From NCBI GenBank assembly GCA_021604665.1, contig BQJK01000001.1:558001-622000 (forward strand): DNA of 64,000 nt, given 5' to 3'. This DNA comes from Rhodomicrobium sp. (GTDB taxonomy: Bacteria > Pseudomonadota > Alphaproteobacteria > Rhizobiales > HXMU1428-3). Shown piece by piece: positions 1 through 64,000 of the stretch (position 1 is its first letter; the number at the start of each line of letters is the position of its first letter). The notes beneath the pieces were generated by a model. The model made no database searches. It was not told the origin of the DNA and saw only the letters and a program-made list of their open reading frames with translations. Both the position numbers and the translations under genes were made by a program.

Positions 1-728
1 AGGCTGGTTTAACTGATCAGCCTCCCACACTCATCGCTAAGCGCCTTTTTTAAAATAAAGTTAAATGTTGCTTAAAAGGCTCTTTGCAGATGGGTGATGA
101 ATCTGTAGAGTTACTGAAGGCAGATTGTGCCTAATCGCCTTCAGGATTGTGCAAATTTTAGTTTCGACCAAAATTTAAGCTGTGTTTTGAAGCGATAGTG
201 AAGAGTTGAAGTGAAATTACACTAAACCGGCAACTCTGGGTTGAATGTATTTTTCATGAAGCAAATTAAGCTTGTTTCATCAAACTTCATGGGGACAATC
301 TGATTGGGATGTTAATACTGCATGTAATTTTATGCTTCACTGGTCACGGGCTTTGCCTCAAGGGAAAAGGCAAAGTTAAAAAGTGGTAGTGGCTCATTTT
401 GGTCTTAACGGATTGCTTGAGCCTATTAGATCATATGATCTCTAATGCCGTTTTTTGACCGGATTTAATTGCTGAGCGGGAGTAAACTAACGAATTGAAA
501 GCTTTTATCAGGCGGTGCCCTTAGTAAAAGGTCATTTGCCAGCGAAGCATCGGGTTCAATTGGTTAGTTTTAATCTGTTTCAGTTGCGTAGCTTAAGTTG
601 CTGGTCGGTAAAAGAGTACGAAGAGCGTAGAAAGCGTCGCTAAGGCGTCAATTAGTGCAGTACGAGTAGTACAAATGCGCACTTTCAAGGGGCACGTATT
701 TAGAATGGTATTTGTAGGTAAAGCCAAA
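1..728. other. Non-coding, AT-rich leader region before bamA
   Basis: No convincing gene is visible. All three forward frames close within the first 54 bases, so the end of an upstream gene (in related genomes often rseP) could lie in the first bases, but this cannot be shown. The stretch holds several inverted repeats: an 8-bp stem at 114-121/137-144, a 7-bp stem CATGAAG/CTTCATG at 255-261/285-291, CTTTGCC/GGCAAAG at 351-357/369-375, and a palindrome at 428-441 followed by a T run. It also holds a TTAA-N7-TTAA sequence at 61-75. The bamA promoter presumably lies here, but no clear -35/-10 pair stands out. Confidence 0.5.
425..456 (+). terminator. Terminator-like hairpin upstream of bamA
   Basis: The 14-base perfect palindrome AGATCATATGATCT (428-441) sits inside a longer imperfect stem running from ATTAG to CTAAT, and GCCG plus a run of six T follows. 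The shape fits an intrinsic terminator for a gene upstream of the window, but the stem is AT-rich and has a bulged base, so this is tentative. It could equally be a dyad protein-binding site. Confidence 0.3.
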
Positions 729-3119
729 ATGGTGAGAAAAGTCTTCGGACAAACCATCAAGGCCACAGCTCTTGCTTTGGGAATGGCAAGTGCAACCTTT
801 GCGTTACAGGCAACAGTTTCGACCTCTGCGGTTGAAACAGCTGTTATTGAAAATGGCATTGCTAGCGCGATCCCATCACTCTTCCGCATCAATCATGCAC
901 ACGCCCAATCTGGCGTCGTCCGCTCCATTGTCGTCACCGGTAACCGCCGCGTGGAGCCTGAGACCGTCAAAACCTATTTGAAATTCAGCGTTGGTGATAC
1001 ATACTCTGCCTACAAGGTTGATGAATCTCTCCAGTCGCTTTTTAGCACCGGCCTTTTTGCTGATGTTTCAATCGGCAAAAACGGTGGCACAGTCACCGTC
1101 GCTGTTGAAGAAAATCCCGTCATTAACAAAGTTGCCTTTGAAGGCAATATTGAAGTTGATAACGCATCGCTCGCCACTGAGGTGCAGCTTAAAACACGCG
1201 CTATCTACACACGCGCTCGCGTGCAATCAGATATCCAACGCATTCTAGATCTCTATCAGGTGCGCGGCATTTTCACCGCCAAGGTTGAAGCCAAAATCAT
1301 CAAACTGCCCCATAACCGGGTGAACCTGGTATTTGAAATTGTCGAGGGCAATTCAACCAAAGTTAAAAGCATCAACTTTATCGGTAACGAAGCCTTCTCT
1401 GATGGCCAGCTAAAAGATGTCATCACAACGGGTGAATCCGGTCTTCTCAGCTTCTTTAAATCCAACGATATTTATGACCCGGATCGTCTCTCAGTGGACC
1501 GTGAATTGGTGCGCCGCTATTACCTCACCAACGGTTATGCTGACGCAAGAGTGCTAAATGCTGTTGCAGATATTGACGCCGAGGGCAGCGCATTTTTCAT
1601 CACCTTTACAATTGATGAAGGTCAACTCTACTCAGTTGGTAATGTCGATATAGAAACAACCGTTGCTAATATCGATGTAGATAGCCTCCGTGCCAGTGTG
1701 TTGACCACACCGGGGACAACCTACAACGCGCAAAAGATTGATAGCACCATTGAAGCAATCACTCTTGCTGTCTCTGCCCAGGGCTATGCATTTGCACAGG
1801 TTCGCCCCCGTGTGGATCGTGATCCAATCAATCGCACAATCAACATTACCTATGTCATCGAAGAAGGCCCACGGGTTTACATCGAGCGCATCAATATCTA
1901 TGGCAACACACGCACGAAAGACCATGTTATTCGCCGTGAGTTCCGCCTGGTAGAGGGTGACGCCTATAACCGTCTCCTGGTTAGAAATGCCAGAAAACGT
2001 CTGCAAGGCCTTGGGTTCTTTGAAAAAGTGAATATTTCACGCGAATCCGGTTCAACTCAAGACCGTGTCGTGCTGAATGTTAGCGTTGTCGAGAAAAATA
2101 CAGGTGAACTAAGCTTTGGCGCTGGTTACTCAACATCTGAAGGCGTCATTGGTGACATCGCGATCACCGAGCGGAACCTTCTTGGTAATGGCCAATTCCT
2201 TCGCCTTAAATTCGCAGGTAGCTTTGAGCGTCAACAGGTTGACCTAAGCTTCACCGAGCCGCGCTTCATGGATATGAACTTGGCGGCTGGCTTTGATCTC
2301 TTCCATAAAGAGATTGACCGCACCGATGAATCTGGCTTTAGAAATCGTAAATCAGGTGGTGGTATCCGCCTTGGCTTCCCGGTTGCTGAAGATATCAGAG
2401 GCTCAATCCGCTATAGTTTCGTTCGTGATGAATTGTTCGACATTAACACCAACGCGTCTCAAATCATCAAACAACAACAAGGCGTGGCGAATATCTCATC
2501 TGTTGGTTACTCATTTACATATGACACCCGTAACCACAGAGCAAAACCGAATAAAGGTTTATATCTTTCATTCTCACAAGACTTTGCTGGTGTTGGCGGC
2601 GATGTGAACTACCTTCGCACAACAGCTGAAGCCCGGGCCTACTACCCGCTCTGGAGCAAAGTGACACTTGTTGGCCGTGTTATCGGTGGCTACATCACAA
2701 CACTTGATAACAGCAAACTGCGCTTAACAGACCATTTCTTTAAAGGCGGCGAAACAATCCGTGGCTTTGATAGCTCAGGTCTTGGCCCACGTGATGCCAC
2801 CACAGGTGACGCCATTGGTGGTAAAGTCTTCTATGCCGGTACCATTGAAGCCCGCTTCCCAATTCCTTATCTAACTGAAAATACAGGCATCTCAGCAGCC
2901 ATCTTTGCCGACGCCGGTTCAGTACATGATGTCGATGTACCGTCCAACCTTGCCGGTGTAACCGTGCAGGATGACGATAAGATCCGCGCCTCAGTTGGTG
3001 GTAGTATTCTCTGGGATTCTCCTATGGGCCCCATCCGTGCTGATATGGCCTATGTCCTCGAAAAAGCGGATTTCGACGACGAAGAAGTCTTCCGTTTCGG
3101 TGCTTCAACAAAATTCTAG
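729..3119 (+). CDS. bamA: Outer membrane protein assembly factor BamA
   Basis: BamA is the Omp85-family core of the BAM complex, which folds beta-barrel proteins into the outer membrane. The frame shows a signal peptide with a basic start (MVRK) and a hydrophobic stretch, with likely cleavage after AHA at about residue 59. Five POTRA repeats follow in roughly residues 60-400, then a C-terminal 16-strand barrel domain. The barrel contains the family's RGF motif (ETIRGFDSSG, Arg near residue 678) and ends in Phe, the usual outer-membrane signal. The start at 729 (796 residues) gives the best signal peptide; in-frame starts at 675 and 705 exist and none has a strong ribosome site. No skp/ompH gene separates it from lpxD. 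A hairpin follows the stop. Confidence 0.95.
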   Translation: MVRKVFGQTIKATALALGMASATFALQATVSTSAVETAVIENGIASAIPSLFRINHAHAQSGVVRSIVVTGNRRVEPETVKTYLKFSVGDTYSAYKVDESLQSLFSTGLFADVSIGKNGGTVTVAVEENPVINKVAFEGNIEVDNASLATEVQLKTRAIYTRARVQSDIQRILDLYQVRGIFTAKVEAKIIKLPHNRVNLVFEIVEGNSTKVKSINFIGNEAFSDGQLKDVITTGESGLLSFFKSNDIYDPDRLSVDRELVRRYYLTNGYADARVLNAVADIDAEGSAFFITFTIDEGQLYSVGNVDIETTVANIDVDSLRASVLTTPGTTYNAQKIDSTIEAITLAVSAQGYAFAQVRPRVDRDPINRTINITYVIEEGPRVYIERINIYGNTRTKDHVIRREFRLVEGDAYNRLLVRNARKRLQGLGFFEKVNISRESGSTQDRVVLNVSVVEKNTGELSFGAGYSTSEGVIGDIAITERNLLGNGQFLRLKFAGSFERQQVDLSFTEPRFMDMNLAAGFDLFHKEIDRTDESGFRNRKSGGGIRLGFPVAEDIRGSIRYSFVRDELFDINTNASQIIKQQQGVANISSVGYSFTYDTRNHRAKPNKGLYLSFSQDFAGVGGDVNYLRTTAEARAYYPLWSKVTLVGRVIGGYITTLDNSKLRLTDHFFKGGETIRGFDSSGLGPRDATTGDAIGGKVFYAGTIEARFPIPYLTENTGISAAIFADAGSVHDVDVPSNLAGVTVQDDDKIRASVGGSILWDSPMGPIRADMAYVLEKADFDDEEVFRFGASTKF

Positions 3120-3141
3120 GTTTATTCCGTTACAACCTGCT

Positions 3142-3176
3142 ACCCTCATGCCTGTAAAAGGCATGAGGGTTTAATT
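3142..3176 (+). terminator. Hairpin between bamA and lpxD
   Basis: The sequence shows a perfect 10-bp stem, CCCTCATGCC at 3143-3152 and GGCATGAGGG at 3160-3169, with a 7-base loop and then TTTAATTT. It looks like an intrinsic terminator or attenuator that would uncouple bamA expression from the lipid A genes. The T run is interrupted, so read-through is likely. Confidence 0.65.
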
Positions 3177-3191
3177 TATAGAGGGCCGTTC

Positions 3192-4229
3192 ATGGAGCAT
3201 CCCGGATTTTTCCATAAGGCAGGTCCGTTCACACTTGGTGATATTTGTGAACATTTAGAGCTGTCCGCACCAGATACGATTGATCAGACAAAAACCATAA
3301 CAGGGCCAGCCAGCCTGGCCGCTGCCGATCAGTCTGAAATCACTTTTTTTGAAGACCGTAAATTGCTAGACGAATTTAAAGTCAGCAAGGCAGGTTTTTG
3401 CCTCGTAACAGCCAAAGATGCCGCCCATGCAGCAGAGGGCATGGTCGTTCTTGAAACAGATCACCCGCATAAAGCCTTCGTAAAGCTGGTAAAACTCTTT
3501 TATCCAGGCGCGGTAAAAAGCCATGTCGCAAACACTTCCAATGACCTCATAGACCCCACAGCGACCCTTGAAGAAGGTGTCGAAATTGAACCAGGCGTCA
3601 TTATCGGTCCAGAAGCCCATATCGGTAAAGGCACGCGGCTTTCAGCTGGCGCCGTTATCGGTTATCGCTGCACAATAGGTCGTAATTGCTATATTGGCCC
3701 AAATGCCGTCATCACCCATGCCCTCATAGGTAATGAAGTAACCATTCATTCAGGTGCTGCTATCGGTCAGGACGGCTTTGGATATATCATGGGGGCCGGC
3801 GGTCATGAAAAAGTACCGCAAATTGGCCGTGTTATCTTACAGGATAAAGTCGAAATCGGCGCAAATACAGCAATAGACCGAGGTGCGTTAACCGATACAA
3901 TCATTGGTGAAGGCACAAAAGTCGATAATCTTGTGCAGATAGGCCATAATGTGATAATTGGCAGTCACAGTGTCATTGTCTCCCTCACAGGCCTCTCTGG
4001 AAGTACCAAGATAGGCAATTATGTTGTAATGGGGGGCCAAGCCGGCACTGTCGGTCATATTGAAATTGGAGATGGCGCTCAAATCGCAGCAGCTAGTAAG
4101 GTTCATAAATCAGTACCCGCTAATGTTAGATATGGCGGCATGCCAGCCAAACCTATCAAGCAGTGGTTTAAAGAAATCATTGCCCTTGAAAGATTGGCCG
4201 AAGGCTCTATCAAGAAAACAAAAGATTAA
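3192..4229 (+). CDS. lpxD: UDP-3-O-acylglucosamine N-acyltransferase LpxD
   Basis: LpxD adds the second, N-linked 3-hydroxyacyl chain from acyl-ACP to UDP-3-O-acyl-glucosamine, the third step of lipid A synthesis, in the cytoplasm. The 345-residue length is normal. An N-terminal uridine-binding domain (about residues 1-110) is followed by left-handed beta-helix hexapeptide repeats such as IGPEAHIGKG and IGENCYIGP-like units. The catalytic His is seen as H252 in QIGHNVIIG. The C-terminal helix ends with basic residues. The ATG at 3192 has GAGGG 6-7 bases upstream. It is the first gene of the lpxD-fabZ-lpxA-lpxI-lpxB run. Confidence 0.96.
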   Translation: MEHPGFFHKAGPFTLGDICEHLELSAPDTIDQTKTITGPASLAAADQSEITFFEDRKLLDEFKVSKAGFCLVTAKDAAHAAEGMVVLETDHPHKAFVKLVKLFYPGAVKSHVANTSNDLIDPTATLEEGVEIEPGVIIGPEAHIGKGTRLSAGAVIGYRCTIGRNCYIGPNAVITHALIGNEVTIHSGAAIGQDGFGYIMGAGGHEKVPQIGRVILQDKVEIGANTAIDRGALTDTIIGEGTKVDNLVQIGHNVIIGSHSVIVSLTGLSGSTKIGNYVVMGGQAGTVGHIEIGDGAQIAAASKVHKSVPANVRYGGMPAKPIKQWFKEIIALERLAEGSIKKTKD

Positions 4230-4274
4230 AACAAAATGGTGCTTTACCATTTTGCCTAATTAAGGAACTACACT

Positions 4275-4742
4275 ATGGAAGAGAGTGGAACCACGCGGGA
4301 GCTGAAGTCCGCGGATATACTCGACATCATGAAATATCTGCCTCATCGCTATCCCTTCCTGCTCGTTGATCGCATTATCGATATGTATAAAGACGAGTCT
4401 GCCATCGGCATTAAAAACGTCACCTATAACGAAAATTTCTTTCAGGGGCACTTTCCCGAGCACCCCGTATTCCCCGGTGTTTTGCTAATTGAAGGTATGG
4501 CCCAAACCGCAGGAGCTTTATGCGTCGCCAATCTTGAAGATCAGGCTGATGAACAGCTAGTTTATTTCATGGCGATTGATCGCGCCCGTTTTCGCAAACC
4601 TGTAACCCCTGGTGATCAGGTGCGTTACCACGTGAATAAAATTAGAAATCGTGGCCGCGTTTGGCGGTTTGCAGCAGAAGCAAAAGTAGATGGCGAACGG
4701 GTCGCCGAGGCGGAAATCAGCGCCACAATCGTTGATGTATAA
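4275..4742 (+). CDS. fabZ: 3-hydroxyacyl-ACP dehydratase FabZ
   Basis: FabZ is a hot-dog fold dehydratase that removes water from 3-hydroxyacyl-ACP in fatty acid elongation. It competes with LpxA/LpxD for the same 3-hydroxyacyl-ACP, which explains its place inside the lipid A cluster. The 155 residues include the catalytic pair H59 (in [14 protein letters not shown]) and E73 (in [11 protein letters not shown]), with the family's 14-residue spacing. The start has AAGGAA at a good distance. The stop is 7 bases before lpxA, so the two are almost certainly cotranscribed. Confidence 0.97.
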
Positions 4743-4749
4743 GGTTACA

Positions 4750-5565
4750 ATGTCAAACACACAAATTCACTCTTCATCAGACATTTCCTCAGAAGCAAAA
4801 ATCGGATCAAATGTAGAGATAGGCCCATTCTGTCAAGTCGGGCCAGATGTTGAAATCGGCAATAATGTAAAACTACATTCCCACATTGTACTCTGTGGGC
4901 AGACTAAAATTGGCAATGACTGTGAAATTTACCCCTTTGCCTCATTGGGTAAAATCCCACAGGTGGCCAATTTTACTGACCCGGATAAGAAAAGCCGTCT
5001 AATCGTTGGCAACAACAATCGTATCCGCGAGCATGTCACAATGCATTCCGGCACAGAGCATGGTGGTTGGGTCACCAGCGTCGGAGATAACGGTCTCTAT
5101 ATGGCCGGCTCACACATCGCACATGATTGCATTCTAGGTGACGATATAATCTTTGCAAATAACGCCACTCTTGGCGGCCATTGCACCATTGGTGATGGCG
5201 CAATTCTTGGCGGTCTAACAGCGGTTCACCAATTTGTGCGCATTGGCCGTAAAGCTTTTATCGGCGGCATGTCGGGTGTTGAGCATGATGTCATTCCTTT
5301 CGGCATGGCCATTGGTCACAGGGCCGGCCTTGGCGGCCTTAACATCGTTGGCCTCAAACGCTCAGGCTTCACTCGTGAACAGATCCATGAAATGCGCAAC
5401 GCTTATATGCAGATCTTCGCTGATGATGGCACTTTGAAAGAAAGAGTGGCCAAGGTGCAGGAACAGTTCAAAGACAATGATTGCGTTCAGGAAATGGTTG
5501 AATTTATCGACAATGAATCCAGCCGCGCCCTCTGTGTCCCCCGTGAACAGAAAGATCACAGCTAA
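4750..5565 (+). CDS. lpxA: UDP-N-acetylglucosamine acyltransferase LpxA
   Basis: LpxA transfers a 3-hydroxyacyl chain from ACP to the 3-OH of UDP-GlcNAc, the first step of lipid A synthesis. The protein is 271 residues. Hexapeptide repeats (IGSNVEIGPFCQVGPDVEIG and others) fill the first 190 residues, and a helical C-terminal domain follows. The catalytic His is H125 in HIAHDC, the same number as in E. coli. The start at 4750 is chosen because TAAGG lies just before it and the protein then begins with the family's usual N-terminus; an upstream in-frame start at 4690 would overlap fabZ and add an unrelated tail. Confidence 0.96.
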   Translation: MSNTQIHSSSDISSEAKIGSNVEIGPFCQVGPDVEIGNNVKLHSHIVLCGQTKIGNDCEIYPFASLGKIPQVANFTDPDKKSRLIVGNNNRIREHVTMHSGTEHGGWVTSVGDNGLYMAGSHIAHDCILGDDIIFANNATLGGHCTIGDGAILGGLTAVHQFVRIGRKAFIGGMSGVEHDVIPFGMAIGHRAGLGGLNIVGLKRSGFTREQIHEMRNAYMQIFADDGTLKERVAKVQEQFKDNDCVQEMVEFIDNESSRALCVPREQKDHS

Positions 5566-5642
5566 AAGCTGTTCGTAAATCAAGGGCTGCCACTAGTGGC
5601 TCTAAGCTTATCTAGAGTGGGATACCGAGGCGGGAAGAATGA

Positions 5643-6512
5643 ATGATGACCACGCCAGATGATATCTTGTCGCCTCTCGGCATTCTGGCCGGAAGTGGCT
5701 CACTACCGCTGCACATAGCAAAGCGTACAGTCACAACCGGCCGCCCTGTATTCATTTGCGGTATTGCAGGTACTGCAGAAGAGGAAATTGCAGAATTTCC
5801 CCATTGTTGGGTAAAATGGGGCCAGATCAATAAGCTCTTTAAGGAGCTTCACCAGGCTGAGGTGAAAGATCTCGTACTTATTGGCGGTGCCAAACGCCCA
5901 AAACTCGAAAACCTCGCCTTTGATTTCGGCCTCATCCGCAACCTGCCATTTGTTCTCAGCCTAACAATGGGCGGAGATGATGAAATGCTCAGCTCCATTG
6001 TAAAATTTGTGGAAGACAGAGGCATTTCGATCGTCGGCGCCCATCAAGTCGCCCCAGAGCTGACCGCCGCCACCGGCGTAATGACAACAAAATCTCCAAA
6101 TAAAACCGATCTCGAAGATATTAAAAAAGGCATTAGAACCGTTATAGACCTCGGCACCATGGATATAGGGCAGGGCGCCGTTGTGGCAAGAGGCTATGTG
6201 CTCTGCGTTGAAGCAGCAGAAGGCACAGACCAAATGCTAAACCGGGCAGAAGGGTTGCGCCAATGGGGCAGTAAATGGCTGGGCCGTCGTTTTGGTGTGC
6301 TTGTTAAACTCCCCAAACCCAATCAGGAGCTGCGAATAGATATGCCAGCTATTGGCCCGCGCACAGTAGAGTTAGTCGCAAAAGCCGGGCTGAATGGCAT
6401 CGCTATAGAGGCAGGTAAAGTCCTGATCAGTGATCAGGAAAAAACCATTGCCGCCGCCAATGATGCCGGCATTTTCATAATAGGCATAGAGCCAGCCGCT
6501 CTTCTTTCATAA
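5643..6512 (+). CDS. lpxI: UDP-2,3-diacylglucosamine pyrophosphatase LpxI
   Basis: This protein belongs to the LpxI (formerly DUF1009) family, which splits UDP-2,3-diacylglucosamine to lipid X and UMP. LpxI replaces the unrelated LpxH in most Alphaproteobacteria. The 289 residues begin with the family's Gly-rich segment (GILAGSGSLPLHIAK) and carry the conserved DIGQGAVVARG and EGTDQML segments in the second half. A GAGGCGGGAAG ribosome site precedes tandem ATG codons. It lies 77 bases after lpxA and 71 before lpxB, which fits the substrate order LpxI then LpxB. Confidence 0.94.
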   Translation: MMTTPDDILSPLGILAGSGSLPLHIAKRTVTTGRPVFICGIAGTAEEEIAEFPHCWVKWGQINKLFKELHQAEVKDLVLIGGAKRPKLENLAFDFGLIRNLPFVLSLTMGGDDEMLSSIVKFVEDRGISIVGAHQVAPELTAATGVMTTKSPNKTDLEDIKKGIRTVIDLGTMDIGQGAVVARGYVLCVEAAEGTDQMLNRAEGLRQWGSKWLGRRFGVLVKLPKPNQELRIDMPAIGPRTVELVAKAGLNGIAIEAGKVLISDQEKTIAAANDAGIFIIGIEPAALLS

Positions 6513-6583
6513 GTTAAAATCAGACCAGCCAAAACCGGCCGGCTTTAAAACGAGAACGAAACAAAGCCAACAAGGTAGTACGC

Positions 6584-7795
6584 ATGAAAACCGAAGAGCC
6601 TGATTTATCAAAGCCTAAAACATATTTTCTAGTGGCTGGCGAACATTCAGGTGATGCCCTCGGCGCAAAACTCATGCAGGGCCTAAAGCAGTTAAGCGGC
6701 AATCAAAAACCCATCTTTAAAGGGGTTGGTGGCCATGCCATGGAAAAAGAAGGGCTAGAGAGCCTCTTCAACATGGAAGAGGTCGCGGTTATGGGGCCAG
6801 CTGCCATTCTGGCCCGCTTACCAAGCCTCATCAAGCGGGTCTATCAAACTGTGGATGCGGCAATCGAGGCCAAGCCAGAGGCGCTTGTAATTATCGATAG
6901 CCCGGAATTCACTCATCCGATAGCAAAGCGCGTCCGCAAGCGTGCCCCCCAGATCCCAATTGTAAATTATGTCAGCCCAACCGTGTGGGCATGGCGCCCA
7001 GGCCGGGCCCGTAAAATGAAGCCCTATGTGGACGAGGTGTTAGCCCTTCTCCCCTTTGAGCCCGCCGTTCATAAAAAACTCGGCGGTCCATCTTGCCATT
7101 ATGTCGGCCATCCTTTAATTGAGCAGCGCCAATGGATAGATAATCTCGATATTATGGAGCTGACAAAATCTTACAATATCCAAAGAGACAGACCCTCACT
7201 TGTGGTGCTTCCCGGTAGTCGGCCAAATGAAGTCAAACATCTCATGACCCCCTTTGGGAAAGCCATCAAGGAATTAACTCAAAAGACCGGCCCTTTAAAT
7301 ATCTTGCTGCCAACGGTTAATTCAGTAAAAGACGATGTCATAGAAGCGGCCAAAGACTGGCCCATAGAGCCCGTAATCATTGAAGGGGAAGAGGATAAGT
7401 TTCGCGCCTTTAAAATTGCAACAGCAGCCCTTGCCGCCTCTGGCACCGTGACATTAGAACTGGCGATGACCGGCACCCCGATGATTGTGGCTTATAAATA
7501 TGATTTCTACCTTCATCTGCTGCGCCCCCTGATTAAGGCAGAGTATTTCGCTCTCGCCAATCACATCCTCGGCAAAAAGGCCTTCCCCGAACTGATACAG
7601 GCCGACTGCACAGCAGAAAATATAGCAACTGCCCTGGCACCGCTGTTTAATACCAGCTCAAAAGAGCGCACCAATCAATGCCAGGATCTAGGTCGTATTG
7701 ATCAAAAACTCTTCGCAGCCGGTGAAAAGCCAAGTGTTGCCGCGGCCAGTGCCACAATGAAAGCCATAGAAAAACGAATGATAGATCAGAATTGA
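6584..7795 (+). CDS. lpxB: Lipid-A-disaccharide synthase LpxB
   Basis: LpxB is the GT19-family glycosyltransferase that joins lipid X to UDP-2,3-diacylglucosamine to make the lipid A disaccharide at the inner membrane. The 403 residues show the N-terminal GEHSGDALGAKLM motif, VSPTVWAWRPGRARKM around residue 130, LPGSRPNEVKH at the start of the second Rossmann half, and the C-terminal TGTPMIVAYK nucleotide-sugar segment. It closes the lipid A cluster; a strong bidirectional terminator follows. No kinase LpxK gene is in the window. Confidence 0.96.
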   Translation: MKTEEPDLSKPKTYFLVAGEHSGDALGAKLMQGLKQLSGNQKPIFKGVGGHAMEKEGLESLFNMEEVAVMGPAAILARLPSLIKRVYQTVDAAIEAKPEALVIIDSPEFTHPIAKRVRKRAPQIPIVNYVSPTVWAWRPGRARKMKPYVDEVLALLPFEPAVHKKLGGPSCHYVGHPLIEQRQWIDNLDIMELTKSYNIQRDRPSLVVLPGSRPNEVKHLMTPFGKAIKELTQKTGPLNILLPTVNSVKDDVIEAAKDWPIEPVIIEGEEDKFRAFKIATAALAASGTVTLELAMTGTPMIVAYKYDFYLHLLRPLIKAEYFALANHILGKKAFPELIQADCTAENIATALAPLFNTSSKERTNQCQDLGRIDQKLFAAGEKPSVAAASATMKAIEKRMIDQN

Positions 7796-7822
7796 AGAGA
7801 GTGACGATCTAGCAATAAACAT

Positions 7823-7856
7823 AAAAAAGCCCGGCAAAATCGCCGGGCTTTTTTAT
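7823..7856. terminator. Bidirectional intrinsic terminator between lpxB and gltA
   Basis: A GC-rich 7-bp stem (GCCCGGC at 7829-7835, GCCGGGC at 7842-7848) is flanked by six A on the left and six T on the right, so it ends transcripts from both sides. It lies between the convergent genes lpxB (+) and gltA (-) and is a textbook shared terminator. Confidence 0.92.
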
Positions 7857-7880
7857 AAAAAATTGTCGATAAAAGAGCGA

Positions 7881-9212
7881 CTAGCGCTCATTAACCGGCT
7901 TCACAGAGCGCAACGTCGGGCCCGTATATAGCTGGCGGGGGCGACCAATACGCTGTGAGGGATCCTCAATCATTTCTTTCCATTGAGCAATCCAACCAAC
8001 TGTTCTCGCCACAGCAAACAACACAGTGAACATTTCAGCCGGGAAACCAAGAGCTTTAAGAGTAATGCCGGAGTAGAAATCAATATTTGGATATAGCTTC
8101 TTCTCAACAAAATACTCATCTTCACGGGCAATCCGCTCAAGCTCCATAGCAACCTGCAACAATGGCTCATCACGCACACCAAGCGTATCAAGCACCTCAT
8201 GGCAAGTGGTCTGCATAACTTTGGCGCGCGGATCATAGTTCTTATAAACCCGGTGGCCAAAGCCCATCAGACGGAAAGGATCGCTCTTATCTTTTGCCCG
8301 CTTAATATATTCTGGAATACGGTCAACAGAGCCAATTTCTTCAAGCATCGTCAAAGCAGCTTCATTAGCACCGCCATGCGCCGGGCCCCAGAGGCAAGCA
8401 ATACCAGCTGCGATACAGGCAAACGGGTTAGCACCGGAAGAGCCAGCAAGTCTCACTGTGGATGTAGAGGCATTTTGCTCATGGTCAGCATGAAGAATGA
8501 AAATACGATCCATAGCGCGGGCAAGTACCGGGTCACCTTTGTAAGGCTCAGCCGGAACGCTAAAACACATATTGAGGAAATTAGCTGAGTAATCCAGCGA
8601 ATTCAAAGGCGTTACAAAAGGTTGCCCGATCGAATATTTATAAGCCATAGCCGCAATGGTCGGCATTTTTGCGATCATGCGCAAGCTGGCAATATCTCTT
8701 TGTACAGGGTCATTGATATCTGTTGAATCGTGATAAAAAGCAGAAAGAGCACCAACAATACCCACCATAATCGCCATCGGGTGCGCATCGCGTCGGAACC
8801 CTCTGAAGAATGTGTGCATCTGTTCATGCAGCATGGTGTGGTAAGTCACACGTTTATTAAATGCACTAAACTGCTCTGCATCTGGCAAATCACCGTAAAG
8901 GAGAAGGTAGCAAGTTTCGAGGAAGCTGCCATTCTCAGCAAGCTCATCAATCGGATACCCCCGATGAAGCAGCATGCCTTTATCACCATCAATATAAGTA
9001 ATTTTAGATTCGCATGAGGCTGTGGAGGTGAACCCCGGATCATAGGTAAACATACCAGATTGGCCATAGAGCCTGGTAATATCCACAACGGAAGGACCTA
9101 TAGAGCCCTCATAAACTGGCATATCAAGAGTGGATCCATTGATACTCAGGGTCGCTTTATCAGTGTCATCGGCAGCTTCGGTTTTACCGGAAGGTGAATT
9201 TATTGACGTCAT
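7881..9212 (-). CDS. gltA: Citrate synthase (type II)
   Basis: Citrate synthase condenses acetyl-CoA and oxaloacetate at the entry to the TCA cycle. The 443-residue length and sequence match the hexameric, NADH-sensitive Gram-negative type. The catalytic residues are visible as H279 (in [10 protein letters not shown]), H320 (in GFGHRVYK) and D377 (in NIDFYSG), each 15 beyond the E. coli numbers. The start is the ATG at 9212, with AGGGGAC upstream; a TTG one codon earlier is ignored. It is transcribed away from gltX across an unusually long non-coding leader, which suggests its own promoter. Confidence 0.97.
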
Positions 9213-10079
9213 CAATGTCCCCTATTTTGTCTAGCGGTCCAGCATTGTCTTATATCGCGCTCTCAACTCTTGAAAGTGTTGAAAAGCCAAACCTAAAATT
9301 ATTTATCTTACCCGGCAACAACATCAAATAAGCACCGGTGAAAATGAAAGTTATTTATCTAAAATGAAGAGTTAAAGAAATATACCCTTCAAAGAAACGT
9401 CCAAATAGTCATGTCAAATAAGTAAAATTCATCGTTTGAATTTGTAATTAGTAATTAAGAACTGAATAAAATTTCATCAGCTACACTCTCGGCGGTATAT
9501 AAAGCATAAAAATTTATAAAATGCCTATATTACCTTATATCCAGACTAAAGTTTAAGAGCATCCCTTAGTAAATCGTTGCCGCACCCTGCAGTTTTATAA
9601 TCATAGACTACCTAAGGAGGTAGTAAGACAGCTTCGTTCGCGTTCAGGACAATAACCGACATTGGTTATTGGATCTGATAATGGTTTATGGCCAAACAGA
9701 GGACGAATGGCAGATCAACACCCGTTCCTTTGCTATATGCGTTGAGGCACTTAAACTGCCATCATAATCGCGCTCAAATGTGATGAATTAAATAAATCAT
9801 CGATATTACGATCGCATATGACCTAATTTACAAGTGAAATGATACCCACCCTTCACCTAAATATCCAGCTCTGATTTGCAGACCTATTCAAAAATGCTGC
9901 ACTAGCGTAATAATCGAAAAACTCACAAGCTTTCAGCATGTTAAAATTGCGCATTCGCAGCATTTATCAGGTAATGCTGCAAAAATTGTCGCGATAGAAG
10001 CCAATTAATTGAACCAAATACTTAGTGTATCAGCTAAAAATAAGCCTATTAAACGGGCATATTAAGGGATTGCTGTAAA
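9213..10079. other. Long AT-rich intergenic region with inverted repeats (gltX 3' side, gltA 5' side)
   Basis: About 870 bases contain no frame of 60 codons or more and no recognisable gene. Visible structure: CTACCT-AAGG-AGGTAG at 9608-9623, CAATAACC/GGTTATTG at 9650-9657/9664-9671, and GCAGCATT/AATGCTGC at 9957-9964/9973-9980 with a further AATGCTGC at 9893-9900. The gltA promoter and any leader must lie at the low-coordinate end. An untranslated RNA or a decayed gene is possible, but neither can be shown. Confidence 0.6.
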
Positions 10080-11492
10080 TTATAGCACGTCCCGTATGCG
10101 CCTAAGCGTTTCTTCCTGGCCAAGGCTGACCAAAACATCATAAATGCCAGGGGAGTTTGGTGTCCCGGTTAAGACCGCGCGCAGCGGTTGTGCCACTTTA
10201 CCAAATTTAAGCTCGCGTTTTTCAGCAAACCCTTTCAATGAGGTCTCAAGCGTCTCTTTTTCAAAGGAAGGCAAGCTAGCAAGTTCATCAGCAAGCCCCT
10301 TTAGAATATCAAGCGCCGGCGCGTCTTTAATACTTTTCGCAGCTTTATCTTCCATCGGAATAGGTAAAGAGACAAAAAGATAGCTCGCCACTTCAAGGAG
10401 TTCTATCAGTGTCTTGGCCCGCTCTTTCAGGAACGGTAGCGCGTCTTTAAAGCGATCAAACTCTATCTTGCGAACATCATAACTAAATTCATGTGTCATC
10501 TCACCGCTGGAGATAAGCTCTTTCAGGTCAGCAATTAACCGGTCATCATCAGCTTCGCGAATGTAATGACCATTCACATGGTCAAGCTTTTGAATATCAA
10601 ACCGGGCAGGCGCCTTATTAATCGCATCTAGATCAAACCACTCAATCAACTGCTCAGTGGTAATAATCTCTTCGTCGCCGTGGCTCCAGCCAAGCCGTGC
10701 CAGGTAGTTCTGCAAACCTTCGGGCAAATACCCAAGTGCCTTATACTGCTCAGCCCCTAAAGCGCCATGGCGTTTGGAAAGTTTCGCTCCATCAGCGCCG
10801 TGGATAAGCGGGATATGCGCAAACACAGGCAAGTCCCAGCCAAGCGCCTTATAGATCTGAATTTGCCGCGCACAATTCGTTAGATGGTCATCCCCCCGGA
10901 TCACATGGGTAATGCCCATATCATGATCATCAACCACCACCGCTAGCATATAGGTCGGTGTGCCATCAGAGCGCAGCAGCACAAGATCATCCAGCTGGTC
11001 ATTCTTGATGACCACATCACCCTGAACCTCATCATGAATAACCGTCTCCCCCTCGATAGGGGATTTAAAGCGCACCACATATTCACCGCGTTTCGCCATG
11101 GTTAAAGGTTCATGGCGGCCAGGATAGCGGGGGGCAACACCAGCCGCCCGTGCCTCAGCCCGCACCTTTTCAAGCTCTTGGTCAGGTGCGTAAGAGCGGT
11201 AAGCATGACCTGATTGCAAAAGTTTTGTTGCAACCTCAACATGCCGTGCCTGACGTTTTGATTGATAAACAGGCGCCTCATCAGCTTCAAGGCCCAGCCA
11301 TTTCATACCGGCCATAATTGCATCAATCGCTTCAGTGGTGGAGCGCGCCCGGTCCGTATCTTCTATCCGCAGGAGGAATTTACCCCCCTTAGCCCGAGCG
11401 TAGGCCCAGTTAAACAGGGCAGTGCGTGCCCCGCCGATATGAAGAAAGCCCGTCGGGCTTGGAGCAAACCTGGTGACAATTTTATCAGACAT
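10080..11492 (-). CDS. gltX: Glutamyl-tRNA synthetase
   Basis: This class Ib aminoacyl-tRNA synthetase charges tRNA(Glu), and in organisms using the GatCAB route also tRNA(Gln). The 470 residues contain the HIGH-type motif as HIGG in PSPTGFLHIGGARTALF (from about residue 10) and the KMSKS-type motif as KLSKR starting at K237. The anticodon-binding helical domain fills the C-terminal third. The start at 11492 is chosen because it gives the standard MSDKIVTRFAPSPTG opening; an upstream in-frame start at 11549 would add an unrelated tail. A TATAAT on the minus strand at 11585-11590 is a candidate -10 box. Confidence 0.96.
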   Translation of the reverse strand: MSDKIVTRFAPSPTGFLHIGGARTALFNWAYARAKGGKFLLRIEDTDRARSTTEAIDAIMAGMKWLGLEADEAPVYQSKRQARHVEVATKLLQSGHAYRSYAPDQELEKVRAEARAAGVAPRYPGRHEPLTMAKRGEYVVRFKSPIEGETVIHDEVQGDVVIKNDQLDDLVLLRSDGTPTYMLAVVVDDHDMGITHVIRGDDHLTNCARQIQIYKALGWDLPVFAHIPLIHGADGAKLSKRHGALGAEQYKALGYLPEGLQNYLARLGWSHGDEEIITTEQLIEWFDLDAINKAPARFDIQKLDHVNGHYIREADDDRLIADLKELISSGEMTHEFSYDVRKIEFDRFKDALPFLKERAKTLIELLEVASYLFVSLPIPMEDKAAKSIKDAPALDILKGLADELASLPSFEKETLETSLKGFAEKRELKFGKVAQPLRAVLTGTPNSPGIYDVLVSLGQEETLRRIRDVL

Positions 11493-11917
11493 TGATGATT
11501 GGTCCTGAGTAGTGTTCTGAATGGCGATGAAAAGAGCCGCGAACAACAAGCTTCGTAAGCCACTATTGGGTGCTAAAAGCCCGCATTATACGCCCCTCTG
11601 GAAGCGCCATATATGGAGGCCTCAGCGCTACAGGTATCAGTTTGTAGCAGAGAACAAGCTGCAATAAATAGCGGCTCTTGAAAGCAAATAAATGCAATTT
11701 GTGTTTAACTGCGGTTAAACTCTTGATGACCTTAGCTAGAGAGCTTGTGTATAGCACAGAATCAGAGGGGAAAATCAACGGCCATCATGTATAGATTGCG
11801 AAGAATTAATAAAACTTATGGCATAATCTCTATCAACTCTCTGTCAAGCCCTGCTTACACGCTGTTACTCCCTCTCCGCTCAACTAAAATAGCCCACCAC
11901 ATATATTGCGGGGGCCG
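11493..11917. other. Divergent promoter region between gltX and comEC
   Basis: This non-coding stretch separates two divergently transcribed genes. It contains TATAAT on the minus strand at 11585-11590 (candidate gltX -10; no good -35 seen), a CCATATATGG palindrome at 11607-11616, and a perfect inverted repeat GTTTAAC-TGCG-GTTAAAC at 11703-11720. No small gene is evident. Confidence 0.5.
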
Positions 11918-14215
11918 ATGGAGCTAAAGTCAGAGACCTTTCGACCAGACAAAGTAAACCCAGAGGATCCAGATCCGGAGACTTTAGCCCCAGAAGACCT
12001 GCCCGCCAGAAGAGGAGGCGGAGAACCCCCTCATTTCTATCCTGAACAGCTGCTTCTCCCGGTTGCCCATTTACCCTGGGGCGTCTTGTTAATCGCAACA
12101 GGCATCGGTCTCTATTTCTCCATGCCGATCGAGCCAAACCCCGCACTGGTTGCCTTGCTGCTGTCAGCAACAGCTTTGCTCTGGGCGCTATTCCCCCGTC
12201 ATTTAAATGCAACAGGAACGATCAGTGCTCACCTGCCGCTTACAATAGTGTTGCTGGTGCTTATTGGTTTTAGCGCTGCCACCTACCGTGCAAATGGCAC
12301 AGCCACCCCGCTTTTAAAAGATCAATGGAAAAGCCATACGCTAAAATTAATCGTGGAGGAGGTGCACCCCCTCACTAGAAATCGCATTCGATATATTGGG
12401 CGGGTCGAAAATCTCTCTTATCTCCCCCAATTAGCCTGGCCAAAAAGGGTACGGCTCAGCGCACCAGATCAGGGACCAAGATTCACATATGGTGATAAAA
12501 TCTGTGCCCGGGTAATGCTTAAACGGCCAGATGGCCCCTTATATCCAAAAGGCTATGACTTTGCGCGGGCCCTCTGGTTCCAAAGTATCGGGGGCAGCGG
12601 TTATAGCCTCTCCCCGTTAAAGCAGTGCCCAGGCGTAAGCCAGGTGGCGGCAGGCGCCCCACATACCTTCGGTGCTCCACAAGTAAAAAGCCTCATAGCT
12701 GCCCTGCGCAATGCCATTTCAGCGCGCTTAGAAACCGGGCTAACAGAAACCCAGAGAGCCTTCGCCCAGGCGCTGATCATCGGGGAGAGAGGGGGCATCC
12801 CAAAAGCCCAGTTAGAGGCGGTGAGAAAAGCCGGGCTTGGTCATCTACTGGCAATTTCAGGATTACATATGGCGGTTTTTGCCGGCACTGTCTTTTTCCT
12901 GTTGCGGGCCTTCATGGCCCTGAGCCCAAATCTTACCCAAACCGTTGCAATAAAAAAATGGGCCGCTGCAGGGGCGCTTTTTAGCGGCGGCCTATATTTT
13001 CTCATCTCCGGCCAGTCGATACCAACACAGCGCGCTTTCTTGATGATAACAATAATGTTCGTCGCCATCATGATAGAACGGCCAGCCCTGACACTGAGAA
13101 ATGTCACATTAGCCGCATTGGTGATCTTGCTCTTCAGGCCAGAAAGCCTGTTAACCCCGGGGTTCCAAATGTCTTTCGCGGCTGTTACAGCACTGGTCGC
13201 AATCTATCAGCTATATATGAACCAGCCAAAACCTGAAGATGAAAATGTAGCAAAGCTATCATCACCGCTAGCCAGGCCCTTTATCTATCTTGGCGGTATT
13301 CTGCTCACCAGTTTAATTGCAACCATCGCAACAGCCCCCTATGCGATCTATCATTTCCATCAACTGTCTTATATGGGGCCAGTTGGGAATCTGCTGGCAA
13401 TCCCGGTGTTCACTGTCCTAATCATGCCTGCCGCGGTCGCAACGCTAGCCCTCATGCCGTTTGGCCTTGAAGGGGTGGTGCTACCATTGTTCGGCGTATC
13501 AATAGACATTCTGCTCGCAATAGCGCAATGGACCGCAAGTTTTGACCCAGCCTTACTATATACAGGGTCCATAACGGTCCATGCGCTTATCTTTGCAACA
13601 CTTGCAGGGCTGGTTTTTTTGTTTGCCAAAAAACATACGGCGCGCTGGGCCGCTTTGCCTTTAGCACTCGCTGCGCTCTACACAGCAAAACCAAATTCCC
13701 GACCAGATGTTTATATAAACAAAGAGGGCACCGTGATCACCATTAGAGGGGCAGATGGAAAACTACACGCCCCTGATAGTCGAAAAGGTAATTTTGAAAT
13801 TTCCAAATGGTTGCGCGCAGAAGGCGATAGCCGTAGCCCTGGTGAAATCAGGCAAAGTCAATATTTATTATGTGATGATGCTGCCTGTAGTGCCGTGGTG
13901 AAAGGCCGATCTCTGACCCTCATCAAATCAATCGCCGCTTTGGAAGAAGCCTGCCAAACGTCAGATATAGTAATTTATCACCGCACCATTCGCCGTCGCT
14001 GTTCTCACCCTGAGCTCACCCTCTCTACACCAGAGTTAAAGCGCGGCGGCGCAACAGCCCTCTATATAGAAAATACGCCGCAACTATCAGAGCTGCAGAA
14101 AAGTCAGAAGAAGTCCCCCGCACACAACCGAGAAAAGTCAGGACGTATAATCGTTAAAACAGCCAACAGCCAAAGGCGGCACCGCTTATGGGGCGGGGCA
14201 GGGCAAAGAGAATGA
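11918..14215 (+). CDS. comEC: ComEC/Rec2 family DNA-uptake channel protein
   Basis: ComEC is the inner-membrane channel that carries single-stranded DNA into the cytoplasm during natural transformation. The 765 residues show N-terminal membrane segments (near residues 45-130), a soluble OB-like DUF4131 region (about 130-230), and the Competence domain with GERGGIPKAQLEAVRKAGLGHLLAISGLHMA, the family signature, near residue 300, followed by many membrane helices. The C-terminal part starts at PDVYINKEG and has none of the HxHxDH metal motif of the metallo-beta-lactamase domain found in full-length ComEC. Start: ATG 11918 follows GGGGGCC; a TTG at 11906 is an alternative. It stands alone in its operon. 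Confidence 0.9.
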   Translation: MELKSETFRPDKVNPEDPDPETLAPEDLPARRGGGEPPHFYPEQLLLPVAHLPWGVLLIATGIGLYFSMPIEPNPALVALLLSATALLWALFPRHLNATGTISAHLPLTIVLLVLIGFSAATYRANGTATPLLKDQWKSHTLKLIVEEVHPLTRNRIRYIGRVENLSYLPQLAWPKRVRLSAPDQGPRFTYGDKICARVMLKRPDGPLYPKGYDFARALWFQSIGGSGYSLSPLKQCPGVSQVAAGAPHTFGAPQVKSLIAALRNAISARLETGLTETQRAFAQALIIGERGGIPKAQLEAVRKAGLGHLLAISGLHMAVFAGTVFFLLRAFMALSPNLTQTVAIKKWAAAGALFSGGLYFLISGQSIPTQRAFLMITIMFVAIMIERPALTLRNVTLAALVILLFRPESLLTPGFQMSFAAVTALVAIYQLYMNQPKPEDENVAKLSSPLARPFIYLGGILLTSLIATIATAPYAIYHFHQLSYMGPVGNLLAIPVFTVLIMPAAVATLALMPFGLEGVVLPLFGVSIDILLAIAQWTASFDPALLYTGSITVHALIFATLAGLVFLFAKKHTARWAALPLALAALYTAKPNSRPDVYINKEGTVITIRGADGKLHAPDSRKGNFEISKWLRAEGDSRSPGEIRQSQYLLCDDAACSAVVKGRSLTLIKSIAALEEACQTSDIVIYHRTIRRRCSHPELTLSTPELKRGGATALYIENTPQLSELQKSQKKSPAHNREKSGRIIVKTANSQRRHRLWGGAGQRE

Positions 14216-14236
14216 AATAAGGGCTACGCGCGTAAG

Positions 14237-14263
14237 TAAATCACCTGAGAGCCAAGTGATTTA
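14237..14263. terminator. Hairpin between convergent comEC and lexA
   Basis: An 8-bp perfect stem TAAATCAC/GTGATTTA (14237-14244 and 14256-14263) with an 11-base loop lies in the 59-base gap between two converging genes. There is no strong T run, so its role as a shared terminator is inferred from position. Confidence 0.4.
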
Positions 14264-14274
14264 GACATGAGACC

Positions 14275-14994
14275 TTAGTGATAACGGCGCACAAGCCCAA
14301 CAAGCTGGCCTTGCACCTGCACTTTATCAGCAGGGAAGGTGCGGGGCTCATAGGCGGGGTTCGCTGCCACCAGCTCAACCTCACCGCCCTTTATATAAAG
14401 CTTCTTCAAGGTTGCCTCTTCCTCATCCACAATAAAGCAAACAACAATATCACCATTATGAGCGGTTGAGGTTTCACGGATCAGCACAGTGTCACCATCC
14501 AGAATGCCTTCTTCAATCATCGAATCGCCATGAACTTCGAGGGCATAATGATCCCCCCTGCCAATCATATCCGGTGACACAAGAATATCATTCGTATGGT
14601 CCTGGATTGCAGAAATCGGCACGCCAGCCGCAATCCGCCCCATAACAGGGATCTGCACAGAGCCATGCCCATCATCTTTTTCAGCAGAAACGCTCTTATC
14701 AGGAAAAGTAACAACATTAGACGCTGGCGCCGCGTCGCCGCGTGGCACCTCACCACCGCGGAGCACCTCACCTAAGGCAACATCAGGCAATTTCAGAATT
14801 TCAACGGCCCGCGCTCTGTGGGCCAGCCGGCGGATAAAGCCGCGCTCCTCAAGAGCCGTGATCAGGCGGTGAATACCAGATTTCGATTTAAGATCAAGCG
14901 CATCCTTCATCTCATCAAAAGAGGGAGAAACCCCTGTCTCCTGCACCCGCTCATGGATGAACATAAGAAGATCTTTTTGCTTCTTGGTCAGCAT
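14275..14994 (-). CDS. lexA: SOS repressor LexA
   Basis: LexA represses DNA-damage genes and cleaves itself when RecA filaments form. The 239 residues comprise an N-terminal winged-helix domain (1-65), a Pro/Ala-rich linker, and the S24 peptidase-like domain. The self-cleavage bond is Ala123-Gly124, with catalytic Ser158 (HGDSM) and Lys197 (ATLKKL). The start at 14994 is chosen from GGAAGGG upstream and the conserved MLTKKQ opening; an in-frame start at 15051 would add 19 unrelated residues. A perfect alphaproteobacterial SOS box lies 240 bases upstream, so it most likely represses itself. It sits at the end of the trp-moa block, the usual place in this class. Confidence 0.97.
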
Positions 14995-15352
14995 GAAATT
15001 TGCCCTTCCTTCCGGCGTTTTAGTATCGTCAGACTTTAAAGCCGTCACCAACGTAAAGTGACTAACGTTTGTTGTTACTTACCTATAGATGTCACTAATC
15101 GGCAGTCGTCTCTAACGAATATGCATCTCGTTAAAATAGTCGTCTCCAGCCCCAGGGCATTGTGGCAAACGGCAAAATGCTCACCTCTCAGCCCATAGAG
15201 ACTCAATGTGTACGAATCAAGAACATATTACATGTTCTTATGTTGTTCTGCAAGAGGGGAGGGATATAGGGGAAGGGCAGGGTTAAGCAGTCAGCAGCGA
15301 TAAGCCCGATGATTAAATCAGTGATTAAGGCGATGGTGTGTGCCAGCACTCG
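14995..15352. other. Intergenic region moeA-lexA carrying the lexA control region
   Basis: No gene is seen here. Apart from the SOS box at 15221-15248 there is a purine-rich run near 15250-15280 and nothing else recognisable. The distance from SOS box to start codon implies a lexA leader of roughly 200 bases. Confidence 0.5.
15221..15248 (-). promoter_or_regulatory. LexA-binding SOS box upstream of lexA
   Basis: The plus strand reads GTTCTTATGTTGTTC at 15234-15248, an exact match to the alphaproteobacterial SOS box GTTC-N7-GTTC. Overlapping it is a dyad GAACAT-ATTAC-ATGTTC at 15221-15237. The site lies between moeA and lexA, facing lexA. The direct-repeat motif is established for this class; that it controls lexA is inferred from position. 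Confidence 0.85.
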
Positions 15353-16585
15353 TTACACATCATCCAGTGAGATGTAATCAACCACTGATCCCGCTTCAGC
15401 ATAAGCAGCCCTGACAGGGCGAATGAGTAACGCATTGGCTGAAGCAAATATAGATTGTAAGCTGCTATCCTGATCATCAAACGCCCTGATCTCAACTTGT
15501 CCAAAACGAGATATATTGGTTTTAGCGCGCATATAATGTTGCCGTGCTCCATTGGTTGGCACATTATTTAACAAACGCGCTGATCTAATCGGCAAATCAA
15601 CTTGGTTGGCGCCCATCATTTGCCGCAACAGCGGTACAACAAACAGTAATGTACATACAAGCGCAGAAACCGGATTACCAGGTACGCCAATCACTTGCTG
15701 TTGTTTTAAGCGCCCAACCATTAGCGGTTTTCCTGGGCGCATAGCTATTCGCCAAAAATTAAGCACCATCCCCGCCCGGCTCAGCGCCTCTTGCACAAGG
15801 TCATGGTCACCAACAGAGGCGCCGCCAATGGTTACCAGAATATCATAATCAGCAGCCCGCTTTATCTGTTTTGAGAGATCATCCATATCATCCCTGGCGA
15901 TGCCTATAATATCTGCCTCGCCGCCTGCCAACTCAATCAGTGCTTTCATCCCCGAGGGAATGGAAGAAACAATAGCCCCTTCAAAAAGCTCAGCACCCGG
16001 CAGAACTAACTCATCACCAGTTGCAAGAATAGCAACGCGGGGCCGGGCACGCACTGGCACCATTTCTATATTCATGGCAGCAAGCAGCGTTAGATGGCGG
16101 TAGTTAAGCCGAGACCCGGCAGAAATCAAAAGGTCGTTCTCTTGAAAGTCATAACCTGAAGGGCGGATATAATTTGCCTCACTATCATACTGCAGAACTT
16201 TCACTGTGGTAGCACCACCAGTTATATGATCCGCATTCTGATCCGTTTCGCAATCCTCTTGCAGTACAATCCGGTCAGCCCCATCAGGCAGGGCAGCGCC
16301 AGTAAATATACGCACAGCCTCACCCCTGCCAAGCCGGCCTTGAAATGGATGACCCGCAGATGAACTGCCAATAATTTTAAGGGGGGTCCCTATAGGGTGA
16401 AGGTCAGCGCCCTTAACCGCATAGCCATCCATTGCCGATGAGTGGAATGGTGGTTGCGTGACCTTGGCTGTTATATCTGCAGAAACATAGCAACCAGCAG
16501 CGCTCTGAAGCGGCGCAGCGCTAGTCTTTGTAACAGGGCATTCAGCCAGCAGCCGCTGCCGCGCTGTTTCAACATCCAACATCAT
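15353..16585 (-). CDS. moeA: Molybdopterin molybdenumtransferase MoeA
   Basis: MoeA inserts molybdenum into adenylylated molybdopterin, the last step of molybdenum cofactor synthesis. The 410 residues show the usual domain order. The molybdopterin-binding domain has ILATGDELV near residue 185, and VTIGGASVGDHDLV and PGKPLMVG follow it. The C-terminal domain contains NALLIRP. Start: the tandem ATGs at 16585/16582 lie 10 bases after the moaC stop, so it is translated with the TrpC-MoaC fusion. An in-frame start at 16651 would overlap that gene and add an unrelated tail. Confidence 0.95.
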   Translation of the reverse strand: MMLDVETARQRLLAECPVTKTSAAPLQSAAGCYVSADITAKVTQPPFHSSAMDGYAVKGADLHPIGTPLKIIGSSSAGHPFQGRLGRGEAVRIFTGAALPDGADRIVLQEDCETDQNADHITGGATTVKVLQYDSEANYIRPSGYDFQENDLLISAGSRLNYRHLTLLAAMNIEMVPVRARPRVAILATGDELVLPGAELFEGAIVSSIPSGMKALIELAGGEADIIGIARDDMDDLSKQIKRAADYDILVTIGGASVGDHDLVQEALSRAGMVLNFWRIAMRPGKPLMVGRLKQQQVIGVPGNPVSALVCTLLFVVPLLRQMMGANQVDLPIRSARLLNNVPTNGARQHYMRAKTNISRFGQVEIRAFDDQDSSLQSIFASANALLIRPVRAAYAEAGSVVDYISLDDV

Positions 16586-16595
16586 CCTACCACGA

Positions 16596-18281
16596 TCACT
16601 CCGCTGCGTCAGGCGCGCGGTAAACCCCGGATTTGCCTCCAGTTTTTTCAAGCAGTCGTATACCAGAAAAGCTCATGCCCTTATCAATAGCTTTGGCCAT
16701 ATCATAAATGGTCAGACAGGCCACAGAAACAGCCGTTAAGGCTTCCATTTCAACACCGGTTTTCCCATCAACCTTAACCCTCGCCGCAACACGGATGCCG
16801 GTCGTTGGATGGCTAAACGGAGTGAAATCAACATCAACGCCAGTGAGTTGCAGCGGATGACATAACGGAATGAGATCAGCTGTTTTCTTAGCTGCCATTA
16901 TGCCGGCAAGCCGAGCAGCAGAGAGCACATCACCCTTTTTCATGGCATTTTGCTGAATCTGCGCCAGCGTTTCAGGTTGCATGGTCACATAGCCCTCAGC
17001 AACAGCAATCCGCTGGCTGCTATCCTTCGCTGAAATATCAACCATATGCGCTGCACCAGCTTCATTAACATGGCTCAATTTCCCAGTAGATTTTTCATCT
17101 TCAGCAGTTTTTGCGTCACCTGCTACCTTATTATCTTTTGAGGAGATCGCATCAGCAATTGAGGTCTTTATTTTATTACCGGCCCCGGCAAGCGGCGGTT
17201 CACCAGCAAGGCTATCAGTACCTTTCTCAACCGTGCTATCACGGCGGGCGCCGGCCTCTGCCTCAGTCGGCTCGCCAACAGTTGCCCCAATCATCGCGCC
17301 AAGCTCTTGTACAGCAGCCTGAAAATCATCCTCACGCCCACTATTTCCTTCGCTCTTGGCGGCGCCCAATTCCTCGGCATGTGGTTCTGCATTAGCTTGC
17401 GAAGCAGGGTGGGGGTCCTCGGCATCATCACCGCCATCAGCTTCAGCCCGCGCCGGTTGATCTGCCGGTTGGCGCGGAGCCTCCAAAGGGGCAATGCCAA
17501 GCAAGCGCCGTGTTGCACTTTCAACATCATCCTGCCGCATCAAACACTCACCAACGAGATATGTCTGCACACCAACATGGGAAAGCCTTGTTAAATCCTC
17601 ATGTTTAAAAATGCCGCTTTCACTCACTACAATACGATCATGGGGAATAAGCGGTGCTAACCCTTCCGTCACTTCAAGCTTGATCTCAAATGTTTGCAGA
17701 TTGCGATTGTTAATACCAATTAAAACAGAATCGAGCTGCAGGGCCCGCTCAAGTTCCTGCCGGTTATGCACCTCAATGAGAACATCCATGCCCCATTCGC
17801 GGGCAACATTGGTCAAGGTTTTGGCCATGCTATCATCCACAGCGGCCATGATAACCAAGATGCAATCCGCCCCCCAGGCGCGGGCTTCCACCACCTGATA
17901 AGGGTCAATCATAAAGTCCTTGCGCAGCACAGGCAGGCTAGAGGCGCTGCGAACCTCTTTCAGGTAAATAGGGTGGCCTTGAAAAAACGGCACATCAGTC
18001 AAAACAGAAATACAAGCAGCCCCGCCATTTTCATAAGCAACAGCAAGCGCCGCCGGGTCAAAATTCTCCCGGATCAAACCTTTTGAAGGGCTGGCTTTTT
18101 TTATTTCAGCGATCAGTGCCGCGCGCCCGCTTTGGTGGGTGTTATAAATATTTTTAACAAAGCCGCGCGGGGTTGAGGCCATTCTCGCCTGCACTTCAAT
18201 TTCCGAAACCGGCAAATTAATTTTGGCGTTTTCAACTTCCCGCGTTTTATGAGCAATGATCCGGTCGAGCATATTTTGCAT
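16596..18281 (-). CDS. trpC-moaC: Fused indole-3-glycerol-phosphate synthase (TrpC) and cyclic pyranopterin monophosphate synthase (MoaC)
   Basis: One uninterrupted frame of 561 residues carries two enzymes of different pathways. Residues 1-263 are a full TrpC barrel (E59, K61 in [11 protein letters not shown]121 in [10 protein letters not shown]170 in LIEVHN, N191-N194 in NNRN, E221-S-G), which closes the indole ring in tryptophan synthesis. Residues 401-557 are a full MoaC domain (H475 in PLCHPL, E511/E513 in VEMEAL, D527 and K530 in TIYDMAK), which makes cyclic pyranopterin monophosphate for molybdenum cofactor. Residues 264-400 are a low-complexity linker rich in Ala, Glu, Asp, Gly and Ser. 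The start at 18281 has AAGGAA upstream; 18302 and 18272 are alternatives. In related bacteria trpC, moaC and moeA are adjacent separate genes, so stop-codon loss is the likely origin. A missed stop from a sequencing or assembly error cannot be ruled out. Confidence 0.92.
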
Positions 18282-18382
18282 GACTGTTTCCTTAAATTCC
18301 ATCCCTCACCGAAAAATAAGCCCTTATCTAAAAAGCAAAATAATCGGCAAGACCCTCAAAACAAGGGATGGCAGCGTTAATT

Positions 18383-19393
18383 TTAATTCGTAATCTCAAT
18401 CAGTTTAAGCAGTGCATCTTTGGCATGGCCTTCATCAATGGCCTTGGCCGCAAGCTCAACTCCAGCCTTCAGGTCACTAACCTTACCACTAACCAATATG
18501 GAGGCCCCAGCATTTAGCAGCACTATATCACGAAAGGCACCGCGCTCCCCATCAAGCACGGTGCGGATCGCAGCAGCATTCTGTGCCGCTTCCCCGCCCT
18601 TTAGCATCTCAGTAGTGGCAACTTGTAGCCCAACATCGCCAGGCTCAACTGTAAAAGTCGTTATCTCGCCATTCTCAAGTGCCGCGACATGGGTAACGCC
18701 AGTGGTTGTTAACTCATCCAGCCCATCTTCACCATGCACAACCCATAAACGTTCAGAGCCAAGGTTGCGCAAAACTTCAGCCAGGGGAACAAGCCAGGCT
18801 TTATCAAAAACCCCAATCACCTGCCGTTTGGTTCCGGCCGGGTTTGCAAGCGGGCCTAAGAGATTAAAAATTGTGCGCACACCAAGGGCCACACGCGCTG
18901 GGCCAACATGTTTCATGGCAGAGTGATGCGCTGGTGCAAACATAAACCCTATGCCCGCCTCATCAATGCAGCGGGTCACCAGCTCTGGTGGCACATCGAG
19001 GTTTACCCCAAGCGCTTGCAACACATCAGCTGAGCCGGATTTGGAAGAGATTGACTTATTACCGTGCTTGGCAACCGGCACGCCAGCACCCGCCACCACA
19101 AAAGCGGCGCAGGTTGAAATGTTATATGTGCCAGAAGAATCGCCGCCAGTGCCGCATGTATCAACAGAGCCTTCAGGCGCTTTAACACCTGTGGCCTTGC
19201 CCCGCATCACTTCTGCCGCGCCGGTGATCTCATCAACCGTTTCGCCCCGCATGCGCAGCGCCATGAGAAAGCCGCCAATTTGCGCGCCATCAGCCTCACC
19301 AGACATCAGCAATTCAAACGCCTCAGCCGCTTCAGACCGGCTTAGCGTTTCGCCTTCAGCTACAATCTTGATATAGTCCTGAATGCTTGCCAT
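18383..19393 (-). CDS. trpD: Anthranilate phosphoribosyltransferase TrpD
   Basis: TrpD joins anthranilate to phosphoribosyl pyrophosphate, the second step from chorismate to tryptophan. The 336 residues contain the family motifs [17 protein letters not shown] (near 80), [15 protein letters not shown] (near 107) and the [13 protein letters not shown] segment (near 173). ATG 19393 is preceded by GGGGATAG. It lies between trpG and the trpC-moaC fusion in pathway order, with gaps of 129 and about 100 bases. Confidence 0.97.
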
Positions 19394-19522
19394 CTATCCC
19401 CGCATCGTCGTTTTATAAAATTTATTATTCACTATTCGTATATGAACATATATCCAGAAGAGTGATAATCACACACCTAAGCAGGCTTCATTTTGCTTAA
19501 GCTGGTTTTTAGTGTGAAAGAA

Positions 19523-20134
19523 TTATGCTGTTGCGGCCTCAGATTTAGAGGCAGGTTTTAACGGCACCCCCGCAAGTTTGAGAAAATTCCCCAATATTTT
19601 ATGGCCGCAATCAGAGGCAATGCTCTCCGGATGAAACTGAACCCCGTGGATCTCATACTCTTTATGTGTAAGCCCCATAATCAGCCCATCTTCACTTCGT
19701 GCTGTCACCTCGAGGCAGTCAGGTAGCCCATCCTCTTCAACGATTAGGGAGTGATAGCGCGTCGCGGTGAAAGGGGAGGGCAGGTCTTTAAAAATCCCGG
19801 TACCCTGATGAGAAATTTGAGAGGTTTTGCCATGCATAAGCTTCGGCGCATTGGTCACAACGCCGCCAAATACCTGGCCAATTGTCTGATGACCAAGGCA
19901 AACCCCAAATAGCGGAATTTTACCAGCCGCTTTTTCAACCAGGTCAAGGCAAATACCAGCTTCAGTTGGTGAGCACGGCCCCGGTGAAAGCACAATAGCC
20001 TGGGGCTTAGCCTCAATCACAGCTTCGGCGGTAATTTTATCATTACGGATGACATCACAGGTAACCCCAAGTTCCCCAAAATAGTGAACAAGGTTATAGG
20101 TGAAACTGTCATAATTATCGATCAAGGTAATCAT
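19523..20134 (-). CDS. trpG: Anthranilate synthase component II (glutamine amidotransferase) TrpG
   Basis: TrpG supplies ammonia from glutamine to TrpE for anthranilate formation. The 203 residues form a class I glutamine amidotransferase with the triad C79 (FGVCLGHQ), H168 and E170 (VQFHPES). The ATG at 20134 is used; the TTG one codon upstream is ignored. Its first 20 bases overlap the end of the sixA-like gene, which indicates cotranscription and probably coupled translation. Confidence 0.97.
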
Positions 20135-20666
20135 CAAGCGAGTATTCCTGAGAAGAGAGACGCTTCGGTGTCATATAACGATATAGTTTTCCGCCCGAAG
20201 GGGCAACATCAGACCATGCCGCAGCGTTAAAAGTCACGTGAGCAAAGGCAGAGGTTGGAAATTTGCTATAAAAAGAGCCATCGGTAACGGCTTCATCCGC
20301 GCTTATCAGTGATTTTAAAAGGATGTGCAAGCCCGGATTATGTCCAATAAGCAGCAAGGTCTTAACATCAGCCTCAGAGGTCCGAATAATCTGTAACAAC
20401 TCCGCAGAGCTCGCAAGATAAAGCCGTTGTAATTTCCGGCTGGCCCCAACCTCAACACCCGCATGTTTCAGTAGTTTAAAAGTCGATCGTGTTCGCTGCG
20501 CGCTGGAAATAAGCGCTAAATCAGCGCCATAACCATTATGCTTCATCCATCTGGCCATTTGTGGAACAGCCTTACGTCCGCGCTTATTCAAGGGGCGATG
20601 AAAATCATCCAGGCTGGTATCGCTCCAGCTGGATTTGGCATGCCGCATAAGCAATAGGTTGAGCAT
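20115..20666 (-). CDS. SixA-like histidine phosphatase (phosphoglycerate mutase superfamily)
   Basis: The 183 residues start with [10 protein letters not shown], the RHG-type phosphatase motif (R8, H9), and carry the second catalytic His in LLIGHNPG (H109). This places it with SixA-type phosphohistidine phosphatases, which in E. coli act on the phosphorelay protein ArcB or the nitrogen PTS. The substrate here is unknown. It lies between trpE and trpG and overlaps trpG by 20 bases, an unusual place for this family. It may simply be a passenger in the operon; a role in tryptophan synthesis is not suggested by the sequence. Confidence 0.8.
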
Positions 20667-20801
20667 TTGAGACCTTAACCTGATGAAGATTGCTGAATTT
20701 TAGAGTATAGCACTTTTATGGGGCCATTACTGTTATTGCAAAATGAGCTACAGATCACATGCCCTGTAAATATAATAAGTAAGGAGCGCTAAAGTGATGG
20801 C

Positions 20802-22376
20802 CTACAGATTGCTCTTCTGCGCCCCAAACCGGACAGCAACTTCCCGCGCTCTAAACAGCGCCCGCGCTTTGTTCACACATTCCTGAAATTCGCTTAAAGG
20901 GTTGCTGTCTGCCACAATGCCAGCGCCCGCCTGCACATGCATGACCCCATCTTTAACAATAGCAGTGCGCAACACTATACAGCTATCCATGTCACCATCC
21001 GCTGAGAAATACCCGACACAGCCCGCATAAATACCGCGTTTGTCTATCTCAAGCTCATCTATAATTTCCATCGCCCGAACCTTCGGTGCACCAGAAACAG
21101 TACCAGCCGGAAACCCAGCCATAAGCGCATCAATCTCATCTGCTGGCGGGGCCAGCTCACCCTCAACATTGGAGACGATATGCATTACATGACTATAATA
21201 TTCGAGGAAAAACTGATCAGTCACGGTAACTGTGCCAAGCTTAGCAACCCGGCCCACATCATTACGGCCAAGGTCCAACAGCATTAAATGCTCAGCACAT
21301 TCCTTTTGATCAGAGAGCAGCTCTTTAGAAAGCGCGGCGTCTTCCTCTGCAGTCGCGCCGCGCGGCCTGGTGCCAGCGATTGGCCGAATAGTCACCTTGC
21401 CCTCACGCGCCCTCACCAGAATTTCAGGGCTGGAACCGGTCACAGAAAAATCACCAAAATTTAAATAGAATAAAAACGGAGACGGGTTCGTCCGTCGCAA
21501 TGCCCGGTAAAGCGCAAAGGGCGGTAGACTAAAGGGCGCTGAAAATCTCTGGCTCAACACCACCTGAAAAATATCACCAGCTTTAATATACTCCTGCGCC
21601 TTCAGCACCATATCCTGATATTGTTCAGGTGTGGTGTTAGACTGAGGGTCCTCAAAAGCGTCATCATCAGTCTCTTGATAAGATTGATGCGGCACAGGGG
21701 CATTCAGGTCAACAATGGCAGCCTTAAGATTCCTAACAGCCAGGTTATAAGCCTCACTGGCAGAAACAGTCTCATCATGGTCCACCCGGTGCACCATAAC
21801 CATTTCATCTTTCACCGCATCAAAGATCACCATAATCGTCGGCCGGATGAATATTCCATCAGGCACATTTAGAGCATCAGGGTTCACATCTGGCAGGTCT
21901 TCCATCAACCTGACAGTGTCATAGCCAAGATAGCCAAACACACCAGCCGCCATCGGTGGTAGCTCTTCAGGTAAATCTATTTTAGAGCGCTCTAACAGCT
22001 CGCGCAAAGCGGTAAGCGTTGGGGCATCAAGCTTGCGGAATGTGTCTTTGCCCTCAAGCACATGTTCGTTAATCTCAGCTTGAGCGTCAAAGTTACGAAA
22101 GATCAGGTCTGGCTTCAGCCCAATAACAGAATAGCGCCCCCGCACAGAGCCACCCTCAACGCTCTCGAAGAGAAAGCTATTGATACCGCCGCCTTCAGAT
22201 AATTTGAGATAAGCAGAAACAGGCGTTTCTAAATCAGCAACCAGCCGCGTCCACACAAGCTGAGACTGGCCCGCATCATAACCCTTGGCAAAATCAGGCA
22301 AGGGCGGGGCGAAGTTGTCATCCATCTCTCCGCTTATTCCCGAAGAGATTGCACTACTTTTCACCGCCTCAGACAT
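20802..22376 (-). CDS. trpE: Anthranilate synthase component I TrpE
   Basis: TrpE makes anthranilate from chorismate using ammonia from TrpG. The 524 residues have the N-terminal regulatory part with SFLFESVEGG, equivalent to the tryptophan feedback-site LLES element, and the C-terminal chorismate-binding domain with IAGTRPRG, CAEHLMLLDLGRND and SGAPKVRAMEIIDELE. ATG 22376 is used. The 131-base gap after ppiD holds two hairpins that could be a terminator for ppiD or a control region for trp. TrpE and TrpG are separate, unlike the fused TrpEG of many Rhizobiaceae. Confidence 0.96.
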   Translation of the reverse strand: MSEAVKSSAISSGISGEMDDNFAPPLPDFAKGYDAGQSQLVWTRLVADLETPVSAYLKLSEGGGINSFLFESVEGGSVRGRYSVIGLKPDLIFRNFDAQAEINEHVLEGKDTFRKLDAPTLTALRELLERSKIDLPEELPPMAAGVFGYLGYDTVRLMEDLPDVNPDALNVPDGIFIRPTIMVIFDAVKDEMVMVHRVDHDETVSASEAYNLAVRNLKAAIVDLNAPVPHQSYQETDDDAFEDPQSNTTPEQYQDMVLKAQEYIKAGDIFQVVLSQRFSAPFSLPPFALYRALRRTNPSPFLFYLNFGDFSVTGSSPEILVRAREGKVTIRPIAGTRPRGATAEEDAALSKELLSDQKECAEHLMLLDLGRNDVGRVAKLGTVTVTDQFFLEYYSHVMHIVSNVEGELAPPADEIDALMAGFPAGTVSGAPKVRAMEIIDELEIDKRGIYAGCVGYFSADGDMDSCIVLRTAIVKDGVMHVQAGAGIVADSNPLSEFQECVNKARALFRAREVAVRFGAQKSNL

Positions 22377-22402
22377 AAATAAATCCCAAAATGAAGTGGC
22401 TT

Positions 22403-22498
22403 AACTCATCGTCTCGCTGAGTTAGGGAAAGTGTAAAAGAGAACCAGAATGCCCACCTCCCTTTGCCTAAATTGGCAAAAGAATAGGAGGGGGCATTC
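22403..22498 (-). promoter_or_regulatory. Structured leader between ppiD and trpE
   Basis: Two inverted repeats fill the gap. A long one at 22447-22498 pairs GAATGCCC with GGGCATTC, CCTCC with GGAGG and CTTTGCC with GGCAAA(A)G, interrupted by one bulged base and a small internal loop. A short one at 22403-22408/22418-22423 pairs AACTCA with TGAGTT. Read on the minus strand, the long stem comes first, right after the ppiD stop. It may be the ppiD terminator or part of a trpE attenuation system. No leader peptide with tandem Trp codons is seen. Confidence 0.5.
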
Positions 22499-22507
22499 CT
22501 TAATGTA

Positions 22508-24403
22508 TTAAAGCGTGGTTTTCAGCTGTTCAAACACCTGGTTATTTTCTTGAACGCCAAATTGTTTTTTAGCCCCTTCAAGATACTGCGTAACAAGGTC
22601 ATTTGTCATTTCTGATTGCAGCTCATTCACAAGCTTGGTTTTGTAAGCATCATAAGCCGGGCCTTCTTTTTTCGCAGGCTCGTGGCTTGTGACTTTAGCA
22701 ATAATCCAGCGTTTATTATCAACCGCAAGGCCGGTAACAGCTTCGCCAGCTTTAACGCCAAACAAACGGTTGGCAAACACCACCGGAATGTCATCAACAG
22801 TTGCCCCCCGGCCAAAGGCGTCGGGTTTTTTAATTTCAGCTTTTACAGTTTTTGCGACATCAGCAAACGCTTTGCCATCATTGATTTCTTTGGCAAATTT
22901 ATTAGCCAATGCAATAGCCAGTTCTTTATCTTTATCTGCAAGCCAGGCTTTGCGTACATCATCGATAACGTCTTTAAAGGCCTTCTGGTGGCTTGGCACG
23001 ACTTCAAACACATCAAACCAGACATAGCCCCCATCCTTATGGCGCACAGGCAGTGTGTCATCACCGACCGAAGCATCAAAAATAGATGTTAGCAAACGTT
23101 GTGTGTTTGGCAGTGTTTCAATTTTCTTGCCGTCTTTGCCATTCCCTTTTGCATCAATCGCATCAATGGTCATCGCAGTGCCAGACATCTCTTTAGCAAC
23201 GGCATCAACCTTCATACCGCTGGCCCTGAGGTCTTCAATCTTGTCATAGAAATTTTTGAGAACTTTACGGGCTTCCCGTTCTTTCAAAATTTTCTCAAGC
23301 TCCGGGCGCACCTGCTCAAGTGTTTTTTCTTCGGCAGCCTGGGCTTTTATCAGCTGCGCAATCGTAATCGCAAACCGGCCTTCAATTGGCGCCGTATACT
23401 CTTTCTCCTTAATAGAGAAAATGGCTTTAGCTAGTTTAGGGTCAGCCATTTGAGCTTCAGTAACCGGGCCAATTTTTTCAGCTTTGCCGTCTTTACCAAA
23501 TTTTTTGGCGACATCTTCAAACTTGTCACCTTTTTTAAGGGCATCATGGGCCTGAATGGCTTTTTCCATTGTTTCAAAAACAATTTGCGAATATTGCCGC
23601 AGCGCTGGTGTTTTATATTGTGATAGCCGGGCTTTATAAATGGTATTCAAATCATCTTCAGTAACTGAAACACCTTTAATCAGCTCATCAAGGGAAAGTG
23701 TGTAAAGACCAACCTTGCGATATTCAGGCGCAACATAAGCGGTTTTGTTCTTCTCGTAATACGTCTCTAATTGCGATTCCAGCGGCGCATCTGCTTTTTC
23801 AATGGCCTCAGCTGGTACGATGAAATATTCAACATCCACCTTGTCTTCACGGTAATGATAAAGCCCTTCAACCAACACGTCAGGAATAGATTTTTCCTGA
23901 GTGAAGACGCTGGTAATCTGCGTTCTAAGGGAAGCGGTGCGCTGCTCATTAAAATAAGCCTGCTCAGAAATCCGTTGCGATCTCAAAATCTGGCGCAACA
24001 ATTCCTTGTTGAATTGACCGGTATTATCCTTCAACTGAGGATCATTTTTAATAGCTTCGCCAATTTGCTTATCGGAGACACCAAGGTTCAGCGTATCCAC
24101 ATGGTGGTCAACAGCCGCCTGGTTGATCAAGCGGTATTTGACCTGTGAAGGAATATCAAACGCCCTGATCTGTTGGCGAGTGAGCTTGGCTTTCAAGCGC
24201 TCGTTCCATTCCTGCACCACAACGGGAAACAGCTTCTGATAATCATCACGGGTAATTTCAACATCACCCACCTCAGCAAGTGGTGGATTGGAGGAGCCAA
24301 CAATAAGGCCCTCAACACCCCACACCGCGAAGCTTAAAATCAAAATACCGATGAAAATTTTGGCAACCCAGCTGGCTGCGCCTTTGCGTAAAGAACTAAG
24401 CAT
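22508..24403 (-). CDS. ppiD: Periplasmic folding chaperone PpiD (SurA N-terminal and rotamase domains)
   Basis: PpiD is an inner-membrane-anchored periplasmic chaperone that helps newly secreted outer-membrane proteins. The 631 residues start with a short cytoplasmic part, one membrane helix (about residues 13-33, IFIGILILSFAVWGVEG) and then a SurA-type N-terminal domain. A parvulin-like rotamase region lies near residues 245-350 and a long Lys-rich C-terminal region follows. The order matches the family, and in Alphaproteobacteria it is often just upstream of trpE, as here. ATG 24403 begins the typical MLSSLRKGA. Confidence 0.88.
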   Translation of the reverse strand: MLSSLRKGAASWVAKIFIGILILSFAVWGVEGLIVGSSNPPLAEVGDVEITRDDYQKLFPVVVQEWNERLKAKLTRQQIRAFDIPSQVKYRLINQAAVDHHVDTLNLGVSDKQIGEAIKNDPQLKDNTGQFNKELLRQILRSQRISEQAYFNEQRTASLRTQITSVFTQEKSIPDVLVEGLYHYREDKVDVEYFIVPAEAIEKADAPLESQLETYYEKNKTAYVAPEYRKVGLYTLSLDELIKGVSVTEDDLNTIYKARLSQYKTPALRQYSQIVFETMEKAIQAHDALKKGDKFEDVAKKFGKDGKAEKIGPVTEAQMADPKLAKAIFSIKEKEYTAPIEGRFAITIAQLIKAQAAEEKTLEQVRPELEKILKEREARKVLKNFYDKIEDLRASGMKVDAVAKEMSGTAMTIDAIDAKGNGKDGKKIETLPNTQRLLTSIFDASVGDDTLPVRHKDGGYVWFDVFEVVPSHQKAFKDVIDDVRKAWLADKDKELAIALANKFAKEINDGKAFADVAKTVKAEIKKPDAFGRGATVDDIPVVFANRLFGVKAGEAVTGLAVDNKRWIIAKVTSHEPAKKEGPAYDAYKTKLVNELQSEMTNDLVTQYLEGAKKQFGVQENNQVFEQLKTTL

Positions 24404-24752
24404 TATTTCCCTGTCTTTAAGGGGGCGGTTAAAAGTGCCCCTCTTTTATCATTCGGACCCGTGGTTCTATTCGCCGCATTGATAAGTAGTCAATTATAAG
24501 CGATTTCTATAGAGAATTTAGTCAATATAGTGTCGACATGTCACCATGCCAACGGTGAAATGTCACTATGGTTGCCAACAACATCGGACAATATACAAAA
24601 AGCCGCCCTTATCTTTGTCGGGCAGACACCCCTGAAGCTGGCAGCTTCTTGTATATTGGCCTAGCTTTAGGCTTGTATGAGTGCATTTTATGCTTGGCAA
24701 GCCATTTTTATATAAAAAAATCAAAATAGGTAAGAGTAAAAGAGGGAAGAGA

Positions 24753-25508
24753 ATGATTAAACCTTTAGTCGCTGGAAACTGGAAGATGAACGGCACCTCC
24801 CAGTCTGTACAAGAAATTAAAGCCCTGGATGAAAAAGCCCGTGCGGCAAATGCCGCCGAAAAATGCGATATTCTTATCTGCCCTCCCTCCACCCTATTGG
24901 TCGCATTTTCCCACATTCTGAAAGACAGCCCCATAAAACTTGGCGGCCAGGATTGCCACGCCAATGCAACAGGCGCTCACACCGGTGATATTTCAGCTGA
25001 GATGTTGGCCGATAGCGGCGCAGACTATGTCATTGTCGGCCATTCTGAGCGCCGGATGGACCATAAAGAGCGCGATTGCGATGTAAAAGCCAAGGCGGAA
25101 GCCGGCTGGCGCGCAGGCCTAAAGGTCATTTTATGTGTTGGTGAACTCATCGGTGAGCGCAGCGCAGACCTGACCTTAAAAGTCATCGAACGCCAGTTGA
25201 AAAACTCACTCCCAGAAGGGGCAACAGCAGATAATCTCATAATCGCTTATGAGCCTGTATGGGCCATCGGCACTGGGTTAACTCCCACTGTAAGTGATGT
25301 TGCAGAGGTTCATGATTTTATGCGCAAAACGCTGATTGATTTATTAGGTGACCAAATAGGCGGCAACATGAAGCTGCTCTATGGCGGCTCCGTTAAGCCC
25401 GGCAATGCCAAAGAATTGATGGCCGCAAGCAATGTAAATGGCGCACTTGTCGGTGGCGCCAGCCTGAAAGCTGATGATTTCGCCGGAATTATCGCGGCTT
25501 ATGAATAG
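24753..25508 (+). CDS. tpiA: Triosephosphate isomerase
   Basis: TpiA interconverts dihydroxyacetone phosphate and glyceraldehyde 3-phosphate in glycolysis and gluconeogenesis. The 251 residues contain all catalytic positions: K11 in AGNWKMNG, H97 in VGHSERR and E167 in [11 protein letters not shown], and the phosphate-binding GGSV. The start at 24753 follows AGAGGGAAGAGA and gives the standard opening; an upstream in-frame start at 24681 adds 24 unrelated residues. The gene diverges from ppiD and is followed by a large hairpin. Confidence 0.97.
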
Positions 25509-25557
25509 CACTCACTAACTTTCATTGACTGGCTATAAAACCAGCAAACATCTCTCG

Positions 25558-25600
25558 CCGCAGTGCCTGATATGGCAGAAAACATCAGCCAGCACTGCGG
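25558..25600 (+). terminator. Large hairpin downstream of tpiA
   Basis: CCGCAGTGC at 25558-25566 pairs with GCACTGCGG at 25592-25600, and inside it CTGAT pairs with ATCAG with a 3-base bulge, giving a stem of about 14 bp. There is no T run, so it may stabilise the tpiA message end or act as a factor-dependent stop. Confidence 0.45.
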
Positions 25601-25809
25601 CCAGCTAAAAAACCAGATTCCTCAGAGAGCCCCTCAGAGTATCTGTGCGCCTCTCAGAGGTATGTGATGATAAGCGTGATTATTGCAGCAGAAGCTAAAG
25701 GGGCAGGTTTTCCAGTGCTAAACGTTATTTTTTGAAAGCTATCACTGGCACAAATTAACCAGCATGCTATTTATGCCTATCGTTTTGATGATAACGGGGT
25801 CTCTGATTT
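25601..25809. other. Intergenic stretch with a CTCAGAG cluster
   Basis: Three CTCAGAG copies occur at 25621, 25633 and 25653, the last within the palindrome CCTCTCAGAGG (25650-25660). The rest of the gap to 25809 shows nothing recognisable apart from being the likely promoter for the next small gene. Confidence 0.4.
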
Positions 25810-26247
25810 ATGTTCGCCTTCTGCCTGCCCACCAGCTTAGTTGTAAAATCCAGTAGTCATTTATCTCAGCTAATCCTAGCGCTGGGCCTGGCTTGCCTCA
25901 TGTTGCTAGCAAGCCCTCATCAGCCCTTAAAAGCCGCTTCCCTAAAAAAAGAAGACTGCGCCGCCCTGCAATCGCTCTATAAAAACCTTCGCCTCACCGA
26001 TGAAGTCAAAGCAATGACCAAAGGCTTCGAATGGGTAAAGGAAAACATCAAGGGTGATAAACTGATCACCATCAAAAATTTCTTAGAGACAGAAGAACAA
26101 CTTAAATTCCGTTGCCCCTCTGTTCGGTGGATCAATACATTTCCGGTGATGGCATCAGGCAATAAAGGCAAGAAACAACAATATATCCCCCCACTACCTC
26201 GCCGCAAAATGCCAGGTGATGAGAAAAAGGCAGATAAAGCCAGTTAA
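25810..26247 (+). CDS. Small putative exported protein of unknown function
   Basis: The 145-residue frame has a hydrophobic segment (about residues 20-36, LILALGLACLMLLAS) ahead of a plausible cleavage site near KAA, so it is probably exported. The mature part is short, charged and mostly helical in look, with two Cys (in EDCAALQ and FRCPS) that could form a disulfide in the periplasm, and it ends in a Lys/Pro-rich tail. I do not recognise a named family, though similar small proteins beside secG in Rhizobiales seem likely. No good ribosome site identifies the start, so the N-terminus is uncertain. Confidence 0.65.
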   Translation: MFAFCLPTSLVVKSSSHLSQLILALGLACLMLLASPHQPLKAASLKKEDCAALQSLYKNLRLTDEVKAMTKGFEWVKENIKGDKLITIKNFLETEEQLKFRCPSVRWINTFPVMASGNKGKKQQYIPPLPRRKMPGDEKKADKAS

Positions 26248-26634
26248 GTCTAAAAAACGCTATGGCAGTCAACAAAACCTGAAATTTTAGTGATAAAATA
26301 CATTTCTGGCCATAAAGCCAGGTGAGCTAAGGCAGTCAGAGCCGGTTTTTCCTTGATTGGGCCCTGATGTTTGAGTATTCATTGCCCAACAAATTATAGA
26401 AATTCAAAGCAAAACCCGATTTCTCATAATGCTAAGTGTCTTTGTTAAGTGGTTCACCCACATGAAGCTACTTTGATACGTATGAGAGCAGAGCTTTGCA
26501 TATAGAGAAAATTTGGCAATCGACGCCCCTGGAAGCTTGGATCAGGCAAACCTGACATCCGCTAAAAGGGCTATGGCCAATTTATAATAGCTGAAGTAGC
26601 TGCTTGTGCTACGAGATGCTGAAAAGGACAAAAA
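26248..26634. other. Intergenic region upstream of secG
   Basis: No gene of useful length and no tRNA cloverleaf were found. The region is AT-rich with several short dyads (for example GCCAGG near 26320). The secG promoter should lie here, but no clear box pair stands out. Confidence 0.4.
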
Positions 26635-27000
26635 ATGGCAACCATTCTATTGGTCATCCATGTGATGATTGCTCTGGCACTCATCATCACAGTATTATTG
26701 CAGCGCTCAGAAGGCGGTGGCCTTGGTATCGGCGGCGGCGGCGGTATGATGTCAGGCCGTGGCAGCGCCAACCTTATGAGCCGCACAACAGCCATTCTGG
26801 CAGCAGCCTTTTTTGTCACCAGCATCACCCTCACGATCATCGCCCGCACATCTGGCACCAACGAATCTAAGATTGATGCCATCCAGGTTGATGCCCCCAA
26901 AGATGCCGGCTCTGTACTAGATGGTTTGCCACCAGCAAAAACACCGGCTTCAACCCCTGAAAAAGCACCCGAAGGTCCGGTTGTACCAAAACCTGAATAA
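26635..27000 (+). CDS. secG: Preprotein translocase subunit SecG
   Basis: SecG is a small membrane partner of SecYE that improves protein export. The 121 residues have two membrane helices (about 2-22 and 52-72) separated by the hallmark QRSEGGGLGIGGGGGMMSGRG loop region, and the tail is Pro/Lys-rich as in other Alphaproteobacteria. The start follows AAAGGACAAAAA. It precedes pyrG, the usual order in this class. Confidence 0.93.
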   Translation: MATILLVIHVMIALALIITVLLQRSEGGGLGIGGGGGMMSGRGSANLMSRTTAILAAAFFVTSITLTIIARTSGTNESKIDAIQVDAPKDAGSVLDGLPPAKTPASTPEKAPEGPVVPKPE

Positions 27001-27064
27001 TCAATAGCCAGCTATTGCTCATTTGGGCAGCAAGATTACCGTATTTGGCGCAAACACTGTGACA

Positions 27065-27088
27065 GAAAGGGCATATAATTGCCCTTTC
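27065..27088 (+). terminator. Perfect hairpin between secG and pyrG
   Basis: GAAAGGGCA (27065-27073) and TGCCCTTTC (27080-27088) form a 9-bp perfect stem with a TATAAT loop. It fits an attenuating or terminating structure after secG. The T run is weak, and the TATAAT loop might instead be a -10 box, although no -35 lies at the right distance. Confidence 0.5.
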
Positions 27089-27150
27089 ACCAGTTTTCTG
27101 TGTTTCACAGAAGAATTTAATTCGAATCAACCACTAAACATGCAATCTAA

Positions 27151-28785
<1,635 letters not shown>

Positions 28786-28971
28786 TCATAACAAGTAGAA
28801 CCACCAGACTATCTCTGGCTTAACTATCACTACATTATATATGAACATGATATATAGGCATGGCTCTTCTTCGCGGATCTATTTCCATCTGGCCATTAGG
28901 CAGTTCAACAGCTAATGTCAGCCAAACAAAATCAAACACAGCCCACACATTATCATGAGCGGAATATAGGT

Positions 28972-29808
28972 ATGAAACCCAATAGCGAGATTGAAATCGG
29001 CGCCCATAAAATCAGCGCCTCACGACCCTTCATGCTGTTCGCCGGGCCCTGCCAGCTAGAGAGCCGTGACCATGGGTTTATGATGGCCGGCGCCTTGAAA
29101 GAGATTTGCGAAAAGCTGGCTATTCCCTTTGTGTTCAAAGCCTCATTTGACAAAGCCAACCGCACCAGTGCCAGCGGCAAACGCGGCCTCGGTATAGAGA
29201 AAAGCCTTGCTATCTTTCAGGATATTAAAACCGAACTCAACCTGCCAATCCTCACCGACATTCATGAAGCTGGTCAATGCAAAGAGGTCGCCTCTGTGGT
29301 GGACGTGCTGCAAATTCCGGCATTTCTCTGCCGCCAAACAGACCTGTTGATTGCAGCTGGGGAAACAGGGGCCGTTATAAAGATCAAAAAAGGACAGTTC
29401 CTCGCTCCCTGGGATATGGCCAATGTGGTAGATAAAGTTCTGAGCACAGGCAATCAAAACCTCATCCTGACCGAGCGCGGCGCAAGCTTTGGCTATAACA
29501 CTCTGGTCACTGATTTCAGGGGCCTGCCAATTATGAGCCAAACGGGCTGCCCTGTGGTGTTTGATGCAACCCATTCCGTGCAGCAACCAGGCGGGCAGGG
29601 CAGCTCCAGCGGCGGGCAGAGAGAATTCGTCGCCCCGCTAGCAAGAGCCGCACTGGCGGTTGGTGTGGCCGGTTTATTCATCGAATCTCATGATGACCCA
29701 GACAACGCCCCCTCTGATGGACCAAATATGATCCCACTAGATGAGATGGCCGCGCTGTTGAAAAATCTCAAATTGATTGATGATACCGTAAAAGGCCAAA
29801 TCCTTTAG
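28972..29808 (+). CDS. kdsA: 3-deoxy-D-manno-octulosonate 8-phosphate synthase KdsA
   Basis: KdsA condenses phosphoenolpyruvate with arabinose 5-phosphate to Kdo-8-P, the precursor of the inner-core sugar joined to lipid A. The 278 residues contain [24 protein letters not shown], the PILTDIHE segment and QFLAPWDM, all KdsA/DAHP-synthase family signatures. The Asn in KANRTS is typical; the PCQ Cys hints at the metal-dependent class. The start at 28972 gives the usual length; an in-frame ATG at 28915 would add 19 unlike residues. In many relatives the next gene is eno; here the two are separated by about 9 kb. Confidence 0.95.
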
Positions 29809-29908
29809 CAACTGGAAAGTCTCTCACAGCACGTCTCGGTCTGGACCTTTGGTCTCTAAACGCGCTATTTCCTTGCTGTTCTCCCTAACTGCACAGTTTA
29901 ATAAGAGA

Positions 29909-29936
29909 CTGCGCAATTAAATAAGCGCAGCTTTAT
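29909..29936 (+). terminator. Possible terminator after kdsA
   Basis: CTGCGC (29909-29914) pairs with GCGCAG (29925-29930) around a 10-base AT loop, followed by CTTTAT. The stem is short, so this is tentative. Confidence 0.35.
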
Positions 29937-29971
29937 CAGTTAGTTCGAGAACAAGACCGGTGGAGAATAGA

Positions 29972-30781
29972 ATGGCGCCAGGATTTAAAATGAAACCGCA
30001 AACACTCTTCAAAAAATTTGCGTGCTCACTCCCCATACCGCTCGCCTTATCACTGCTTGTTCTCACCGCAATCGCCACAGGCAGCGTTGCTGGCCAGAAA
30101 CCCGGGGAGATTATTTTTGAAGATAAACAATGGGATCCGCAAATTCTGCGCACTCTCATTGAAGGGCCCGGCTACCTAGACCCGGCTCTGGAATTTAATC
30201 TCACTCCACCCCCTGCAAATGACAGTGAAGAGACAAAAAAAGAACTCAGCCTTTTAAGTGAATATCAAAGGACGGCCCGCAGCAAAGCCACAATTTCTAA
30301 CATTATAAAAGAAGCGAAAGATGGCGATTTTGTTGAGAATTTCCTTGATGATAAAATCATCCCAAAACCTCTTGCAAAAGCGTCTTATCATCTTTTGAAA
30401 CTGGCTGATGATGAAGCCCGGTATTTTATCGTTAAATATAAAAAACGCTTCCACCGCCCGCGCCCCTCGCAACTGAACAAAGACCTAACCCTCGTTGTTC
30501 CAAATCCCGGTCACGCCGCCTATCCATCCGGCCATGCCACACAATCTATGCTGCTAGCCCACCTGCTCACCATGCTCGACCCAGCCAACAGGCAAAGCTA
30601 TGAGGGTTATGCAAAGGATATTGCAAGACGGCGCGAAATTGCCGGCGTCCATTACCCAAGTGACAGCAGAGCCGGGCAGAACCTGGCCGCAGGTCTACTG
30701 CGTGAACTAAAAAAAATCAAAGCTTTTCAAGAAGAGCTCGCGGTCGCGATGAAGTCTTATAAAAATGCCAGAAAAAACTAG
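29972..30781 (+). CDS. Secreted class A-type acid phosphatase (PAP2 superfamily)
   Basis: The 269-residue protein has a signal peptide (hydrophobic LALSLLVLTAIATGSVAG, about residues 20-37) and the three PAP2 phosphatase motifs: K-x6-RP (KKRFHRPRP), PSGH (AAYPSGHATQ) and R-x5-H-x3-D (REIAGVHYPSD). This layout matches the periplasmic class A non-specific acid phosphatases (PhoN/PhoC-like), which release phosphate from organic phosphomonoesters. The start at 29972 follows GGAGAATAG; a GTG at 29960 and an ATG at 29990 are alternatives. It is the first gene of the accessory block between kdsA and eno and runs alone on this strand. Confidence 0.85.
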   Translation: MAPGFKMKPQTLFKKFACSLPIPLALSLLVLTAIATGSVAGQKPGEIIFEDKQWDPQILRTLIEGPGYLDPALEFNLTPPPANDSEETKKELSLLSEYQRTARSKATISNIIKEAKDGDFVENFLDDKIIPKPLAKASYHLLKLADDEARYFIVKYKKRFHRPRPSQLNKDLTLVVPNPGHAAYPSGHATQSMLLAHLLTMLDPANRQSYEGYAKDIARRREIAGVHYPSDSRAGQNLAAGLLRELKKIKAFQEELAVAMKSYKNARKN

Positions 30782-30828
30782 TCACAAGCTAGCGCTGCAA
30801 ACGTAATAGCTGAACACATTATGTTTTA

Positions 30829-32106
30829 TTACTGCATATCAAAAACGGCAGCTGTCGCCGCTGCCAATTTTGGTAGGAACTGCGGTTCCTTGGCTTCAAT
30901 CTCGGTACTACTTTTTTCTATATAGCCCCGTGACAATGGGACAACCTGCCGCCGGCGACCAAGCTGCATCTGAAACACATGAGAGGTACTCACAAGAAAT
31001 GCCGCTTCACTGGCCGCTAAGTAAAACTCCCACATACGGTAGAACCGCTCATCATATAAAGCGATAATCTCAGATTTTGCCTCGCCGCAACGTCGCCGCC
31101 ATTCATGCAAAGTATAGGCATAATGCTTGCGCCAAATCTCCACATCCAGAGCCCATAACCCCGAATGTTCAACGGCGGTAAAGACTTCAGAAAGCGAGGG
31201 GCTATACCCGCCAGGAAAAATATATTTAGAAAGGAATGGTCCCGTCACACCAGGCGGTTCGCAGGAGCTAATAGAATGAATAAGCGCAACCCCATCCACC
31301 GTGAGCCGTGCCCGGACCCCTTGAAAATAGGGACTTAGAAAAGGTGCCCCCACATGCTCTAGCATGCCAACAGAAACAATCCGGTCAAAGCTACCCACGA
31401 TTTCTCTGTAATCCACCAAACGGAATTTAACTCTGTCAGAAAGGCCAGCAGCTACCGCTCGGGCTTCAGCAATTTTTAGCTGCTCTTTCGAGAGCGTGAT
31501 GCCAACAACAGTGATATCCGCGATTGAAGCAAGATAAAGTGCCAGCCCGCCCCAACCGCAACCAATATCAAGCACGCGCTGCCCATCAGCCAGGCAAAGC
31601 TTGGCGGCGATATGTCTCTTCTTGGCGGTTTGCGCCTCTTCAAGAGTTTCCGTGCCTTTTGGGTAATAGCCGCAGGAATATTGCATATCTCCATCAAGAA
31701 ACAGCCGATAAAGCCTGTTGCCAATATCATAATGATGTTGCGCATTCGCCCGTGACCGCGTTACCGGATTATGTTGGAGAAAGCGTTTGAATTTGCCATA
31801 AAACTTACGTGAGATCAGTTGCGAAGGGATATGATCAAAGAAATATTTATTCTGAAAATAAAGCTCAAAGAGAGTGTAAATATCGCTGCCATCTTCCAGC
31901 AGCAATCGCCCATCCATATAAGCTTCACCTATGGCTAACTCAGGATTAAGGGCAATTTTCCAGTCTAGGGAGGGGTCTTTTATAAAAAGCGAAAGGTGAG
32001 GGCCAGCAGCACCCCCTTCAATAAGTTCAATACGCCCATCAGGGTCCCGCAGTTTTAGCGAGCCAACATGAATACCCTGTCTAAGAAACCTCGACAGAAA
32101 TTTCAT
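30829..32106 (-). CDS. cfa: Cyclopropane-fatty-acyl-phospholipid synthase
   Basis: This SAM-dependent enzyme adds a methylene bridge to unsaturated acyl chains in membrane phospholipids, usually in stationary phase or under acid stress. The 425 residues include an N-terminal lipid-binding part, the AQHHYDIGNRLYRLFLD segment, the SAM-binding VLDIGCGWGGLALYLA near residue 180, and the C-terminal IFPGGYSPSLSEV and ALDVEIWRKHYAYTLHEW motifs. All are typical of the family. It is convergent with the acid phosphatase and not obviously in an operon. Confidence 0.92.
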   Translation of the reverse strand: MKFLSRFLRQGIHVGSLKLRDPDGRIELIEGGAAGPHLSLFIKDPSLDWKIALNPELAIGEAYMDGRLLLEDGSDIYTLFELYFQNKYFFDHIPSQLISRKFYGKFKRFLQHNPVTRSRANAQHHYDIGNRLYRLFLDGDMQYSCGYYPKGTETLEEAQTAKKRHIAAKLCLADGQRVLDIGCGWGGLALYLASIADITVVGITLSKEQLKIAEARAVAAGLSDRVKFRLVDYREIVGSFDRIVSVGMLEHVGAPFLSPYFQGVRARLTVDGVALIHSISSCEPPGVTGPFLSKYIFPGGYSPSLSEVFTAVEHSGLWALDVEIWRKHYAYTLHEWRRRCGEAKSEIIALYDERFYRMWEFYLAASEAAFLVSTSHVFQMQLGRRRQVVPLSRGYIEKSSTEIEAKEPQFLPKLAAATAAVFDMQ

Positions 32107-32414
32107 TCAACATTAATTCCCTATATCATCTCTAAACTACTGATCATACTGCCATAAAAACTGCAATATCAGAAGCCTGGAGCCCAAAGGCGCAGTGAGA
32201 AAGGCAAGAGAAGGTAAAAAAATACCCATCCTCAGAACACTAATGAGGATGGGTCAAAGTAGGGCTGCTATAAAAGCAATCGCCCGGAGGTCACGTTCAG
32301 ACCAGTGTCTGAAGAGTACAGTGTTTTGACCAATCTTGGGGGAGTGATCAAACTCTGTTTGCGCTGCTATTCTGGCCCCGTGATTATCTCATTTTATAGT
32401 TTAATAACAGTAAC
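32107..32414. other. Gap between cfa and the cytochrome gene
   Basis: The main feature is the terminator at 32216-32254. The remaining bases contain no gene; the part just above 32106 should hold the cfa promoter. Confidence 0.5.
32216..32254 (-). terminator. Intrinsic terminator for the PQQ dehydrogenase/cytochrome transcript
   Basis: An 11-bp perfect stem (ACCCATCCTCA at 32224-32234, TGAGGATGGGT at 32244-32254) is followed, when read on the minus strand, by ATTTTTTTA. It lies about 160 bases after the cytochrome gene stop and is a good intrinsic terminator on that strand. Confidence 0.85.
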
Positions 32415-32882
32415 TTATTTCTTTTTCGCGTCCGCTACAATTTTAGCTTCATGCCGCAAATATGTGATGATTGCTTTAATTTCTGCTTCGCTATGGCTTT
32501 CCTTAAATGCACCCATAATGGTGCCAGAGCGGCCATTCATGATTACATCCATCATATACTCATCAGAGTTAGCGCCGCCTGGCCCCCAATGGCCTGTAAT
32601 CAAACTTGGAGCCCGCGCGCCAACGCCCTTGGGACCGTGGCAAAACAGGCAGGTATTACCGTAAAGCTGCTTACCTTTTTCAATATCCGCCTCAGAGACT
32701 TGAACCGCGGCCTCTGATGCTTTTTCTTCACTAGCTGCCACCTTGGTTTTTTCTTCAAGGCCAACACTGGCATCAAAAGCAAGGCTGGTTTCAACAAGCA
32801 AAAACCATAACGCACCGGAGAGTACGGCAACAATCAATAGCCCCGGAAGCAGGCTTTTCTTTTTTTCGACTAATACTTTCAT
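32415..32882 (-). CDS. Membrane-anchored c-type cytochrome, probable electron acceptor of the PQQ dehydrogenase
   Basis: The 155-residue protein has an N-terminal hydrophobic segment (residues 10-30) acting as a signal or anchor, a Ala/Glu/Lys-rich spacer, and a single class I haem domain. The haem motif is C78-L-F-C81-H82, and the likely axial Met is M123 (TIMGAF). It follows the PQQ dehydrogenase by 124 bases on the same strand, ahead of a shared terminator, so it is the likely electron acceptor that passes electrons to the respiratory chain. It does not obviously belong to the XoxG group; only a search could place it. Confidence 0.85.
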   Translation of the reverse strand: MKVLVEKKKSLLPGLLIVAVLSGALWFLLVETSLAFDASVGLEEKTKVAASEEKASEAAVQVSEADIEKGKQLYGNTCLFCHGPKGVGARAPSLITGHWGPGGANSDEYMMDVIMNGRSGTIMGAFKESHSEAEIKAIITYLRHEAKIVADAKKK

Positions 32883-33006
32883 AAAATTACCTCCGCCGAT
32901 TAACTGGCAGTCATGAACATTATTATTTTGTTTAAGGGAAGTGCAGGGGAGGCTTGAGCCCCCCCTGACAAATTAATTTCTTGTATAGCTTAAGAGCTAC
33001 TGGAGC

Positions 33007-34737
33007 CTATTTCTTGTGAAGGGCAAAAACGAAGAGCCCGCCACCTTTAGAATGTTTGCTCAAGAATTTGCCGTAAACCAGTGGCCAAAGGCTGCCGCCA
33101 CCAGGTCCAACAAGAACAGCAACATATTGCGTGTCACCAATCATGTACGAGGTCGGGTTACTGTGAACACCAGTGCCAACATTATATTCCCACAATGTTT
33201 CACCAGTTGTGTCCTTAAGCGCCCGGAATATGCCTTCAGCATCACCGGTAAACACAAGGCCACCACCAGTTGCCAGCATGCCGCTGGTTGCAGGCGTATT
33301 TTGATAACGGGCCCATTTAAGATCACCAGATGTGGCATCGAAGGCTTTGATATAACCATTACCAGGATTTAGGCGAATAGTCTCGGTTGCTAGGAACCAC
33401 TGACCAGGCTTAAATTCCTGTTTCTTGGCTTTAATATCCATAGACATATCAATACCAGGAACATAAACCATGCCAGTCCGCTTGCTGTAAGCAGCCGGGT
33501 GCCATTCTTTACCGCCGCCAAGTGTTGGGGCGATATCGTTGGTTTCTTTACCAACTTGAGGCTTCTTGTCAGGGTTTACATTCGGCCGGCAATTCTCACC
33601 AAAGCTGGAGACCCAGTTAACCCGTTGCATCGGCTTCACCCAGTTACATTTAAAGGTCTTGCGATCAATCGAGTAGAGGTGACCATTCCGATCAGCATGG
33701 ATATAGACAGAGCGATCAAGCTTATCTGTAATCACGATAGCTTCGTTGGTGCCATCATAATCCCATGTATCGTTCGGTGTGTATTGGAAATGACCTTTGA
33801 TCTTACCATCTTTCGGGTCAATACCAACTGTTGAGCCGGTGTAAAGGTTATCACCTGGGCGAACAGAACCATCAAAGTCAGGAACAGGGTTACCAACACC
33901 CCAGAGTATTAATCCTGTATCTTTGTCATAGGTTGGCGGCAACCAAGGTGTACCACCAGCTGTTTTCCAGGAGCCTTTACCCCATGTTTTGGCAATATCT
34001 TCTTTGCCAGTTACAGGCACTGTATGAGTTTTCCAGAGCAGTTCGCCTGTTTCTGGGTCGAGGGCATAAATAGCACCAGCATTGGCACCAAGATCACCAC
34101 CCGAGTTACCAATCATCACCTTGCCATCAACCACAATCGGCATGGATGTGAAGATCTCACCAGTTTTATAATCTCCGAGTTTTTTCTCCCAGACGATTTT
34201 ACCAGTTTCATTATTAAACGCCACCATATGCGTATCGAGCGTTGCCATAAAGAGCATGTCTTTATAAACCGCAACACCGCGGTTCACAGAACCACAGCAA
34301 AGTTTAGGTCCAAGATCACCAGGTAAAGAGCGCACATATTTCCAGATCACTTCACCAGTGCGGCCTTCAAGAGCCCAAACACGGTTATGAGATGAGGTCA
34401 CATAGAGACGGCCATTTACAGCCATTACCTGTGAATCTTGCGCGCCGATAACGCCGAATGACAAATTCCATTTTGGAACCATGTCACCAATATTATCCTG
34501 ATTGATTTGAGATAGCGGTGAATAACGGGTGCCTTCATAATCACGGCCATAATGCAGCCAGTTATGAGGGTCTTTATCTGCATTCAAAAGCATATCGTCA
34601 GATACGTAATGCGAGATATGTTTACCGGCTAGCTCTTCAACACCAAGCGCTTTAAGCCCAGTGCTTGAAACGGCCAATAGCCCAGCACCAACTGTTAAGG
34701 CAGCTAATGCTGCCAGTTTCATATGTTTTTTATGCAC
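33007..34737 (-). CDS. PQQ-dependent alcohol dehydrogenase, lanthanide-type signature
   Basis: This is an eight-bladed propeller quinoprotein of the methanol/ethanol dehydrogenase family that oxidises alcohols in the periplasm. The 576 residues have a signal peptide (residues 6-30), the vicinal disulfide C137-C138 (LCCGSVNRG), catalytic Asp316 in WDYDG and, two residues on, Asp318. That extra Asp marks lanthanide-dependent enzymes (XoxF, ExaF/PedH). Asn273 (GVGNP) is the expected metal ligand, but the position of the ligand Glu (GGEFG in XoxF) reads GGDLG, with Asp205. The start is GTG 34737, five bases after GGGAGGG; the ATG at 34722 is too far from any ribosome site. The sequence resembles ethanol-type enzymes more than XoxF; the substrate is unknown. 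No PQQ synthesis genes are in the window. Confidence 0.92.
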   Translation of the reverse strand: MHKKHMKLAALAALTVGAGLLAVSSTGLKALGVEELAGKHISHYVSDDMLLNADKDPHNWLHYGRDYEGTRYSPLSQINQDNIGDMVPKWNLSFGVIGAQDSQVMAVNGRLYVTSSHNRVWALEGRTGEVIWKYVRSLPGDLGPKLCCGSVNRGVAVYKDMLFMATLDTHMVAFNNETGKIVWEKKLGDYKTGEIFTSMPIVVDGKVMIGNSGGDLGANAGAIYALDPETGELLWKTHTVPVTGKEDIAKTWGKGSWKTAGGTPWLPPTYDKDTGLILWGVGNPVPDFDGSVRPGDNLYTGSTVGIDPKDGKIKGHFQYTPNDTWDYDGTNEAIVITDKLDRSVYIHADRNGHLYSIDRKTFKCNWVKPMQRVNWVSSFGENCRPNVNPDKKPQVGKETNDIAPTLGGGKEWHPAAYSKRTGMVYVPGIDMSMDIKAKKQEFKPGQWFLATETIRLNPGNGYIKAFDATSGDLKWARYQNTPATSGMLATGGGLVFTGDAEGIFRALKDTTGETLWEYNVGTGVHSNPTSYMIGDTQYVAVLVGPGGGSLWPLVYGKFLSKHSKGGGLFVFALHKK

Positions 34738-34844
34738 TTTTCCCTCCCAGGTTTTATTATGCAAGTGAGCAATCGCAATTTAGGTACCAAAAATAAAAAA
34801 TGATATATATCAATGCATTAGCCATCGCACACCTGTAGCGAGGC

Positions 34845-34871
34845 GCGACACTCGGTGCAAAGCATGCGACA
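34845..34871 (-). promoter_or_regulatory. Direct repeat upstream of the PQQ dehydrogenase
   Basis: GCGACA occurs at 34845-34850 and again at 34866-34871, exactly 21 bases apart. On the minus strand the copies read GAGTGTCGC and GACTGTCGC. Two copies two helical turns apart in the only promoter gap of the dehydrogenase suggest an activator or repressor site. No regulator has been matched to it. Confidence 0.4.
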
Positions 34872-34899
34872 GTCTGGCGCATGACTAAGGTGGGGTATT

Positions 34900-35895
34900 T
34901 TAGTGATTTTGCGGGTTTATAATTTGATGATTAGCGGCATCAAAACGCCAAAGATTACGGGGAGAAAGGTGAACGCCGCCAACATAGCGGTTAATTTCAT
35001 TATGGCTCGCAAAATCTTCAGTGCCAGCCAGAATCTCCGCGCCAAGCTCTGTTAACTCAAGGCTGGATTGTAAAAATGCTTTGCGCCGATCCTCATCCTT
35101 GAAAATTTCAATACTCGCCCGCTCAGTTAAGCCGGTTAGCACCGGATGCTCACAAAATTGGAGGCCGCTCAAATTAAGAAAAAAGCCCCAGTCGCCCCAA
35201 AACTGCGCGCTCTCCATTGCCTGGCAACGAGCAAACAACATACCGGGCCGCCCCATGCCGCGATCTATAGAATAAACCATCTGCCGCTCAGTTCGAGAAA
35301 GCCCATCAAGACCGGGTAATTCTTCCAGCAGGCGCAACAAGGCCTGCGCTAAAAATGGAAAGCCAGCCGGTTTAAGGCTAACAAATTCTGCCAGCTTCAA
35401 AGGCCGGTCGTCACTCACAACCTGCCAGGCAAGGTCAGCAATGGCCATCATCTGTTCTGTTACCGGGCGGCTTATCTCTTCAAGGTCAAGCACAGCATCA
35501 GGAGACATCATAGAAAGGTAGCTACCAGCCTGCACCAGATAAACATTTTCAAACCGCTTTAGATGATAAAGCCGGGTTAAAATCTCAATCAGTTGCAGTT
35601 GGTCATAAAGGTCATGCTCGAACCAAAGCTCGATACGGTCAAATTCATCATTGGCGGTTAACAGCTCATCCCTCAACTTATAGCTTGCCTCAAGTACGGC
35701 AAACTCATCCGCCCCTCGTTCAGCCCAATAGGTAGAGCGGAGTTGGCGAAAGCTGTGAAAATTCTGTTTCCCTGAAAGCTTAGAGAGCGGCCCTTCATGC
35801 AGACTATCCCGCCAGGGCACAATCCGGCCATCCTTGCCAGCGGCTGTTAGCAGGTCCGCCGCGTTATCACCGTTTGTTATAATTAGGCTGGTCAT
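34900..35895 (-). CDS. DUF1835 domain protein of unknown function
   Basis: The 331 residues start with LIITNGDNAADLL and continue with VPWRDSLHEGPLS and ELWFEHDLYDQLQLIEIL, the pattern of DUF1835 proteins. A second region (about 200-331) is helical with no recognised motif. Proteins of this family occur near sigma factors in other bacteria, but their role is not established. The gene lies upstream of the PQQ dehydrogenase on the same strand with a 160-base gap and 27 bases after queF, so it may be read through from the que genes. No membrane segment or signal peptide is seen. Confidence 0.7.
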   Translation of the reverse strand: MTSLIITNGDNAADLLTAAGKDGRIVPWRDSLHEGPLSKLSGKQNFHSFRQLRSTYWAERGADEFAVLEASYKLRDELLTANDEFDRIELWFEHDLYDQLQLIEILTRLYHLKRFENVYLVQAGSYLSMMSPDAVLDLEEISRPVTEQMMAIADLAWQVVSDDRPLKLAEFVSLKPAGFPFLAQALLRLLEELPGLDGLSRTERQMVYSIDRGMGRPGMLFARCQAMESAQFWGDWGFFLNLSGLQFCEHPVLTGLTERASIEIFKDEDRRKAFLQSSLELTELGAEILAGTEDFASHNEINRYVGGVHLSPRNLWRFDAANHQIINPQNH

Positions 35896-35922
35896 AATTC
35901 AATGAAGTCAAGGCGTAGTAGC

Positions 35923-36384
35923 CTAACCCCGCCCCCGATATGGTGCCACATCCTGAGCGGGCAGCCAGACGCCGCCGGGCAGGTCACCAGATTGCCAGAA
36001 CACATCAATAGGAATGCCGCCGCGCGGATACCAGTAACCACCAATCCGAAAAAACTTCGGCTCTAAAAGCGCCACAAGCCTCTTGCCTATGGCAACCGTG
36101 CAATCTTCATGGAAGGCACCATGATTGCGGAATGAGCCGAGATAGAGCTTGAGAGATTTAGATTCAACCAGCCATTCCCCAGGCACATAATCCATCATTA
36201 GATGCGCAAAATCAGGCTGTCCCGTGACAGGGCAAAGCGAGGTAAATTCAGGGCAGGTGAAGCGGGCTACATAATCACAATCAACATGTGGGTTCGGCAC
36301 CCGCTCAAGCGCCGCAAGCTCAGGGCTGGCAGCAATCTCACTTGCGCCGCCAAGCTGGCTAACATGCTTTTCAATATCGCTCAT
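35923..36384 (-). CDS. queF: NADPH-dependent 7-cyano-7-deazaguanine reductase QueF
   Basis: QueF reduces the nitrile preQ0 to preQ1, the base inserted into tRNA on the way to queuosine. The 153-residue size fits the short, unimodular class. The catalytic pair is C51 ([11 protein letters not shown]) and D58, and the binding motif is ESKSLKLY (E74-K76). ATG 36384 is used. It is the last enzyme of the que run queC-queE-queD-queF on the minus strand; gene order follows need rather than reaction order. Confidence 0.95.
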
Positions 36385-36482
36385 GGTACCTGGTCCTATT
36401 GTGAAGTGCTAATCTGTTCCCAAATTGTGGAGCTCAATTCTGGGGGGGGCAATGCCATCATGCGTTTCAGGGGTGTGACATC

Positions 36483-36863
36483 TCAGTTTTTATTGTCATG
36501 CCGTGAGCCACGATAAATGCAGCCTTCACCACAGCTATCTCTCATCACGCTGACCTCATACAGCCCCGGCAAAACAGCTTCAAGCTGTCCCCATATCCAT
36601 AGGGTGAGATGTTCAAGCGTTGGTAGCTCCAGCCCTTCAACATCTTCGTTTAAAAACCGGTGGTCCAGCTTGCCGCGCACATCGCTAAGCGCCTCTTGCA
36701 CCTTATTCAAATGGAGGATAACACCGGTCTCAGCATCAGGCATCCCTTCGAGCGTTACCCGGCAGCGAAATGAATGGCCGTGAATGCGGGCATTCTCCGT
36801 CCCCGGTTCAGCGAAGGGAAGGAAGTGAGCCGCTTCAAACAAAAATTCTTTATAAATGCGCAT
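36483..36863 (-). CDS. queD: 6-carboxytetrahydropterin synthase QueD (catalytic Cys replaced)
   Basis: QueD turns 7,8-dihydroneopterin triphosphate into 6-carboxytetrahydropterin, the substrate of QueE. The 126 residues show the zinc ligands H13 (EAAHFLP), H28 and H30 (RIHGHSF) and the Asp-His pair D67-H68. In E. coli QueD the catalytic Cys27 lies four residues before HGH (C-G-R-L-HGH); here that place is N24 (N-A-R-I-HGH). Other Cys are C34, C111 and C115. I believe related alphaproteobacterial proteins share this Asn, but could not check. The start at 36863 gives the standard opening; an upstream in-frame start at 36950 overlaps queE. Confidence 0.9.
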   Translation of the reverse strand: MRIYKEFLFEAAHFLPFAEPGTENARIHGHSFRCRVTLEGMPDAETGVILHLNKVQEALSDVRGKLDHRFLNEDVEGLELPTLEHLTLWIWGQLEAVLPGLYEVSVMRDSCGEGCIYRGSRHDNKN

Positions 36864-36886
36864 ATGCTTAAATTCGGTACCTGCAC

Positions 36887-37543
36887 TTAGGGGATTTGTA
36901 AAATTTTGTGGCTTTGCAGGCTTAATTTCCAGCGTGGATGGGCCTTGCAATACTCAATTACAGCCATGGTGAGTTGATCAATATCGCTGCAATCCATCGG
37001 TTGCAAATAAAAATGAGTAAAATCCCAACTGAGAAACTCTTCAGGGTTAAGGCCATCCTGGCCATAAACCACCTTCAGCTCATCCCCGGAGCGCTGGACA
37101 ACCTCAGACCCAAGTTTTGGGCTAACACACACCCAGTCTAACCCTGAAGGCGCTTTTATGGTGCCGTTTGTCTCAACCGCAATGAAAAAACCGCGCTCAT
37201 GCAGGGCATCAATCAGCGCCGAATCTACCTGCAGCAAAGGCTCCCCGCCGGTAAGCACAATTTGCAGGCCGTTCACTGATTTATCTAAGGCGTCTTCAGC
37301 GCATAGCCCAAGCGCCACTTCAACTGCCCGGGCTGCTAAGGCGGTGGCGGATTTAAACTGGCCGCCATTCTCCCCATCTGTGCCGACAAAATCAGTGTCA
37401 CAAAAAGAGCAAATCGCTGCTTGTCTATCTGCCTCCCGGCCAGACCACAGGTTGCAGCCTGCAAAACGCAAAAAGAGCGCAGGCCGGCCCGTTTGCGCGC
37501 CTTCCCCTTGTAGGGTGTAGAAAATTTCTTTCACTGAATACAT
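36887..37543 (-). CDS. queE: 7-carboxy-7-deazaguanine synthase QueE (radical SAM)
   Basis: QueE rearranges 6-carboxytetrahydropterin to 7-carboxy-7-deazaguanine with a radical SAM mechanism. The cluster motif is C30-x14-C45-x2-C48, the insertion type known from some QueE proteins, rather than the usual CxxxCxxC. Other visible motifs are FYTLQGEG, LTGGEPLLQ and ETNGT. The start at 37543 gives a 218-residue protein. The same frame remains open upstream to 37681 and encodes a hydrophobic stretch with an ATG at 37648; this is noted as a possible longer form. It ends 23 bases before queD. Confidence 0.93.
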   Translation of the reverse strand: MYSVKEIFYTLQGEGAQTGRPALFLRFAGCNLWSGREADRQAAICSFCDTDFVGTDGENGGQFKSATALAARAVEVALGLCAEDALDKSVNGLQIVLTGGEPLLQVDSALIDALHERGFFIAVETNGTIKAPSGLDWVCVSPKLGSEVVQRSGDELKVVYGQDGLNPEEFLSWDFTHFYLQPMDCSDIDQLTMAVIEYCKAHPRWKLSLQSHKILQIP

Positions 37544-37808
37544 GGCAATGAGCTTATAGAGAGCAAACGCCGAGAGAGCAAACCTAAAGAGTTGATATAA
37601 CAGGCGGCCAATCAGGAGAACTCTGAGCAAAAACACCAGGGCGAACATCACCTGCGTCAATTGGCCCGCTGAACAGAACACTGCGATTTAAGCAGCTGCC
37701 AGACCTAGCGTCGATATGACTGAAATAGCCCATAAATCATGAAAGAGCGAAGGCTTTATCTATGATAGGTTCTGGTAAAGTCAAACGGAGTTGCCGTGCT
37801 AAAAACGT

Positions 37809-38531
37809 TTACCCAAAGCCGCGCCATTCCTCATAGCCTTTTTGGCGCAGCATGCATGCCGGGCACTCCCCGCAGCCATACCCCCAGGCATTCAATGCTG
37901 TGCGTTCGCCATTATAACAGCTATGGCTATGCTTTCTGACAATCTCAACAAGCTGATCACCGCCAATCTCATGCGCCAGTTCCCAGCTCTCAGCTTTAGT
38001 TTTGTCCATCAACGGCGTTATAATCTTAAAATTGGTCTCCATACCAAGGTTAAGCACTGTCTCCAGCTGGCTCAATGTCTCTTGCCTGCAATCGGGGTAG
38101 CCTGAAAAATCTGTTTGGCACATACCACCAACCAGCACGCCAAAATAATTGTTGTAGCCAATTACCGCGGCGTAATGGAAGAAAAACAGGTTTCTACCCG
38201 GTACAAAACTTGTCGGCAGTCCGGTCTCACCAGTGGTGATTTCAGATGTTTGATCGGTTAACGCTGAATTTGATAAGCCATGAAAGGTAGAGAGCTCCAG
38301 CACCCTGTCAGGGCCAAGCTTATCCCCAAGCTGAGGAAGCTTGTCTCGAAGGCTTTTAATGACGCGGTCCCGGCAGTCCAGCTCCACAACATTACGCTGC
38401 CCATAGTTAAAACCAACTGTCTCAACATAATCAAAGGTCTTAAGCGCATAAGCCAAAGCTGTTGTAGAATCCTGCCCACCTGAAAAGAGAACAAGCGCCC
38501 GGCGCTGATCAAGATGTTTAAGGCTGGCCAT
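37809..38531 (-). CDS. queC: 7-cyano-7-deazaguanine synthase QueC
   Basis: QueC converts 7-carboxy-7-deazaguanine to preQ0 with ATP and ammonia. The 240 residues have the PP-loop LFSGGQDSTTAL near residue 16, FVPGRNLFF near residue 110, and the C-terminal zinc cysteines in CGYGCGECPACMLRQKG. It is the first gene of the que run, divergent from eno with a gap of about 290 bases, and separated from queE by 265 bases. The GTP cyclohydrolase that starts the pathway is not in the window. Confidence 0.96.
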   Translation of the reverse strand: MASLKHLDQRRALVLFSGGQDSTTALAYALKTFDYVETVGFNYGQRNVVELDCRDRVIKSLRDKLPQLGDKLGPDRVLELSTFHGLSNSALTDQTSEITTGETGLPTSFVPGRNLFFFHYAAVIGYNNYFGVLVGGMCQTDFSGYPDCRQETLSQLETVLNLGMETNFKIITPLMDKTKAESWELAHEIGGDQLVEIVRKHSHSCYNGERTALNAWGYGCGECPACMLRQKGYEEWRGFG

Positions 38532-38580
38532 AACATTCCTTCCACCAGAACAGGCTGTATTTTAAATATGGGCAGAATAA

Positions 38581-40098
<1,518 letters not shown>

Positions 40099-40138
40099 GC
40101 CAATATTTCTGCAAACGGCATAATGACGATCCTAACAA

Positions 40139-40174
40139 GGGACACCCGCTATGAAAGCGGGTGGCCCTTTTTTA
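40139..40174 (+). terminator. Intrinsic terminator after eno
   Basis: An 8-bp stem CACCCGCT/AGCGGGTG (40143-40150 and 40156-40163), extended by GGG/CCC across one mismatch, is followed by seven T. It is a textbook intrinsic terminator for eno. Confidence 0.93.
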
Positions 40175-40386
40175 TTATAAGCGATCAGCCAGAATAGTGA
40201 ACTTAATTAACCCGCAACAAAGAGGCCATTTTGCAAAAGATGATTTGTTGACATTTGTTAACCTAACTTAAGAAAGTCTCAACAAAAAATTGTTCAAAAA
40301 ACCTGCGAAGCCATTGAAAAAAGGTGAGAAAATAGCGCGTTGCTTAAGGCGGCATTAACCCGCCGGGCCTAAAGTCAAATCTGTAA
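40175..40386 (+). promoter_or_regulatory. Promoter region of ftsB
   Basis: The gap is AT-rich and contains TTGACA at 40248-40253, a good -35 match, but no convincing -10 at 16-18 bases. A TTAA-N6-TTAA sequence at 40258-40271 resembles but does not match the CtrA box spacing. Confidence 0.35.
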
Positions 40387-40728
40387 TTGATCGGTGAAGA
40401 GTTGGTATTGCGTTTGTTTACCCGGTATTACAATTTGATTGGCAAAAGAGCCCGCGCTACACTACCTGTAGCTGTGTGCGCAGGGCTCTTTTGCTATTTC
40501 TCCATCCATTTTGCTGGTGGAGACCATGGGCTGGAAGCCCGCGACCGCTTGCATCTGCGTGTTGCTCAGCTTGAAGCCTCCCTCGAAGAAATCTCCCGTG
40601 AACGCGCCATTTATGAGCGCAGAATAAACCTGGTCAGCTCTGGCCGTGTTAGCCGCGACTTAGCAGATGAATTGGCCCGCAAATCCCTGCAATATGCCCA
40701 TCCGCAAGAAATCGTCATTTTTGAGTAG
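40387..40728 (+). CDS. ftsB: Septum formation initiator FtsB/DivIC family protein
   Basis: FtsB is a small bitopic membrane protein that works with FtsL and FtsQ in the division ring. The 113 residues have one membrane helix (about 27-45) followed by a coiled coil (about 50-78, RLHLRVAQLEASLEEISRERAIYERR) and a short tail ending FE, all typical. The frame has no ATG; TTG 40387 is used, with TTG codons at 40402, 40408 and 40414 as alternatives. The position between eno and pdhA is conserved in the class and supports the call. Confidence 0.82.
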   Translation: MIGEELVLRLFTRYYNLIGKRARATLPVAVCAGLFCYFSIHFAGGDHGLEARDRLHLRVAQLEASLEEISRERAIYERRINLVSSGRVSRDLADELARKSLQYAHPQEIVIFE

Positions 40729-40905
40729 CATCTTCAGACAATATTGTTGATCATCATTTCACAGATTTTTATAGTCGAAAGGTCAAAAAAATAGACCTGC
40801 GGCGAGAAATGCGTTGAAACAATACTAAAGTTGATAATATATCTAGACTATAAGCGGCGCATACCGCCCCTTCATTCCACTCCTGAATAGTGAGGTCTAA
40901 TCCGC

Positions 40906-41925
40906 GTGAGCTCCGATCATAAGAAATCCACCAAACAGTCAGCAGTGAAACCTGAAAAGGTGAAACCCAAACAAAAAATCGAGCTTTATCGCCAGATGCT
41001 TCTGATCCGCCGGTTTGAGGAAAAAGCCGGCCAGCTTTATGGCATGGGCCATATTGGCGGCTTCTGCCATCTCTATATCGGCCAGGAAGCTGTCGTTACA
41101 GGCATGAATGCCGTGAAGGAAGAGGGCGACCAGGTTATCACCGGCTATAGGGACCATGGCCATATGCTTGTTTGCGGTATGGAGCCAAACGGCGTCATGG
41201 CAGAGCTAACTGGCCGTGAAGGTGGGTATTCACGGGGCAAGGGCGGCTCCATGCATATGTTTTCCGTTGAAAAGAAATTTTATGGCGGCCATGGCATTGT
41301 CGGGGCACAAGTCCCCCTGGGCACCGGGCTGGCCTTTGCAAATAAATACCGCGACAATGGCAACGTATCCATGGCTTATTTCGGTGACGGCGCTGCCAAC
41401 CAAGGCCAGGTCTATGAAAGTTTTAACATGGCGAAACTCTGGAGCCTGCCTGTTGTTTTTGTCATAGAAAATAACCGTTATGGCATGGGCACCAGCATTG
41501 AGCGCGCCTCATCCACAACAGATCTCTCCCATCGCGGTGCCAGCTTCGACATCCCTGGTATCAAATGCGATGGCATGGACGTTTTCAAGGTGATGCAAGC
41601 TGGTAAAGAGGCGCTGGCCCATGCGCGCAGTGGCAAAGGCCCCTTCATCATAGAGATGGTTACTTACCGTTATCGTGGTCATTCCATGTCAGACCCGGCC
41701 AAATATCGCAGCCGCGATGAGGTTGATGAAATGCGCAAGGACCATGACCCAATCACCACATTAAAAGATATGCTGCTTGAAGATGGCGATATTGATGAAG
41801 CCGGTCTGAAAGAAATTGACGCTGAGATTAGAAAAGTCGTTAGCGAAGCAGCGGAATTTGCACAAAACTCCCCAGAGCCGAAAACAGACGAGCTGTATAC
41901 GGATATTCTGGTTGCGAACGATTAA
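40906..41925 (+). CDS. pdhA: Pyruvate dehydrogenase E1 component, alpha subunit
   Basis: With PdhB this forms the thiamine-diphosphate decarboxylase of the pyruvate dehydrogenase complex. The 339 residues contain the thiamine motif GDGAANQGQVYESFNMA to ENN, the IGQEAVVTGM segment, and the RGHSMSDPAKYR loop. The start is GTG 40906, preceded by GAGG 10 bases upstream. The N-terminal 25 residues are Lys-rich. It leads the cluster pdhA-pdhB-pdhC-lpd. The heterotetrameric E1 type, rather than the AceE type of enteric bacteria, is usual in Alphaproteobacteria. Confidence 0.97.
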   Translation: MSSDHKKSTKQSAVKPEKVKPKQKIELYRQMLLIRRFEEKAGQLYGMGHIGGFCHLYIGQEAVVTGMNAVKEEGDQVITGYRDHGHMLVCGMEPNGVMAELTGREGGYSRGKGGSMHMFSVEKKFYGGHGIVGAQVPLGTGLAFANKYRDNGNVSMAYFGDGAANQGQVYESFNMAKLWSLPVVFVIENNRYGMGTSIERASSTTDLSHRGASFDIPGIKCDGMDVFKVMQAGKEALAHARSGKGPFIIEMVTYRYRGHSMSDPAKYRSRDEVDEMRKDHDPITTLKDMLLEDGDIDEAGLKEIDAEIRKVVSEAAEFAQNSPEPKTDELYTDILVAND

Positions 41926-41954
41926 TATCACACCAACTCATGTGAGGACTATAA

Positions 41955-43292
41955 ATGCCAGTTGAGGTCTTAATGCCGGCTCTCTCCCCCACCATGGAGA
42001 AGGGCACGCTTGCTAAATGGCATGTCAGTGAAGGCGATACGGTTGGCTCCGGTGATGTCATTGCTGAAATTGAAACCGATAAAGCCACGATGGAAGTTGA
42101 ATCCGTCGAGGAGGGCCGTATCGGCAAAATTCTGGTTTCGGAAGGCACGCTGGATGTCCCGGTTAACGCCCCCATCGCCATTATTCTCTATGAGGGAGAT
42201 GATGAAAACACGCCGCTACCAGAGGGCAGTAAACAACAAGCTGAGCCAGATGCCAAAGAGAGCGCGGCACCAGAAAAACAGGAAGAGCCAGAAAAAGCGC
42301 CAACCAATCAGGTGAAAATCACCGTCCGAGAAGCCCTTCGCGATGCGATGGCAGAAGAAATGCGCAAAGACGAAACAGTCTTTGTCATGGGCGAAGAGGT
42401 CGCGGAATATCAAGGGGCGTATAAAGTTACCCAAGGCTTGCTGGACGAGTTTGGCGCCAGACGGGTCATTGATACACCGATTACGGAATATGGCTTTGCC
42501 GGCATTGGTTGCGGCGCCGCAATGGCTGGCCTCCGCCCAATCGTGGAGTTTATGACCTTCAATTTTGCCATGCAGGCCATTGATCATATCATCAATTCAG
42601 CCGCCAAAACCCTTTATATGTCCGGCGGGCAAATGCGTTGCCCAATTGTATTTCGCGGGCCAAATGGCGCGGCCTCCCGCGTCGGGGCCCAGCATAGCCA
42701 GGATTACTCTGCCTGGTATGCAAGCGTCCCCGGCCTCAAGGTCATTGCGCCCTATACGGCGGCAGATGCCAAAGGTCTGTTAAAGGCCGCCATCAGAGAC
42801 CCAAACCCTGTGGTCTTCCTTGAAAATGAAATGCTCTACGGCCAATCATTCGACGTTCCTGATACAGATGACCATATCGTCCCAATTGGCAAAGCAAACA
42901 TCCGCCAACAGGGCGATGATGTCACCATCGTTTCTTATTCCAGAGGCCTCGCCTATGTCGAGGAGGCAGATGCGGCATTGAAAGAGCTCAATATAAATGC
43001 AGAAGTCATTGACCTTAGAACACTGCGCCCGCTTGATATGGAAACCATATTAACCTCGGTTAAAAAAACCAACCGTCTCATCGTGGTGGAAGAGGGCTGG
43101 CCAGTATGCTCCGTTGGGTCTGAAATATGCAGCGCTGTCTCGAGCCTCGCCTTTGATGATCTGGATGCCCCCTGCCTCAAAGTCTCAGGCAAGGATGTGC
43201 CAATGCCCTATGCTGCTAATCTCGAAAAGCTCGCCCTGCCAACCGCAGGCGATATTGTCGAAGCCGTGAAAAAAGTGACCTACACTCAATAA
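41955..43292 (+). CDS. pdhB: Pyruvate dehydrogenase E1 component, beta subunit, with lipoyl domain
   Basis: The 445 residues comprise an N-terminal lipoyl domain (1-80, lipoylated K43 in [10 protein letters not shown]), a flexible Pro/Glu/Ala/Lys linker (80-118), and a transketolase-type beta subunit (119-445) with [14 protein letters not shown] and RVIDTPITE. The extra lipoyl domain on E1 beta is an established feature of Alphaproteobacteria. Its lipoyl domain is very like that of PdhC in the next gene, suggesting copying of the domain within this operon. It starts 29 bases after pdhA. Confidence 0.97.
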
Positions 43293-43307
43293 GTAAAGAG
43301 AGCCGCA

Positions 43308-44699
43308 ATGCCCACTCCCATTCTCATGCCGGCCCTGTCACCCACTATGGAAACCGGTACCCTTGCCAAATGGCATGTAAAAATCGGTGATGAAGTGTCC
43401 TCAGGCGATATCATCGCAGAGATAGAAACAGACAAAGCAACCATGGAAGTCGAAGCCGTAGAAGAAGGCCGCATCGGCGCTATTTATATTGATGAAGGGA
43501 CCAAGGAAGTTAAGGTCAATTCAACCATAGCCATGCTTCTGGAAGAGGGTGAAGATGAAAGCGCTTTAGAAGATATTTCCAAAGAAGCCACAAACCCGGG
43601 TGACAAAAATAAAGACGCAGCCCAGCCCAGCTCAAAAGACAAGGCGGATGATGGTAATGATAGCCCGGCAGCAGGTGCCTCTGATAATATCAACAAAGCA
43701 GCTGCCAAAAGAAGCGAAAGTAACTCAGAGCGTATTATCGCCTCCCCGCTCGCCAAACGCCTCGCAAACCAAAACAATCTTGACCTAAAAGCCATAAACG
43801 GTAGTGGCCCCAATGGCCGCATTGTCAAAAGTGATATTGAAGCCGCTATAAATTCAGGTAGCGCTAAAAAATCATTTCCTCAAGCTGAGGGGCGCGAACT
43901 AACAGCACCCATTCACCACGGTGAGGCTGGCAACGCCGCTCCCGGCACAGCGGTTATTCGCCCGGTCAGCGACAAAGAGATTTTCGCAACTTATGAGGAA
44001 GGCACCTACGATCTTGTCCCCATAGATAATATGCGCCGCACAGTGGCAGACCGGCTAACAGTTGCCAAAACCACCATCCCACATTTTTACCTGACCATAG
44101 ATTGTGAGCTGGAACAGCTTTTAGCCGCCCGCAAACGGTTAAATGAGAACGCCCCAAAAGAAGGGCCAGCCGCCTTTAAACTCTCGGTCAATGATTTCAT
44201 AATCAAGGCCATGGCGTTGGCACTGCAATATGTCCCCGCCGCCAATTCCACCTGGTCTGAAAGCGGCATTCTCCGCCATAAGCGCTCAGACGTTTCAGTC
44301 GCGGTTTCAGTTGAGGGCGGCTTATATACCCCCGTTATTCGCCATGCAGATCTAAAAACCCTTTCAGAAATTTCAAATGAAATGAAAGATCTGGCGCAGC
44401 GGGCCCGCTCCAAAAAACTCAGCCCAAATGATTATATTGGCGGTACCACCTCCATCTCTAATCTCGGCATGATGGGCATTAAAAAATTCGATGCGGTCAT
44501 CAACCCGCCGCAGTCAACCATTCTGGCAATCGGCAGCGGTGAAAAGCGGGCCGTGGTTATCGGTGATGATGTTAAAATCCGCACCATGATGACAGCCACC
44601 CTCTCTTGTGATCACCGGGTGGTGGATGGCGCGCTGGGAGCAGAGCTGCTGGCAGCATTCAAAGGCTTCATCGAAGACCCTGTGACCATGCTGGTTTAA
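43308..44699 (+). CDS. pdhC: Dihydrolipoamide acetyltransferase (E2) of pyruvate dehydrogenase
   Basis: E2 forms the core of the complex and moves the acetyl group to CoA. The 463 residues show a lipoyl domain (1-80, K43), a long charged linker, a peripheral-subunit-binding domain (about 143-180, [15 protein letters not shown] and [10 protein letters not shown]), a second linker, and the catalytic domain from about 230, ending with H436 and D440 in [10 protein letters not shown]. It starts 15 bases after pdhB. Confidence 0.97.
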
Positions 44700-44773
44700 T
44701 CACCATTGTGTAATGCTAGTCTGATTTTGCGAATGACCAGTCAGATCTTACGAACGAAATGGGAGCTAAGTTT

Positions 44774-46165
44774 ATGAGCACTACCTATGATGTCGCGATA
44801 ATTGGCGGTGGCCCCGGCGGTTATGTGGCGGCCATACGTGCCAGCCAGCTTGGGCTCAACCCTGTGCTCATTGAGCGGGAGCATCTGGGCGGCATTTGCC
44901 TGAATTGGGGCTGCATCCCAACCAAAGCGCTGCTTCGCTCCGCTGAAATTTACAACAGCATCAAACATGCAGAAGAGTTCGGCATCACCGTTGAAAAGGC
45001 CAGCTTTGATTTTGATAAAATCATTAAGCGATCACGCGATGTCTCTAAAAAACTGACCCAGGGCGTTGGCTACCTGATGAAGAAAAACAAAGTCACAGTC
45101 ATTGAAGGAACAGCGAAACTAACCGGCAAAAACAGCCTCTCTGTGAAAACCAAAGATGGTGAGCAAAAGATCAGCGCCAAAAATATCATCATCGCAACTG
45201 GCGCAAGAGCCCGGAACCTAAAAGACCTTGAACCAGATGGTAAATTCATCTGGACCTATAAAGAAGCGCTGCTGCCTGATGAAATGCCAAAGCGCCTTTG
45301 TGTCATCGGCTCAGGGGCCATCGGGGTCGAGTTCGCCAATTTCTTTAATGCCCTTGGCAGTGAAGTCACCATTGTTGAAATGGCAGACCGCATCACACCA
45401 GCTGAAGATGAAGAAATTTCAGCAATGGCTCAAAAAGCGTTTCAAAAAGCCGGGATCACCATAAAAACCGGCAGCACTGTGTCAGCTATCAATAAGAGCA
45501 AAAAGCAAATCGAGTTGACAATCAAAACAGGGAATAAAGAGGAACCACAAAACTTTGATCGCGTCATCGTTGCCATCGGCATAGTACCGAATGTTGAAGA
45601 TATCGGCCTTGAGGCGCTCAGCATTGAAATGGACCGGGGCTTTATCAAAACTGATGGTTACGGCAACACCAATATAGAGGGTGTGTTCGCCATTGGCGAT
45701 GTAACGAACCCACCATGGCTTGCCCATAAAGCCAGCCATGAAGGCATAATCGCTATAGAGACAATCGCCGGCCATAAGGTCGCGCCCTTAGACCCTATGA
45801 GCATCCCTGGCTGCACATACACCAGCCCTCAAATTGCCTCCGTTGGCATGACAGAAAAACAAGCCACAGAAGCCGGGCACAAAATAAAGGTCGGCCGCTT
45901 CCCCTTCCAGGCCAATGGTAAAGCCCTGGCCCTGGGTGAACCAGACGGCATGATCAAAACTATATTCGATGAAAAAACAGGAGAGCTGTTAGGCGCTCAT
46001 ATGATCGGCGCTGAAGTGACAGAGCTTATCCAGGGTTATACGGTTGCTCAAAAGCTGGAGACCACAGAGCATGAACTGATGGAAACTGTCTTCCCGCACC
46101 CAACCCTATCAGAAATGATGCATGAAGCCGTGCTCGATGCCTATGGTAAAGCCCTGCACTTCTAA
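44774..46165 (+). CDS. lpd: Dihydrolipoyl dehydrogenase (E3)
   Basis: This flavoprotein reoxidises the lipoyl groups and makes NADH. The 463 residues have the FAD motif GGGPGGYVAA, the redox pair C42 and C47 in GICLNWGCIPTK, the NAD motif GSGAIGVEFA near residue 180, and the C-terminal His-Glu pair in PHPTLSE. The start at 44774 has GGGAG 8 bases upstream; an ATG at 44759 is an alternative. It ends the pdh operon, ahead of a hairpin terminator. Confidence 0.97.
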   Translation: MSTTYDVAIIGGGPGGYVAAIRASQLGLNPVLIEREHLGGICLNWGCIPTKALLRSAEIYNSIKHAEEFGITVEKASFDFDKIIKRSRDVSKKLTQGVGYLMKKNKVTVIEGTAKLTGKNSLSVKTKDGEQKISAKNIIIATGARARNLKDLEPDGKFIWTYKEALLPDEMPKRLCVIGSGAIGVEFANFFNALGSEVTIVEMADRITPAEDEEISAMAQKAFQKAGITIKTGSTVSAINKSKKQIELTIKTGNKEEPQNFDRVIVAIGIVPNVEDIGLEALSIEMDRGFIKTDGYGNTNIEGVFAIGDVTNPPWLAHKASHEGIIAIETIAGHKVAPLDPMSIPGCTYTSPQIASVGMTEKQATEAGHKIKVGRFPFQANGKALALGEPDGMIKTIFDEKTGELLGAHMIGAEVTELIQGYTVAQKLETTEHELMETVFPHPTLSEMMHEAVLDAYGKALHF

Positions 46166-46223
46166 CCGCTAGAATCTCTGCGCGTAAGGTAATCTCTTAG
46201 GGCCATTCACCTGCCAATAAACT

Positions 46224-46257
46224 AAGCCGCTCCTAATCCTGAGGGCGGCTTTTCTCT
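46224..46257 (+). terminator. Probable terminator after lpd
   Basis: AAGCCGC (46224-46230) pairs with GCGGCTT (46245-46251), followed by TTCTC. It overlaps the last codons of the convergent acyltransferase gene, so only the plus-strand reading is a plausible terminator. Confidence 0.55.
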
Positions 46258-47354
46258 GGCAAAGATCTTAACCCTTGAGCGGCACCCAGCCCCAGTAATT
46301 CTTGAAATCTCCGGTCAATAAATTTCACACTGGCCAAGGCCGGGCGCTCAACAAAATGCCAGGACAGCATCGCCGCCCCCACCACAAGCGGTAGACTATA
46401 AAGAAACAGGGCGTGAGGATCACTCTCCTCAAGTTTTTGATGCATCATCTGCTCAACCGGGTAATGCCAAATGTAAATACCGTAGGAATAATCGCCCGCC
46501 AGATTATAAAAGCGCAGCGGCCCGCCAGGCACAAACCCAACCCATATTCCAAGGTAAGCTGTAGCCGGAATAATCAAAGCTTCTCCCGCTACATAGCCCC
46601 AGTGGTACATCGCTAAAATAGCAACTCCCAACCCAATTAGCCCCGGCCAGAGTTTCAGATGGATCTTGTCCTGATACACAAAGAACAACACACCAATTAA
46701 AAACGCATAGCTGAAATGGGCCAGATGATTGATAAACGCAATTTCACGAAGGTCAGTGAAATAGGTGGCAAAAAGATAGAACAGCACAAATAGACAAGAG
46801 AGCACCGGCAATAAAATACCCCGGACCAATAACCCCGTGACCCCGGCAAAAAGCACAGCCGTATAAAGAATAAAATCATAACGCAGCGTCCAAAGCGGTA
46901 TGTTCACCTCACCGGCCATAGGCTGATTTTCAAAAACCCCCGGCAAGGTCATATCAGGCTGCAAAAGCATGGTAGCCAGGATATAAGCCCAGCTTGCAGA
47001 AGATGAAAAATATTCTGCCAGTGAAAGCTCACTTACAAAAGGCCCAATCACCAAAGCCGTAACAAGAGTAACCAGCAACAAACCCGGCATCACACGCATC
47101 ACCCGTGAGGTCGTGTAAGAAACGACGGAAAGTCGTTTCTGCCAGCTCGCCGTTACAAACATTCCGGACATAGTGAAAAACATGTTCAGCGCTGTATGCC
47201 CAATTGTGTAGAGAACAGGGTGCGTCTCAAATGAGATATCGGCAACACCTGAAATAAAGTACGCATGCCCAAACATAATCAACAGCGCACCGATGACCCG
47301 CAGCAGATTAAAATTATTATTTCGCCCGCCCATATAGTCTGAAAGCGTGTGCAT
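46233..47354 (-). CDS. Acyltransferase 3 family integral membrane protein (copy 1)
   Basis: The 373-residue protein has about ten predicted membrane helices and the acyltransferase 3 (OafA/OpgC/NodX-like) signature of Arg and His ten residues apart in the first helix (R19 and H30), with WTLRYDFILY and YSYGIYIWHYPVEQM typical of the family. Such enzymes O-acylate surface sugars such as lipopolysaccharide O-antigen or glucans. The substrate cannot be inferred. It is 12 bases after its paralogue and must be cotranscribed with it. The pair is inserted between lpd and lipA. Confidence 0.85.
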   Translation of the reverse strand: MHTLSDYMGGRNNNFNLLRVIGALLIMFGHAYFISGVADISFETHPVLYTIGHTALNMFFTMSGMFVTASWQKRLSVVSYTTSRVMRVMPGLLLVTLVTALVIGPFVSELSLAEYFSSSASWAYILATMLLQPDMTLPGVFENQPMAGEVNIPLWTLRYDFILYTAVLFAGVTGLLVRGILLPVLSCLFVLFYLFATYFTDLREIAFINHLAHFSYAFLIGVLFFVYQDKIHLKLWPGLIGLGVAILAMYHWGYVAGEALIIPATAYLGIWVGFVPGGPLRFYNLAGDYSYGIYIWHYPVEQMMHQKLEESDPHALFLYSLPLVVGAAMLSWHFVERPALASVKFIDRRFQELLGLGAAQGLRSLPEKSRPQD

Positions 47355-47366
47355 AATACTTCCCCT

Positions 47367-48461
47367 CTACCTAATGACTGTGTCTGCAGGCGATAAGCGC
47401 AACCAACCGCTAATACGCCGAGATAAAACCGGTAAGAGAGAAAGAGCCGGGCGCTCAATCAAGTGCCAGGAGAGCACCGCGGCGACCAGAGCAATAGGCA
47501 ATGCGGTAATGAATAAACCAGCAACTGTATATTCACTGTTAAACTTCATTAGCACCTGCTCAATGGGGAAGTGGTAAATATAGATACCATATGAATAGTC
47601 ACCAAGTTGATTATAACCGCGCACAGCACCACGAGGTACAAAGGCCAGCCAAAACACAGCATAAGCCGAGGCAACTAGAATAAGCGGCTCACTCATATAT
47701 GGGCCTATAAACCAATAAGCCGCGAAAGCTGAAAAAGCCAAACCAAGCATAAGAGGTAGAGAAAGCGGTACATGATCTCGGTAAATATAAAAAAAGGTAC
47801 CGATGAAAAAGCTCATCCCAAAATGCATGAGATGCTCAATCACAGTGATTTCTCTAAGGGGCGTGAGATAGGTGATGACTAAATATCCAGCCACAACAAA
47901 AAAGCTGAGAGCTATAAAATGCCGCCCAGCTTTCAGCAGCCCAGCCAAACCAAAGACCGCAAGCCCAATATAGCAAACAAACTCATAACGGAGCGTCCAT
48001 AGCGCCTCATCAATTTCATTGGGGTTGACGTTAGATACAAAAACACCGAGCAAGCGGGCATCAGGATCTAGCGAAACTGTGAGAGGCACATAAACCCATG
48101 TTGAAAGCGCGCTGAAATAATCAGCCAGGCTAACCTCTGTTACAAGTGGCCCCATCACAAAAGCCAGAATGAGCGCCAGTACCAATATGCCCGGCAATAA
48201 CCGCAATCCACGGGCTGTAAAATAAGTCACTAAATCGTGGCGGCGTTCAAAGCTGAGCGCAATGAGAAATCCGCTGGCTATAAAGAAGAAATTCAGCACA
48301 ATCTGGCTGGTCATATAAAGGCCAGCATATCTCTCATTCGACATAAGCGGCCCAAGCACCATAAAGTAGCAATGGTAATAGGAAATGAAAATGGCAGCCA
48401 GGACCCGTAACAGGTTAAAGTTATTGTCACGGCCATTCATAAAATATGAAATAGATTTCAT
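47367..48461 (-). CDS. Acyltransferase 3 family integral membrane protein (copy 2)
   Basis: This 364-residue membrane protein is a close relative of its neighbour: both open with NNFNLLRV, share R19 and H30, and carry a WTLRYxF and a GDYSYGIYIxHFPIEQ-type segment. The start at 48461 is chosen because it aligns exactly with the start of copy 1; an upstream frame to 48545 adds 28 residues starting with TTG and is less likely. It is the first gene of the pair, which arose by tandem duplication. The function is presumably acylation of a surface polysaccharide. Confidence 0.83.
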   Translation of the reverse strand: MKSISYFMNGRDNNFNLLRVLAAIFISYYHCYFMVLGPLMSNERYAGLYMTSQIVLNFFFIASGFLIALSFERRHDLVTYFTARGLRLLPGILVLALILAFVMGPLVTEVSLADYFSALSTWVYVPLTVSLDPDARLLGVFVSNVNPNEIDEALWTLRYEFVCYIGLAVFGLAGLLKAGRHFIALSFFVVAGYLVITYLTPLREITVIEHLMHFGMSFFIGTFFYIYRDHVPLSLPLMLGLAFSAFAAYWFIGPYMSEPLILVASAYAVFWLAFVPRGAVRGYNQLGDYSYGIYIYHFPIEQVLMKFNSEYTVAGLFITALPIALVAAVLSWHLIERPALSLLPVLSRRISGWLRLSPADTVIR

Positions 48462-48750
48462 AAGCCTCATGCTCTGTGACCCGCTCATCTGGGTTGCGAG
48501 CCCTTGAAAAAGCGCTTGCTTCATTTCAGGGGCGTCAGAATGCAACTTACCCCACTATAAATATTGTGCTCCATTACCGCGAGCACATCTCATGCTACCT
48601 GTTTACATCATATGTGTTAGCATATATTTGATAGAGCGGCCCTAAATGCTAAATCTACGGTAACTTTGCATAGTTACTTACTAATCAATGCATTCCATCG
48701 GGCAAACCACCAAAACAAACAAACTTTCTCGGGTTTTGAGGCACAATTGA

Positions 48751-49773
48751 ATGGTTACAGTCATTAACACAATCAATAACCATAGCACCCCAGCCAGTAA
48801 GGGCAGGGCTGATGAGGCCGCGCAGCCCGTTCGCCACCCGGAAAAGCGCAACCGTCCAGATGCTATACCCCTGCGCAAGCCAGACTGGATCCGCGTTAAA
48901 GCACCAGGTTCCAGAGAGTGGGCAAAAACCAAAGCCATTGTTAAAGAGCATAACCTGCACACAGTCTGTGAAGAGGCCGCCTGTCCCAATATTGGTGAAT
49001 GCTGGGAAAAACGTCACGCCACCATGATGATTATGGGAGAGATCTGCACAAGGGCTTGTGCCTTTTGTAATGTGCGCACCGGGCTGCCCCTGCCGCTGGA
49101 TGACAGCGAGCCAACCCGCGTGGCAGATGCTGTTGCCAAGCTTGGCTTAAACCATGTGGTCATCACCTCTGTTGATCGTGATGATCTTGGTGATGGCGGC
49201 GCTGTTCATTTTGCCAGCGTCATTACCGCCATCAGAAAAGCCGCCCCTGACACCACAATCGAAGTCTTAACTCCGGATTTCCTCCGCAAAGAGGGCGCGC
49301 TGGAAATTGTCGTCGCAGCAAAGCCGGATGTTTTTAATCATAATCTTGAAACAGTGCCCAGCCTTTATCTCGATATCCGCCCCGGGGCCCGCTATTTCCA
49401 CTCTCTCCGCCTGCTGCAAAAAGTCAAAGAGCTGGACCCGATGATGTTCACCAAATCAGGCATTATGGTTGGCCTTGGTGAAGAGCGTAAAGAAGTGCTG
49501 CAACTGATGGATGACCTCAGAAGCGCTGAAGTTGATTTCATCACCATTGGCCAATATTTACAGCCAACCCTAAAACATGCGGTGATTGATCGTTTCGTAA
49601 CGCCTGAAGAATTTAATTCACTAGAACAGGTTGCCTATGCAAAAGGGTTCCTGAAAGCCTCATGCTCACCGCTGACCCGCTCATCGCATCATGCTGGTGA
49701 AGATTTTAGTGATCTTGTCGCTGCCAGGGCTAAGAAACTCACAGGCTCATCCGAGCCCACACCAAACGCATAG
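48751..49773 (+). CDS. lipA: Lipoyl synthase LipA (radical SAM)
   Basis: LipA inserts two sulfurs into octanoyl groups to make lipoyl cofactors, including those on PdhB and PdhC encoded just upstream. The 340 residues contain the auxiliary cluster motif [13 protein letters not shown] and the radical SAM motif in [10 protein letters not shown], plus GLGE and RSSHHA near the C-terminus. The start is ATG 48751. The N-terminal 50 residues are basic and poorly conserved, as usual. Confidence 0.96.
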
Positions 49774-49848
49774 AAAAACTAACGGTGAACCAAACTCTCT
49801 AAGCAGAGAGAAGCTGCATAACTCAACGAATAGAGCGCCTGCAACTAT

Positions 49849-50301
49849 ATGCCAAAATTTGAAACCATCCGCCGCGTCCCCTATAGCGCCGAGAAAATGT
49901 TTGCCATCGTTGCCGACGTGGAGCGCTACCCTGAATTCCTCCCGCTGATAGAGCGGCTCACCATCATCAGCCGCGAAGAGGAGGGCGGTATCATCTGTCT
50001 TCAGGCAGATATGACAGTGGGCTACAAAGCCTTTCAGGAAACCTTCCGCTCTGAAGTGCGGATTGATGAGGCAAATAAAACCATCACAAGCGCCAGCAAA
50101 AGCGGGCCTTTTTCTAAAATGGAAAACCGCTGGAAATTTACACCAATAGAAGTTTCAGGCAAACCAGCCGCCGCAGATGTGCAGTTTGCAATTGATTATA
50201 AATTTAAAAGCTGGACGCTGGAGAAACTCATGGGTGGCATGTTCGACAAAGCCTTCCGCACCTATGCCGACAGTTTTGAAACCCGCGCCTCGGTTGTCTA
50301 A
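49849..50301 (+). CDS. COQ10/RatA-type START domain protein
   Basis: The 150-residue protein is a START/polyketide cyclase-like family member of the COQ10 type (YSAEKMFAIVADVERYPEFLP and GPFSKMENRWKF are typical). In yeast and bacteria COQ10 proteins bind ubiquinone and help respiration; the E. coli homologue RatA is reported to act on ribosomes. The location next to lipA is conserved in the class. The start is ATG 49849. Confidence 0.88.
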   Translation: MPKFETIRRVPYSAEKMFAIVADVERYPEFLPLIERLTIISREEEGGIICLQADMTVGYKAFQETFRSEVRIDEANKTITSASKSGPFSKMENRWKFTPIEVSGKPAAADVQFAIDYKFKSWTLEKLMGGMFDKAFRTYADSFETRASVV

Positions 50302-50367
50302 TCAACCAAAAAAAGAGTCACCTTACTCAGGCTCAGACACTAACGCCAAATGCACTTTCTCCCGGCA

Positions 50368-50874
50368 CTACTTACCAAGGCACTCCAGCCCAAACCGCAG
50401 AGCCGCTAATAAGGTTTCACGTCTCACAATATCGCGCCCTGCATCACCAAATTCATACCGTTTCGCCTGAACAGCCCCCGGCATCGCCGCTCCTATAAAC
50501 ACAAGGCCAACAGGTTTATCAGTGCTGCCCCCTCCAGGCCCCGCAATACCAGTGATTGAAAGTGCTAAACCGTGAGGACTATTCATCGCCTCAGCGGCCT
50601 CCAAAGCACCAGATGCCATCTCCCGGGCTGTCTCAGCACTCACCGCCCCATAGCGCTCCAGCGTATCAACCGAGACACCAAGTAGAGTGTGCTTTGCCTC
50701 ATTAGAATAAGTCACAAAGCCACTGGCAAAACAGGATGAAGCCCCGGCGACAGATGTGATGGCCCCGGAAAGCAGGCCGCCTGTGCAGCTCTCAGCACAT
50801 GTTACCCACCGCCCTCTTTGTTTCAGGGCGGTGACAAGCTCATCGGCAGCTGTCATAATTTCAGGGTCAAACAT
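50368..50874 (-). CDS. pncC: CinA C-terminal domain / nicotinamide-nucleotide amidohydrolase PncC
   Basis: The 168 residues cover only the C-terminal (PncC) domain of CinA, with AESCTGGLLSGAITS near residue 28 and ITGIAGPGGGSTDKPVG near residue 110. PncC deamidates nicotinamide mononucleotide in NAD recycling. There is no N-terminal CinA/MoaB-like domain, so the short stand-alone form is the right call. It is convergent with the COQ10-type gene and lies 32 bases after ispDF on the same strand. Confidence 0.92.
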   Translation of the reverse strand: MFDPEIMTAADELVTALKQRGRWVTCAESCTGGLLSGAITSVAGASSCFASGFVTYSNEAKHTLLGVSVDTLERYGAVSAETAREMASGALEAAEAMNSPHGLALSITGIAGPGGGSTDKPVGLVFIGAAMPGAVQAKRYEFGDAGRDIVRRETLLAALRFGLECLGK

Positions 50875-50906
50875 TATGCCTCACTTATCGGCGGTCCGGG
50901 CTCAAT

Positions 50907-52187
50907 CTATTCAGGGAAAACAACAGTCGCGCTGGCAAGCGCCGCAATACCTTCCCCCCGGCCCGTAAAGCCCAATCGCTCAGAAGTGGTCGCTTTAACA
51001 CTCACTCTGTGTTCAGCAATGTTTAGGAGCCCGGCCAAAATGGCTTTCATATCAGCCGCGTGTGGCCCAATTTTTGGTGCTTCACAAATCAGGGTGACAT
51101 CAACATGGGTAATAACCCCGCCAGAGCCGCGCACAGCCTCTGCCGCAGCTTTTAAGAAAATATCAGAAGCCGCGCCACGCCATTGCTCATCAGAAGGCGG
51201 AAAATGAGTGCCAATATCACCAGCACCAATAGCCCCATAGAGCGCATCAGTCAGCGCATGCATGCCCACATCCGCATCAGAATGTCCCTTGAGTTTAAAG
51301 TTATGCGGAATAGGCAAACCACAAAGAATAACCTGATCACCAGGTTCAAAGGCATGAACATCAAACCCCTGACCAACACGAATATCTATCATAGCCCCGA
51401 CCTTACCTTCTGTACTTTTCTCTGTTTGAGAGCAGGCTTTAAATGGCGCTGTTCCTGTCGCCAGCATTTGAGAGAGGATCCACTCCCCCTGGTCAAAATC
51501 ATCTGGGGTAGTGATTTTAATATTTTGGCTTTCCCCAGCAATGGCTGTCACCTCAAGCCCATGCCATTCAGCTATCGAAGCGTCATCTGTAAAGGCCGGG
51601 GCCGTACCAGCACTCACAGCATCAGCCGCGGCGTTATGGGCCGCTAATATCATCTCAAAATTAAAACTCTGGGGGGTCTGCGCCCCATAAAGCCCGGCGC
51701 GGTCAACAGTTTCTTCAACCAGAGTTTCTTCAACCAGGTCACCAGAAACTCTCTTTAAGGTATCAGTCACCGCCAGAACTGGCAGCAAGCAAGCCTGTGT
51801 TTTATGTCCCGCAGCAATGCGCTCTAATAGATCATCACTGACAAAAGGGCGCACACCATCGTGAATCATCACAAAATCAGGCTTGTTTAACCCAATAGAC
51901 TTAAGTCCATTCATCACCGAGTTTTGCCGGTCAGACCCACCGATAACAGGGGGCAGCAATTTGTCGCTATAATTCTTGGAAATTGCCTCAAACAAGGCGT
52001 GATCATCAGCATGAATAACAACCTGAACATGACGAATGAGCGGGTTTTCATAAAAGCGATCAATTGTATGGGCCAGCACTGCGCGGCCATTAAGCGGAAC
52101 ATATTGTTTAGGTTGCGTAATATCGTCTCTAAGCGCTCTTAATCCCCGCCCGGCAGCCACGATAAGTGCATCAATGACACATGTCAT
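50907..52187 (-). CDS. ispDF: Bifunctional IspD/IspF isoprenoid enzyme
   Basis: The 426-residue fusion has an N-terminal cytidylyltransferase (IspD, about 1-225, IVAAGRGLRA, QPKQYVPL) that makes CDP-methylerythritol, and a C-terminal IspF (about 268-426, VGQGFDVHAF, GHSDADVGMHA) that forms the cyclic diphosphate. Both steps are in the non-mevalonate route to isoprenoids. The fusion is known in many Alphaproteobacteria. ATG 52187 opens the standard MTCVIDALIVAAG. The gene is divergent from dusB. Confidence 0.96.
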   Translation of the reverse strand: MTCVIDALIVAAGRGLRALRDDITQPKQYVPLNGRAVLAHTIDRFYENPLIRHVQVVIHADDHALFEAISKNYSDKLLPPVIGGSDRQNSVMNGLKSIGLNKPDFVMIHDGVRPFVSDDLLERIAAGHKTQACLLPVLAVTDTLKRVSGDLVEETLVEETVDRAGLYGAQTPQSFNFEMILAAHNAAADAVSAGTAPAFTDDASIAEWHGLEVTAIAGESQNIKITTPDDFDQGEWILSQMLATGTAPFKACSQTEKSTEGKVGAMIDIRVGQGFDVHAFEPGDQVILCGLPIPHNFKLKGHSDADVGMHALTDALYGAIGAGDIGTHFPPSDEQWRGAASDIFLKAAAEAVRGSGGVITHVDVTLICEAPKIGPHAADMKAILAGLLNIAEHRVSVKATTSERLGFTGRGEGIAALASATVVFPE

Positions 52188-52608
52188 AAGTGGTCGAATC
52201 CCAATAGTAATACCAACGAACGCTCCAAACTAACCAAGGCCAGTTTAAATAACACCCTAAAACTGCCCAGCCAACAGTTCCCATCAGTATTTCTCTGTGG
52301 GGAGAGCCGGTAAAAGCGGCAAATCAGGAAAGATTTGGCTTCAAAATTGCACATAACCGGTCTAAGGTTGACTAATAATTACTCACGAATTACATTTGCA
52401 TAAAATTTAATCACTCACTTTGTGGGTTGCATGAGAAATATGCAGCAATGCACCTGGTGAAGCTAGCTTCATATGTATTGAAATGCCCAAAACTGAACTA
52501 TAGAAAAGCCGAACTGAAATTAGAAAAAAATGACTTTTAGCAAAGCTGGTAGCAGTGCAGCGCAAATCAAAATTGGTTTAAATAACTCACAGATTGAACA
52601 ATTTTCAG
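52188..52608. other. Divergent promoter region ispDF / dusB-ntrBC
   Basis: The gap has no gene of useful size. It contains a 14-base perfect palindrome TGAAGCTAGCTTCA (52458-52471). I looked for a sigma-54 promoter before dusB-ntrBC and found none. Confidence 0.45.
52458..52471. promoter_or_regulatory. 14-bp perfect palindrome upstream of dusB
   Basis: TGAAGCTAGCTTCA is self-complementary and lies about 140 bases upstream of the dusB start, in the divergent gap. A symmetric regulator site is possible; no known protein is matched to it. Confidence 0.35.
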
Positions 52609-53619
52609 ATGAAATCTGACACAACACATAATTCATTAAAAATCGGCCCTGTTACCATTAAAGGAACGGCAGTGCTGGCACCGATGTCTGGCGTGACGGA
52701 TTATCCTTTCCGCAAGCTGGCACACAAATTCGGTGCCCCGCTTGTGGTGTCTGAAATGGTCGCCAGTGAACAATTGCTAAACCAGGATATGAACACCAGT
52801 CGCCGCGCGGTTGGTGAGCATCTCGCGCCCTTTGTTATTCAGCTGGCGGGACGGCAAGCCAAATGGATGGGTGAAGCCGCAAAGCATGTGGAACAGCTCG
52901 GCGCAGATATTATAGATATCAATATGGGCTGCCCGGCGCGCCAGGTTACAAAAGGCCTATCCGGTTCAGCATTAATGCGAGATCTAGACCATGCCCTCAC
53001 TTTAATTGAGGCTGTTGTGCAGGCTGTTTCAGTTCCGGTTACTCTGAAAATGCGGCTCGGCTGGGATGATGAGAGTATCAATGCGCCGCAACTGGCAAAG
53101 CGCGCTGAAGAGGCCGGTGTGCAGGGTTTTACCGTTCATGGCCGCACCCGGCAACAATTCTACAAAGGCCGCGCCAACTGGGCAAAAGTACGCGCCGTGA
53201 AGGAAGCCGTTAGTTCACCGGTTCTGGTTAATGGAGATATCACAACGACCAAAGAGGCAAGAGAGGCGCTGGCTCAATCCGGTGCGGATGGTGTGATGAT
53301 CGGGCGCGGCGCTTATGGCGCCCCCTGGCGCCCAGCTCAGATTGCAGCCGAACTATCCGGTAGAGAGTTTCAAATGCCAAGCCTGAGCGAAACAGAAGAT
53401 ACTGTGTTGAGCCACTATGAAGATATGCTCATCCATTATGGCCGCCAGTTTGGCATCCGCAGCGCCCGCAAACATTTAGGCTGGTATGTCGAAACAATTG
53501 AAGGTGATGAAGCTCGTTCTAAGGAGTGGCGCAAAAAACTCTGCACACCAGATTGTGACCTGCACGTAAAAGCCCACTTAAAAGATTTCTTCAGTGAACA
53601 AGCTGGAAGGCCCAGATGA
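52609..53619 (+). CDS. dusB: tRNA-dihydrouridine synthase DusB
   Basis: This FMN enzyme reduces specific uridines in tRNA to dihydrouridine. The 336 residues contain [13 protein letters not shown] near the N-terminus, the catalytic C108 in [19 protein letters not shown], and [12 protein letters not shown], the family marks. The start at 52609 (ATG) is used; a TTG at 52594 is an alternative. It overlaps ntrB by 4 bases (ATGA), a strong sign of an operon with ntrBC, as in E. coli fis and in Rhizobiales. Confidence 0.95.
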
Positions 53620-54746
53620 GCAAAACTAAAAAATCCAGCAAATACCGTGAATCTAACGAGCTGGACTATACCCAAATTCTGGGAGCAGTGCCCCATCCGA
53701 TCTTGGTCATAGATGATGAAAATCACATAACTTATGCCAATGCAGCAACAGAGCTGTTCTATCAGAACAGCTTGGGCCAATTGCAAAAACTTAAGATAGA
53801 TGATCTCCTGCCCTTTGGGTGCCCGGTGCTCACTGCCATTGATCAAGTGCGCCAGAAAGCCTGCAGCTACAATGAGTATGGCATCAATATCGCGACACCG
53901 CGCCTTAAGGGCAATTACATGGTCGATGTGTTTTGCGGTCCAATCGGTGATGGCAAATCGGGCATTCTAATTCAGTTCCAGCTGCGCTCTATGGCACAAA
54001 TGATTGAGCGCCAGTTAAGTTATCGCGGCGCAGCCCGCACTGTGAATGGTGTCGCAGCTGTATTGGCCCATGAAATTAAAAACCCGCTTTCAGGAATACG
54101 CGGCGCAGCACAACTGCTGGAATCTGTTGTGAATGAAGATGATCAGATGCTAGCGCAACTGATTTGCCAGGAAACAGATCGCATCAAAAAGCTGGTTGAT
54201 AGGATGGAAATTTTTGGTGATGAGCGCCCCTTGGCTGCAAGCCCCATTAATATTCATAATGTTTTGCATCACGTAACAGAAATAGCCCGCAACGGTTTTG
54301 CATCCAACGTCACCATCCGCGAGCAATACGACCCAAGTTTACCGCGCGTTTCTGGTGAGCGAGATTACCTTATACAAATATTTCTAAATCTGGTGAAGAA
54401 CTCAGCAGAGGCTCTGGAGGGCAGGGAAGATGGCGTTATCAAGCTATCGACCTCCTTCCGCCCAGGGTTTCGCCTCACACTGCCCGGCACGAAAGACCGG
54501 GTCATACTGCCATTGGAAATTGTTGTTGAAGATAATGGCCCCGGTGTCAGAGAGGATATACTCCCCCATCTCTTTGATCCCTTCGTATCAAGCAAGTCTA
54601 AAGGGTCCGGCCTTGGTTTAGCGCTTGTCGCTAAAATGATAGCCGACCATGGGGGAACCATCGAATGTGACAGCCAGCCAAGCGGAACAACCTTCCGCGC
54701 TCTGCTGCCAATGGCAGATAGAGAAGAGGAGCTTAAAAATGCCTAG
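53616..54746 (+). CDS. ntrB: Nitrogen sensor histidine kinase NtrB
   Basis: NtrB is a cytoplasmic kinase/phosphatase that controls NtrC according to nitrogen status through PII. The 376 residues have a PAS-like sensor (about 18-125), a dimerisation and phosphorylation domain with H152 ([20 protein letters not shown]), and an ATPase domain with the N box ([12 protein letters not shown]), G1 (EDNGPG) and G2 (GSGLGLALV). No membrane helix is seen. It overlaps dusB by 4 and ntrC by 8 bases. Confidence 0.95.
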
Positions 54747-56178
54747 CAATGAAATACTGATAGCTGATGATGATGCAGCAATAAGAACAGTCCTGACCCA
54801 GGCATTGAGCCGCGCTGGCTATTCCCCCCGCGCCACCAGCAATGCTGCCACATTGTGGCGCTGGGCGCAGGCTGGTGAAGGTGACCTGATCATAACAGAT
54901 GTGGTGATGCCGGATGAAAACGCCTTCAACATCATACCGCAGATCAAAAAGCAACGGCCAGAGCTGCCGATCATTGTCATGAGTGCAGAAAACACCATCA
55001 TGACAGCCATTAAAGCTTCAGAAAAAGGCGCCTTTGATTATCTGCCCAAACCGTTTGACCTCAAAGAGTTGATCAGTGTCATCGAGCGCGCACTGGAAGA
55101 CACCAGCAGCGTTAGCGAAAAAATCATCAACTCAGATGCGAATGACCAGCTTCCACTCATCGGTCGCTCCATCGCAATGCAGGAAATTTACCGCGTCATC
55201 GCCCGTGTTATGAAAACTGATTTATCAGTTATGATCCGCGGCGAATCAGGCACCGGTAAAGAGCTGGTCGCAAGAGCGCTGCATGATTTCTCCTCCCGCT
55301 CCGTTGGTCCCTTCATCGCCATTAACATGGCAGCCATCCCGCGCGAGTTGATTGAATCAGAATTGTTCGGCCATGAGAAAGGCGCTTTCACCGGGGCGCA
55401 AGGTCGTCACATAGGTCGATTTGAGCAGGCTGAAGGCGGCACTTTATTCCTCGATGAAATTGGCGATATGCCGCTTGAAGCACAAACACGTTTGTTGCGC
55501 GTATTGCAAGAAGGCGAATACACACGTGTTGGCGGCCGTGTCCCGATTAAAACCAACGTCCGCATTGTTGCCGCAACCCATAGAGATCTGCAAAAGCTAA
55601 TTCATGCCGGCACCTTCAGAGAAGACCTGTTCTATCGCCTGAATGTCGTGCCAATTAATGTACCGCCTCTACGCTCACGGTTGGATGATATCTCTGACCT
55701 TGCGCATCACTTCCTACGGAAGGCAGAAACTCAAGGCCTCCCCGCGAAGCGTTTTGAAGGTGAGGCCATCAAGCGCATGCAAACCTATCAATGGCCTGGT
55801 AACGTCCGTGAATTAGAAAACTTTGTGCAGCGGATAGCCGCGCTCCACCCGGAAGATGTCATCACCAAAACCGTGGTTGAAGAGGAATTGATGAATTCCC
55901 ACAATCCGAGTGAGCCGCTAATAAAGGAAGAAAAGTCCCTACCGGATTTTGTCGCCAATCACCTGCAAAATTATTTCTCTACTTTCGGGGCAGATCTGCC
56001 GCCACCCGGCCTTTATGAGCGGGTGATAAAAGAGGTAGAAAAACCGCTAATACTTGCAGCGCTTGCCTCAACCAATGGCAATCAGATCAAGGCATCTGAG
56101 TTATTGGGAATCAATCGTAATACGCTGCGCAAAAAGATTAGAGACCTTGATGTACAGTTTAGTCCCATTCGTCACTGA
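54739..56178 (+). CDS. ntrC: Nitrogen assimilation response regulator NtrC
   Basis: NtrC activates sigma-54 promoters of nitrogen genes. The 479 residues have a receiver domain (phospho-acceptor D54 in ITDVVMPDE), a AAA+ domain with Walker A GESGTGKE and the sigma-54 contact GAFTGA ([10 protein letters not shown]), and a C-terminal Fis-type helix-turn-helix ([22 protein letters not shown]). The start at 54739 is preceded by GAGGAG and overlaps ntrB. A stem-loop follows. Confidence 0.96.
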
Positions 56179-56610
56179 ACCATCACAGGTCAATTAAAAA
56201 CCAACATATCCACAGCTTGCCTATTAAATTCAAATCGGGTCGATTTTGCTTAAAAATCGCCCGATTTGTTGCCATAATAGCGCATCCCGTGTCATCCCCA
56301 CATCAGGATGAGGCGGGGAATCCGGCCGTGCAAATAATTCTTGTGTTTTAAGATAAAAACTGTCACTCATAAGCAACATAATTTGGTGAGGTATTTGAAC
56401 AACATATCCCATCAAAATGCATTAATCAGTCCTGCGCTGTTTCATTGGAATAGCTGGTTCTGTGGCTGTGAAATTTGAGAATGATACGTAGCAGGAGCAA
56501 TGACACTAAGATCTAGAATCGCATGCGCAATCTAGTATCTGTGTCACCTCCTCAGGATTTTTTGTACATCGTCTGGTATTGAGTAGCTCTGAAATAATCT
56601 TGGTTTAGGA
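56179..56610. other. Intergenic region ntrC-ntrY with a hairpin and a REP-like palindrome
   Basis: A strong imperfect hairpin at 56232-56267 pairs AAATCGGG with CCCGATTT and CGATTTT with AAAATCG around a 4-5 base loop, with one bulged T; it is the likely ntrC terminator. At 56291-56323 GTCATCCCC and GGGGAATCC enclose a GC-rich spacer, a form seen in dispersed palindromic repeats of several Proteobacteria. A reverse-strand frame of 61 codons across this region shows no gene character. Confidence 0.5.
56232..56267 (+). terminator. Hairpin after ntrC
   Basis: See the pairing AAATCGGG/CCCGATTT and CGATTTT/AAAATCG with one bulged T. The T run behind it is weak, so termination strength is uncertain. 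Confidence 0.5.
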
Positions 56611-59061
56611 ATGTCATCAGCAAAACACAGCATAACAACTGATAGCAGCGGCTATCCGGGTGGCGTTGATGCTTCACCAAACAGCGAAGCTAAGGCAGAT
56701 GAAAACTCAACATCAGCCGATAAGCCAAGCACAACGCGGCGTGTTATGAAAAACGCTGGAGAAGTTGGCGCCCAGGCTTTTGAAGCAATAAGTAAAACCA
56801 AATTCGCCGCGCCGCTCACTAAAATAGAGCGCCCCCTTCTTTTCCGTTTAGGTTTGGTCACCGTGTTGATGGCGCTGCTATCGGCCGTCGTCACCTTCCT
56901 CATCTTAACGGGGCTCACACCTATCGCCCCATCAAACAATGTCGTTATCACGGTTTTGCTCACCAATTGCGCGCTGATCATTGCCCTTGTTGGCATTGTG
57001 CTTTGGCAGATCTATCTGTTATGGCAAGACAGGCGCGGCCAAACTGCCGGCGCCGAATTGCACATACGCATTGTTGGTCTCTTCAGTATGATCGCCTTGC
57101 TACCAGCTATCATATTAGCGATCTTTGCCAGCTTCTCACTTGATCAACGGTTGGACTATTGGTTCTCAAAGCGCATCACCTCCATCATCAATAGTTCCTG
57201 GGATGTCGCCCAATCATTCCTGGATGAGCACGGCCAGGTCATCCGCTCTGACATCGTCGCCATGTCCACAGATATTGATGAAAGCTGGAAAAATGTCCGC
57301 GGCAATCATGAGAAATTTAACCAGCTTCTGACTTCTCAAGCGGCCTTAAGAACCCTGCGCATGGCTTATGTGTTCAAAGAGGATGGCAGCATCATGGCTC
57401 GCGCCGCCACCGAGCCAGACCATATATTCACCCAGCCTAATCCTTTAATTATGGCGAGTGTAAATAATGGCAAGGTGGCAATAATCCCCCCCGGTCAGAC
57501 AGATGAGCTGGTGGCCATTAAAAAACTGGAAAAAGTACCCGGCGCATATCTCTATGTTTACCGGCAGGTCAACCAGAATGTGATCAAACATCTAAACCGC
57601 ACCAAAGACCATGTCGCCGCTTATAAAGCCCTGCAGCAAAACCGCGCTGGAATTCAGGTTGCCTTCGGTATGATGTATGTGTTGATTGCCCTCATACTGC
57701 TGCTTGCCGCGGTTTGGCTCGGTATCTGGCTGGCCAACCGCATCGTCGCCCCCATCAGAGACCTCATCAGCGCCGCACAAAAAGTCTCGGATGGAAATCT
57801 CGATGTCAGGGTCAACGTAACCAAGCGCGATGGTGATGTTGGCCATCTCGGCACCACCTTTAATGACATGACTGATCAATTAAGAGTGCAGCGCGATAAT
57901 CTTATCACCGCCAACCAAACAATAGATGAACGCCGCCGCTTCATTGAGGCCGTTCTCTCCAGCGTGACAGCAGGTGTTATCGGCACTGATAGAGAAGGTG
58001 ATGTAAACCTCGTCAATAGAAGTGCTGGATGGCTGCTTGGTAAAAGCACTGATCAGATGGTCGGGCAGCCACTCTCAGAAACCATCCCTGAAATTTACAG
58101 CATTCTCCGTGAATTGCAGCTCGATGATAAATCCGCAGCTGAAGGACAGATCACAATGATGATCGGCGATGCTGAGCGCAGCTTTGCCGTCCGCGTGACT
58201 GAAGAAAGTTCTGACGAGGGTGATTATGGCTATGTCATCACCTTTGATGACATTACAGAACTTGTAAGCGCAGAGCGCAATAGTGCCTGGTCAGATATTG
58301 CCCGCCGTATTGCCCATGAAATTAAAAACCCGCTCACACCCATCCAGCTTTCAGCTGAACGCATCCGCCGCAAATATGGTGAGAAGCTCGCAGATGATCG
58401 TGAGGTCTTTGATAAATGCACAGACACCATCATCCGCCAGGTTGCAGATATTGGCCGCATGGTGGATGAATTTTCATCATTTGCACGCTTGCCAAAACCG
58501 ACCATGGAATTCCAGGATATGCGGGATGTGGTGAGTGAAGCGGTGTTCCTCTTCCAGGTTAGTGAGCTTGATATTGATTTTTCAGTAAAGCTGCCGGAAG
58601 ACCCATTAATTGGGTATTTTGACAGACGCCTGATTAATCAAGCTGTCACAAATATGGTAAAAAACGCTACTGAAGCCATTGAAACCGCTAGAGAAGAAGC
58701 TGAAGCCACAACAAAAGAGTATAAAGGCGAGATAATCGCAGAGCTCAGCACAAGAGATAGTAATATAATTATTGATGTTATCGATAATGGCTGCGGCTTG
58801 CCTAAAAACAACCGCAACCGCTTGACAGAACCTTACATGACTACAAGAGCCAAAGGCACTGGCCTGGGTCTTGCAATTGTTCAGCGTATTACAGAGCAGC
58901 ATGGCGGTTCATTGCGCCTGGCTGATGCACCGAAAACCAAAACACGCAAAAGCGGGGCACGGGTCAGCCTCAGCTTGCCATTAACAACACCGAATAACAA
59001 AAATGAAGAACTGCAATCTAACCAGGCAGCACTAAATGGGGGCGAAAAGCTCTCAGCTTAA
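56611..59061 (+). CDS. ntrY: Membrane sensor histidine kinase NtrY
   Basis: NtrY senses oxygen, redox or nitrogen cues and signals to NtrX. The 816 residues have a charged cytoplasmic start (1-70), three or four membrane helices (near 80-100, 110-130, 150-175 and 350-375), a periplasmic part, a HAMP domain (about 375-430), a PAS domain (about 440-550), the kinase core with H569 ([19 protein letters not shown]), and the ATPase domain (TKAKGTGLGLAIV-type G2). The order matches the family. It is 84 bases before ntrX. Confidence 0.93.
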   Translation: MSSAKHSITTDSSGYPGGVDASPNSEAKADENSTSADKPSTTRRVMKNAGEVGAQAFEAISKTKFAAPLTKIERPLLFRLGLVTVLMALLSAVVTFLILTGLTPIAPSNNVVITVLLTNCALIIALVGIVLWQIYLLWQDRRGQTAGAELHIRIVGLFSMIALLPAIILAIFASFSLDQRLDYWFSKRITSIINSSWDVAQSFLDEHGQVIRSDIVAMSTDIDESWKNVRGNHEKFNQLLTSQAALRTLRMAYVFKEDGSIMARAATEPDHIFTQPNPLIMASVNNGKVAIIPPGQTDELVAIKKLEKVPGAYLYVYRQVNQNVIKHLNRTKDHVAAYKALQQNRAGIQVAFGMMYVLIALILLLAAVWLGIWLANRIVAPIRDLISAAQKVSDGNLDVRVNVTKRDGDVGHLGTTFNDMTDQLRVQRDNLITANQTIDERRRFIEAVLSSVTAGVIGTDREGDVNLVNRSAGWLLGKSTDQMVGQPLSETIPEIYSILRELQLDDKSAAEGQITMMIGDAERSFAVRVTEESSDEGDYGYVITFDDITELVSAERNSAWSDIARRIAHEIKNPLTPIQLSAERIRRKYGEKLADDREVFDKCTDTIIRQVADIGRMVDEFSSFARLPKPTMEFQDMRDVVSEAVFLFQVSELDIDFSVKLPEDPLIGYFDRRLINQAVTNMVKNATEAIETAREEAEATTKEYKGEIIAELSTRDSNIIIDVIDNGCGLPKNNRNRLTEPYMTTRAKGTGLGLAIVQRITEQHGGSLRLADAPKTKTRKSGARVSLSLPLTTPNNKNEELQSNQAALNGGEKLSA

Positions 59062-59145
59062 ATTGAGGAAACGACCGCTATAACATTGAGAAAATCAATG
59101 GCAAAGGTCAGCAATAATAAATAGTTACGTTAATAGGGCTAAAAA

Positions 59146-60549
59146 ATGATTTCAGATATTCTGGTCGTCGATGATGAAGCAGATATACGCGAGCTGGTTG
59201 CCGGCATTTTAGAAGATGAAGGCTATGCAACGCGGCTTGCAAAAAACAGTGATGAGGCATTAAGCCAGGTAGAAGAGCGTAAGCCTCATCTGGTTATTCT
59301 CGATATCTGGTTACAAGGCAGCCGTATGGATGGTCTTGAAGTTCTCAACCAGATCAAAAAGCGCCATCCAGACCTACCAGTGGTAATAATTTCTGGCCAC
59401 GGCAATGTTGAAACCGCCGTCACCGCCATTAAACTAGGCGCTTATGACTATGTCGAAAAACCCTTTAAGGCAGATCGGCTCCTGCTGATCACCTCAAGAG
59501 CGTTAGAGACCTCCAAACTCCGCCGCGAGAATAAGGAGCTAAAAGAAAAAAGCCCCCAGTCAAGTGAGCTGGTTGGTCTTTCTCCTGCCATTTCAGCTCT
59601 GCGTCAAAAATTAGAAAAAGTAGCCCCAACAAATAGCCGGGTCATGTTTAATGGTCCCTCAGGTTGCGGCAAAGAGCTTGCCGCCAGAGTGATGCATGAA
59701 AAATCACTCCGCCCCTCCGGCCCATTCGTTGTGCTGAATGCCGCTGTCATGGCACCAGACCGCATGGAAGAAGAGCTGTTCGGCGTTGAAGGAGAGGGCG
59801 GTTTTGCCCGGAAGGTTGGTGCATTAGAAGAAGCTCACGGCGGCACATTGTTCATAGATGAAGTCGCTGATATGCCAATGGAAACCCAGGGCAAAATTTT
59901 GCGAGTTCTTGTAGAGCAACGCTTTCAGCGGGTGCGCGGCGATAGAAAGGTAGAGGTCGATGTACGTATCATGTCCTCGACCAGCAAAGACCTCTCCAAA
60001 GAAATGCAAGAAGGCAATTTCAGGGAAGATCTCTATCATCGACTATCAGTCGTGCCAGTAAGGGTACCAGGCCTTGCTGAGCGGCGAGAGGATATCCCTG
60101 AGCTCATCGAATATTTCATGAGCCAGATATCTAATTCAACTGGCTTGCCAAAACGCCGTATTGGTGATGACGCCATGGCGATTTTGCAAACCAATGAATG
60201 GCGCGGCAATATCCGTCAGCTTCACAATATGGTTGAGCGCATCATGATCCTCGCAGAAGGCGATGCAAACATCCCCGTAACAGCAGATAAATTACCCGAT
60301 GATGTTGGCAGCCAGGTGCCCTTTACCACAGGCGGCAGCGGCGGCGAACATTTCATGTCTCTTCCCCTCAGGGAAGCAAGAGAAATTTTTGAGCGTGAAT
60401 ATTTGGTTGCCCAAATAAATCGTTTTGGCGGTAACATCTCTCGCACAGCTGAATTTGTCGGAATGGAGCGCTCAGCGCTTCACCGGAAATTAAGAGCGCT
60501 TGGTGTCAACTCATCAGAACGACAAAATCTAAAAGCCGAAACCAACTGA
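59146..60549 (+). CDS. ntrX: Response regulator NtrX
   Basis: NtrX is the regulator paired with NtrY. The 467 residues have a receiver domain (D53 in ILDIWLQG), a AAA+-like domain with a Walker A (GPSGCGKE) and a Fis-type helix-turn-helix at the end (NISRTAEFVGMERSALHRKL). The sigma-54 contact GAFTGA is absent: the matching place reads VEGEGGFARKVGALEEAHG. This agrees with published NtrX proteins of Brucella and other Alphaproteobacteria that do not act through sigma-54. It is 10 bases before trkA. Confidence 0.94.
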   Translation: MISDILVVDDEADIRELVAGILEDEGYATRLAKNSDEALSQVEERKPHLVILDIWLQGSRMDGLEVLNQIKKRHPDLPVVIISGHGNVETAVTAIKLGAYDYVEKPFKADRLLLITSRALETSKLRRENKELKEKSPQSSELVGLSPAISALRQKLEKVAPTNSRVMFNGPSGCGKELAARVMHEKSLRPSGPFVVLNAAVMAPDRMEEELFGVEGEGGFARKVGALEEAHGGTLFIDEVADMPMETQGKILRVLVEQRFQRVRGDRKVEVDVRIMSSTSKDLSKEMQEGNFREDLYHRLSVVPVRVPGLAERREDIPELIEYFMSQISNSTGLPKRRIGDDAMAILQTNEWRGNIRQLHNMVERIMILAEGDANIPVTADKLPDDVGSQVPFTTGGSGGEHFMSLPLREAREIFEREYLVAQINRFGGNISRTAEFVGMERSALHRKLRALGVNSSERQNLKAETN

Positions 60550-60559
60550 TAGGGCTAGA

Positions 60560-61936
60560 ATGAAAGTAATCATTTGCGGCGCAGGGCAGGTCGGTTACGG
60601 CATCGCCGAGCGCTTGGCCGCCGAAAATAACGACGTTGTCGTCATTGATAATTCACCAGCCCTTGTGCAGCGCGTTAATGACACGCTGGATGTAAAAGGC
60701 TATCTCGGTCACGGCGCTCATCCAGAAACATTGGATGAGGTTGGCGCCAGAGATACAGATATGATCATCGCCGTCACATTATTTGATGAGGTGAACATGG
60801 TTGCCTGCCAGGTGGCTCATTCCTTGTTCGGCATCCCAACGAAGATCGCCCGCATACGCGCCCAAACTTATCTTGAGCCCCATTGGCAAGATCTGTTCTC
60901 GCGTGACCACATGCCAATTGATGTCATCATCTCCCCTGAAATTGAGGTGGGAGACATGGTCTTGCGCCGCCTCGGTCTACCAGGGGCGTTTGAAGCCGTG
61001 AATTTTTCAGATGATAAGGTCACATTCATCGGCGTCTCTTGTGATGAAGATTGCCCCATCACCAATACCCCCTTGCGCCAACTCACAGAATTATTCCCCG
61101 ACCTCAATGCCATTGTTGTCGCGGCCTCGCGGGATGGCAAAATGTTTGTACCAACCGGCGATGATGCGCTCCTCCCCGGTGACGAAGCCTATGTAGTGGC
61201 TGCCTCTGATGAAGTAGAGCGGACCATTAAAATATTTGGACATACAGAAAAGACAGCCCAGCGTGTCATCATCGCTGGCGGCGGTAATATCGGTCTATAT
61301 GTGGCAAGAAAATTAGAAGAAAGCAGCAGCAACCGGCGCGCTAAAATTGTCGAGCTTGACCGTAATCAGGCCATCAAAATTGCAGAAACACTAGACCGCA
61401 CTGTCGTGTTGAATGGCAGCGCCTTGAATGAAGAGATATTAAAAGAAGCAGATGTCACCTCAGCCGATACCCTCATCGCGGTCACCAATGATGACCAGGT
61501 CAACATCCTATCTTCAGTGTTAGCACGGCGGCTAGGCTGCGAGCGTAATCTCTGCCTGGTAAATAACATGGCCTATATGTCGCTCGTGCGCTCATTGAAT
61601 ATCGGCGACAGTATCAACCCACGGGCGATCACCGTCTCACGTATCCTTCAACATGTGCGGCGCGGCCGTATTCGAGCGGTGCATTCCGTACAAAATGGTG
61701 CCGGTGAAATTATTGAAGCCGAAGCCTTGGAAACCTCACCGCTCCTCGGCGCTCCGCTAAGAGATCTTCAGCTTCCCCCTGGCATCCGCATTGGTGCCAT
61801 ACAGCGTAAAGATAAAGTCATCATCCCAAATGGCGATACAGAAATCAAAGCTAATGACCGCATCATTATCTTTTCCTTGGCAGATAGTGTCCGTAATGTT
61901 GAACAGTATTTCCGCGTGAGTCTGGAATATTTTTAA
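60560..61936 (+). CDS. trkA: Potassium uptake regulatory protein TrkA
   Basis: TrkA is the cytoplasmic NAD-binding gating subunit of the TrkH potassium channel. The 458 residues show two RCK domains, each with a Rossmann motif (GAGQVGYGIAERLA near residue 6; IAGGGNIGLYVARKLE near 237), and two RCK-C halves. The frame is 10 bases after ntrX, so potassium control is expressed with the NtrYX sensor, a conserved arrangement in this class. Confidence 0.96.
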   Translation: MKVIICGAGQVGYGIAERLAAENNDVVVIDNSPALVQRVNDTLDVKGYLGHGAHPETLDEVGARDTDMIIAVTLFDEVNMVACQVAHSLFGIPTKIARIRAQTYLEPHWQDLFSRDHMPIDVIISPEIEVGDMVLRRLGLPGAFEAVNFSDDKVTFIGVSCDEDCPITNTPLRQLTELFPDLNAIVVAASRDGKMFVPTGDDALLPGDEAYVVAASDEVERTIKIFGHTEKTAQRVIIAGGGNIGLYVARKLEESSSNRRAKIVELDRNQAIKIAETLDRTVVLNGSALNEEILKEADVTSADTLIAVTNDDQVNILSSVLARRLGCERNLCLVNNMAYMSLVRSLNIGDSINPRAITVSRILQHVRRGRIRAVHSVQNGAGEIIEAEALETSPLLGAPLRDLQLPPGIRIGAIQRKDKVIIPNGDTEIKANDRIIIFSLADSVRNVEQYFRVSLEYF

Positions 61937-62023
61937 ACGCTTTCAAAGAGACCATTAGTGCTGCCGGATCAGTGCATTAATTTCTGGGGCAGCGATAACA
62001 GCTTATCAGGGCAGGGTTGAATA

Positions 62024-63496
62024 ATGAACGGCCATTCGCTGGGATATATATATGGCTGGGGTCTGGCACTCTTTGCGCTGCTCCTGCTCCCGCCATTGCT
62101 GGTCGCCACTGGGGCCGGTGAACAACAGGCGGCCATTGGCTTTCTCGTTACAGCCCTCATTTCTGGTTTCATCGGTGGAGCCTTGATCATTGCCCTGAAA
62201 AGCAATGAACTCGAGTTAAAGCGCCGTGAGAAAATTTTGCTTATCGTTGGTTTCTGGGTCACCTATAGCTTATTGGGTGCCATCCCTTTTGAAGCCTCCG
62301 GTGTCATAACTGAGCGCTTAAACGCCATCTTTGAGGCCACGTCAGGCCTAACAACAACCGGCGTCACAGTTTTAAATGAAATAACAGGCCAACCAAAATC
62401 CATCATTTTATGGCGCGCAATGCTAAATTGGTTTGGCGGCTTCCTAACCCTTTTTACAGTCACATTTGCCATCATCCGCATTTTAGGCGCCGAGCGCGCC
62501 GAGCAAGAGCTGAACCGTTCAACACCGCAAATTTCAGAAAGCTCGATGCATCTCTACTCATCCTTGCGGCTCATTCTGCCAATTTATCTCGGCTTCACAT
62601 TCCTGGGCTTCTTTTTCCTGAATTTCACTGGCATCCCTTCATTTGATGCTCTTTGCCTCACTATGTCAGCCATCTCAACAGGTGGCTTCATGCCGCGAGA
62701 TGGCAGTTTCATAACCTATGGCTCACTAAGCGGAATGTATGTCTTAAGCTTTCTAATGGTCATTGGCTCCATTAGTGTGCTGTGGTTAAACTTCCTGATC
62801 AAACAGGAATGGTCACGCATGCGCCGCTTTATGGAACCTGTCTGGGTTATGGGTAGCATGGCAATGCTCGCGCTTGTGGTGCTTTGGTTGCGTTATCGTT
62901 ATAATTATGGTTCAGATTTCCTCGGTATCAATTTTGAGCTGGCCTCCTCGGTCATGGATGCCGTCTCACTCATTTCAACCACAGGCTTCGCGGCCAATGA
63001 TGATAGCTTCGCATTCATCATTCCCCCCTATATGATGATCATGATATATGTGGGCGGCGGCGTTCTCTCAACCGCCGGTGGGTTAAAAGTCACCCGCATT
63101 TTGTTAATGTTCCGCCAGGCCCATGGCGAGTTGCGCTCCCTTATCTACCCTCATGAAGTCCGCCCGCTTTATCTTAGTAATGAAGATAAAGAGTTCAAAT
63201 ATCTCTCGACTGTCTGGGTAATTTTCGGCTTATCTATCCTCCTTATAATGACCCTTGCGGCCATTCTCGGTGCTTATGGCTTCGGGCTGGAATCAGCCCT
63301 GTTCGCCTCCATCAGCACCTTTTCAAACTGCGGCCATTGTTATGAACAAGCCCGGCTAGTACACACCCTCGATGCTGGCTCAGTGGTAGACCTGGCAGCT
63401 CCCGGCAAAATAGCCATGATCGCCGCAATGATCATAGGCCGGCTGGAGTTTCTGGTTGCCATCAGTTTATTAAACATCTCATTCTGGCGTCACTAA
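62024..63496 (+). CDS. trkH: Potassium channel/transporter TrkH
   Basis: TrkH forms the potassium-conducting membrane part of the Trk system. The 490 residues have about ten membrane helices with the four pore-like segments of the KtrB/TrkH family: ATSGLTTTGVTV, AISTGGFMPRDGS, LISTTGFAANDD and ISTFSNCGHCYE. The fourth lacks a normal Gly-rich filter sequence except SNCG, as in the family. It follows trkA with an 87-base gap. Confidence 0.94.
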   Translation: MNGHSLGYIYGWGLALFALLLLPPLLVATGAGEQQAAIGFLVTALISGFIGGALIIALKSNELELKRREKILLIVGFWVTYSLLGAIPFEASGVITERLNAIFEATSGLTTTGVTVLNEITGQPKSIILWRAMLNWFGGFLTLFTVTFAIIRILGAERAEQELNRSTPQISESSMHLYSSLRLILPIYLGFTFLGFFFLNFTGIPSFDALCLTMSAISTGGFMPRDGSFITYGSLSGMYVLSFLMVIGSISVLWLNFLIKQEWSRMRRFMEPVWVMGSMAMLALVVLWLRYRYNYGSDFLGINFELASSVMDAVSLISTTGFAANDDSFAFIIPPYMMIMIYVGGGVLSTAGGLKVTRILLMFRQAHGELRSLIYPHEVRPLYLSNEDKEFKYLSTVWVIFGLSILLIMTLAAILGAYGFGLESALFASISTFSNCGHCYEQARLVHTLDAGSVVDLAAPGKIAMIAAMIIGRLEFLVAISLLNISFWRH

Positions 63497-63531
63497 ACAA
63501 TAATAAAGTTACAACCAAACGGAGACCTTTT

Positions 63532-64000
63532 ATGAGCCGCATCATCTACATAAATGGCGCTTACCAACCATATGAAAAAGCTTCGCTGCATGTAGAAGAC
63601 CGCGCAACACTGTTTGCTGATAGTGTCTATGAGGTTATAGAGATTAAAGAAGGCAAACAGGTAGATAGTGAAGCCCATTTGAAACGGCTCTGCTATTCAA
63701 TGTCAGAGTTAAGCATTGAGCCAGATTTCAGCATCAGAACGCTGCCCTTCATAATTAAAGAGGTCATCCGCCGTAACAGGGTAAAAAATGGTTATGTATA
63801 TCTGCAGATATCAAGGGGCAGAGCAGCAAGAGATTTCATCTTTCCAGATCCAGCAACAACCCCGACCAGCCTGATTATATTTGCAAGATCAAAAAACCCG
63901 GATATTTTGAATGACAAAGCCCGCCGTGGAATAAAAGTCATCACCCACCCGGATATCCGCTGGAAACGACCCGATATTAAATCCACAGCGCTCATCGCCT
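63532..64000 (+). CDS. D-amino-acid transaminase (partial, cut by the window end)
   Basis: The frame opens at ATG 63532 with GGAGACC 6-8 bases upstream, and runs to the last base (156 codons) without a stop. The class IV PLP-transaminase marks are present: SRGRAARDFIFP near residue 95, and DIRWKRPDIKSTALI near residue 142, where the Lys of DIK is the PLP lysine. The sequence best fits D-amino-acid (D-alanine) transaminases rather than branched-chain enzymes. In relatives dat follows trkAH and is followed by hfq and hflX. Confidence 0.9.
   Translation, partial: MSRIIYINGAYQPYEKASLHVEDRATLFADSVYEVIEIKEGKQVDSEAHLKRLCYSMSELSIEPDFSIRTLPFIIKEVIRRNRVKNGYVYLQISRGRAARDFIFPDPATTPTSLIIFARSKNPDILNDKARRGIKVITHPDIRWKRPDIKSTALIA

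What the first reader, a model, noticed from the sequence alone, without database searches (positions are those of the whole stretch)
16596..18281. TrpC-MoaC fusion joining tryptophan and molybdenum cofactor synthesis in one polypeptide
Both enzymes keep every active-site residue I can identify (TrpC E59, K61, K121, E170; MoaC H475, E511, E513, D527, K530), so both halves are probably working. They are joined by about 135 low-complexity acidic residues (264-400). In related bacteria trpC, moaC and moeA are adjacent separate genes, so the fusion probably arose by losing the trpC stop and the intervening sequence becoming coding. I know of no description of this fusion. It could tie the two enzymes in stoichiometry or change MoaC hexamer assembly.
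Basis: partly seen in the sequence, partly recalled or inferred. Interest (0 to 1): 0.75.

Follow-up and report, generated by a model that had tools for sequence, protein, structure and literature searches.

The report
Recurrent TrpC-MoaC enzyme gene fusion
In this bacterium and its close relatives a tryptophan-making enzyme and a molybdenum-cofactor enzyme are encoded as one protein, joined by a loose tether that holds one short, strongly conserved segment, and similar fusions turn up in several other bacterial lineages.

Summary
Minus strand 16596-18302 is one open frame with a complete IGPS (TrpC) domain, about 138 acidic low-complexity residues and a complete MoaC domain. It gives the only whole-protein match and the only MoaC match in the genome. 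It is not an assembly error: 8 of 8 genomes of the genus carry the fusion frame; in one, G005, the contig ends inside MoaC. No internal start is shared: the codon where MoaC would start is TTG in the window but no start codon in the 7 of 7 relatives. Two things were not in the finding. First, the tether holds a 14-residue amphipathic segment, D[DN]F[QE]xA[VI]xELGA[ML]I, with 8 of 14 columns invariant in 8 species and none in the rest of the tether. Second, the fusion recurs: nearly linkerless in 8 of 10 genomes of the Acuticoccus family, with short tethers in G158, G769, G486 and perhaps G479. The four clear groups as one clade are rejected (p-AU 0.00012). Enzyme function is inferred. The paper searches made found no description. 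Most likely two working enzymes tethered after a stop between closely spaced genes was lost; what the conserved segment binds is unknown.

The parts
16596..18302 (-). trpC-moaC fusion gene (568 aa from the first ATG; probable start ATG 18279-18281, 561 aa)
   Evidence: start by conservation in relatives
17502..18269 (-). IGPS (TrpC) domain, residues 12-267
   Evidence: Pfam PF00218 E 1.1e-94; AlphaFold pLDDT mostly above 90 here
17082..17495 (-). acidic, low-complexity linker, residues 270-407
   Evidence: no Pfam match up to E 10; pLDDT below 50 for residues 290-331 and 336-406; net charge -15
17289..17330 (-). conserved amphipathic segment in the linker, residues 325-338, [14 protein letters not shown]
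   Evidence: 8 of 14 columns invariant in 8 of 8 species; pN 0.03-0.11 against 0.28-0.71 in the flanks over nine species pairs; once per genome in 8 of 8; helix 327-339 predicted at low confidence
16635..17045 (-). MoaC domain, residues 420-556
   Evidence: Pfam PF01967 E 2.7e-56; aligns to E. coli MoaC 4pyd/1ekr
18383..19393 (-). trpD, directly upstream
   Evidence: TIGR01245 410.4 bits against cut-off 199.05
15353..16585 (-). moeA, directly downstream (ATG about 16583-16585 read by eye; longest ORF begins at TTG 16651)
   Evidence: Pfam MoeA_N, MoCF_biosynth, MoeA_C

Best explanation
One bifunctional polypeptide: indole-3-glycerol-phosphate synthase (tryptophan pathway) and cyclic pyranopterin monophosphate synthase (molybdenum cofactor pathway), joined by a flexible acidic tether. 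Shown: one frame, both domains complete, conserved in the genus, a segment of the tether under purifying selection, similar fusions in other lineages. Inferred: in the ancestral operon trpC and moaC lie a few bases apart, so loss of one stop joins them easily. MoaC still builds its hexamer (recalled for the family) and carries six tethered IGPS domains. The conserved segment is a docking helix, for a partner or for one of the two domains. No chemical link between the two reactions is known to me, so the fusion probably acts on dosage and assembly, not on channelling.
For: Both domains full length; one whole-protein match and one MoaC match in the genome. 8 of 8 genus genomes (G005 cut by its contig end). 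A trpD hit in 8 of 8 genus loci and a moeA hit in 7 of 8, the exception being the cut-short G005 (order and strand not tested there). Other steps of both pathways are present: the MoaA C-terminal family in 7 of 8 genomes, TrpA in 7 of 8. No shared internal start. Segment conservation and amphipathy: hydrophobic moment 0.51-0.60 in the 8 sequences; shuffles of one of them have mean 0.24, 0.85% as high as it. Recurrence. AlphaFold folds both domains confidently in the window protein and in the nearly linkerless Acuticoccus form.
Against: No protein-level or expression data. The helix is predicted with pLDDT below 50 except residues 332-335; the tool's answer says nothing on domain contacts, so docking was neither seen nor excluded. 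In the window a TTG sits exactly at the usual MoaC start, and 4 of the 7 relatives have an ATG 4-9 codons upstream of it, so some internal initiation cannot be excluded. The fusions with short or no linker outside the genus have no room for the segment, so it is not needed for fusion as such.
Confidence: 0.7

Rival explanations
1. The polypeptide is made as one chain but is cut in the linker after translation, so the cell holds separate TrpC and MoaC; the conserved segment is a protease recognition site.
For: Long, acidic linker, predicted unstructured, with one constrained short segment.
Against: No protease or precedent was looked for or identified; the fusions outside the genus have short or no linkers, with nothing comparable to cut. 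Amphipathy suits docking better.
Confidence: 0.13
2. MoaC is also, or mainly, made by internal translation initiation inside the fused frame, so that two functional proteins persist.
For: In the window TTG lies exactly at the usual MoaC start; G003, G002, G001 and G005 have an ATG 4, 9, 7 and 7 codons upstream of it; G003, G001 and G007 have a GTG three codons after it. G769 has a GTG in its short linker.
Against: No position is shared by all; G004 has no start codon from 30 codons before to 4 after, and G006 only a GTG 28 codons before. In 6 of 8 Acuticoccus-family fusions no start codon stands in the stretch printed before the conserved Met inside MoaC; one has a GTG two codons before that Met, one a TTG in the last residues of TrpC. 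G158 and G486 have none before that Met.
Confidence: 0.1
3. A neutral fusion: stop loss between crowded genes was tolerated and fixed, with no benefit; the linker is drift, and the segment only covers an exposed surface. (Overlaps the best explanation on what the protein is; it differs on why it stays.)
For: No link between the two reactions known to me; separate genes lie 13 nt apart at the median, so joining is mutationally easy; the linker flanks evolve fast.
Against: Retention in 8 of 8 and in 8 of 10 genomes of two groups and the purifying selection on the segment suggest a function of at least that part.
Confidence: 0.35
4. Sequencing or assembly artefact.
Against: The genomes of 8 of 8 species agree.
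Confidence: 0.01

Closest known systems
TrpC-TrpF bifunctional enzyme (NCBIfam NF006945, PRK09427; PDB 1pii, taken from recall as its structure)
   Same: IGPS at the N-terminus of a bifunctional protein; matched over the IGPS part
   Different: Partner is another tryptophan enzyme, TrpF; here it is MoaC of another pathway. Score 279.8 against cut-off 380.
TrpC/TrpB fusion (NCBIfam NF010375, PRK13802)
   Same: IGPS N-terminal in a fusion
   Different: Partner is tryptophan synthase beta; 183.5 against cut-off 1386
MoaC fusions: MoaC/MoaB (NF002947), MoaC/MOSC (NF011069), MoaC/MobA (NF011070); archaeal MoaC-MoaC, MoaC-MoaE and MoaC-MoaB (PMC11237513, passages)
   Same: MoaC in a two-domain protein
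   Different: Partners belong to molybdenum biology and, in the three NCBIfam models, follow MoaC; here MoaC is C-terminal to an unrelated enzyme. All three score below cut-off.
Adjacent trpC and moaC genes in alphaproteobacteria and in the Sargasso Sea metagenome (PMC2395257, passages)
   Same: Same neighbours; the paper reports moaC next to and after trpC in 100% of 25 cases
   Different: Separate genes; the paper's novel fusions are trpE-PLPDE_IV and trpF-truA, and the passages seen name no trpC-moaC fusion

Membership tests
Indole-3-glycerol phosphate synthase (PF00218) | Full-length profile match over the cut-off | tested here: met
   E 1.1e-94, 1-254 of 254; NF001370 411.3 bits against cut-off 348
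Indole-3-glycerol phosphate synthase (PF00218) | Catalytic residues (recalled) present | tested here: met
   E66, K68, K128, E177, N198, E228, S229 in 568-aa numbering (positions); which residues are catalytic is recalled
Indole-3-glycerol phosphate synthase (PF00218) | Enzyme activity | not testable with these tools
   needs an assay
MoaC (PF01967, TIGR00581) | Full-length match over the cut-off | tested here: met
   PF01967 1-136 of 136, E 2.7e-56; TIGR00581 205.4 bits against 141.5
MoaC (PF01967, TIGR00581) | Catalytic residues (recalled) present | tested here: met
   K456, H482, E518, E520, D534, K537 (positions); the same letters in the E. coli MoaC alignment
MoaC (PF01967, TIGR00581) | Hexamer | not testable with these tools
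   only single chains were modelled
TrpC-TrpF bifunctional enzyme | TrpF domain after IGPS | tested here: not met
   Only IGPS and MoaC found by Pfam; NF006945 matched 3-258 of 461 positions, below cut-off
Known MoaC fusions (MoaB, MOSC, MobA) | Second molybdenum-related domain | tested here: not met
   All three models below cut-off and matched over their MoaC part only
TrpC-MoaC fusion group (this report) | Both domains in one frame without a stop | tested here: met

The most novel reading that the evidence does not exclude
TrpC and MoaC need to be together: the repeated fusions, and a docking helix kept in the tether of this genus, mark an unrecognised physical or regulatory coupling of tryptophan and molybdenum cofactor synthesis, with the helix recruiting a third protein to a MoaC-hexamer scaffold that carries IGPS.
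Probability: 0.15. Interest if true: 0.78.

Novelty: new variant of a known kind. Interest (0 to 1): 0.5.

Why it matters
Fusions are usually read as a sign of linked functions. Here the same two enzymes of unrelated pathways are fused in several lineages, so either fusion is cheap wherever two genes sit a few bases apart, a useful warning for fusion-based function prediction, or a real link between the pathways has been missed. The conserved segment gives a concrete handle to test which. The occurrence of fused and separate forms within one family, and apparently within one genus, g90, makes natural comparisons possible.

Tried and rejected
Assembly error: rejected, 8 of 8 genus genomes agree. 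Linker as a known domain: no Pfam match up to E 10; one PDB match at E 2.2, to haemoglobin, taken as chance. The conserved segment elsewhere: the pattern A[VI]xELGA-hydrophobic-I was found once per genome in 8 of 8 genus genomes, its backward-read control 0 in each, and 8 of 8 places lie inside the fusion matches. A script looking for the segment before MoaC or after TrpC in 129 loci with separate genes flagged none.

Single ancestral fusion: one clade is rejected for groups A, B, C and E together (p-AU 0.00012) and for A with C (0.013); it is NOT rejected for A with B (0.233); for B with E the constrained tree was even better (p 0.574), so B and E may share an origin or a transfer (quick trees, LG+G4). 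One gain with several losses is not formally excluded. Group D (G479) was left out of those tests as a long branch; it is ambiguous, because an ATG stands at its MoaC start. That A and B are separate rests on taxonomy: group B's family also holds 2 of 10 genomes with separate genes.

Limits: long-linker fusions outside the genus could have been missed. Searches listed only part of their matches, and searches use a nearly linkerless query that shows only short-linker fusions as one match. The table column open_frame_aa misled: equal values for G036, G047, G023 and G024 were not fusions when read directly. The tree used 101 selected rows, 7 of the 8 window-genus genomes among them. Alignment A1 for structure used 66 of 141 TrpC and 66 of 119 MoaC rows drawn at random plus 8 fusions; A2 used 67 rows picked by hand. 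pS values are near saturation, the segment has only 15 codons, and the flanking linker aligns poorly, which inflates its pN.

Full report
WHAT IS THERE. The minus strand of the window holds one open frame, 16596-18302 (568 aa). Pfam finds a complete IGPS domain at residues 12-267 and a complete MoaC domain at 420-556, with no stop between. NCBIfam finds TrpC models over cut-off (NF001370, 411.3 bits against 348) and MoaC models over cut-off (TIGR00581, 205.4 against 141.5); the bifunctional TrpC or MoaC models it lists stay below theirs, and none of the 20 families listed is a TrpC-MoaC model. The genome has one match to the whole protein and one to the MoaC family, so this gene is the only candidate found for both enzymes. 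Upstream are trpD, trpG, a small histidine-phosphatase-like gene and trpE; downstream are moeA and lexA.

IT IS REAL. A search of the 8 held genomes of the genus gives the fusion in all 8. In seven, TrpC and MoaC lie in one frame without a stop. In G005 the contig ends inside MoaC, after the linker and the first MoaC residues; the TGA that searches count for it is the codon directly before its open frame. Identity to the window protein over the matches, linker included, is 65-69% (74% for the MoaC piece of G007). trpD is found in 8 of 8 of these loci and moeA in 7 of 8, the miss being G005. The MoaA C-terminal family (7 of 8 genomes; G003, 78% complete, lacks it) and TrpA (7 of 8; not found in G005) show both pathways present.

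ONE PROTEIN OR TWO? In the window the codon at the position where MoaC proteins usually start (KLSHVN; usual start recalled) is TTG, a possible start. In the seven relatives it is CTT, CTC, CTA, CTT, TTA, CTC and CTT. Other in-frame start codons near it differ: an ATG 4-9 codons upstream in G003, G002, G001 and G005, a GTG 28 codons upstream in G006, only a GTG three codons downstream in G007, and none from -30 to +4 in G004. No internal start is shared by the genus, though single species could use one.

THE TETHER. It is 95-139 residues long in the 8 species, with net charge -9 to -19. Only one stretch is conserved: window residues 325-338, D[DN]F[QE]xA[VI]xELGA[ML]I, with 8 of 14 columns invariant in 8 species and 0 invariant in the rest of 270-408. 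Over nine species pairs, non-synonymous differences per site are 0.03-0.11 in this stretch (15 codons), 0.28-0.71 in the flanking linker, 0.03-0.15 in TrpC and 0.03-0.19 in MoaC. Synonymous differences are near saturation (0.49 or more in all regions), so this is selection on the peptide; the flanks align poorly, which inflates their values. As a helix it would be amphipathic: moment 0.51-0.60, shuffles of one version mean 0.24, 0.85% as high. AlphaFold puts a helix at 327-339 but with low confidence, and the rest of the linker is without structure; the two enzyme domains have pLDDT mostly above 90. A pattern for the core occurs exactly once per genome in 8 of 8 genomes, inside the fusion gene each time, control 0. 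It was not flagged in 129 separate trpC/moaC loci.

OTHER FUSIONS. A named genome, Acuticoccus mangrovi, has TrpC and MoaC in one frame with essentially no linker (both Pfam domains full length). In its family as the tool draws it, 8 of 10 genomes have it, with 1-3 residues between the two matched stretches, and 2 of 10 have separate genes. Of the 34, 31 hold at least one stop, i.e. separate neighbours in the same frame, and three hold none: G769 and G486 (one genus, 7-11 residues between the matched domains) and G479, which has an ATG at the MoaC start and stays open. In 297 genomes of the order (list again capped), joined matches without a stop are 8 genomes of the Acuticoccus genus, the same places as, and G158 (8 residues between the domains); the window genus (8) is fused but shows as two matches there because of its long linker. 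G276, of G158's genus, shows no joined match. AlphaFold gives both domains at high confidence in the Acuticoccus form.

HOW MANY ORIGINS? On a tree of concatenated TrpC and MoaC domains (101 rows, quick method), fused and separate rows need 5 changes, and starred branches force at least 3. Holding groups A (window genus), B (Acuticoccus), C (G769, G486) and E (G158) together is rejected (p-AU 0.00012), as is A with C (0.013). A with B is not rejected by the tree (0.233), and B with E is not (0.574). If splitting a fused gene again is rare, at least two origins are secure and three to five are likely. The nearest separate relatives of the window genus in the tree (L010, L011, L027, L052) have 5-31 nt between the trpC stop and the MoaC domain. 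In 129 separate loci the median is 13 nt, at most 60 nt in 118 of 129. So loss of a stop, or a small deletion, can fuse them, but it cannot make the long linker, which was probably gained in addition.

HOW IT PROBABLY WORKS. Shown: one frame, intact domains, a constrained segment, recurrence. Inferred: two working enzymes on one chain; equal amounts of both; MoaC's hexamer (recalled for the family) carrying six flexible IGPS arms; the conserved segment docking to a partner or to one of the domains. I know of no chemical link between the two reactions, so channelling is unlikely. Cleavage after translation, internal initiation in some species and a neutral origin remain open.

WHAT IS KNOWN. 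PMC2395257 (passages read) reports moaC next to and after trpC in 100% of 25 Sargasso Sea cases, and novel fusions trpE-PLPDE_IV and trpF-truA; the passages seen name no trpC-moaC fusion. PMC11237513 (passages read) lists archaeal MoaC fusions with MoaC, MoaE and MoaB, and trpF-trpC and trpF-trpB fusions. Searches for trpC with moaC and fusion (one paper, a Streptomyces genome, listing only), for spelled fusion names (none), for moaC, trpC, lexA and moeA (none), for tryptophan gene fusions in general (10 papers, one of them opened, the rest listing only), for MoaC fusion terms (2 papers, one opened), for enzyme names (none), for Acuticoccus with trpC (none) and for IGPS with MoaC (2 papers on cancer phosphoproteomics, listing only) found no description. 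The library holds only open-licence papers, so this is not proof of absence; protein databases could not be searched for architecture.

VERDICT. A confirmed, conserved and recurrent fusion, apparently undescribed, whose most interesting part is the conserved segment in the tether. As a kind of thing it is a new combination of two well-known domains.

Noticed in passing
window 20115-20666 (-): A SixA-like histidine phosphatase gene (PF00300 over cut-off, TIGR00249 below cut-off) lies between trpE and trpG and overlaps the mechanical trpG ORF by 23 nt.
   Followed up: no
L002, L003, L004, L005 linkers (G006, G003, G002, G004): These four share two further linker segments, DENxFxEELxQ and IKIxDVxLLGD, upstream of the genus-wide segment.
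   Followed up: no
L008 / L109 (G007): The fusion frame runs 16 residues past the end of the MoaC match, with a different tail.
   Followed up: no
G158 and G276 (one genus, g90): One genome has the short-linker fusion and the other shows no joined match, so a recent change may be datable there.
   Followed up: partly
G072, G167, G372 (small genomes of the order): Genomes of 1.4-1.6 Mb, 99-100% complete, without a match to the fusion query.
   Followed up: no
L164 (G479): TrpC and MoaC share a frame, but an ATG stands at the MoaC start; long branch in the tree; fusion unclear.
   Followed up: partly
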